The position numbers were made by a program, and so were the translations under genes. The notes beneath the pieces are model-generated. The model searched no databases and was not told where the DNA came from. It worked only from the letters and a program-made list of their open reading frames with translations. A stretch of DNA of 34,870 bases. Source: an uncultured Hyphomicrobiales bacterium (lineage in GTDB: Bacteria > Pseudomonadota > Alphaproteobacteria > Rhizobiales > Xanthobacteraceae). The stretch covers positions 1 to 34,870 of the forward strand of contig CAISIV010000207.1 in assembly GCA_903885555.1 (NCBI GenBank), read 5' to 3'. This document shows, piece after piece, positions 1-34,870 of the stretch (positions are counted from its first letter, which is position 1; each line of letters opens with the position of its first letter).

Positions 1-537
<537 letters not shown>

Positions 538-545
538 GTCCGGTC

Positions 546-565
546 ATCCCCGCGAAGGCGGGGAT
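546..565. repeat. Short dispersed palindrome (ATCCCCGC-gaag-GCGGGGAT)
   Basis: A perfect 8-bp inverted repeat with a 4-base loop lies just after rpoD. The wording TCATCCCCGCGAAGGCGGGG is a familiar short intergenic repeat in many proteobacterial genomes. It could add to transcript 3'-end stability, but no T-run follows it. The true terminator is the next hairpin. Confidence 0.55.
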
Positions 566-589
566 CCAGCGCTCATTTCCATCGGAATC

Positions 590-620
590 AAAACGGCGGG
601 CCCAAAGCCCGCCGTTTTGT
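590..620 (+). terminator. Intrinsic terminator of rpoD
   Basis: A 12-bp perfect stem (AAAACGGCGGGC, 590-601, with GCCCGCCGTTTT, 607-618) closes a 5-base loop and ends in a short T-rich tail. It is the expected 3' end of rpoD. Its A-run/T-run symmetry means it could also work in the reverse direction. Confidence 0.88.
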
Positions 621-635
621 TGTCGTATCCGCCAA

Positions 636-666
636 CTGACTGCAATTTATGGTAGTATCGTATAAC
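636..666 (+). promoter_or_regulatory. Possible promoter for the DUF4238/SEC-C gene
   Basis: A TATAAC hexamer at 661-666 resembles a -10 box. A poor -35 candidate, CTGACT, lies at 636-641 with a long 19-base spacer. The -10 box sits only 10 bases before the ATG at 677, so a transcript from it would be nearly leaderless. This fits the lack of a purine-rich ribosome binding site. The call is weak. Confidence 0.3.
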
Positions 667-676
667 AATCGCTGCG

Positions 677-3139
677 ATGTCGATCACCAGAAACAACCAT
701 TACGTCCCGCAATGGTATCAAGAAGGGTTCTTCGAGCCCGGCCGGAAAACGCTGGCCTATGTCGACATGAGGCCGGACCAGCGTGTCCTCCCTGACGGGC
801 GCTTGATCACTCAAAACGGCGCGTGGAACGACACTCCGACTTCTAAGGCATTCTGCCAGAGGGACTTGTACTCGACCTTCTTCGGGACGTCCGTCAACGA
901 CGAAATCGAACGCCGCTTGTTCGGCGATGTCGATACCAAAGGTTCGCAAGCCGTCCGCGCGTTCATCGGAACAGACGTAGGCGAGTGGCACGATCATTTT
1001 CAAAGCTTTTTTGATTTTATCGACATTCAAAAAATACGCACGCCAAAGGGGTTGGCTTGGCTGGCGGCCCAGTATCCGTCTCTCACGCAGAACGACCTGA
1101 TGTTTGAGATGCAGGGCATCCGCATGCTGCACTGCGCGATCTGGGTCGGTGGCGTCCGCGAGATCGTCTCTGCCGAAGACTCCGACGTGAAATTTATTAC
1201 GAGCGACCATCCCGTGACGATCTACAACCACGCGGTGTCTCCCACGGATGACGCGTGCACGTATCCCCTCGATCCCGCAATTGCGCTGCGGGCTTCGCAG
1301 ACACTTTACCCGATGGACCGCAATCACTGTCTAATCCTAACGAACCTGGAGTATGCGAAGGACCCCGGCACCGCGCCGCTCCAGAAAAGAACCTTTGCGC
1401 GCAACTACCGGCAGTCCATGACCAAGATCGACGCGTTTATCCGCGAGCGGAAGCTCACGGCGCAGGAAGTCGCAGAAATCAATTTCATCATCAAGAAGCG
1501 TGCGCGCCGCTACATAGCCGGTGGGCGCAAGGAATGGCTGTACCCAGAAAGGGTCGTGACGCAGCCGTGGAGCGAGCTCCGGAAAACGCTAATGCCGCCG
1601 GAGCTTGGCCTATTCGAGTTCGGTGGCGAGATATTCGTTAAGTACGAGAGCGGCGATGTCCATTATCAGGACGAGTTCGGCAGGACCGAGAAGCCCCGGG
1701 AATTTCTGATCAAGAAGCCAGCAGACAAGCCGTTGCGGCCGGGCGACTACTGCGGATGTGGCCAGGGAAAATCTTTCAAGGATTGCTGCCAGTCGAAGCC
1801 CGAGGCGCTGCGCCCGGCTTGGAACGAGAAGAGCGTCCGCGAGCGAAACCTGATGCTGCAAAACGGGATTGTGAATGTCCTAGAGCTCAAGTCTGGAAAA
1901 GATTGGACGCAGATTCGCCGCGAGCTGACCGACGATAAGATAGGCAAGATTTACGGTCTTTACGAGGCGCTCTGGCCGCTCGAGACGGACTTGCTCGCGC
2001 TGCTGCCAAAGCCCGACGGAGTTGCTCGGGCGATCTACACGGGGTCTATCCACCCTTCGTCGATTAGCGACTTCGCCTTTGCAGCTCCGCTGTACTTCGG
2101 CGAGTTGATCGTGGCACATCCATTCATCCACTCCGGAGTAATGGCCAAAAAGTATCGCCCGACTGAAAATCCGAAGTCCTATCGGCAGGAATTCTTGAAG
2201 ACGGTTTTATTTTTCCTGAACATCATGCCGCTCGTCGATCTCGGCTTGGTCAACCTCATACCGGACCCTTGCGATTTCGATTTCCATCTGCGCGAGCAGA
2301 TGATGCAGATGGCTCAGGACCGCTCTACGAGACTACAGCTTGATCCAAATAACGAGCCTCGGCTTCGAAAGCAGGTGGAAGAGGACAACCGGCGCAGCAT
2401 TATGCTGATGCCCCCGGACGCAATGCGCAGGCAACTCCGCCAGCTCATGCCGAATATGGATGACGCGCAGATTGAAGCGACGATGCGTTTCGCTGAGCAG
2501 AAAAGGGAGATGGACCCCTTAGCGGTCCTTCAGGAAGGCTCTCTGGAAGGCGGTAAAGGCGGCGGGCAGATGAACATGTTCAAGCTCGTCCCGAACTTCG
2601 AAATGACGATGTATCTGGCCCAGGCAACGGGCGCCTGCATAGTTACAGATAGTCCGTTCCGTTGGAGAGAGGTCCAAAACGCTATCCGGCAGCGCTATAA
2701 GGCTGCGACTCCCGGTCTTGCCTCGCTCGTGACCGACATCGAGCGCTCAAAATTTGTGTTCCTGCAGAGCGCGACGGACGTGGTGGATGCGGCCCTTAGC
2801 AAGACAGGTGCGGGCTATCGGGATTTGTTCCGAGACCTCTTTAAGTACCTTTCCAATCTAGAAGAGCGCGGGACGAAACCCAATCGCGAGGCGCAGTTGG
2901 TCGGCCGGTTTGCCAGAGAGCATGCCGCGGCGCAGGCCAGATTTAAAAAGTCGGGCTTACTCGTGAAGGAGGGGCGCATCTCGTGCGTCTTCCCTCCGGG
3001 CGGCATACAGGACAATACGGTCAACCGGCTGCTCTTGATGTCGAGTTCTGAGAGGCACTTATCAGGTGTGCCGATGGCCTTCTTCATCGAACCCGCCGAA
3101 CTTCGCGCACCCGTGCTAAACTCCACCCGACTCGAATAG
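677..3139 (+). CDS. DUF4238 domain protein with central SEC-C zinc motif
   Basis: An 820-aa protein. The N-terminus (NHYVPQWYQEGF, residues 7-18) and the core motif FITSDHP (about 173-179) match the DUF4238 family, whose biochemical role is unknown. A SEC-C type zinc-binding motif follows at residues 359-371 (CGCGQGKSFKDCC, ligands C359, C361, C370 and C371). The roughly 440 residues after it match nothing I recognise, but they contain a second, similar element, IVTDSP (655-660), which may be a diverged copy of the DUF4238 core. No signal peptide or membrane segment is seen. Base composition is visibly less GC-rich than in the neighbours and codon choice is less biased. It stands alone between a terminator and a housekeeping gene, so it is probably an acquired accessory gene. 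A defence or toxin role is possible but unproven. The ATG at 677 has no clear Shine-Dalgarno sequence. Confidence 0.8.
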   Translation: MSITRNNHYVPQWYQEGFFEPGRKTLAYVDMRPDQRVLPDGRLITQNGAWNDTPTSKAFCQRDLYSTFFGTSVNDEIERRLFGDVDTKGSQAVRAFIGTDVGEWHDHFQSFFDFIDIQKIRTPKGLAWLAAQYPSLTQNDLMFEMQGIRMLHCAIWVGGVREIVSAEDSDVKFITSDHPVTIYNHAVSPTDDACTYPLDPAIALRASQTLYPMDRNHCLILTNLEYAKDPGTAPLQKRTFARNYRQSMTKIDAFIRERKLTAQEVAEINFIIKKRARRYIAGGRKEWLYPERVVTQPWSELRKTLMPPELGLFEFGGEIFVKYESGDVHYQDEFGRTEKPREFLIKKPADKPLRPGDYCGCGQGKSFKDCCQSKPEALRPAWNEKSVRERNLMLQNGIVNVLELKSGKDWTQIRRELTDDKIGKIYGLYEALWPLETDLLALLPKPDGVARAIYTGSIHPSSISDFAFAAPLYFGELIVAHPFIHSGVMAKKYRPTENPKSYRQEFLKTVLFFLNIMPLVDLGLVNLIPDPCDFDFHLREQMMQMAQDRSTRLQLDPNNEPRLRKQVEEDNRRSIMLMPPDAMRRQLRQLMPNMDDAQIEATMRFAEQKREMDPLAVLQEGSLEGGKGGGQMNMFKLVPNFEMTMYLAQATGACIVTDSPFRWREVQNAIRQRYKAATPGLASLVTDIERSKFVFLQSATDVVDAALSKTGAGYRDLFRDLFKYLSNLEERGTKPNREAQLVGRFAREHAAAQARFKKSGLLVKEGRISCVFPPGGIQDNTVNRLLLMSSSERHLSGVPMAFFIEPAELRAPVLNSTRLE

Positions 3140-3147
3140 AGGTGACG

Positions 3148-3531
3148 ATGACCGACTCCGCCCCGCGCGGCACGCTCACGGTGCGCATCAGCGCCATGCC
3201 AGCGGACACCAACGCCAACGGCGACATTTTCGGCGGCTGGGTGCTCTCGCGCATGGATCAGGCCGGCGGCATCGCCGGCGTCGAGCGGGCGCACGGCCGC
3301 GTCGTCACCGTGGCGCTCGACGCCATGCAGTTCATCCGCCCGGTGAAGGTCGGCGACACGCTCGAGGTCTATACCGAGGTGGAGCACGTCGGCCGCACGT
3401 CGATGAAGATTCACGTCGAGGCCTGGGCGCGGCGTTTCGAGACCCGCGACCACGTCAAGGTCACCGACGCCAACTTCACCTTCGTCGCCATCGATAGCGA
3501 CGGCAAGCCACGCCCCATTCCGGCGGCGTAA
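3148..3531 (+). CDS. Acyl-CoA thioesterase, YciA-type hotdog fold
   Basis: A cytosolic protein of about 127 aa that would hydrolyse acyl-CoA thioesters to the free acid and CoA. The motif NANGDIFGGWVLSRMDQAGG is the YciA/BFIT-type hotdog signature, with the catalytic Asp and the Gly-Gly helix start. It is followed by the strand VALDAMQFIRPVKVGD, and the overall length is normal for a single-hotdog enzyme. I place the start at the ATG at 3148, with GAGGTGA just upstream. An in-frame GTG at 3142 is possible and would add two residues. The gene begins only a few bases after the DUF4238 stop codon, so its own promoter may lie inside that gene, or it has become downstream of an insertion. The acyl substrate cannot be inferred. 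Confidence 0.9.
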   Translation: MTDSAPRGTLTVRISAMPADTNANGDIFGGWVLSRMDQAGGIAGVERAHGRVVTVALDAMQFIRPVKVGDTLEVYTEVEHVGRTSMKIHVEAWARRFETRDHVKVTDANFTFVAIDSDGKPRPIPAA

Positions 3532-3658
3532 GCCTCACGCCATCAACTCCCCTGGCGGCGCCCGCATCCATCTGCCGCACCCCGCTGTTTGACCCAGATC
3601 AACATCGCGCCGCGCCGCCGGTCCCATACCGGATCCGGGCAACCGGAGGGCACTGCGC

Positions 3659-4147
3659 ATGAACATGACCCATTACATGGAGCTGCTGGCGACGGCCCAG
3701 CCGTGGCATCTGCTGATCTTCATGGCGGTGCCGATCGTGCTGGCGGAGACCATCGCCGTCACCGAGCTCTACATTCTCTACACCCGCCACTACGACGGCC
3801 CGGTGCGCGCGCTCAACCGCGCCTGCTCGGTCGTGGTCGGCCTGTATTTCTCCGGGGTGTTCATCTACCTGATGATCAACGCGGTGATCCCGATCACCAC
3901 GGCCGGCGCCTGGCGCGGGTTCGCCGACGTCATCGCGGTCGGCTTCTATCTGCTCGGCATCGTGCCGCTCATGGGCCTGACGCTGGTCGACCTCAACATC
4001 ATCGGCCGCGGCCGCGACGCCCATGGCAAGATGGCGATCCATGCCGGCTTTGTCGCGCTGTTCCTGATCGTCGGCCACATCGCCATGATCTTCGGCATGC
4101 TGGATCCGGCGCTGTTTTATGCCGGGCCCGCCGCGCACGGGCACTAA
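3659..4147 (+). CDS. Small integral membrane protein of unknown function
   Basis: A 162-aa protein with about four hydrophobic segments (roughly residues 18-40, 55-80, 92-115 and 125-148), joined by short polar loops such as YTRHYDGPVRALN and GRGRDAHGK. The C-terminus ends in GPAAHGH and contains two His that could bind metal, but this is speculative. A clear GGAGGG ribosome binding site lies 9 bases before the ATG. I do not recognise a characterised family; similar proteins are annotated as uncharacterised membrane proteins. It lies in the same direction as the transglycosylase that follows, with a 61-base gap. Confidence 0.75.
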   Translation: MNMTHYMELLATAQPWHLLIFMAVPIVLAETIAVTELYILYTRHYDGPVRALNRACSVVVGLYFSGVFIYLMINAVIPITTAGAWRGFADVIAVGFYLLGIVPLMGLTLVDLNIIGRGRDAHGKMAIHAGFVALFLIVGHIAMIFGMLDPALFYAGPAAHGH

Positions 4148-4208
4148 TCGGCCGCATTTCCTTACGTCGTTCCCCGTGCCATATACTCAGGTTCGGGGAA
4201 CAACGAGG

Positions 4209-5039
4209 ATGCTCATGATCATTCGACGCCTGTCTGGCGCTTTTGCCGCGCTCGCTTTTTCAGCTCTTGTCGCCAGCCCCGCGCTCGCCGCGAAATGCGG
4301 CGGCGATTTCAACACTTTCGTTGCCGCCATGGGGCGCGACGCCGCGGCCGCCGGCGTCTCGCAGGGCGTCATCAGCGAGGCGCTGTCCGGCGTCACCATC
4401 GACCAGAACGTGCTGGCCTTCGACCGCCGCCAGCGCGGCATGTTCCACGCCAAGAGCTTCGAGGAATATGCCGCCACGCGCGTCATCCCGCCCCGCGTCA
4501 AGCGCGCGCAAAGCCTGATGCAGAAGCACGCGCAATTGCTGTCGCGCATCGAGAAGCAATTTGGCGTTCCCGCCACTGTTGTGATGGCGATCTGGACGCT
4601 GGAAAGCGACAATGGCGGCGGCGATATCGGCAAGCTGTCGGTGGTGCGCACGCTGGCGACCTTGGCGTGGGATTGCCGCCGCACCGAGCTGTTCCAGGGC
4701 GAGCTGATCGCGGCGCTCAAGATCGTGCAGCGCGGCGACCTGCCGCTGCGCGACCTGGTCGGCGCTTTCGCCGGCGAGATCGGCCAGACGCAGTTCCTGC
4801 CGTCGTCCTACATCAAGTACGGCGTCGACTTCGACGGCAACGGCCACATCGATCTGCGCCATTCGGTGCCAGACGTGCTGGCCTCGACCGCCAACCTCTT
4901 GCACACCGCCGGCTGGAAAACCGGCGCGCCCTACGGCGAGGGCACCGAGAATTTCACGGTGGCGATGCGCGAGTGGAACCGCTCCGAGATCTACCGCAAG
5001 ACCATCGTGCTGATGGCCCAGCGCATCGGCGGGCAGTAA
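4209..5039 (+). CDS. Lytic murein transglycosylase, MltB/SLT_2 family
   Basis: A 276-aa exported protein that cleaves the MurNAc-GlcNAc bond of peptidoglycan to give 1,6-anhydro-MurNAc ends. The N-terminus is a signal peptide (IIRRLSGAFAALAFSALVAS, cut after ALA). The catalytic Glu is E132 in IWTLESDNGGG, and the family motif GEIGQTQFLPSSYIKYGVDF follows, then GNGHIDLRHSVPDVLASTAN. The start at 4209 was chosen because the signal peptide begins there and an ACGAGG site precedes it; an ATG six bases later is also possible. It is shorter than MltB proteins with a C-terminal peptidoglycan-binding domain, because only the catalytic domain is present. No lipobox Cys is seen, so the product is probably soluble and periplasmic. 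Confidence 0.92.
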   Translation: MLMIIRRLSGAFAALAFSALVASPALAAKCGGDFNTFVAAMGRDAAAAGVSQGVISEALSGVTIDQNVLAFDRRQRGMFHAKSFEEYAATRVIPPRVKRAQSLMQKHAQLLSRIEKQFGVPATVVMAIWTLESDNGGGDIGKLSVVRTLATLAWDCRRTELFQGELIAALKIVQRGDLPLRDLVGAFAGEIGQTQFLPSSYIKYGVDFDGNGHIDLRHSVPDVLASTANLLHTAGWKTGAPYGEGTENFTVAMREWNRSEIYRKTIVLMAQRIGGQ

Positions 5040-5049
5040 TCCGTCTCCG

Positions 5050-5143
5050 CCTCATCCTGAGGAGCTGCGCGAAGCGCAGCGTCTCGAAGGACGGGGCGGC
5101 CCCATGCTTCGAGACGCGCCAAGCGGCGCTCCTCAGCATGAGG
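5050..5143. repeat. Dispersed intergenic palindromic element (about 94 bp)
   Basis: The outer arms CCTCATCCTGAGGAGC (5050-5065) and GCTCCTCAGCATGAGG (5128-5143) are inverted copies with one mismatch. Inside are further arms: CTGCGCGAAGCGCAG, and GTCTCGAAG paired with CTTCGAGAC. The whole folds into a long branched hairpin. Elements with this wording are very common between genes in Bradyrhizobium-type genomes. It sits between two convergent genes and could act as a bidirectional 3'-end structure. Its mobility mechanism is not evident here. Confidence 0.85.
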
Positions 5144-5152
5144 CCGAGTAGA

Positions 5153-5446
5153 TTATTCCATGCCTTCGACGATGCGCACGTCGCGCACGGCGCCGTCGCC
5201 CAGCACCTTGACCGCGGCCTGATAGGCCGGCGAGTCATGCGCGGCTTTCGCCTTTTCCAGACTCTCGAATTCGGTGACGACGACGCGCTGCACGATGCCG
5301 GACTCGTAGGCCGCCGCCGCGGTGCCGCGGGCGAGATACTTGGCGCCGAACGGCGCGGTGGCCGGCGAGGCCAGCTTGGCGTAGGCGGCGAGTTTGTCCG
5401 GGTCTTTGACTTCGCGATAGAAGGTGATCCAGTAGGCCTTGGGCAT
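5153..5446 (-). CDS. DUF1330 family protein (copy 1)
   Basis: A 97-aa protein starting MPKAYWITFYREVKDPDKL and carrying the DUF1330 pattern VVVTEFESLEKAKAAHDSPAYQ, which gives a ferredoxin-like dimeric alpha/beta-barrel fold. The family has no settled biochemical function; such folds often bind small ligands. The start at 5446 has a GGAG site just upstream. The reading frame extends further upstream, but that part has no family similarity. A paralogue roughly half identical by eye lies at 8936-9229. Confidence 0.88.
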   Translation of the reverse strand: MPKAYWITFYREVKDPDKLAAYAKLASPATAPFGAKYLARGTAAAAYESGIVQRVVVTEFESLEKAKAAHDSPAYQAAVKVLGDGAVRDVRIVEGME

Positions 5447-5549
5447 AGTCACTCCGGCGGTTGCGGGTTTGTCGGGTTGGACGCGCATCCTAGCGATGCG
5501 CGCACCCGGGGCAACCCACCCCCGACCGGGAGTTGGCTCAGTTGCCTTC

Positions 5550-6248
5550 TCAGTTTCCTTGCGCGGCCTGCGCGACCAGCACCGGCGCCTCACGCCAGAC
5601 TTGCGGGAATGTCTTCTTCAGGTTTTCCACCTTCGGCGCGTCGTTGATGACGATGTAGGGCTGGTTGGGATGCCGGGTGGCGTAGTCCTGATGATAGGCC
5701 TCGGCCGGGAAGAAAGCGGCCTTCATCGTCCCGGTCTTGGTCACGATCGGCTTCTTGAAGACTTTCGTCGTCTCGATCTGGGCGATGTAGTCTTGAGCGG
5801 TTTTGGCCTGCGCTTCGGACTGCGGGAAGATTTCCGAGCGATATTGCGGGCCCGAATCGGGGCCCTGGCGGTTGAGCTGGGTGGGGTCGTGCGCGATCGA
5901 GAAGAAGATCTGCAAAATCTTGCCGTACGACACCTGCTTCGGATCGAAGGTCACCTTAACCGCTTCGGCGTGGCCGGTGCTCCCTGCACTGACGGCGCTG
6001 TAGTTGGCATCAGTTGGCGCGCCGCCGGCATAACCGGAGACCGCGTTGGTGACGCCTTTGACGTGCTGATAGACCGCCTGGATGCCCCAGAAACATCCGC
6101 CGGCGATGACGGCGGTTTCCAGATTGCCGCTGGCCGGCGCTTCGGCGGCGGGCGGCGCGATGATGACGGCGGTTTCGGCGCGCGCGGGCAAAGACGCGAA
6201 AGCACAGGCGAGGGCGACGATCAGGGCGGCGGAGCGGTGCATGGTCAT
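5550..6248 (-). CDS. msrA: Peptide methionine sulfoxide reductase MsrA, exported
   Basis: A 232-aa protein that reduces methionine-S-sulfoxide in proteins. Residues 1-24 form a signal peptide (ending PARA), so it should act in the periplasm. The catalytic motif GGCFWG is at residues 50-55 with Cys52, followed by GYAGG, GHAEAVKV and the substrate-site motif EAYHQDY. The mature protein has no second cysteine: where many MsrA proteins carry a resolving Cys near the C-terminus, this one reads PNQPYIVINDAPKV. It would therefore need an external thiol, or use glutathione- or thioredoxin-type resolution at a single Cys. Start codons at 6248 and 6242 are both possible; GGGAGA lies just upstream. No msrB is seen nearby. 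Confidence 0.93.
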   Translation of the reverse strand: MTMHRSAALIVALACAFASLPARAETAVIIAPPAAEAPASGNLETAVIAGGCFWGIQAVYQHVKGVTNAVSGYAGGAPTDANYSAVSAGSTGHAEAVKVTFDPKQVSYGKILQIFFSIAHDPTQLNRQGPDSGPQYRSEIFPQSEAQAKTAQDYIAQIETTKVFKKPIVTKTGTMKAAFFPAEAYHQDYATRHPNQPYIVINDAPKVENLKKTFPQVWREAPVLVAQAAQGN

Positions 6249-6353
6249 GTTCTCCCGAAAATGTTCTGCATCATATACGGGGCAAATCCCGCTGCGGCAT
6301 TACACGAAGTTACACGTCTGCGTGACAGCCGCGTTATGAACCGCAGCTTGCGG

Positions 6354-7280
6354 TTACGGCGCCACCAGTTCGACGCGCCGGTTCAGTGCACGGCCGTCTT
6401 CATTGGCGTTGGAGCCGACCGGCGCCAGAAAGCCGACCCCGGCGGTGCGCAGCCGCGCTTTATTGATCTGGAACGACTTTGCCAGTTCGGCGGCGATGGC
6501 CTCTGCGCGGCGGCGCGACAGGTCCATGTTGTACTCATAGGTCCCCTGGCTGTCGGTGTGGCCGACGATGACGACATTGAGCTGCGGCTGCCCGCGCAGC
6601 AGCTTGGCGATCTCCTCCAGCGTCGGCTTGCTTTCGGGTTTGAGCACCGCCTTGTCGGTGTCGAAATAGATGCCGTAGAGCGCAATATGTCCTTTTTCGC
6701 CAAGGCCTTTGGCCATGGCGGCGGCGTCGACCATCTTGTCGGCGATGGCGCCGACCTGCGCCACGATCAGCTGCGCGGTGACGTCGTCATTGTTCTTGGA
6801 GACGAGCACAGTGACATATGTCTCGCGTCCGCCTTCGGCCTTCCGCCCGGCGTAGTAGTGGTAGTTGAAGCCATCGACCCACATCTGCGGCGCCGGCAAA
6901 CTGTCGACCGCTTCGCTGAACGGAATGCCGCCGCAAACGTCGGTGTCGCACTTCGTCAGGGTCTCGTAACCGGCTTTCTCGAGCTGGGTTTCGAAATTGC
7001 GCGACACTTCGACGATCGAGGGGCCGGCTGCGGTGCGGTAGGCGATACGGGTGATACGGCCTTCGGGCTTGCGCTCGTCGGCGGCTTTGCCGTCCTTGAA
7101 CGGTGCTGCCTGCAATCGCGTCGCGTCGAAATCCTTGACCTGGTAACCGGTGATGACGCTGCCGCCGAAGCGGCCGATGCCGGGATAATCTCTCGAGCCG
7201 GCGACGTCGCGGCTTTGCGCGACAGCGCCACCGAGTGGCAGCGCGAGAGCGAGTAACGTGAGGAGAAGAAAGCGTCGCAT
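6354..7280 (-). CDS. OmpA C-terminal domain protein (peptidoglycan-binding), exported
   Basis: A 308-aa protein. A signal peptide (RRFLLLTLLALALPLGGAVA) is followed by a roughly 170-residue N-terminal domain resembling DUF4892 (SRDYPGIGRFGGSVITGYQ). The last 110 residues are an OmpA/MotB-type domain with IYFDTDKAVLKPES, VVIVGHTDSQG and NMDLSRRRAEAIAAEL, which includes the Asp/Arg pair that holds diaminopimelate of peptidoglycan. It should sit in the periplasm or at the outer membrane. Start 7280 places the signal peptide at the N-terminus, with a GAGG upstream; the longer frame adds only a polar, unlikely leader. It lies 105 bases upstream of msrA on the same strand, so the two may be co-transcribed. 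Confidence 0.88.
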   Translation of the reverse strand: MRRFLLLTLLALALPLGGAVAQSRDVAGSRDYPGIGRFGGSVITGYQVKDFDATRLQAAPFKDGKAADERKPEGRITRIAYRTAAGPSIVEVSRNFETQLEKAGYETLTKCDTDVCGGIPFSEAVDSLPAPQMWVDGFNYHYYAGRKAEGGRETYVTVLVSKNNDDVTAQLIVAQVGAIADKMVDAAAMAKGLGEKGHIALYGIYFDTDKAVLKPESKPTLEEIAKLLRGQPQLNVVIVGHTDSQGTYEYNMDLSRRRAEAIAAELAKSFQINKARLRTAGVGFLAPVGSNANEDGRALNRRVELVAP

Positions 7281-7389
7281 GGGTCGGGCCTCGCGGTGAG
7301 GGGGGCCAAAGGACCGGCCTGGAACCTGACGTTCCGAAGCCTTGCATGCGATTATGAAATGGAAGCGGCGCGCTGCCAACTGCTGTCGG

Positions 7390-7644
7390 CTATTTAACCT
7401 TCATCGCCTTTTCCGGCTTGGCGCCGACACGATTGATGGTTTCGATCTTCAACGGCGAGCGGCCGGATTTCTCCGCGATCTCTCGATCCTGCTCGATGAT
7501 GAAACCGCGGGCCGGTTCGTCCTTGTCCAGGCCGCCGAGAATTTCCGCCGGCACGCGGCGGTTCGAGCGCTGCGAGCCATCTTCATAGACGACGTCGAAG
7601 AATACGAATTCGCCCTTGGGGTTCGTTCCCGGTTTTTTCGCCAT
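7390..7644 (-). CDS. Conserved small protein of unknown function (84 aa)
   Basis: The protein begins MAKKPGTNPKGEFVFFDVVY and contains SNRRVPAEILGGLDKDEPA and FIIEQDREIAEKSG. It is soluble, strongly charged, and has no signal peptide or cysteine. Proteins like this are found as hypothetical proteins in Hyphomicrobiales; I know of no assigned function. Start 7644 has AGGACA upstream. The gene follows the cspA terminator on the same strand, so it needs its own promoter or read-through from cspA. Confidence 0.75.
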   Translation of the reverse strand: MAKKPGTNPKGEFVFFDVVYEDGSQRSNRRVPAEILGGLDKDEPARGFIIEQDREIAEKSGRSPLKIETINRVGAKPEKAMKVK

Positions 7645-7678
7645 AACGCTTGTCCTGTGGTCGCTTTGCCGCCGTGTA

Positions 7679-7712
7679 CAAAAAGAAAAAGCCCCGCGCA
7701 AGCGCGGGGCTT
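7679..7712 (-). terminator. Intrinsic terminator of cspA
   Basis: Read on the minus strand, the stem AAGCCCCGCG with CGCGGGGCTT closes a 4-base loop and runs into TTTTTCTTTTT. It lies 17 bases after the cspA stop codon, the textbook position. Confidence 0.9.
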
Positions 7713-7728
7713 CTCCAGCAAGTTGTTA

Positions 7729-7938
7729 TCAGACAGCCTGCAAGTTCGCGGCAGCGGACTTGCCGCTGCGCGGATCGGCCTGCACGTCGAACGAAAGCTT
7801 CTGGCCTTCGTTGAGGTTGCTCATGCCAGCGCGCTCGACAGCCGAAATGTGAACGAACACATCCGGTCCGCCGCCGTCCTGCACGATGAAGCCGAAGCCT
7901 TTTTGGCTGTTGAAGAACTTAACGGTACCTGTGGCCAT
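7729..7938 (-). CDS. cspA: Cold-shock protein, CspA family
   Basis: A 69-aa single cold-shock domain (OB fold) RNA chaperone. The RNP1 motif KGFGFIV and the RNP2 motif VFVHIS are both intact. The preceding VKFFNSQ strand and the C-terminal [11 protein letters not shown] end are also family-typical. Start 7938 is fixed by a perfect AAGGAGG site 7 bases upstream; the longer open frame is leader sequence. The promoter at 8084-8112 predicts a leader of about 140 nt, which fits temperature-dependent leader control as known for cspA genes. The gene symbol is generic, because alphaproteobacteria carry several csp paralogues. Confidence 0.94.
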
Positions 7939-8083
7939 AGTGGCCTCCTTTGGAAAACGCAGTTTGCGTCTATGCCCCACGCAAACCATTCGCGTGGGCC
8001 TCATATCCGGATTTTTGCGAGTTCTTGGGGAAAGGCCCGATTGGGACCGAAACGGCAAGGCCGGCTAAATCTCGAATGCCGCT

Positions 8084-8112
8084 TATATAGGGTTGTGTTG
8101 CCTGTTTGGCAA
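8084..8112 (-). promoter_or_regulatory. Sigma-70 promoter of cspA, overlapped by an inverted repeat
   Basis: On the minus strand a -35 box TTGCCA (8112-8107) is separated by exactly 17 bases from the -10 box TATATA (8089-8084). The start of transcription would be near 8077. The -35 box lies inside a perfect inverted repeat, TTGCC-5 nt-GGCAA (8098-8112), a candidate operator. Between 7939 and 8076 lies the predicted leader, with no gene. Confidence 0.7.
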
Positions 8113-8138
8113 TCATTGTCGGTAGCAGCGCAAGCGCA

Positions 8139-8165
8139 GCAAATTTTGACGGCAAATTTTGACGG
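8139..8165. repeat. Two-copy 13-bp tandem repeat (unit AAATTTTGACGGC)
   Basis: The word GCAAATTTTGACGG occurs at 8139-8152 and again at 8152-8165. It is AT-rich compared with its surroundings and lies upstream of the cspA promoter. Its function is unknown; it may be a paired protein-binding site or a simple duplication. Confidence 0.6.
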
Positions 8166-8258
8166 TAAGAGGCGCCGGTAAAGGGTTAACGGTTCCTTAC
8201 TCAACTGTGGCGGAAATCCGGCGCTGCGTGTGTTTGATCATGTGTTGTGCGAACGGCG

Positions 8259-8286
8259 ATGCATTTGGAATCAAATGCATTTTTTT
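8259..8286 (+). terminator. Perfect hairpin followed by T-run, in a gene-free stretch
   Basis: A 9-bp perfect stem ATGCATTTG/CAAATGCAT with loop GAAT is followed by TTTTTT. It looks like an intrinsic terminator read on the plus strand, though the stem is AT-rich. No protein gene on the plus strand ends before it, so it could end a short RNA starting after about 8160, or it may be a protein-binding palindrome. The stretch 7939-8449 holds no protein gene that I can support, only the cspA leader and promoter, the tandem repeat, this hairpin and the 8373-8383 palindrome. Confidence 0.5.
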
Positions 8287-8372
8287 GCGACAAGCACGCA
8301 ACAAACCCCATGAGTCACGCGCATGGATCGCATGTCGAGTTAGCTCTGCTATTTCAGGCGAATCCGCGTATA

Positions 8373-8383
8373 TTGCACTGCAA
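8373..8383. promoter_or_regulatory. Palindrome TTGCA-C-TGCAA upstream of two small genes
   Basis: A perfect 5-1-5 palindrome lies 67 bases before the 79-aa gene, in the likely promoter zone. TGC...GCA-type palindromes of this kind precede phasin and small stress genes in Hyphomicrobiales and resemble PhaR sites. That link is by analogy only. Confidence 0.35.
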
Positions 8384-8449
8384 CAACAAGAACAAACTTT
8401 AAGGGGAAATGCCTCGGGTTATCGGGCCTTCGCAAAAGGAACTGATCCC

Positions 8450-8689
8450 ATGGCTTCCATCCACACTGCGGCGACGCCGCATGACCTCGCCTTCACCGAA
8501 ACTCCGGTTGCAAAGCGCGCCAGCGGCCCCGGCATCCTGAGCCGCATTTACGCGACGGTCGCGGCTGCCCGCATGCGCCAGGCCGAACGCGAAATCGCGC
8601 GTTATCTCTACGGCACCGGCGGCAAATTCACCGACGAAGCCGAGCGCGAGATCGAGCGCCGTTTTCTGTCCAACGACCAGCGCCTCTAA
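8450..8689 (+). CDS. Small protein of unknown function (79 aa)
   Basis: The protein starts MASIHTAATPHDLAFTETPV and has a basic amphipathic middle (ILSRIYATVAAARMRQAERE), then an acidic/basic helix ending RRFLSNDQRL. There is no signal peptide. The start at 8450 is supported by AAAAGGA upstream; the frame stays open upstream, but that part is an unlikely, cysteine-rich translation. Similar short proteins are seen next to DUF1127-type genes in this order, but I cannot assign a family. A second small gene follows after 51 bases on the same strand, probably co-transcribed. Confidence 0.72.
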   Translation: MASIHTAATPHDLAFTETPVAKRASGPGILSRIYATVAAARMRQAEREIARYLYGTGGKFTDEAEREIERRFLSNDQRL

Positions 8690-8740
8690 CGCGCTGATCG
8701 ACCGAACTTAGAACTGACTTTACTGAAGGAGACTCTCTCA

Positions 8741-8905
8741 ATGTCCATGCTTACGATTAGCACCGCTTCGCTGCCACGCGTTTCGACACGGCCTGCGTCT
8801 CTCAAGATCATCGCGTTCTTCACCGCGCTGATCGAAATTTTCGCCGACGCGCAGGAAATGGCCCGCGCCGCGCAGAAGCGTTATCCCTTCGCGCTCGAAG
8901 GCTAA
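8741..8905 (+). CDS. Very small protein of unknown function (54 aa)
   Basis: An ATG at 8741 with GAAGGAGA upstream opens a 54-codon frame: MSMLTISTASLPRVSTRPAS, then a hydrophobic helix LKIIAFFTALIEIFADAQEM, ending RAAQKRYPFALEG. The good ribosome binding site, the amphipathic helix and the placement right behind the 79-aa gene support a real gene. It may be membrane-associated. I do not know the function. Confidence 0.65.
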   Translation: MSMLTISTASLPRVSTRPASLKIIAFFTALIEIFADAQEMARAAQKRYPFALEG

Positions 8906-8908
8906 GCG

Positions 8909-8934
8909 CCTTCGACTGCTTCTCCGGTCGAAGG
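8909..8934. terminator. Possible shared hairpin between convergent genes
   Basis: CCTTCGAC (8909-8916) pairs with GTCGAAGG (8927-8934). It lies in the 30-base gap between the stop of the 54-aa gene and the stop of the convergent DUF1330 gene. There is no T-run, so termination would be weak or Rho-assisted. Confidence 0.35.
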
Positions 8935-8935
8935 C

Positions 8936-9229
8936 TCAAGCGCCTTCGACGATGCGCATATCGCGCTCAATATTGCCGGTGCCAAGCACTTTGAGTGCTT
9001 CCTTGTAGGCCGGCGTGTCGTGTGCGGCGATCGCCTGATCGAGGCTGTCGAATTCGACGAGCACAATGCGCTCAGGCAAGCCGGCTTCGTATACTTTGGC
9101 CGGCTTGTTGCGGACCAGAAAGCGACCGCCGGCGGCGGTCAATGCGGGACCCGCGAGTTTGGCGTAGGCCTGCCAGGCTTCCGGATTTTTCACCGAACGA
9201 TATGTCACCACCCAATAGGCCTTCGGCAT
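8936..9229 (-). CDS. DUF1330 family protein (copy 2)
   Basis: A 97-aa protein with MPKAYWVVTYRSVKNPEAW at the start and ERIVLVEFDSLDQAIAAHDT in the centre, the same layout as the protein at 5153-5446. The start at 9229 has GGGAGAGA 4-9 bases upstream. This is a family of ferredoxin-like dimeric proteins without known function. The two copies are separated by seven unrelated genes, so they are probably an old duplication rather than a recent tandem one. Confidence 0.9.
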   Translation of the reverse strand: MPKAYWVVTYRSVKNPEAWQAYAKLAGPALTAAGGRFLVRNKPAKVYEAGLPERIVLVEFDSLDQAIAAHDTPAYKEALKVLGTGNIERDMRIVEGA

Positions 9230-9297
9230 GATTCTCTCCCTGTTGAATTATTTTATGAAGCTGCGGCGCGAGCGAGCTTCGGCTTCGAGGCGCTAGC

Positions 9298-9810
9298 CTA
9301 GTTCGCGATAACGCCGCGCAGCAAGGCCGGCCCTTCCTCGGTGCCGTCGAGCATACGATAGGCCCGCCGCGTCACCTTCCAGCCGTCATCGGTTCGCTTG
9401 AGATCCCAGCGGTTCACGCCGAGCCGGTGAATGCGATAGCCGCTCGATAGTCCGTGGCCGGACAATTCGACGGGCTTGGCTTCTTTATTCGGCGCGATCA
9501 CCTGCAAATAAGATAGTGCCACCGCGGTGTCGCCGTCGAGTGTGACGCGGGGCAATCCGGCGAAGTGACACAGGCCTCCGGCAATCGCGGCCTGGTGCTC
9601 GGGCGTTTTCACCACGGCGCCGATCTTGTCGTTGCCAGTCGCCGTCTTGGTGCCGAGATCGATGACGCCATCGCTGGCGAACGCGTTGCGGTAATAGCTC
9701 TCGGTACCGGTGTCGGCCGCCGGCGGATGGCTGGCGATCAGATGATAGATCGCAAGCGTGTCCTCGACCGTGCGCAGGCGGTCTTCCAGCGTGCTGTTCG
9801 GCGTGCCCAT
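9298..9810 (-). CDS. SnoaL-like / NTF2-fold protein
   Basis: A 170-aa protein whose layout matches the SnoaL-like (nuclear transport factor 2) fold. It has an N-terminal helix pair (EDRLRTVEDTLAIYHLIAS), then NAFASDGVIDLG, HFAGLPRVTLDGDTAVALSY, and a final strand pair WDLKRTDDGWKVTRRAYRML. Members are small cone-shaped proteins acting as isomerases, dehydratases or ligand binders; many are of unknown role. The start at 9810 has GGGGA upstream. It is the first gene of a minus-strand pair with the DUF1330 gene (68-base gap). Confidence 0.82.
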   Translation of the reverse strand: MGTPNSTLEDRLRTVEDTLAIYHLIASHPPAADTGTESYYRNAFASDGVIDLGTKTATGNDKIGAVVKTPEHQAAIAGGLCHFAGLPRVTLDGDTAVALSYLQVIAPNKEAKPVELSGHGLSSGYRIHRLGVNRWDLKRTDDGWKVTRRAYRMLDGTEEGPALLRGVIAN

Positions 9811-9902
9811 GGTGTGTCCCCGCGTTGACGTGTTTTGGGGACACTATACCGCGCGTTCGGAACTGACGATGTGCGCGTCTTTCAAGGGACGAAAGATGCC
9901 GG

Positions 9903-10043
9903 CTATTTTGACGATTTATCGAAATATGTCGCACCCGGTGTGCGGACACCGCGCGTATAGGAATCCACCCACGCCAGCGAAATGGCGAAGACGGCAAACA
10001 CGGCGACAACACCGGCAATCACGATGGCAGTTTCGGTCGGCAT
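9903..10043 (-). CDS. Very small single-pass membrane protein (46 aa)
   Basis: The frame reads MPTETAIVIAGVVAVFAVFA, then ISLAWVDSYTRGVRTPG and ends in YFDKSSK. Residues 6-25 form one hydrophobic helix, followed by a short basic tail, so the N-out or N-in orientation is uncertain. GAGGGGG lies about 8 bases before the ATG. Short one-helix proteins of this pattern are found as hypothetical proteins in Bradyrhizobium-like genomes. The function is unknown. Confidence 0.68.
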   Translation of the reverse strand: MPTETAIVIAGVVAVFAVFAISLAWVDSYTRGVRTPGATYFDKSSK

Positions 10044-10277
10044 CACTAATCCCCCTCATTGAGTGGGATCAGAATTAATCGGCGCGTTTTCGGCGTCTTT
10101 GACGTGAATCAAATCGAGGAACCGGCGGTGGAACCCTTTGTGCGCGGCGCAGTTAAGGTTGCGAGGTAACATTAAGAAGCCAAACGTGATGGAACGCGTC
10201 CGGGTCAACGCTGCGGTGCCACAAAGTCGCCCCAGTTGGCCGCGACAAGCCGCGCATCCCCAAAATCTGGAGCTGTT

Positions 10278-10853
10278 ATGATTCGCAAGATTTGCTTTGC
10301 CTCGATTTTGGTCGCGCTTGCTTCCGCGTCGGCCGCCTCCGCTCAAACTCGCGTTGCCGGCCTCGATGCCAATGGCAATCTGGATTCGCTGGTCGCGCGC
10401 CATGCCTCCGCGAACAATCTTCCGGAGTCGATGGTTCGCCGCATCATCAAGCGCGAAAGCGGCGGCCGTGCCCATGTCATCAGCAAGGGCAATTACGGGA
10501 TCATGCAGATCCGCCTCGGCACCGCGCGCGCCATGGGCTATCGCGGCACCGCCGCGGGCCTTCTCGATGCCGACACCAATATGACCTACGCGGTGAAGTA
10601 TCTCGCCGGCGCCTATCGCGTTGCTGGCGGCAATCCGGACCGCACCGTGCATTACTACGCCGCCGGCTATTACTATGCCGCGAAGGGCAAGGGCATGTTC
10701 GACAAGAGCGGCAACGGTCTGTTTGCCAGCAGCAACGACACGCCGCTCGATGCCTTTGCCAATGTCGCGTCGCGCAAGACGACCGTGACCGCCTCGGCCG
10801 AACCGGCTGCGCAAGCTGCGTCGGTCGGTCCTGGCAGCATGGATTTCAAATAA
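10278..10853 (+). CDS. Lytic transglycosylase, SLT (family 1) domain, exported
   Basis: A 191-aa protein. A signal peptide (MIRKICFASILVALASASAA) is followed by a Slt70-type catalytic domain. The catalytic Glu is E60 in RIIKRESGGRAH, and the family motif NYGIMQIRLGTARAMGY follows. Then come LLDADTNMTYAVKYLAGAY and the Tyr-rich HYYAAGYYYAAKG. The C-terminus is a low-complexity Ala/Ser tail. It would cleave peptidoglycan in the periplasm. The start at 10278 gives the signal peptide, with CTGGAG upstream. It differs in family from the MltB-type enzyme at 4209. Confidence 0.9.
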   Translation: MIRKICFASILVALASASAASAQTRVAGLDANGNLDSLVARHASANNLPESMVRRIIKRESGGRAHVISKGNYGIMQIRLGTARAMGYRGTAAGLLDADTNMTYAVKYLAGAYRVAGGNPDRTVHYYAAGYYYAAKGKGMFDKSGNGLFASSNDTPLDAFANVASRKTTVTASAEPAAQAASVGPGSMDFK

Positions 10854-10901
10854 TCGAAGGACTTGTAATCTAAGGATTTGCCCGCGCCGGGACGTCAGCG
10901 C

Positions 10902-11558
10902 TTAACGCGCGGACGTGTCGGTGCGGCCCGTTGCTGTCTGATTGGCCGGCAACGTCGTGGTCGAGGCCTGCCGCGTCGGCGTGATGCCGAAGATCGCCTC
11001 GAAAATATTGGCCGGTTCGGGCGGCTTGACCGGCGGCTTGGCGCGGCGGAAGCGCCGCGCGGTCTTCTTCTTGACTTCAATTCTTGACTTCACCTGGCCC
11101 GGCCTGACGACCGGCAGCCGCTCTTCTGGTGTAACGGTCGTTATTTCCGTCGACGAGGTCTCGCCGATCTCGATCGGGATGGTGGCGGTGGGCGCGACAT
11201 TGACCGTGCCGGTGACATCCTCGGGTTCGGCATCGCTGCGTTCAACCGGCAGCACAGAAACCTTCACACCCGAATCTTGCGCGTTGCCGCTGGCCGGTTC
11301 ATCGGCCAGTTCGCGCAGTTGAGCAAGCGCATCGGCGTGCCGCAGTGCCGCCTGCATGAGAAACTGCCGCCATTCCGGATGCTCGTCGATCTGCATCAAG
11401 GGGCCACGCGCCGACAGCTTCGCGGGTCCTGTGCCAGACCGCGAACCGCCCGGTGCGCCAAGCGCAAGAACCAGGATCATAATGGCGAGAAATACGCCGC
11501 CTACCGGTAGAATTCGAAGAATGGGCAGCATCAACGATGAATAACTGAGTCGCCCCAT
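10902..11558 (-). CDS. Single-pass membrane protein with basic, proline-rich tail, unknown function
   Basis: A 218-aa protein. One hydrophobic segment at about residues 16-35 (LPVGGVFLAIMILVLALGAP) is followed by a polar stretch (LMQIDEHPEWRQFLMQAALR), a long Thr/Pro/Val-rich linker, and a basic Lys/Arg cluster (VKKKTARRFRRAKPP) before NIFEAIFG. It is likely anchored in the inner membrane with a periplasmic tail. I recognise no domain. The ATG at 11558 is preceded by a weak GGTGA. Confidence 0.7.
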   Translation of the reverse strand: MGRLSYSSLMLPILRILPVGGVFLAIMILVLALGAPGGSRSGTGPAKLSARGPLMQIDEHPEWRQFLMQAALRHADALAQLRELADEPASGNAQDSGVKVSVLPVERSDAEPEDVTGTVNVAPTATIPIEIGETSSTEITTVTPEERLPVVRPGQVKSRIEVKKKTARRFRRAKPPVKPPEPANIFEAIFGITPTRQASTTTLPANQTATGRTDTSAR

Positions 11559-11725
11559 TCACCAAACAAATTGTGCGCGGCAAAAAATACAATCTGTCAC
11601 ACGCATGACGAGTCTCGCATCTGTCTGCCGCTCTCGCGAGTCCATGGACGGGCCGGAGCAGGGGGCAGTGACAGCGCATGCCGTGATTGCTAGGAACGGC
11701 GCACAGAAACGTCGCGGGGAAAGCC

Positions 11726-12691
11726 ATGTTCAAGAAGCCGAATTGTCCGGTCATTGCCATCGAAGAGCACTATTGGGACCGCGAGTTAGCCAAGACCTAC
11801 GTCGGCGCCGAGGGCAGCAAGGGCGGCCCGATGGAAGAGAAGTTGTTCGATTTCGGCGCCCTGCGCGTCAAGGAAATGGACGCGGCCGGCATTGACGTCC
11901 AGGTGCTGTCGCACGGCGCGCCCTCGACCCAGAAGCTGCCGCTCGACATCGCGGCCAAGATGGCTACCGAAGTGAACGACCGCCTGGCCAAGGTTTGTGC
12001 GGCCAACCCGAGCCGGTTCGCCGCCTTCGCGGCGCTGCCCACCATCGATCCGGCGGCCGCCGCCGACGAACTCGAGCGTTGCGTCACCAAGCTCGGCTTC
12101 AAGGGCGCCATGCTGCACGGTATGACCAATAACGAATTCCTCGACCTCAAGAAGTTCTGGCCGATCTATGAGCGCGCCGAAAAGCTCGACGTGCCGATCT
12201 ACTTCCACCCGTCACAGCCGCATCCGACGGTGACCGATATCTACCTCAAGGACTACGCCAAGGACTTCCCGATGGTGGTGCGCCCGGGCTGGGGCTACAC
12301 GGTCGAAACCGCGACCCAGGCGATCCGTCTGGTGCTGTCGGGGGTGTTCGAGAAGCACCCGAAGCTCAAGATCATCCTCGGCCATCTCGGCGAGACGCTG
12401 CCGTTCCTGATGTGGCGCATCGACGCCGCGCTGCGGCGGCCGGGCCAGAAGTCGATGAGCTTCCGCGATATCTTCACCAACAACTTCTACGTCACGACCA
12501 GCGGCTTCTTCTCCAACCCGGCGCTGCTGTGCTGCGTCATGGAGATGGGCGTCGACCATATCCTGTTCGCCGTCGACTGGCCTTTCGTCGACAATCCGCC
12601 GGCAACCGACTGGATGAAGGACATTCCGCTGTCCGACGGCGACAAGGCGAAAATCTTGAGCGGCAACAGCCAGCGGCTATTGCGGCTGTAA
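11726..12691 (+). CDS. Amidohydrolase-2 family metal enzyme, gamma-resorcylate decarboxylase type
   Basis: A 321-aa cytosolic TIM-barrel metalloenzyme. Its first metal motif is E-x-H (AIEEHYW, E13 and H15) rather than H-x-H. The other ligands are H161 (IYFHPSQPH), H220 (ILGHLGE) and D284 (FAVDWPF). E-x-H is the pattern of gamma-resorcylate decarboxylase and related hydroxybenzoate decarboxylases, so a non-oxidative decarboxylation or hydrolysis of an aromatic acid is the best guess. The start at 11726 follows a GGGGAAA site; an upstream TTG is less likely. It precedes amiE on the same strand, but a 264-base gap separates them. Confidence 0.88.
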   Translation: MFKKPNCPVIAIEEHYWDRELAKTYVGAEGSKGGPMEEKLFDFGALRVKEMDAAGIDVQVLSHGAPSTQKLPLDIAAKMATEVNDRLAKVCAANPSRFAAFAALPTIDPAAAADELERCVTKLGFKGAMLHGMTNNEFLDLKKFWPIYERAEKLDVPIYFHPSQPHPTVTDIYLKDYAKDFPMVVRPGWGYTVETATQAIRLVLSGVFEKHPKLKIILGHLGETLPFLMWRIDAALRRPGQKSMSFRDIFTNNFYVTTSGFFSNPALLCCVMEMGVDHILFAVDWPFVDNPPATDWMKDIPLSDGDKAKILSGNSQRLLRL

Positions 12692-12703
12692 CCGGGGAAC
12701 ATT

Positions 12704-12726
12704 CGGGCCTCTGATTTTGGGGCCCG
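12704..12726 (+). terminator. Hairpin after the amidohydrolase gene
   Basis: CGGGCC (12704-12709) pairs with GGCCCG (12721-12726) 12 bases after the stop codon. There is no T-run, so this is a weak terminator call. Confidence 0.35.
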
Positions 12727-12844
12727 TCGCTCCAGGTTCGAGCCTTGTGACCATATCTTGGGCATGAGGGCAGGCAGCCTGCACAACATTCGCCCGCTGC
12801 TCCTGCCGAAACCTTTGCAATGATGAGAATGGAAGGTGGCCGCC

Positions 12845-12869
12845 CCGGCGCGATTGATGATCGCGCCGG
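12845..12869 (+). promoter_or_regulatory. Strong hairpin in the amiE leader
   Basis: CCGGCGCGAT (12845-12854) pairs perfectly with ATCGCGCCGG (12860-12869) across a 5-base loop, 86 bases before amiE. Pseudomonas amiE is controlled by AmiR antitermination at a leader terminator. Here the hairpin has no T-run and no amiR is seen, so the parallel is only a suggestion. Confidence 0.4.
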
Positions 12870-12955
12870 GCGGTGACTCATCGTTCCGTACGACGTGAGA
12901 CGGGCGCGGGGAAGCGGACCGTTATCACCGTTATTGGTACGAAAAGGAGAGTCAA

Positions 12956-13993
12956 ATGATGCACGGCGATATTTCTTCGAGCAATGACACGGTCGGCGTG
13001 GCCGTCGTGAACTACAAAATGCCCCGTCTTCATACCAAGGCGGAGGTGCTCGCCAATGCCCGCAAGATAGGCGACATGCTCGTCGGCATGAAGTCGGGTC
13101 TGCCGGGTATGGATCTGGTGATCTTCCCGGAATATTCGACCCACGGGATCATGTATGACTCCAAGGAGATGTACGAGACGGCTTCGTCCGTTCCGGGAGA
13201 AGAGACCGAGATTTTCGCCGAGGCATGCCGCAAGGCGAAAGTGTGGGGTGTGTTCTCGCTGACCGGGGAGCGCCACGAGGAGCATCCCAAGAAAGCGCCC
13301 TACAACACGCTGATCCTGATGAACGACAAGGGTGAGATCGTTCAGAAGTATCGCAAGATCATGCCGTGGGTGCCGATCGAAGGCTGGTATCCGGGCAACT
13401 GCACCTATGTGTCGGAAGGTCCGAAGGGCCTGAAGGTGTCGCTGATCATCTGCGACGATGGCAACTACCCGGAAATCTGGCGCGACTGCGCCATGAAGGG
13501 CGCCGAGTTGATCGTGCGTTGCCAGGGTTACATGTATCCCGCCAAGGACCAGCAGGTGCTGATGGCCAAGGCGATGGCCTGGGCCAACAACACTTATGTG
13601 GCGGTCGCCAACGCTTCGGGGTTCGACGGCGTCTATTCGTATTTCGGTCATTCGGCGATCATCGGCTTCGATGGCCGCACGCTCGGCGAATGCGGCGAGG
13701 AGGACTACGGCGTGCAGTATGCGGCGCTGTCGAAGTCGCTGATCCGCGATTTCCGCAGAAACGGCCAGTCGGAAAACCATCTCTTCAAGCTCGTGCACCG
13801 GGGCTACACCGGCATGATCAATTCGGGCGAAGGCGACAAAGGCGTCGCTGCTTGCCCCTATGATTTTTACGGCAAGTGGATCGCCGATCCGGAAGGCACG
13901 CGCGAGATGGTGGAGTCCTTCACACGCACGACGGTTGGCGTCGATGAGTGCCCGATCGAGGGGATTCCGAACCAGAAGACCGCGCATCGCTGA
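12956..13993 (+). CDS. amiE: Aliphatic amidase (acylamide amidohydrolase)
   Basis: A 345-aa cytosolic enzyme of the nitrilase superfamily that hydrolyses short aliphatic amides to the acid and ammonia. The sequence follows Pseudomonas AmiE almost residue for residue ([20 protein letters not shown] at the start). The catalytic triad is intact at the same numbering: E59 in IFPEYS, K134 in KYRKIMPW and C166 in [11 protein letters not shown]. The length is that of the family (about 346). AAAGGAGAG lies upstream of the ATG pair at 12956/12959. Formamidase (AmiF) is a close relative, but the N-terminus favours AmiE. No amiB, amiC, amiR or amiS is visible, so any regulation differs from Pseudomonas. 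Confidence 0.95.
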
Positions 13994-14008
13994 TGGCGGG
14001 CGCGACAA

Positions 14009-14038
14009 GGTGCGGCGGCGGGTGACCATTGCCGCACC
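14009..14038. terminator. Possible bidirectional terminator between amiE and the VWA gene
   Basis: GGTGCGGC (14009-14016) pairs with GCCGCACC (14031-14038) in the 73-base gap between two convergent stop codons. The loop is long (14 bases) and no T-run is present. Confidence 0.4.
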
Positions 14039-14066
14039 GATCTCGCCATCCCGAGAAGAAGAATCG

Positions 14067-16385
14067 TCAGCGCCGGGCCAGACGGAAATAAAGTTCGGAA
14101 AGGCGGGCGGGCAAGTCCTCCACGCGATGAACCATCATCGTCTTGCCGCGTCCGAAGATGCGCGCAGCGGACTTGATGCCGGCTTTGCCGAGCACGACAC
14201 CGTAGACATCAATGCCGCCAGCATGAAGTCCAACCGCGGCACGGCGCGCATCCTCGACGAGGTCAAGCGCGCCGGCGTCGATGTCGGACGGCTCGCCGTC
14301 GGTCAGCACGAGAACAAGCTTCCGGCCGGATTTGGTTGCTCCGATGACATGGCCGGCATGGCGTAATGCAGCGCCGAGCCGCGTCGAAAGGCCGGCGCGC
14401 AAACCGGAAAGCCGGGCCATGCAGGCGCGAGTATAGGTCTCCTCGAAAGATTTGATGGTGGTCATCTGGACATTGTTCCGACCGTCCGAGGCGAATGCCA
14501 GTAACCCGAAGGGATCGCCCAGACGCTCCATCGCTTCCGCCAAGAGCGCGACCGCCAAACGCTCGACATCGAGGACGGTGGCGCCAGAAGCGAGCCTGTC
14601 GGAGGTAGACTCCGAGACGTCAATCATGAGCAAGGCCGACAAATCCCGATGTGCGGCTGCCGACGAGCGAAAGACCCGTGGGTCCGGAATCTGGTCGAGC
14701 CGCAACGCGATGCCAGCGTCGAGCAAGGCGTTGAGATCGATGTCGTGACCGTCGTGCTGGCGGTTGAGGCGTACGGTGCGCCCGATTGTGATGCCGCGAA
14801 TGAGCTGGCGGACGCGGCTGCGCAGGATATGCGCTTGATCGATCGCCGCATCGATCGACCGGGGGTCGCCAAGATGCGGGGAAACCTCGCGGACCGTCGT
14901 CCACGCAGGCCGTTCGAAGGAATGCTCCCGGTCCCATTCGGGATATCTGGCGATCACAACACCCATGACGTCGGGGGCGATAGGCCGCGCCCGCCCCGCT
15001 GATGCCGCGGTATCGGACTCGGCAGTCGTGTGCTCGCTGTCTTCGGTTTCCTTCCGCTCATCGCTGGCGGCGTCGGCGGGAAGGTCGATGGCCTCGTCCG
15101 GAGAAGAAGTGGTCTTGCCGAAATTCCACAGGCCGACGCCATCGTCGCGATAAACCGGCTCGACAATATAACTCTTGGCGTTGAACTGGACTCGCATCTG
15201 CCCGAGATCGTTGCCCAGTAGCATACCGATCTCACGGCTGATCGCCGGGTCACGAATCCGCGGCGCTGCGTTCGAAAACATCTCGCGCCCTTTGGTCACG
15301 AAGCTCTCGTCGTCGGAATATGCGGGATCGAAAAGCGCGCGGGCCAGCCGTGCGAGGAGGCTCGGCGACGTGCGGATGCCGGAGGGGGCGGCAACGTGAT
15401 ACGGCGTCCATAGCCGGCGCAGTCCAGGAAGTTGGCGCATGGCAAGCGTTTCGATGCGCGCGTCTTCAATGAGATTGACGAGGGCAACCTGCAGCGGTTT
15501 CAGCGAACCGACATTGAAGGGGTAGCTGCCGAACACAAGATGGGCCTGAGCATGGGCCGCCGCTGCGCGAAAGACGTCGCGGGCCGCATCTCCCTCAAAA
15601 CCGCGAAATACCTCGGGCATGCGGATCAAAGGGCCGGCGATCGAAACCCGGCGTGGCGATCCTTGGCTTCCATTGTGCGAAAGAGGGCGCAGTAGCGGCG
15701 AGTGGCCCCACAGCGCGGTGACGAAAGCGTTGAGTTCGATTTCGACCGCCGCGAACGTGACTGCGCTGGCGCCGTGGGTGATGAGACGTTCCGCGAACTC
15801 GTCCTGCAGTGCGAAAAACGACATCAGTCGTTTTTTATCGCCGGCGGATGCGCGTAGGCCTGAGGCAATAAAACTCTCGAACGCATCAATAGAGCCGGAC
15901 GACAGAATTTCCGTCATGTTCTTTGCCACAAGCGAAACCACGATCGGCTCCTTGCTGGCCAGCATCTGCATGGCGCGCCACCAGCGCATCAGCGACGCCT
16001 CGTTTCCGAGAAGCCGGCCGACGACAGGAAATATCTTTAGCGTCGCCGTCGCCGCTTCAGCGCCGGCCCAGCGGCAAATGTCGGCGGCGGCATCCGCGGC
16101 CATAACGAGGGGCGCTACTTGTTTCTGCCTCGACACGACCCGGCTGGCATCCCAGAAAACGATCAGGCAGGTAGGCCCGGCGTTGACGTGGACAAGCTTA
16201 AGCACCGCGGCAGACCAGGCCTCCAAGTCGGCGGGCCCAAAATTCGTGGCGAGTTCGCTCCAGACAGCGCGAAAGAGCGGGCGCAGCGCCTCGCGTTGAC
16301 TCATCGTCTGATGCAAGGTCCGGCTTGCATCGGCGCCCGCGGAATCGATGAGGTGCAGCGTCATCTGCCCTCGATCCGGACTCAC
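14067..16385 (-). CDS. VWA domain protein, NorD/CbbO type (partner of MoxR ATPase)
   Basis: A 772-aa cytosolic protein with a C-terminal von Willebrand factor A domain. The MIDAS metal site is intact: D589, S591 and S593 in MIDVSESTSD, then STRLGAALRHAG and VLTDGEPSD. The region before it (DLNALLDAGIALRLDQIPDP) is characteristic of the NorD/CbbO group. The long N-terminal part is helical and not assigned. Such proteins work with a MoxR/CbbQ-type AAA+ ATPase to load metal cofactors into, or reactivate, a client enzyme (Rubisco, NO reductase and others). The GTG start overlaps the stop of the ATPase gene by 4 bases (GTGA), which implies translational coupling; an ATG at 16364 is the alternative. 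None of the known client enzymes is nearby. Confidence 0.88.
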   Translation of the reverse strand: MSPDRGQMTLHLIDSAGADASRTLHQTMSQREALRPLFRAVWSELATNFGPADLEAWSAAVLKLVHVNAGPTCLIVFWDASRVVSRQKQVAPLVMAADAAADICRWAGAEAATATLKIFPVVGRLLGNEASLMRWWRAMQMLASKEPIVVSLVAKNMTEILSSGSIDAFESFIASGLRASAGDKKRLMSFFALQDEFAERLITHGASAVTFAAVEIELNAFVTALWGHSPLLRPLSHNGSQGSPRRVSIAGPLIRMPEVFRGFEGDAARDVFRAAAAHAQAHLVFGSYPFNVGSLKPLQVALVNLIEDARIETLAMRQLPGLRRLWTPYHVAAPSGIRTSPSLLARLARALFDPAYSDDESFVTKGREMFSNAAPRIRDPAISREIGMLLGNDLGQMRVQFNAKSYIVEPVYRDDGVGLWNFGKTTSSPDEAIDLPADAASDERKETEDSEHTTAESDTAASAGRARPIAPDVMGVVIARYPEWDREHSFERPAWTTVREVSPHLGDPRSIDAAIDQAHILRSRVRQLIRGITIGRTVRLNRQHDGHDIDLNALLDAGIALRLDQIPDPRVFRSSAAAHRDLSALLMIDVSESTSDRLASGATVLDVERLAVALLAEAMERLGDPFGLLAFASDGRNNVQMTTIKSFEETYTRACMARLSGLRAGLSTRLGAALRHAGHVIGATKSGRKLVLVLTDGEPSDIDAGALDLVEDARRAAVGLHAGGIDVYGVVLGKAGIKSAARIFGRGKTMMVHRVEDLPARLSELYFRLARR

Positions 16386-17230
16386 GGCAGGCAGGCCCGA
16401 ATGGCCTCGGTCAGCGCCGCGCGGATGTCGATGTTGTCGGTGATCGGAATAACGATGCTGGATTGCACGGCGCTCTCCAGCGGCAAGCCGGCGCGCACCA
16501 ATCGCCCGGCATGAATGAGCATTCGGGTGGATGCACCCTCATCCAGCCCGTGGCCTTGAAGGTTGCGGGTGCGCTCGGCGATGGCGACAAGCGTCTTCGC
16601 AAGTTCTGCGTCGGTGCCGCCCTCGCGCGCCACGATCGCCGCTTCAGTCGCGGCCGGGGGATAGCCAAAGTCGATGGCGACAAAGCGCTGCTTGGTCGAT
16701 TCTTTCAGATCTTTGACGGCGCTCTGGTATCCGGGATTGTAGGAAATCGTCAGCTGAAAATCGGCATGCGCGGGCACGACTTCGTTTCGCTTGTCGAGCG
16801 GCAGAATGCGGCGCGCGTCGGTGAGAGGATGCAGCACGACAGTCGTGTCCTGACGCGCCTCGACGACTTCGTCGAGATAGCAGATCGCGCCGTGCCGCAC
16901 TGCCAATGTCAGCGGGCCGTCATGCCAAACCGTGCCGCTGGGTTCGAGCAGATAGCGCCCGGCCAGATCGGCCGCGGTCATATCCTCATGGGCCGCAACC
17001 GTGATCAACGGCCGTCCAAGCTTCCAGGCCATATGCTCGATGAATCGCGTCTTGCCGCAACCGGTAGGCCCTTTCAGCATGACGGGAAGACGCTCGGCGT
17101 AGGCCGCCGAAAAGACCATCACCTCGTCGCCAACGGGCTGGTAATAAGGCTCTGTGCTGATCCGATAGGCGTCAAGATCCACGAAACCCTCCGCAGGCGG
17201 GCGAAGGAAGCATCTGACGGCTTGCGTCAC
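16382..17230 (-). CDS. MoxR-family AAA+ ATPase, CbbQ/NorQ type
   Basis: A 282-aa protein. Walker A is GPTGCGKT at residues 54-61 and Walker B is AICYLDE at 114-120. Sensor 1 Asn is in ISYNPGYQ (about 164). The stretch LAGRYLLEPSGTVWHDGPLT and the C-terminal half (GHGLDEGASTRMLIHAGRLV) are typical of CbbQ/NirQ/NorQ. It would form hexameric rings that remodel a client enzyme together with the VWA protein encoded downstream. The GTG at 17230 is the only plausible start close to the domain; AAGGA lies very near it, so the exact start is uncertain. The gene is divergent from a Bug receptor gene, with a 276-base gap. Confidence 0.92.
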   Translation of the reverse strand: MTQAVRCFLRPPAEGFVDLDAYRISTEPYYQPVGDEVMVFSAAYAERLPVMLKGPTGCGKTRFIEHMAWKLGRPLITVAAHEDMTAADLAGRYLLEPSGTVWHDGPLTLAVRHGAICYLDEVVEARQDTTVVLHPLTDARRILPLDKRNEVVPAHADFQLTISYNPGYQSAVKDLKESTKQRFVAIDFGYPPAATEAAIVAREGGTDAELAKTLVAIAERTRNLQGHGLDEGASTRMLIHAGRLVRAGLPLESAVQSSIVIPITDNIDIRAALTEAIRACLP

Positions 17231-17304
17231 TGTCCTTCGCGAATGGATGCGGCAGCCATTGCCGTGGAAACACGCCGCAGCACTAAAACGAATGAACAGA
17301 GATA

Positions 17305-17315
17305 TGCAATTTGCA
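17305..17315. promoter_or_regulatory. Palindrome TGCAA-T-TTGCA in the divergent region
   Basis: A perfect 5-1-5 palindrome lies 75 bases upstream of the MoxR ATPase start and about 190 bases upstream of the Bug gene. It may be an operator for either divergent unit. No clear -35/-10 pair could be fixed in this region. Confidence 0.3.
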
Positions 17316-17506
17316 CGCCATCTCTTTGGTGAATGGAATTTTCAACTCGACAGCGTTTCGGCGTTGTAATGAGCGCGGAACCGCAGGTCTCCTTGCGCAA
17401 TACCCTGCTAGCTTTTCCCGACCCGATAGGAGATTGTTTTCCGGCTAAATAATAAAGCACTCGGCTGGCCAAACGGTACGGACGAGGCACACGGAAGGGA
17501 GACGTG

Positions 17507-18511
17507 ATGTTCATAAAGAGGGTGTTTCCGCGCGTTGCAATTCGCAGCTTCGTCTGTGCTGCACTCGGTTTCGTGGGGCTCGTGGTGTCGGTTCCGCTTG
17601 CGGCTCACGCCGCAGGTTTTCCAGATCGGCCCATCAAAATTGTCGTTCCATTTGCGCCGGGCGGCGCCAGCGATCTGATCGCGCGCGTTCTCAGCGCGCC
17701 GCTTCAGCAAGAACTGGGTCAGCCGGTTATCGTCGAAAATCATGCGGGAGCGAATGGCAATATCGGCATCGGCTTCGCCGCGAAGGCCGATCCGGACGGT
17801 TACACGCTGCTGGTGGCGTCGAGCGTCATCTTCGTCAACTTGCCGCTGCAACGTCCGGGCAGTTATGACCCGGGAAAAGATTTTGCCCCGATTGCCGATC
17901 TCGGTGGTTCGCCTGACGCGATTCTTGTGCGGACCGAAAGTCCCATCAAGGACTTCGCCGATCTCCTCAAGCGAGCGAAAGAAAATCCGGGCCGCATCAC
18001 GTTTTCGAGTCCAGGCGTCGGCAGCATTTCGCAGCTTGGCATTGAACTGCTGGATGTCCGTACTGGCATCAAGCTCGTCCATGTGCCTTATACCGGCGCG
18101 GGCCCGGCGGTGCAGGCGGGACTCAGTGGCACGACCGATCTGGCGGCCGTGAATATTTCCGCCGCCATGCCACTGGTCAAAGCCGGCAAGATGCGGGCTC
18201 TGATTCAGACCGGCGACAAGCGTTGGTTTGAACTGCCTGACGTGCCGACCCTGACTGAGTTCGGCATTCGCAACGCCGAGTCCGAGACGCTGCAGGTTCT
18301 TCTCGCTCCCCAGGGTACGCCGGCCGCGGTGCGAGACCGGCTGAGCGAGGCTGTCGTGAAAGTGCTCAAGGACAAGAAGATCCGCGACAATCTTCTCCAG
18401 ACCGGCTTCGAGGTGTCGGGCACGGGGGCGGTCGAGCTGAAGAAACTGATTGACGTTGAAATGGCAAAATGGCGCGAAGTCATCAGCCAGGCAAACCTCA
18501 AGGTCAATTGA
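17507..18511 (+). CDS. Bug-family (TctC-type) periplasmic solute receptor 1
   Basis: A 334-aa periplasmic binding protein of the tripartite tricarboxylate transporter class. A signal peptide ends near AAHAAG. The Bug signature blocks follow: PDRPIKIVVPFAPGGASDLI, QPVIVENHAGANGNIG, AADPDGYTLL-like KADPDGYTLLVASS, and VPYTGAGPAVQAGLSG. Ligands in this family are mostly carboxylates or other small acids, held by two water-bridged beta-alpha loops, so the substrate cannot be predicted. The ATG at 17507 has AGGGAGA upstream; a GTG three bases earlier is less likely. No TctA/TctB membrane subunits are present. It is followed by an amidohydrolase and an aldo/keto reductase on the same strand, probably one unit. 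Confidence 0.92.
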   Translation: MFIKRVFPRVAIRSFVCAALGFVGLVVSVPLAAHAAGFPDRPIKIVVPFAPGGASDLIARVLSAPLQQELGQPVIVENHAGANGNIGIGFAAKADPDGYTLLVASSVIFVNLPLQRPGSYDPGKDFAPIADLGGSPDAILVRTESPIKDFADLLKRAKENPGRITFSSPGVGSISQLGIELLDVRTGIKLVHVPYTGAGPAVQAGLSGTTDLAAVNISAAMPLVKAGKMRALIQTGDKRWFELPDVPTLTEFGIRNAESETLQVLLAPQGTPAAVRDRLSEAVVKVLKDKKIRDNLLQTGFEVSGTGAVELKKLIDVEMAKWREVISQANLKVN

Positions 18512-18590
18512 CGTCGCACGATGAACAATATTGGCCGCCGAAATCTGTCAAATGGATTTCGGCGGCACTTCCAACCAAGGCACATTACTT

Positions 18591-19592
18591 ATGGCACGCG
18601 TCCGTACCGTCGATTCCCATACCCACATTCTGACTGAAGAGGCGATGCGACGGCTGGCCAAGGAGTCGCCCAAAGTTGCGCCGGTGCTTAAGAACGTCAA
18701 CGAGCACGGCGGCGTTCTCGAAATCGACGGCAAGGTCGTCCAGCAGCCGCACCCCCGTGAGATGTGGGAGTTGGCTTTGCGGCTGCGCGACATGGACGCC
18801 AACGCCGTGGACGTGCAGGTGCTGTCGCCGACGGTTTTCACGTTCTTCTATGGGCACGAGCCTGATCTGGCTTTGGCCTGTTCGATCGTTCAGAACGATG
18901 ACATTGCTGCTGTGGTGGCGAAGCATCCCGATCGATTTCTGGGTCTTGGCACGGTTCCTTTGCAGGCGCCGCAGGCGGCTGCCGACGAACTGCGCCGTTC
19001 GATGATCAATCTCGGCTTGCGCGGCGCCATGATCGGCAGCAACGTGAATGGCCGCAATCTTGATGATCCCGCGCTCGAGCCGTTCTGGGCGACGGCGGAG
19101 GAATTAGGCGCCTTCATCTTTATCCATCCGCATGCCGGGGTCGGTACCGAGCGTATGGGTTCGTATTATTTGAAGAACCTCATCGGTCTGCCGCTTGAGA
19201 CCACACTGGCCGCCGCGTCCCTTGTGTTCGGCGGCGTGCTCGAACGCTATCCCAAACTCAAAGTATGCCTGTCCCATGGCGGCGGGTTCGTGCCGTACCA
19301 AGCCGGCCGCTTTGCGCATGGCTGGGACGTGCGCGGCGAAGCAAAGGTCGCCCTCAAAAATCCTCCCGCGGAGTCGCTCGGCCGCTTGTTCTACGACACC
19401 ATCTTGCATTCGAAGACCAACCTTGAATTTCTCATCGACGCGGTCGGGCCCGCTCAGGTTCTGCTCGGCAGCGATTATCCGTTCGACATGGGCAACATGG
19501 ATTGCGTGGCGCGGGTCGAAGCGCTGTCGATAGAGCCTGCGGCCCGCGATCTCATTCTTGGCGGTTATGCGCGCGGCCTGCTTGGAACATGA
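18591..19592 (+). CDS. Amidohydrolase-2 family enzyme, ACMSD type
   Basis: A 333-aa cytosolic TIM-barrel metalloenzyme. The ligands follow the pattern of aminocarboxymuconate-semialdehyde decarboxylase: H10 and H12 (VDSHTHIL), H179 (FIHPHAGVG), H229 (LSHGGG) and D295 (LLGSDYPFDMG). ACMSD itself uses nearly the same numbering, so a decarboxylation or hydrolysis of an unsaturated or cyclic carboxylate is likely. An ATG at 18552 would add a short unconserved leader; 18591 was chosen because family members begin right before the H-x-H strand. It lies between Bug receptor 1 and the aldo/keto reductase, and probably acts on the imported compound. Confidence 0.9.
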   Translation: MARVRTVDSHTHILTEEAMRRLAKESPKVAPVLKNVNEHGGVLEIDGKVVQQPHPREMWELALRLRDMDANAVDVQVLSPTVFTFFYGHEPDLALACSIVQNDDIAAVVAKHPDRFLGLGTVPLQAPQAAADELRRSMINLGLRGAMIGSNVNGRNLDDPALEPFWATAEELGAFIFIHPHAGVGTERMGSYYLKNLIGLPLETTLAAASLVFGGVLERYPKLKVCLSHGGGFVPYQAGRFAHGWDVRGEAKVALKNPPAESLGRLFYDTILHSKTNLEFLIDAVGPAQVLLGSDYPFDMGNMDCVARVEALSIEPAARDLILGGYARGLLGT

Positions 19593-19602
19593 CCGGCTAA
19601 CA

Positions 19603-20550
19603 ATGGCGACACATTTTCTCAGCGGCACCGATCTGCCATTCTCGACGCTTGGGCTAGGCTGCAACGATTTCGGCGTCCGCCTCGATCTTGCGGCATCGAG
19701 CGCCATCGTCGATGCCGCTATCGACTCTGGCGTGACAGTGTTCGATACGGCCGATGTCTATGGCAAGCGTGGCGGCTCGGAGACGATCCTCGGCCAGGCT
19801 CTTGGATCGCGTCGCAAGGACATCGTCCTGGTCTCCAAATTTGGCGTCGCCATGGATGATGAAGGCCGTCTGAAGGGCGGCTCTTACGCTTATGTGATGA
19901 GCGCGGTCGAAGCCAGCCTCAAGCGGCTCAAAACCGACTGGATCGACCTCTATTATTATCACCGGCCGGATCCGGCCACGCCTGTCGAAGAAACCATGCG
20001 CGCGCTCGATCAACTGATCCGGCAGGGCAAGGTACGCTACATCGGTTGTTCGAACATGTCAGCGGCGCAGGTGTCGCAAAGCCGGGCCGTCGCAGAGGCG
20101 CACGGCCTTCATCGCTTTGTCTGCTGTCAGGACCAGTACAATCTGCTGGCGCGCAAGATCGAGGGCGAACTCATTCCAGAGCTTGAAAAGCAAAGATTGC
20201 CATTGTTGCCGTATTTTCCGCTCGCCAGCGGAATGCTGACGGGAAAATATCAATTCGGCGCGCCGATTCCGGAAGGCACGCGGCTTTCGCAGAAGCGATA
20301 CTCTGATCGTTTCCTTAACGATCGGAATTTCACTGTCGTCGAGAGCCTCAAGGAATTTTGTGCGCAGCGCGGGCGTTCCATGCTGGAGCTTGCCTTCGGC
20401 TGGCTGCTGACGAACCCGGTGGTCGGCGGCGTGATCGCCGGGGCGAGCACGCCCGAACAGCTCCGTCAGAATGTGACGGCCACCGGCTGGCGGCTGAATG
20501 CCGCCGAGATGGCCGAGGTCGACCGGATAACGAAAGTGGCGAGCCGCTAA
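19603..20550 (+). CDS. Aldo/keto reductase
   Basis: A 315-aa cytosolic NADPH-dependent oxidoreductase with a TIM barrel. The catalytic tetrad is complete: D48 and Y53 (FDTADVYG), K79 (LVSKFG) and H120 (YYYHRPDP). The coenzyme region near the C-terminus (NPVVGGVIAGASTPEQLRQN) is the family's phosphate-binding segment. It reduces an aldehyde or ketone, or works in reverse. The gene starts 10 bases after the amidohydrolase stop, so it is co-transcribed. Its stop codon overlaps the stop of the convergent MmgE/PrpD gene by three bases. Confidence 0.93.
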   Translation: MATHFLSGTDLPFSTLGLGCNDFGVRLDLAASSAIVDAAIDSGVTVFDTADVYGKRGGSETILGQALGSRRKDIVLVSKFGVAMDDEGRLKGGSYAYVMSAVEASLKRLKTDWIDLYYYHRPDPATPVEETMRALDQLIRQGKVRYIGCSNMSAAQVSQSRAVAEAHGLHRFVCCQDQYNLLARKIEGELIPELEKQRLPLLPYFPLASGMLTGKYQFGAPIPEGTRLSQKRYSDRFLNDRNFTVVESLKEFCAQRGRSMLELAFGWLLTNPVVGGVIAGASTPEQLRQNVTATGWRLNAAEMAEVDRITKVASR

Positions 20551-21941
20551 GCGGACGGCCCACTCAACACACCGCCGAGCCAGCGAGCATCGAGTTGATC
20601 GAGATCGCGCGATATCGCGACGATCTTTTTGCAGACGTTGTCCGGAACGCGGGTCGACAGCTCCTGCATGAAGCGTGCTTCGTGCTCGGCGCCGGTGAAC
20701 GGCTGCGACGGGCTGCCCTTGGGTGCTGCCACGAGTTTGGAGAGCGTGCGTCCATCGCGTAGCGTGACGCTGACGCGCGCTGCGGTCGAAAGCTCGTTGC
20801 TTGCGGCCTCGACTTCGTCGTCGAGCACAATCGTCGTGCGTTCCTCGATGGCATGCAGGCTCTTGTCGGAAAGCCCGGCTTCGAAGTCCGAAACGTTGAC
20901 GGTCGGGATCTGGCCCGGCGTGAGCGGCAGCTTTGACGCCAAAGCGACGCCAAAGGGCAGGCACATCTGCGCGGCCTGCAGGTCCACCGGATGCGGATTG
21001 GTCAGCCGCCCTTGGATGATGCGCGGAATGCCCAGCGTCATGTCTGCGATATCGTCGCCGGAAAAACCGTGTTCCTCGCGCAGCGCCAGCATGCCGTCGA
21101 GCCCCGCGGCGATGCGGGCCGCCGCGGCGTGCGATTTCACCAGCACGTCCATGAGATGGAAGTGTTCGCCCAGCCCCGCCTCGATCACGGCCGGATTCCA
21201 ACCGTCGGCGTAAGCGCGGGCAAAGCCGCCGGCGCCTTCGATGATGTCGATGGGTCCGCTATAGCCTTGCTCGGCAAGAAGCGCGGCAGTGACGCCGCTT
21301 TCGGCCGAGTGTGCGGCCTGTATGCGCTTGGCCGATGCGCCGGAATAGTAAAACTGCGCGACGCCGCTGGCATATCCTCCGGCAAGGCCCATCGCCTCGG
21401 CGATGCGTCTGTCCTTGCCGGGAAACAGCAAACGTCCGGCCGCGGCCGCGGTGCCGAAACCGTCGCAGGTGCCGGTGCTCTGGAAACCGCGTTTGAAGTG
21501 ACTCGGCTGCACCGCCAATCCAACGCGGATGATGGTCTCGTATCCGGCAACGACAGCGGCCAGCATCTCGGTGCCGGAGGCCTGCGTATGTTCTGCCACT
21601 GCCAGCGCCGCGGACCATGCGGCAACGCCGGGATGCAGCATGGCGCCGACATGGGTATCGTCGCCGTCGAAGCTTGAACCATAGGCGACGTTGAGGAAGG
21701 TGGCGTGCTGCGGATTGAGCGTCTCGGCCGAGAACAGGCTGTGCGATCCGCCGGCCTTGCCGACCAGCCCGATATAGCCGCGCGACCAGTCGCTCCACGG
21801 CAGCCGCGCGCCGATCGAGCATACGCGCAGGAAATCGACCAGCAGCCAGCCGAGCTTCTCGCGCACTTTGTCGGGCAGCTTGGCGGGATCAAGCGTGGCC
21901 GCGAAGGAAGCCAGCGCCATCGTCGATTTGGCATTGCTCAT
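20547..21941 (-). CDS. MmgE/PrpD family protein
   Basis: About 464 aa, cytosolic. The family includes 2-methylcitrate dehydratase, cis-aconitate decarboxylase and iminodisuccinate epimerase, which act on small di- and tricarboxylates. Visible blocks include YGSSFDGDDTHVGAMLHPG, VVAGYETIIRVGLAV, FQSTGTCDGFGTAAAAGRLL and SAESGVTAALLAEQGYSGP. Together they give the all-helical domain and the lid domain in the usual order and length. The ATG at 21941 is my start. A GTG at 21953 would overlap the stop of the upstream Bug gene (GTGA) and is equally possible. It is the last gene of a three-gene unit with a Bug receptor and an alpha/beta hydrolase. Confidence 0.9.
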   Translation of the reverse strand: MSNAKSTMALASFAATLDPAKLPDKVREKLGWLLVDFLRVCSIGARLPWSDWSRGYIGLVGKAGGSHSLFSAETLNPQHATFLNVAYGSSFDGDDTHVGAMLHPGVAAWSAALAVAEHTQASGTEMLAAVVAGYETIIRVGLAVQPSHFKRGFQSTGTCDGFGTAAAAGRLLFPGKDRRIAEAMGLAGGYASGVAQFYYSGASAKRIQAAHSAESGVTAALLAEQGYSGPIDIIEGAGGFARAYADGWNPAVIEAGLGEHFHLMDVLVKSHAAAARIAAGLDGMLALREEHGFSGDDIADMTLGIPRIIQGRLTNPHPVDLQAAQMCLPFGVALASKLPLTPGQIPTVNVSDFEAGLSDKSLHAIEERTTIVLDDEVEAASNELSTAARVSVTLRDGRTLSKLVAAPKGSPSQPFTGAEHEARFMQELSTRVPDNVCKKIVAISRDLDQLDARWLGGVLSGPSA

Positions 21942-21949
21942 GGCCGCAC

Positions 21950-22933
21950 TCACTTCGCCGTCTGGAAGATATCGGCGTACTTGCCGTATTTGACCAGATC
22001 ACTGGCGATCACTTGCCGGAATTCCTCCGGCTTGCTGCACACAATGTCCGAGCCGCCACCAATAATGATGTCACGCACCGATGGCTCCTTGAGCGCGGTG
22101 TCGACGCCGCTCCACAATTTGTCGATGACCGGTCCGGGTGTGCCGGCCGGCGCCACCATGCCGACCCACGACACCGCCTCGTAACCGGGGACACCGGCTT
22201 CGGCGACCGTGGGGACGTCCGGCAAGGCCGGCGAACGCTCCTTCGAGCCGACGGCCAGCGCACGAAGCGCGCCTTGGCGAATGTGAGCGGCGAGGCCGGC
22301 CGTGAAACCCCACATGGCGCCGACCTGATTGGACAATACCGACTGCAAGGCGAGACCGGTGCCTGCATAAGGAACATGCGTGATCTTGAGACCGGCCATG
22401 CGGTTGAAGATCTCGCCGGCGAGATGGTTTGGCCCGCCGACGCCGGACGAGGCGTAGAACAGCTCGCCGGGCTTTGCGCTCGCCAGCGCCATGTATTCCT
22501 TCAAGGTCTTGGCCGGTACCGAAGGATGCACAACGAGAACGACCGTGTTGCGGGTTAGCAGCGAGACAGGCGCAAAATCCTTCAGTGGATCATAACCGAT
22601 GGCGACGCCGATATGCGGGGCGATCACGAGAGACGACTCGGTCGAAACCAGTAGCGTGTGACCGTCGGGATCGGATTTGGCGACGACTCCGGTGCCGATG
22701 CGGCCGGCAGCCCCCGCGCGGTTTTCGACGACGAAAGGCTGGCCGAGCGATTTCTGCAGTTGCGGCGCCAACAGGCGCGAAACGGTATCGGCACCGCCGC
22801 CGGGCGTGAACGGCACGATGAGATGCACCGTGCGTGACGGGTAGGGCGTGTCGCCGTAGGCGCGCAGCGATGGTAGCGCCGTCCCGGCGCCGGCTGCGAT
22901 CAGTCCGCCGATTAGCTTGCGTCGTGTCGTCAT
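21950..22933 (-). CDS. Bug-family (TctC-type) periplasmic solute receptor 2
   Basis: A 327-aa exported receptor. The N-terminus MTTRRKLIGGLIAAGAGTAL has a twin-arginine-like start (TTRRKL), so Tat export is possible but the motif is imperfect. Family blocks are YPSRTVHLIVPFTPGGGADT, PFVVENRAGAAGRIGTG, SDPDGHTLLVSTES and HVPYAGTGLALQSVLSN. The ATG at 22933 overlaps the stop of the alpha/beta hydrolase by 4 bases (ATGA), and GAGGG lies upstream. The open frame continues far upstream, but only as a shadow of the hydrolase. The ligand is unknown; a carboxylate fits its MmgE/PrpD partner. Confidence 0.92.
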   Translation of the reverse strand: MTTRRKLIGGLIAAGAGTALPSLRAYGDTPYPSRTVHLIVPFTPGGGADTVSRLLAPQLQKSLGQPFVVENRAGAAGRIGTGVVAKSDPDGHTLLVSTESSLVIAPHIGVAIGYDPLKDFAPVSLLTRNTVVLVVHPSVPAKTLKEYMALASAKPGELFYASSGVGGPNHLAGEIFNRMAGLKITHVPYAGTGLALQSVLSNQVGAMWGFTAGLAAHIRQGALRALAVGSKERSPALPDVPTVAEAGVPGYEAVSWVGMVAPAGTPGPVIDKLWSGVDTALKEPSVRDIIIGGGSDIVCSKPEEFRQVIASDLVKYGKYADIFQTAK

Positions 22934-23763
22934 GGCGCAGCCCTCGCGTTTGTCGCGCTTGTTTGTTGGATAAAGGTCAGCGCGTGCTGCGCGCATATAT
23001 CGGGTTCGGCGGCGGCGATATGATAGCTGTCGCCCGGCAGCACGACCACTTTCGCGTTCCGCAGTTGCTTCGCATAGCGCTCGACGGCCTCGACGGATTG
23101 CAGCCCACTTTCCTGCGTCGTCACGATCAGCGTCGGTGCCGTGATGCGTGGCAATTCGTCCGCCAGTTCCATGTCGATGCGCGACGACGAAGCACTGAAC
23201 GCCGCGAGCTTGCCGGTCTTGCCCATCAGTTCGTCGGTCCACCAGCCGATCTGCGCTTCGGACACCGCGCTGCCGAGCCGAGAACGCATGGTCTCTCCGG
23301 CCCACTGTTGCACGCCTTTGTCGCGGATCAGGTCGGCGTTGCCGCTGCCGCTGCCCCGCACCGGCGAACCGAACAGGCACAACGACGACAAACGCTGCGG
23401 CTGGTCGATCGCAAGACGGATGCAGGCTGAGCCGCCGTATTTGGCGCCGATCAGGTGACAGGTCTTGAGGTTCAAGGCATCGAGAAACAGGCCAAGGTCG
23501 CGGGCCAGTTCGGGCGCGCTCCAGCCGTAGCCGGCCGGCTCCGGCGATTGGCCGAAACCGGGCAAGTCCGGACGTATCACACGGTAATGCCGCGCAAGAT
23601 GCGGAACCCAGCATGTCCAGGCGCGGGAGGATTCGGCGTTGCCGTGCACCATCACCACGGTCTCGGGTTCGATCCACGGCTCACCGAACCAGTGGTCCTC
23701 GTAAGCCATCGAGCCCCCGGAGCGGATGAGCACCCTGCGCTTATCGACGCTGTGATTTTCCAT
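22930..23763 (-). CDS. Alpha/beta hydrolase-fold protein with Lys in place of the nucleophile
   Basis: A 277-aa cytosolic protein. The fold is clear: oxyanion-hole motif MVHGNAESSRAW (about residues 38-49), RVIRPDLPGFGQSPEP (61-76), the nucleophile-elbow region HLIGAKYGGSA (103-113) and the catalytic-His segment GDSYHIAAAEPD (H248). In the elbow the usual G-x-S-x-G reads G-A-K-Y-G, so K108 stands where the nucleophilic Ser (or Asp or Cys) should be. Classical esterase chemistry is therefore doubtful; a lyase-like or decarboxylase-like role, or loss of activity, is possible. The start at 23763 leaves a 4-base overlap with Bug receptor 2 at the other end. It is the first gene of the unit. Confidence 0.87.
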   Translation of the reverse strand: MENHSVDKRRVLIRSGGSMAYEDHWFGEPWIEPETVVMVHGNAESSRAWTCWVPHLARHYRVIRPDLPGFGQSPEPAGYGWSAPELARDLGLFLDALNLKTCHLIGAKYGGSACIRLAIDQPQRLSSLCLFGSPVRGSGSGNADLIRDKGVQQWAGETMRSRLGSAVSEAQIGWWTDELMGKTGKLAAFSASSSRIDMELADELPRITAPTLIVTTQESGLQSVEAVERYAKQLRNAKVVVLPGDSYHIAAAEPDICAQHALTFIQQTSATNARAAP

Positions 23764-23784
23764 GAGGGTATTTTCTCTTCTTAT

Positions 23785-23811
23785 GCTGCCGCAGGGCAGA
23801 GCTGCGGCCAG
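23785..23811. other. Hairpin just upstream of the alpha/beta hydrolase start
   Basis: GCTGCCGCAG pairs with CTGCGGCCAGC with one bulged base. On the minus strand it lies about 22 bases before the ATG, so it would sit in the leader of the hydrolase transcript. No T-run follows. The role is unknown. Confidence 0.3.
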
Positions 23812-23894
23812 CAAAGATCGGTTCTGCTGTGACGGCGTTCGTCACCGCGCATTCTATCAGTTCAGGAGATGCCTAGCGCGGCCCGGACTGTCGG

Positions 23895-24896
23895 CTATTT
23901 TATTTTTGCGATGCCGGCTTTGTCGATGAGTTCCCGGTACATCGCGACTTCCTGCTCGATGCGCTTCTTGAAGGCGTCCGGACCTTCGTTCACGACCTTG
24001 AGGCCGGTCTTGTAGATGCGATCCTGCACCTCGGGGCGCGCCAGAATGGCGTGAATTTCCTTGGCGAGACGGTCGACGATGTCCTTCGGCGTGCCGGCGG
24101 GCAGATAGATCGACTGATGATTCTCCGACGTGATGTCCTTGATGCCGACGTCGGCAAGCCGCGGCACGTTAGCAAGGTCCGGCCATTTCTCGTCGCCGGT
24201 CTGCACCAGCGGGCGCAGCGAGCCCGCCTGGATCTGTCCGAGCACCGAACCGATATTGGCCGAATACATATCGAGCTGACCCGATAAAGCCGCCTGCATG
24301 GCAGGACCCGCGCCGCCGAACGGCACATGCACCATCTTGAGGCCAAGCTTGTAGGCCAGCGCTTCGGCGACGATATAAGGCGTCGTGCCGGCCCCGGGCG
24401 AAGCCCAGTTCATCTTGCCGGGATTGGCTTTAACGTCGTCGAGAAAATCCTGGAAGGTCTTGTACTTCGAGTTGGCCGGCACCGTGAATACATCCGGCGC
24501 GGCGCCGACATTGGCGAGCGGGATGAAGTCCTTGAGTGCGTCGTAGGAGGGCTTGTCGTACAGGCTCGGATTGACGACGAAGGCGCTCGACACCACCATC
24601 AGCGTGTAACCGTCGGGTGCGGCGCGCGCCGCCGCCATCATGCCGAGATTGCCGCCGGCGCCGCCGCGATTTTCCACCACGACCGAAACCTTGAGTGCTT
24701 CGCTCAAATAGCTGGCCATGATGCGGGCGACGATGTCGGAGCCGCCGCCGGCCGCGAACGGCACAATGATGTTGATGTTGCGGTTCGGGTAGTCCGCCGC
24801 AAGGGCGCTTGGCGGGACCGTCAAGGGTAGGACGACGATAGCGGCAGCGGCGATGAGAGCCGCACGCCGCGACAGGCGATTGCAAAGTCCGGTCAT
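23895..24896 (-). CDS. Bug-family (TctC-type) periplasmic solute receptor 3
   Basis: A 333-aa protein with a cleavable signal peptide (RRAALIAAAAIVVLPLTV, cut near ALAA). Family blocks are YPNRNINIIVPFAAGGGSDI, SVVVENRGGAGGNLG, AAPDGYTLMVVSSAF and HVPFGGAGPAMQAALSG. GGGAGGAG lies 5-12 bases before the ATG, a strong ribosome binding site. It is a single-gene unit divergent from the CoA-transferase operon, so it is the likely uptake receptor for that pathway. No membrane subunits are nearby. The ligand is unknown. Confidence 0.93.
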   Translation of the reverse strand: MTGLCNRLSRRAALIAAAAIVVLPLTVPPSALAADYPNRNINIIVPFAAGGGSDIVARIMASYLSEALKVSVVVENRGGAGGNLGMMAAARAAPDGYTLMVVSSAFVVNPSLYDKPSYDALKDFIPLANVGAAPDVFTVPANSKYKTFQDFLDDVKANPGKMNWASPGAGTTPYIVAEALAYKLGLKMVHVPFGGAGPAMQAALSGQLDMYSANIGSVLGQIQAGSLRPLVQTGDEKWPDLANVPRLADVGIKDITSENHQSIYLPAGTPKDIVDRLAKEIHAILARPEVQDRIYKTGLKVVNEGPDAFKKRIEQEVAMYRELIDKAGIAKIK

Positions 24897-24965
24897 TGTG
24901 TCTCCTCCCGCCGCACCCTTTTGGCAAGGTGTCGGCTTGAGGCTCAGCTTACCGCCGCCAAATCC

Positions 24966-24981
24966 GATTTCAAATGAAATC
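24966..24981. promoter_or_regulatory. 7-2-7 palindrome, candidate IclR-type operator
   Basis: GATTTCA-AA-TGAAATC is a perfect inverted repeat in the 188-base gap between Bug receptor 3 and the CaiB/CitE/SDR/IclR unit. AT-rich TTTCA...TGAAA-like palindromes of about 16 bases are usual for IclR-family regulators. The operon's own last gene encodes such a regulator. A second inverted repeat, GACA-GAA-TGTC, lies at 24992-25002. Confidence 0.5.
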
Positions 24982-25084
24982 TCGCATTTTGGACAGAATG
25001 TCTCTATTTCCGACAGTTCGTTGACTTTTGAAAACGGTCTGATTTAGTGCCGCTGTTGCTCAAGTCTCCGGGGATCGTCGGGTC

Positions 25085-26296
25085 ATGGCTGAAAACACCA
25101 ATAAAGGCGGGGCTCTTGCAGGGTTGCGCGTCGTTGAATGCGCGACCGTTGTCGCCGGCCCGCTGTGCGGTCGCCTGTTCGGCGATTTCGGCGCCGAGGT
25201 CATTCACGTCGAACATCCGAAGAAAGGCGACCCGCTGCGCGATTTCGGTTTCACTATCGATGGCATCAATCCGTGGTGGAAGTACTACGACCGCAACAAG
25301 AAGTTGATCACCCTCGACATCTCCAAGCCGCGCGGCCGCGAGATTCTGTTCGACATGCTCAAGGACGCGGACATCTTCATCGAGAATTTCCGGCCCGGCC
25401 GCCTTGAGGCGTGGAACATCCACTACGAGGATCTGGCCAAGATCAATCCGCGCCTGATCATGATCCGCGTCACCGGCTACGGGCAGACCGGGCCTTATAG
25501 CAGCCAGCCGGGGTTCGGCACGATCGCCGAGGCGATGAGCGGTTTTGCCGAAATGACCGGGGAGCCCGACGGTCCGCCGACGCTGCCGCAGTTTCCGCTC
25601 GCCGATACCTGCGCCGGATTTTACGCGACCATGGCCGCCATGTTTGCCATCTACAATCGCGACATCGTCGGCACCGGCAAGGGCCAGGTCATCGACGTCA
25701 GCATCTGGGAAAGTCTGTTCTCGATTCTCGGTCCCAATGCGCTGGTCAATCACGTCACCGGGCGCTCGCCGCGCCGCATCGGCAATCGCGCGCCGACCTC
25801 CGCGCCGCGCAACACCTACAAGACCAAGGATGACCGCTGGATCACCATCGCCAGCGCGACGCAGACCACGGCCATCCGCATGTTCGAGCTGATGGGCATG
25901 CCCGATCTGGTCAAGGATCCGCGTTTCAACAGCAACAGCAACCGCGTCAAGAATGTCGACGAGCTCGACAAGCTCGTGACGGCCTGGACCACCCAGCATA
26001 CGCGCGATGAACTCTCCAAGGTCCTGCACGCGGCCGAAGTGCCGTTCGGCCCGATCAACAATGTCGCCGACATCATGACCGACCCGCATGCAATCGCGCG
26101 CGAGATGATCGTCGAACACACCGACGTCGATGGCCGCAAGCTGCGCATGGAAGGCGTGTTTCCGAAAATGAGCGCGACGCCGGGCCGCGTGAACCGCGTC
26201 GGCGGCGCGCTCGGCGCCGATAATGCCGAGGTGTTCGCCAGGATCGGTCTGACGAAAGAGCAGATCGCCGAACTGTCGAAGAGCGGGATCATCTGA
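25085..26296 (+). CDS. CaiB/BaiF family CoA-transferase (class III)
   Basis: A 403-aa cytosolic enzyme that moves CoA between carboxylic acids. The N-terminal block LAGLRVVECATVVAGPLCGR and the stretch FGAEVIHVEHPKKGDPLRD are family signatures. NFRPGRLEAW and RVTGYGQTGPYSSQPGFGTI follow. The likely nucleophilic Asp is D174 in PLADTCAGFYATMAAM, which aligns with Asp169 of formyl-CoA transferase. The length is normal. It heads an operon with a CitE-type lyase (39-base gap), an SDR and an IclR regulator, so it probably activates a dicarboxylate or hydroxy acid before cleavage. The ribosome binding site before the ATG is weak. Confidence 0.93.
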   Translation: MAENTNKGGALAGLRVVECATVVAGPLCGRLFGDFGAEVIHVEHPKKGDPLRDFGFTIDGINPWWKYYDRNKKLITLDISKPRGREILFDMLKDADIFIENFRPGRLEAWNIHYEDLAKINPRLIMIRVTGYGQTGPYSSQPGFGTIAEAMSGFAEMTGEPDGPPTLPQFPLADTCAGFYATMAAMFAIYNRDIVGTGKGQVIDVSIWESLFSILGPNALVNHVTGRSPRRIGNRAPTSAPRNTYKTKDDRWITIASATQTTAIRMFELMGMPDLVKDPRFNSNSNRVKNVDELDKLVTAWTTQHTRDELSKVLHAAEVPFGPINNVADIMTDPHAIAREMIVEHTDVDGRKLRMEGVFPKMSATPGRVNRVGGALGADNAEVFARIGLTKEQIAELSKSGII

Positions 26297-26335
26297 CAGC
26301 GAAGAACTGTCTGGGGAAATGCAGGGAGAACGAGA

Positions 26336-27208
26336 ATGAGCAAGAAGCCGCTGATCACCCTTTACGTGCCGGGCAACCGCAAGGACCTGATCGACAAGGG
26401 CCCGCGTTTCGCGCCGGACGGCGTGGTGTTCGATCTCGAGGACGCCGTGCCGGTGCATCTTAAGGAATCGGTGCGGCACGATCTCATCAAGGTCATCCCT
26501 GATTATCCGCTGACGTCGCTCGTGCGCGTCAATAGCGAAGAGAAATTCCTCGAAGGCGATCTGCGCACGGTCGTCTGCAAGAACCTGTACGGCGTCATCC
26601 TGCCGATGGTGGAGCACGCCGAGCAGGTCAAGCGCGCCGACACAATTATTGGCGAAGCCGAAAAGGCTGCCAAGCTCGAGCCCGGCACCGTGAAGCTGTT
26701 TCTCTTGATCGAGACGCCGCTCGGCGTGCGCAATTGCTACGACGCCTGTGTCGCCGCCAAGCGCGTGGAGAGCATCGTCTATGGCAGCGCGGAAGACGGC
26801 GACCTGCAAGCCGAAATGAAAAGCTCGTTTTCCATCGAAGGCTACGAGCTGATGTACCCGCGCCAGAAGAGCCTGCTCGATGCGCGCGCCGCCAAGCTGC
26901 CTTACGTGCTCGACGGCGCCTATAGCGGCGTGAAGGATGAGGACGGCCTGCGCCGCGATTGCACCGTGTCGAAGCGGCTCGGCTTCAACGGGCGCACGCT
27001 GATCTATCCCGGTCATATCGGCCCAGCGCGCGAAATCTACGAGCCCGATCCGAAGGAAGTCGCGAAATACAAACAGATGGTCGTCGAATTCGAAAAGGCT
27101 GTCGCGGATGGCAAGGCGGCGACGGTCTATCAGGGCAATATGATCGACTACGCCATGTTCAAGCGTGCCAAGCTGTTCCTCGGCAACGCCGACCTTTACG
27201 CGGACTGA
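26336..27208 (+). CDS. HpcH/HpaI aldolase / CitE-like beta-hydroxyacyl-CoA lyase
   Basis: A 290-aa cytosolic Mg-dependent TIM-barrel enzyme. Family motifs are YVPGNR (10-15, CoA/adenine contact), FDLEDAV (32-38), RVN (64-66) and LIETPLG with metal ligand E126. GSAEDGDL carries D154, the second metal ligand. The C-terminal part (FNGRTLIYPGHIGPAREIYE) gives the CitE-type lid. Relatives cleave malyl-CoA, citramalyl-CoA, citryl-CoA or methylmalyl-CoA. With a CoA-transferase directly upstream, the pair resembles malate- or citramalate-type activation plus cleavage. GGGAGAACGAG precedes the ATG. The exact acyl-CoA cannot be read from sequence. Confidence 0.92.
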   Translation: MSKKPLITLYVPGNRKDLIDKGPRFAPDGVVFDLEDAVPVHLKESVRHDLIKVIPDYPLTSLVRVNSEEKFLEGDLRTVVCKNLYGVILPMVEHAEQVKRADTIIGEAEKAAKLEPGTVKLFLLIETPLGVRNCYDACVAAKRVESIVYGSAEDGDLQAEMKSSFSIEGYELMYPRQKSLLDARAAKLPYVLDGAYSGVKDEDGLRRDCTVSKRLGFNGRTLIYPGHIGPAREIYEPDPKEVAKYKQMVVEFEKAVADGKAATVYQGNMIDYAMFKRAKLFLGNADLYAD

Positions 27209-27211
27209 CCG

Positions 27212-27991
27212 ATGACCGAAAACGGCCCGAAATCATTGACCGATATAAGCGGGCAGGTCGCCATTGTGACCGGCGGCACGCAGGGCATCGGCCTTGCCAC
27301 AGCGCAGAAGTTTGCCGCCGAAGGAGCGAAGGTCGTTGTGACAGGCCGCGGCGCCGAGAACGGCCAAGCCGCGCTCGACCTGCTCAAGCAGCAGACCGAC
27401 GATGTCATCTTTCTCCAGGGCGATGCGACGTCGGGTAAAGATGTCGATGCCGCCGTTGCTGCCGTCGATGCCAAGTGGGGACGCATCGACATCCTCGTGA
27501 ATTGCGCCGGCGGCTTCATGACGTCGCCGCGCATCGACGAGATCGACGAGGAAGGCTGGCGCAAAGGCATCGAGTGGAATCTGACGGCGAAGTTTCTGTC
27601 GGTCCGCGCGGCGGTGCCGATCATGAAGCGCAGGAATTACGGGCGCATCGTCAACGTGTCGTCGGTGGCGGGGCGGGGCGGCGTGGTGGCGGCGCCGCTG
27701 GATTATTCCGCCGCCAAGGCCGGCGTTGCCGGCTTTACGCGTCGGCTCGCGGTCGAGCTTGCGCCGGACGGCATCACCGCGAATGTCGTCGCGCCCGGAA
27801 CGACGCAGACGCCGCGTCTGAGCCGTCTGTCGCATCGCCGCATGGAACAGGTCATCGCGCGCATTCCTGTGGGCCGGCTCGGTACGCCCGAGGAAATAGC
27901 GCTCGGCATCTGGTACTTCTGCACGCCCGGCGCCGGCTACACCACCGGCGCAGTGCTCGATATGAATGGCGGCGTCTGGACGGGCGCGTGA
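27212..27991 (+). CDS. Short-chain dehydrogenase/reductase (SDR)
   Basis: A 259-aa cytosolic NAD(P)-dependent oxidoreductase of the classical SDR type. The cofactor motif TGGTQGIG is at residues 20-27, NCAG (97-100) takes the place of NNAG, and the active site is S150/S151 with Y165 and K169 (LDYSAAKAGVAGF). The end, PGAGYTTGAVLDMNGG, is the usual SDR C-terminus. It starts 3 bases after the lyase stop, so it is tightly coupled. It could oxidise a hydroxyacid or reduce the aldehyde or keto product of the lyase. Confidence 0.94.
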   Translation: MTENGPKSLTDISGQVAIVTGGTQGIGLATAQKFAAEGAKVVVTGRGAENGQAALDLLKQQTDDVIFLQGDATSGKDVDAAVAAVDAKWGRIDILVNCAGGFMTSPRIDEIDEEGWRKGIEWNLTAKFLSVRAAVPIMKRRNYGRIVNVSSVAGRGGVVAAPLDYSAAKAGVAGFTRRLAVELAPDGITANVVAPGTTQTPRLSRLSHRRMEQVIARIPVGRLGTPEEIALGIWYFCTPGAGYTTGAVLDMNGGVWTGA

Positions 27992-27993
27992 CG

Positions 27994-28770
27994 ATGGTAA
28001 AGACGAAGAGCAAATCGTCCTCGGACCTTGGCTCGTCGATCACGAGCCTGCGTAAAGCGTTTTCACTGCTTAACGCCGTCGCGGCGTCGAGCCAGCCGCT
28101 GACCATCGCCGAAGCATCGGCCGCTGCCAGAATATCGCGCCCGACCGGCTATCGCATTGTCGAGGCCTTGATGGCGGAAGGCCACCTCAGCCAGGACTCG
28201 TTCGGCCGTCTGCACGTTGGCTTTGCCTCGCTACCTCTCGCCGCTAAAGCGCTGGACAATAATCGTCTGCGTATGGAAGCGCTGACGGCGCTGCAGGACC
28301 TGTCGAAATCGACCGGCCGGCGCTCCAATCTCGGCGTACTTTATCGCGGCCGTATCCTGCACATCGTCGGCGCGGAGAAGCCGTCGATGCCGATCCGTTA
28401 CGCGCGGTTCGGCAAGATCGTGCCGCTGCATTGCTCGGCGATGGGCAAGGCATTGCTGGCCTATTTGCCGGAGGACGGCGTCAAAGCGCTGATCGACAGC
28501 CAGGGCATGAAAGCGCTGACGCCAAATACCATCACGAATTACAAGACGTTGTTGAAGGACCTCGAAGGCGTGCGCAAGAACGGTTTTTCAGTCAGCAATC
28601 AGGAGCATGTCGCCGGGCTGTTCGCCGTCGGCGCCATGGTGCGGGGCGAGAGCGGCCCGATCGCGTCGATCGCGCTGCTGGGCCGTGACCTGCCGTCCGT
28701 TTTGGCAGCGGCGGACAAGGTGATGCACACGGCAGAAATCATTTCACATCGTATGGATCGCGCCGATTAG
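27994..28770 (+). CDS. IclR-family transcriptional regulator
   Basis: A 258-aa DNA-binding protein. An N-terminal winged helix-turn-helix (TSLRKAFSLLNAVAASSQPL, then TIAEASAAARISRPTGYRIV) spans about residues 20-75. A C-terminal ligand-binding IclR domain follows, with LHCSAMGKALLAYLPE and GFSVSNQEHVAGLFAVGAMV. I chose the ATG at 27994; a GTG at 27988 overlaps the SDR stop codon (GTGA) and would add two residues. It is the last gene of the CoA-transferase operon and likely controls it, and perhaps the divergent Bug gene, in response to a pathway acid. Its candidate site is the palindrome at 24966-24981. Confidence 0.93.
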   Translation: MVKTKSKSSSDLGSSITSLRKAFSLLNAVAASSQPLTIAEASAAARISRPTGYRIVEALMAEGHLSQDSFGRLHVGFASLPLAAKALDNNRLRMEALTALQDLSKSTGRRSNLGVLYRGRILHIVGAEKPSMPIRYARFGKIVPLHCSAMGKALLAYLPEDGVKALIDSQGMKALTPNTITNYKTLLKDLEGVRKNGFSVSNQEHVAGLFAVGAMVRGESGPIASIALLGRDLPSVLAAADKVMHTAEIISHRMDRAD

Positions 28771-28974
28771 ACGCGATGGATTACGGCACGGCTTGTAACT
28801 TCCCGACGGGCTCAGCATCGAGGTAGAAAGATACAGCCTGAAAGTACGTCGCTGGTATTCAACTACTCTAGGTTAAGAGTCCATTCACGCAACCGACGAT
28901 TTTAAAGAACGTCGAAAGCTTGTAAAAACACAGTTCGCCTAACGTCCGACCTCGTCCCACTCAAAGGTCCGGGT

Positions 28975-30849
28975 ATGTCGGTTCGTGTCGGTCAGTCGGG
29001 TTTCCGCCTTCTCCTCGTCGGAGCCGGTGCCCTTATATGCACGGCAGGACTCGCGATCGGCTTGACGATCTGGTGGCTGCATGCGCTTGCCGTCAAGGAG
29101 GCCTCCGCCAACGCCGGTATGCTTGCGACCGTGCTGGCCGAGCAGGCGAATCGCGCCGTTCAATCCGTCGATCTCTCTCTTGAGGATCTCAAAAGGGAGC
29201 TGGAAAGGATCAAATCGCTTAGCGCTGGCAACATAGAGGCCATGGCTGGCGAAAATGTGCACAAGATGATTCTGGAGCGGTTGTCGCATCTGTCGCAATC
29301 GGAACGGATCGTATTGATCGACAAATACGGCTTCACGGCAAATACGACGGTCCAGTTTCCGTCCAACCCGGTCGATCTCTCCGATCGGGACTATTTCCAG
29401 CACTTGAAGCACAATAACGATGCGCGTCTGTTCATCAGCAGCGTTGTCGATCGCCGCTCAGGCAAACAGCTTGTTGTCTTCAGCAAACGTATCAATGGCA
29501 TAAGCGACGAATTTGCCGGCGTTGTTCTGATCAGCGTCGAGTTTACCTATTTCGAAGCCATCTACAAATCGATCGCAACATTGCCCGATCAGTCGTTTGT
29601 GCTGCTGCATCGTAGCGGCAGCGTGATCGTGCGCTATTTCGATGGTAAGACGTATACCGGCGAGAGAATGCCTACGAATTCGGAATGGTACGAAGTCATT
29701 GCACGCGGCGGCGGGCAGTTCAAAGGCCAGTCGGCATTTGATACCAAGCGGCGGCTCGTGGCCGCGCAGCCGCTGCAGGACTACCCGCTTGTCGTCAATG
29801 TTGCCGTTTCGGAGGCCGCGGCGCTGGCGACCTGGCGCATTCAAGCGACAACGATTGGCCTCGGCACGCTGCTTGTAGTGATTTGTTCTGGCGTCTTGCT
29901 GATCGCGCTGAACCGGCAGTTCCGCCGCGTCGTTTCTTCCGAGCTGGCGCTGGTCAAGAAGTCCGAAGAGTTGGAGAAATCCAACGCGACCGTCGACGCG
30001 GCGCTAAACAACATGTCGCAAGGCCTGGCGACGTTCGATGCGACGGCGGCAATGGTGATCTGCAATCGGCGCTATCTCGAAATGTACGGTCTTTCATCGG
30101 AAATCGTGAAGCCGGGATGCTCGTTGCAAGCCATCCTGGCCGACCGCGTCGCCGCCGGAAACTTTCGTGCCGAGGATATCGAGCAGTACGCGCATGAGAT
30201 CATCAGTGCGGCGGCGGCGGGCAAGCGAACCAGCAAAACCATCGAGTTGCAGGACGGCCGTATCATTTGCGTCGTGAACGAACCGACGGTCGATGGCGGC
30301 TGGGTGGCGACCCATGAAGACATCACGGAACAGAAAAAAGCCGAGGAGCGCATCACATATGCTGCGCACCATGATTCACTGACCGGGCTGGCAAATCGCA
30401 AGCTGTTTTACGAACAGCTCGAGCAGGCGCTCAAGCGGGCACGCCGCGGCGAGCCTCTGGCAGTGCTGTATCTGGATCTGGATCATCTGAAGCGGATCAA
30501 CGACACGCTCGGCCACCCGGTCGGTGACAAGCTGTTGAAAGGCGTCGCCAGCCGGCTGCGCAGTTGCGTTCGCGATGTCGATCTGGTCGCTCGCCTGAGC
30601 GGCGACGAATTTGCGATCATTCGGACTTCATTGGACGGTCCGGCAGACGCCGCCGCGCTTGCCGTGCGTGTACGCGATGCCATTCATGAACCGTTCGCTC
30701 TGGATGGGCATCAGGTTATCGTCGACGTCAGCGTCGGGATCTCGATTGCGCCCAACGATGCTTCGGAAGTGACCGATTTGCTCAAGACAGCGGATATTGC
30801 GCTGTACGAAGCCAAAAACACCGGGCGCGGTACGTATTGTTTCTATTAG
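28975..30849 (+). CDS. Sensor diguanylate cyclase: CACHE-PAS-GGDEF (5' part of an amber-interrupted GGDEF-EAL gene)
   Basis: A 624-aa inner-membrane protein. A transmembrane helix (about 9-33) is followed by a periplasmic dCACHE-type domain (IVLIDKYGFTANTT, DLSDRDYFQHLK), a second helix (about 289-313), a PAS-like domain (NNMSQGLATFDATAAMVICN) and a GGDEF domain. The active site reads SGDEF at residues 542-546, with the inhibitory I-site RDVD at 533-536 exactly five residues before it. The cyclase would make c-di-GMP. The frame ends TYCFY-stop (TAG at 30847-30849), and the downstream EAL gene continues in the same frame after TE-MNERM. Homologous fusion proteins read on through this point, so an E-to-amber or Q-to-amber change is likely. 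The start at 28975 has AAAGG upstream. Confidence 0.88.
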   Translation: MSVRVGQSGFRLLLVGAGALICTAGLAIGLTIWWLHALAVKEASANAGMLATVLAEQANRAVQSVDLSLEDLKRELERIKSLSAGNIEAMAGENVHKMILERLSHLSQSERIVLIDKYGFTANTTVQFPSNPVDLSDRDYFQHLKHNNDARLFISSVVDRRSGKQLVVFSKRINGISDEFAGVVLISVEFTYFEAIYKSIATLPDQSFVLLHRSGSVIVRYFDGKTYTGERMPTNSEWYEVIARGGGQFKGQSAFDTKRRLVAAQPLQDYPLVVNVAVSEAAALATWRIQATTIGLGTLLVVICSGVLLIALNRQFRRVVSSELALVKKSEELEKSNATVDAALNNMSQGLATFDATAAMVICNRRYLEMYGLSSEIVKPGCSLQAILADRVAAGNFRAEDIEQYAHEIISAAAAGKRTSKTIELQDGRIICVVNEPTVDGGWVATHEDITEQKKAEERITYAAHHDSLTGLANRKLFYEQLEQALKRARRGEPLAVLYLDLDHLKRINDTLGHPVGDKLLKGVASRLRSCVRDVDLVARLSGDEFAIIRTSLDGPADAAALAVRVRDAIHEPFALDGHQVIVDVSVGISIAPNDASEVTDLLKTADIALYEAKNTGRGTYCFY

Positions 30850-30855
30850 ACGGAA

Positions 30856-31716
30856 ATGAACGAGCGTATGCAGTCGCGCGCCACCTTGGAGCGGGAACTA
30901 CAAAGCGCGCTGACGAACCAGGAATTCGAACTCTATTATCAGCCGATTGTCGGCCTCAAGGAAAACAAGATTACCTCATTCGAGGCGCTGCTGCGCTGGC
31001 GTCATCCGACGCGCGGCATGATATCTCCTGCTGAGTTCATTCCGATTGCCGAAGAGACCGGCTTCATCGTTCCGCTGGGTGAGTGGGTTCTCCGGCAGGC
31101 CTGCACCGAAGCGGCGTCCTGGCCGGAAGAGATCAGCGTCGCGGTCAACGTATCGTCAGTGCAGCTGACGAGCAGCAACCTGGCCAATACGGTCATCGGA
31201 GCGATTGCGTCGGCAGGTCTGCAAGGCGACAGGCTGATTATCGAGGTCACCGAATCGGTATTCCTGGAGAATACGGCCGCCAATCTCGGAAGCCTGAAGT
31301 GCCTTCATGAGCTTGGTGTGCGCTTTGCGATGGACGACTTCGGCACCGGCTACTCTTCGCTCGGCTATTTGTTGAGTTTCCCGTTCAGCAAAATCAAGAT
31401 CGACCGAAGCTTCATATCCGACTTGGCGGATAAAATGGAATCGCGTGCCGTCGTGCGTGCGGTGGTCGATTTGGCGCGTAGTCTCAAGATGCAAGTTGTT
31501 GCCGAGGGCGTCGAAACCAACGCGCAGTTGGAACAGCTTCGCCGGCTGGGCTGCGGCGAAATGCAGGGCTATCTCTTCAGCCCGGCCAGGCCCGCGGCAG
31601 AGATCGATCGCCTGCTGGCGCCGCAGCACAAACAGCTGGTCAAATTGCCCGTTTCGCCGTCGCAACCGCTGGCGGTGGCTCGGCACAGCAAGGCCGCGGC
31701 GCGCCGCCGCGTGTAG
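30856..31716 (+). CDS. EAL-domain c-di-GMP phosphodiesterase (3' part of the interrupted gene)
   Basis: A 286-aa EAL domain that would linearise c-di-GMP. All main motifs are intact: EAL at 43-45 (SFEALLRWRH), the VNVSSVQL Asn strand, IIEVTESVFLEN, MDDFGTGYSSLGYLLSFPF and KIDRSFI. VVAEGVET is also intact. A basic tail (AAARRRV) closes it. It is in the same reading frame as the GGDEF gene and separated from it by one TAG and two codons. The ATG at 30856 has only a weak site (ACGGA), so translation may depend on reinitiation or amber read-through. If neither occurs, this half is a dead remnant. The lack of decay in the motifs argues that the change is recent or that the half is still used. Confidence 0.8.
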   Translation: MNERMQSRATLERELQSALTNQEFELYYQPIVGLKENKITSFEALLRWRHPTRGMISPAEFIPIAEETGFIVPLGEWVLRQACTEAASWPEEISVAVNVSSVQLTSSNLANTVIGAIASAGLQGDRLIIEVTESVFLENTAANLGSLKCLHELGVRFAMDDFGTGYSSLGYLLSFPFSKIKIDRSFISDLADKMESRAVVRAVVDLARSLKMQVVAEGVETNAQLEQLRRLGCGEMQGYLFSPARPAAEIDRLLAPQHKQLVKLPVSPSQPLAVARHSKAAARRRV

Positions 31717-31742
31717 AAGCGGGCGGCTCGCTCACTTGCGTC

Positions 31743-32627
31743 TTATGCCGGGCGCGGGAAAAACCTTTCCTGGTTCGTCCATTCGGCAATGTTGTTGTCT
31801 TTGACCCACTGCGCCAGTTCGTCGTGCCGGACGAACCACGCGCCCGGAAAGCCGCGAATATATTTCAGGATCTTGTCGACCTGCGCCGCCATCAAAGGCC
31901 GCCCGCCGAAATGGCAATGCATGGTGATGTTGAGATAGGACATCGGCTCGTTCGCATAGAGATAATCGAACGTGTCCTTGTAGACATCGTACCAATCGCG
32001 TGTGTTGCCCCGCAGCACACGATGATCGGCAAAATCCGAATGCGGCAGCGCCACCAGTTTGCCGTGTTTGGTGTCGACACAGAACGGCAGGTCGATGTGA
32101 TTGTAGTCGCCGTACCAGAGCAGGCCAGCTTCGGCGATGAGTTCTTCGGTGTGGGCCGTGGGTGCGAGGACCGGGCTCAGCCAGCCTTTCGGCGGCGCGC
32201 CGGTCAGTTTTTTGAAGACGCCGACGCACTTTGCGATGATGGCGCGCTCTTCATCCGGCGTCAGATACGCCATCAAAGCGTCCTGGGTGTAGGAGTGGGC
32301 GGCGATTTCATGGCCCGATTTTAGCATTTGCTCGACCGCGTCAGGCGCGAGCTCCATCGAATGGGCGTTGGCCACGAAAGTCGACGGCACGTGATTTTCA
32401 TTGAGGATTTTCAACAAGCGCCAGACGCCGCGGCTGCTGCCGTAGGTGCCCCAGGTCATGGCCGCGCGGTCGTGTGTGCCCGGCTTGAGCGATGTGGTCT
32501 GTACTGAAAACGGCGGACCTTTATCGCCCGACCAGTTTTCCATGAGGCACGTCACGACGACGGCCATGCGGGCGCCGTTGGGCCAGGAAAATCCTTTGGA
32601 GGGGCTGTCTTTTGATGTCACGGGCAT
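31743..32627 (-). CDS. Polysaccharide-deacetylase (NodB-fold) family hydrolase
   Basis: A 294-aa protein without a signal peptide, so cytosolic. The NodB-type metal motif is GHEIAAHSYTQD (about 105-116, His106 and His111). Other blocks are TYGSSRGVWRLLKILNE and GWLSPVLAPTAHTEELIAEAG. MTMHCHFGGRPLMA is also seen, and the layout resembles the cytosolic PuuE/allantoinase-like branch rather than cell-wall deacetylases. Those enzymes hydrolyse cyclic or linear amides, imides or ureides. The start at 32627 has AAAAGG upstream. It is convergent with the EAL gene and divergent from Bug receptor 4, whose ligand may be its substrate or product. Confidence 0.87.
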   Translation of the reverse strand: MPVTSKDSPSKGFSWPNGARMAVVVTCLMENWSGDKGPPFSVQTTSLKPGTHDRAAMTWGTYGSSRGVWRLLKILNENHVPSTFVANAHSMELAPDAVEQMLKSGHEIAAHSYTQDALMAYLTPDEERAIIAKCVGVFKKLTGAPPKGWLSPVLAPTAHTEELIAEAGLLWYGDYNHIDLPFCVDTKHGKLVALPHSDFADHRVLRGNTRDWYDVYKDTFDYLYANEPMSYLNITMHCHFGGRPLMAAQVDKILKYIRGFPGAWFVRHDELAQWVKDNNIAEWTNQERFFPRPA

Positions 32628-32750
32628 GCCTTTTCACAGGGACAAAATCGGAGATGGGCTGGTTAGCATAGCTGAATGATTTGCGTTAGCGTGCGGCACC
32701 GGAAATTCGAACGTCAAAAAACTTATAATAAAAAATCGAGGGGGAAGCGC

Positions 32751-33734
32751 ATGAACCGTCGCGAATGCATACGGTGGGGAGGAGCGGCAATCGCTGCGCC
32801 GTTCGTTGGCTCGCGCGCCTTTGCTCAGGCCGCATACCCGACAGGGCCGATCCGCCTCATTGTTCCTTACGCGCCCGGCGGTGTCGTGGATTCGGTCGCC
32901 CGCAATTGGGCCGAGCGCATGAAGGCCTCGCTGGGCACCGTCGTCGTCGATAACCGGGGCGGCGGCGGCGGTACGATCGGTGCGGCGGCGGTGGCTCATG
33001 CGACGGCGGACGGATACACGCTTCTGTTCGGCGACACCAGTTCGCAGATCATTGCGCCGTTGTTGATGATCAATCCGCCTTACGACACGGCGAAAGACTT
33101 CGCCGCCGTATCGATGATCGCGACGTCGTCGACGGCCATCGTCATCCACCCGAGCATCCCGGCCACAACGCTCGAAGAGTTCGTCAAATACGCCAAGACC
33201 TCGGGCAAGCAGTTGTCCTACGCGTCGGCCGGCGCCGGTACGGTGACCCATCTCGCCGGCGAACTTTTCAAGCAACTCATCGCCAAGCCCGATATCTTGC
33301 ACGTGCCTTATCGCGGCGCCGGGCCCGGATTGATCGATCTGATGTCCGGCGTCGTGCCGATGATGACACCGAATATCACCAGCCAGGTTCTAGGATTTCA
33401 CCGCGCCGGCAAGGTTCGCATTCTCGCGGTCTGCGCGCCGGCACGGCTCAAGGCCGCGGCCGACATTCCCGCGGCGGTCGAGACCTTGCCCGGGCTGAGC
33501 GTGCAGCTTTCCGCTGGTGTGTTTGCGCCCGCAGGAACGCCGCAGCCGATTATCGACCAGATTGCTGCGGCGACCGCAAAGGCGATGCAGGATGCGGACT
33601 TCGACCGCGTGCTGGAAGCCGGCGGTCTCGAGGCGAGACCCGACGCCAGTCCGGCCGCTGCGCAGGCGTTTCTTATCACCGAGCGCGCGCATCTGGTGCC
33701 GATCATCAAAGCGGCAGGCCTGCAGGCACAATAA
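32751..33734 (+). CDS. Bug-family (TctC-type) periplasmic solute receptor 4
   Basis: A 327-aa exported receptor. The signal region is short (NRRECIRWGGAAIAAPFVGS, cut near AFAQA), with a partial twin-arginine look. Family blocks are YPTGPIRLIVPYAPGGVVDS, TVVVDNRGGGGGTIG, TADGYTLLFGDTSSQ and HVPYRGAGPGLIDLMSG. The start at 32751 follows GAGGGGGAA; the longer frame adds only an implausible basic leader. It is followed after 38 bases by a GlcG/HbpS-like gene on the same strand, probably one unit. There is no membrane subunit nearby, and the ligand is unknown. Confidence 0.92.
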   Translation: MNRRECIRWGGAAIAAPFVGSRAFAQAAYPTGPIRLIVPYAPGGVVDSVARNWAERMKASLGTVVVDNRGGGGGTIGAAAVAHATADGYTLLFGDTSSQIIAPLLMINPPYDTAKDFAAVSMIATSSTAIVIHPSIPATTLEEFVKYAKTSGKQLSYASAGAGTVTHLAGELFKQLIAKPDILHVPYRGAGPGLIDLMSGVVPMMTPNITSQVLGFHRAGKVRILAVCAPARLKAAADIPAAVETLPGLSVQLSAGVFAPAGTPQPIIDQIAAATAKAMQDADFDRVLEAGGLEARPDASPAAAQAFLITERAHLVPIIKAAGLQAQ

Positions 33735-33772
33735 TTTTCGAGCATTACGCATAAGTCACAGAGAAGGACGTC

Positions 33773-34240
33773 ATGATCACTCTCGTTCAAGCCAACAGCA
33801 TCATCGAAACGATCATCAAACGCGGGGCCGAATTGCAATGCCGGCCCTTGAGCGTCGTGGTGGTCGAACCGGGTTGCATCGTCAAGGCGTTTCAGAAGGA
33901 GGACGGCTCGTCGATGGTGAGATTCGAGATGGCGTTCGGCAAGGCCTATGCTTCGCTCGCGCTCGGCCGCTCTTCCAAGCTGGTGCGGATACGTAACGAG
34001 GAAAAACCGGCGTTCATGAAATATCTGCTGGACGCCACCGACAACAAGATTTTCCCCGAAGGCGGCGGCATGCTGATCCGTGCCGGCAACGGCGACGTTG
34101 TCGGTGCGGTCGGCGTCACGGGTGACACCGAAGATCGTGACGAAGAGCTGGCGGCCTACGGCATCCGCGCGGCCGGCTTCAAGACCGACGAGGATTGCGC
34201 CGGCATGGGCCGCGGCATCAATGTCAGGCAGACCAAGTAA
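33773..34240 (+). CDS. GlcG/HbpS-like protein (DUF336)
   Basis: A 155-aa protein of the GlcG/HbpS family. Its core is SIIETIIKRGAELQCRPLSV, then VVVVEPGCIVKAFQKEDGSS, AFGKAYASLALGRSS and GGGMLIRAGNGDVVGAVGVT, ending DEELAAYGIRAAGF. Some members bind haem or cobalamin, and many sit in catabolic operons without known function. No signal peptide is seen, so it is cytosolic here. GAAGGACGTC precedes the ATG. It belongs with Bug receptor 4. Confidence 0.9.
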   Translation: MITLVQANSIIETIIKRGAELQCRPLSVVVVEPGCIVKAFQKEDGSSMVRFEMAFGKAYASLALGRSSKLVRIRNEEKPAFMKYLLDATDNKIFPEGGGMLIRAGNGDVVGAVGVTGDTEDRDEELAAYGIRAAGFKTDEDCAGMGRGINVRQTK

Positions 34241-34270
34241 TCTCGATCGGGCGTCGGCGGACTTCGCGGC

Positions 34271-34681
34271 CTAGGGCCACGTCACCGGATTTTGCCGATA
34301 GTAGTCGGCATCGTCCTTCGACTGTGTCCATTCCGGATTGTTGCGCCACTTGACGTGGCGCGACAGCATGTCGGTGCCGTAGCGCACGCGAAATAACATG
34401 GTTCGGCCCGGGCCGTTTTCATATTCGTGCACTTCGCCGGGCGGATGCACGATGAAGGCTCCCGGCGTCACCGGCACGGTTTCGGTTGGCGTGTACATGA
34501 CGCCACCGCCTGAGAAACAGAAGTAAATCTCGGTGGCGAAGGGGTGGCAGTGGTAGGGGCTGATCTGCCCCGGCTCCCAGCAGGCGACGGTGAAATCCCC
34601 ACCGCTTTCGATCCCAAGAATCTTCTCGACGTGGTGCTTGGGGTCCCACTGTTGTTCGCGTTCGAGGCTGAAGACGTGCAT
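34271..34681 (-). CDS. Cupin-domain protein
   Basis: A 136-aa single-domain cupin. Motif 1 is complete (H44-x-H46-x4-E51 in YHCHPFATEIYFCFSGGG), and motif 2 is complete (GAFIVHPPGEVHEYEN with H85), so a metal ion is bound by three His and one Glu. Such proteins act as dioxygenases, isomerases or sugar/acid-binding enzymes. It is convergent with the GlcG-like gene (30-base gap) and probably belongs to the same degradation theme. The start at 34681 is the only suitable ATG before the fold. The substrate is unknown. Confidence 0.88.
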   Translation of the reverse strand: MHVFSLEREQQWDPKHHVEKILGIESGGDFTVACWEPGQISPYHCHPFATEIYFCFSGGGVMYTPTETVPVTPGAFIVHPPGEVHEYENGPGRTMLFRVRYGTDMLSRHVKWRNNPEWTQSKDDADYYRQNPVTWP

Positions 34682-34820
34682 TTAACTGGCTCCCGGCGGT
34701 GATTGCCGCTGCAGGCTAGCCGATCCCGGTCCCGGGCAGGAGGGGGCTTTTGCCTGGGTTGCACAGCCGCCATTTGCGCAACGCCCGCACGCATTGATAG
34801 AAGGTGGCGTCGCTGGGTTG

Positions 34821-34870
34821 GGGCCCGTAGCTCAATGGTTAGAGCCGACCGCTCATAACGGTCTGGTTCC
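34821..34870 (+). tRNA. tRNA with CAU anticodon, 5' part (Met or Ile2), cut by window end
   Basis: The acceptor half GGGCCCG (34821-34827) is followed by a D-arm (GCTC-AATGGTTA-GAGC) and an anticodon arm (GACCG-CTCATAA-CGGTC), with anticodon CAU at 34854-34856. The T-arm and 3' end lie beyond the window. With CAU, it is elongator tRNA-Met or the lysidine-modified tRNA-Ile2; the missing half is needed to decide. Initiator tRNA is unlikely because the three G-C pairs typical of its anticodon stem are absent. Confidence 0.85.

Follow-up and report, generated by a model that had tools for sequence, protein, structure and literature searches.

The window (the whole stretch of DNA analysed here, 34,870 nucleotides) carries a gene of the sensor-PAS-GGDEF-EAL type that is divided in two by a single in-frame stop codon (Table 1). 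On the open-reading-frame analysis a first frame closes with TAG, the codons that follow are ACG GAA ATG, and a second frame resumes from that ATG, in the same frame as the first, to end at its own TAG (31714-31716). A single frame is open on either side of the junction, and the TAG is the sole interruption within 2742 bases.

The first product has transmembrane-like stretches at residues 12-30 and 294-312 and a dCache-like region between them (Pfam dCache_1_like at 31.4 bits against a cut-off of 27; dCache_1 at 32.4 bits, below its cut-off of 45), as well as a Pfam PAS_7 match and a GGDEF domain at residues 464-619 that spans profile positions 1-160 of 161. The EAL domain of the second product spans positions 2-235 of 236, and the Pfam scores of the two domains, 171.5 bits for GGDEF and 260.7 bits for EAL, exceed the curated cut-offs of 23.8 and 31.3. 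Both flanking domains are complete and the TAG therefore sits between two whole domains, which it keeps from forming one polypeptide. The catalytic signature residues of both are kept in alignments to 5m1t and 5m3c, and we take the aligned residues to play the same roles as in those structures. SGDEF stands in place of GGDEF, a G-to-S change common to the window and its nearest relative, G034. The initial annotation had described a GGDEF-EAL gene split by a stop codon and had cited SGDEF, RDVD and EAL motifs; the split is real in that one frame lies on both sides of the TAG with both domains complete, and all of the motifs are found in the translations. Among the NCBIfam models listed, the best equivalog match was to the DibA model, and no equivalog cut-off was reached.

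Table 1. Features of the interrupted GGDEF-EAL locus (positions in the window).
Feature	Position	Strand	Remarks
Membrane sensor + PAS_7 + GGDEF	28975..30849	+	624 aa, ends in TAG
GGDEF domain, SGDEF signature, RDVD site	30364..30831	+	Profile match and motifs
In-frame TAG in GGDEF/EAL linker	30847..30849	+	Sense in 37/37 related loci; GAG in the nearest
Gap from stop to possible restart, 6 nt	30850..30855	+	
Complete EAL domain frame	30856..31716	+	286 aa
Second in-frame ATG, alternative restart	30868..30870	+	Duplex -5.4 kcal/mol

Four genes for TctC-type solute receptors lie on the same contig (17504-18511, 21950-23677, 23895-24896 and 32676-33734), together with MmgE/PrpD, CoA-transferase III, HpcH aldolase and amidohydrolase genes. 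Elsewhere on it, a CbbQ/NorQ-type AAA gene is followed by a large VWA-domain gene on the minus strand (14067-17230), an order that is presumably the layout of MoxR/VWA-type pairs, and an 820-aa frame at 677-3139 has DUF4238 matches in two stretches. A search for six neighbour proteins in 22 loci, of which some are short, gave three matches (IclR in L151, 53% over 130 aa; TctC in L146, 33%, and in L160, 26%), with no clear synteny. Promoter and terminator scans returned counts of 2 and 4, near the 1.3 and 3.7 obtained with shuffles, and the 28-mer of the junction was absent from the viral contigs searched.

The codon aligned to the TAG is a sense codon in all 37 related loci compared (Glu in 24, Asp in 6, Gln in 4, and Arg, Val and Ala in one each), as the initial annotation had supposed for relatives, and the linker ATG three codons past the junction is already an internal methionine codon in 32 of them; the split is therefore derived and the restart codon older. 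These relatives all represent other species than that of the window, none being a second strain of it, and the 37 do not include G017 (open frame of 903 aa), the matches G094:C1, G139:C1, G094:C29 and G170:C128 (without locus), L042-L045, L047-L050 and L053-L059, or the weaker matches L069-L089 and rows without loci. The closest copy within the genus, G034:C63 (59% identity in the first part, 77% in the EAL part), is a single frame of 901 residues with GAG at the junction, one step from TAG, so that the proposed one-step change of a glutamate codon accounts for the stop. Relatives with two naturally separate genes had also been envisaged; the same split occurs in none of the 37 loci, and an old two-gene arrangement was rejected on the sense codon at all 37 junctions. 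As far as can be seen, the split appears confined to the window's lineage.

If the EAL half had been released from selection some time ago, traces should be visible in its sequence. Conservation was judged on G034 and 22 other relatives, a set that omits 14 of the 37 loci (the broken copies L147, L149, L150 and L154, and also L041, L051, L052, L101, L106-L109, L111 and L112). The window keeps 42 of 43 EAL positions that are invariant across the 22 relatives, its lone loss lying near the C-terminal edge, and G034 keeps all 43; at the invariant GGDEF positions both keep 31 of 34. Maximum-likelihood comparison of the window with G034 gave an omega of 0.064 at a dS of 2.4 for the EAL part; in the sensor and GGDEF parts dS had reached saturation. 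Relative-rate counts revealed no significant excess of EAL changes in the window with any of seven outgroups (p at least 0.40): its count was above that of G034 with five, equal with one and below with one, and was 23 against 17 with outgroup G006:C213. Nor did the GGDEF part differ significantly in rate. A clear excess would be expected, roughly and on a poorly known dS, if constraint on the EAL half had been absent for over a few per cent of the interval since the window and G034 diverged; any decay of the EAL half has thus hardly begun, which leaves two options, a very young stop or continuing translation of the EAL half. Both fit equally well, the absence of decay being as much in keeping with continued translation and selection as with a young stop. 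As a separate observation, the sensor part (28975-30003) has accumulated changes more quickly in the window than it has in G034 (p at most 0.04 for six of the seven outgroups; with outgroup G006:C213, 69 changes against 35).

The position of the stop, exactly between two domains, invites the thought that it was selected. The G034 gene has 304 one-step nonsense changes open to it, 11 of which (3.6%) fall within the 20-codon linker, and 65 (21%) have an in-frame ATG, GTG or TTG within five codons. A linker placement, with its chance of about 4%, is neat and was picked out after the fact, but is not very improbable, and argues only weakly for a selected split.

Signals for a translation restart are unexceptional. 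The predicted duplex of the 16S tail with the region of ATG 30856 has -3.5 kcal/mol, and 43% of 1083 ATGs in the window are as strong; as a ribosome-binding site the sequence upstream of this codon does not exceed background, and no sign of an evolved site was seen. The alternative ATG in Table 1 is matched by 22% of these ATGs, and the gene's own start (-6.6 kcal/mol) by 11%. The seven other presumed gene starts of the window, called mechanically, range from 0.5 to -10.8 kcal/mol, and two of them are weaker than -3.5, so that a codon with a weak signal may still be a start. The stop-to-start distance of +6 nt is short enough for reinitiation when judged by distances in PMC10666635. According to the available part of that paper, reinitiation is steeply distance-dependent: three E. 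coli gene pairs lost 5, 20 and 70% of it at +2 nt, and 40-80% at +14 nt, which makes some reinitiation at +6 nt plausible. A conserved two-gene state, as in a translationally coupled pair, was seen in none of the 37 related loci. Solved structures, among them 5m1t and 4rni, exist for chains of EAL-only length whose alignment begins at residue 1 of the second product, and the EAL half could accordingly fold alone.

The initial annotation had also offered a read-through switch, which the genome does not support. A tRNA with a CTA anticodon was not among the 33 tRNA genes found, a set in which Trp, Tyr and Ile tRNAs are absent as well and which is thus incomplete, so that a suppressor could have been missed. 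RF1-like pieces are present, none over the curated cut-off and one of them starting at base 1 of its contig, and a further full-length release-factor match may, we assume, be RF2. Genome-wide amber recoding is unlikely on these grounds. A stop at the junction shared by relatives, such as a read-through gene would need, occurs at 0 of the 37 loci.

The genome of the window (G000; 4.27 Mb in 320 contigs) offers further material for comparison. It has 17 EAL matches, the one in the window having the highest score, and 12 of them are accompanied on their contig by an adjacent GGDEF match; the pair shares one frame in 11 of these 12, that of the window being the lone exception. Inner stops were found in none of the 17 EAL and 26 GGDEF matches and in one of 116 ABC_tran matches (150 of 168 ABC_tran candidates were scored), and in-domain stops are thus rare in this genome. 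Across 43 genomes there are 530 EAL matches (column sum), with no inner stop among the best matches listed, which are biased towards intact domains.

Within the genus, four further copies (L147, L149, L150 and L154) are broken, each at another place: by a TAA inside the GGDEF part in G038, by a frameshift in EAL in G006:C213, by a break with an N beside it towards the sensor's end plus a frameshift in EAL in G006:C205, and by a deletion with frameshift directly after the linker in G011. Including the window, the genus has 11 copies whose match to the sensor-PAS part reaches E 1e-80 or better, and 5 of them are interrupted; none of 26 such matches in other genera of the family was seen interrupted, 25 being open frames of at least 898 aa and the remaining one G056:C12, in a sample of 296 genomes drawn from the larger family with five candidates scored per genome. 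The genomes with broken copies are in many contigs (310 in G006, 190 in G038 and 530 in G011), and intact copies likewise occur in fragmented assemblies (G006:C114, 310 contigs; G017, 210 contigs), so that error and relaxed constraint are both possible, and the four broken copies fit either. Two other candidates for a comparable split were rejected: in G023:C57, whose EAL frame has 296 aa, what lies upstream is in another frame and looks like a frameshift, and in G016:C136 the EAL sits at the end of its contig. In G056:C12 (L111, 656 aa) the frame ends 20 codons past the junction, soon after GGDEF, and no EAL match was found in the locus; the EAL domain can therefore be missing. This copy is possibly a natural GGDEF-only form.

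We hypothesize, with a probability of a little under 60%, that an ordinary dCache-PAS-GGDEF-EAL gene of c-di-GMP turnover has undergone a recent, lineage-specific nonsense substitution of a glutamate codon to TAG. The change would have struck the linker of a membrane-anchored GGDEF-EAL protein, whose main product would now be a membrane-bound GGDEF protein without its phosphodiesterase, while a smaller, soluble EAL protein may arise, inefficiently, by termination and reinitiation at the old linker methionine 6 nt beyond the stop. In favour of a recent nonsense substitution are the sense codon in all 37 loci compared and GAG in the nearest, the shared frame of 11 of the 12 GGDEF and EAL pairs in the genome, the near-complete set of invariant positions in an EAL half that shows no significant excess of changes against G034, and, within the family, the differing breaks of other genus copies and the copy without an EAL match. 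Against this, the TAG is seen in one assembly of one strain, the absence of EAL decay is equally expected under continued translation and selection, and a linker position (a roughly 4% event) with a methionine codon 6 nt downstream suits a working split. Such a split, in which each half is translated on its own, with reinitiation at ATG 30856 for the EAL half, and which selection maintains, seems to us possible though rather unlikely. It would agree with two complete domains, a restart 6 nt beyond the stop, the reinitiation at very short distances reported in the available part of PMC10666635, the solved EAL-only-length chains that align from the same methionine, an EAL half without visible decay and, in what is available of PMC11327459, the S. 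flexneri genes dgcM and dgcQ, which have a methionine three codons past the stop and gave two proteins. However, ATG 30856 has no Shine-Dalgarno advantage (weak evidence, since two of seven presumed starts score lower), none of the 37 loci shares the split, and the ATG is ancestral, so no feature can be pointed to that evolved for the split; moreover, in the same portions of PMC11327459, dgcM and pdeR reduced the reporter signal and the second dgcQ band is taken in the discussion to be the full-length protein.

An error in the consensus or assembly of a fragmented draft we regard as unlikely, and slightly more so than a working split. The 320 contigs of the genome and the other broken copies in fragmented assemblies, one with an N beside its break, are what such an error would lead one to expect, yet intact copies come from fragmented assemblies too, nothing but the TAG interrupts the 2742 bases, and inner stops are as good as absent from the EAL, GGDEF and ABC_tran matches of the same genome (0/17, 0/26 and 1/116). 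That the TAG is read through, by programming or by suppression, so that some full-length protein is made, is the least probable of these accounts and in our estimation very improbable: the frame is open and conserved beyond the stop, the incomplete tRNA set might conceal a suppressor, and read-through is discussed for S. flexneri dgcQ and dgcN, with full-length-size bands unexplained, in the available text of PMC11327459, but no CTA tRNA is among the 33 found, RF1-like pieces are present (below cut-off), the gene itself ends in TAG, and none of the 37 related loci has a stop at the junction.

It is conceivable, although we consider it doubtful and a shade less likely than assembly error, that one substitution has made two coupled genes out of that for a bifunctional c-di-GMP enzyme: one for a membrane sensor cyclase and, at a lower ratio and through reinitiation at the linker methionine, one for a free soluble phosphodiesterase. 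If true, this two-gene reading would mean that the phosphodiesterase can be freed from the signal of the sensor in a single step. If the EAL half is made, two enzyme activities that oppose each other can be parted by one base change, because the linker methionine is already in most of the relatives compared; if it is not made, the change is an ordinary loss of phosphodiesterase, with an expected shift towards c-di-GMP synthesis.

Tandem sensor-PAS-GGDEF-EAL proteins such as the MorA-type 'motility regulator' of 4rnh and MucR (5m1t) have the same domain order and linker spacing as the window gene, and SGDEF/RxxD and EAL motifs are likewise common to both, but the window gene is split by a TAG in the linker. 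With the translationally coupled gene pairs of PMC10666635 it has in common a very short stop-to-start distance, +6 nt here; such pairs, as given in the accessible part of that paper, most often have distances of -4 and -1 nt, and the arrangement in the window is without sign of conservation. A search of open-licence papers, mostly by title and the start of the abstract, did not return a nonsense split at the GGDEF/EAL boundary.

The nearest parallel is in S. flexneri, where, according to the part of PMC11327459 available, nonsense mutations occur in c-di-GMP genes: dgcM has a stop at 177 and Met at 180, dgcQ a stop at 56 and Met at 59, and pdeR a stop at 154 and Met at 161. On overexpression of dgcM or dgcQ in E. 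coli BL21 two proteins appeared, which the results section matches to the stop and the methionine next to it, and dgcM gave an unexplained third band. A c-di-GMP reporter went up with dgcE, dgcQ and dgcN and down with dgcM and pdeR, and S. flexneri had less c-di-GMP when dgcE, or dgcE together with dgcQ, was deleted; both coupling and read-through are considered by the authors. The window resembles dgcM, dgcQ and pdeR, as described there, in a premature stop followed by a methionine within 3-7 codons, in an intact downstream catalytic domain, and in the intact copies of relatives, which are related strains for the Shigella genes and other species, with an uninterrupted codon, for the window. 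It differs in that the Shigella stops precede GGDEF and remove the upstream part, whereas the stop in the window falls between GGDEF and EAL and removes the phosphodiesterase. On the S. flexneri cases in the available part of PMC11327459, the pattern in the window thus belongs to a type already described, its break lying at another domain boundary.
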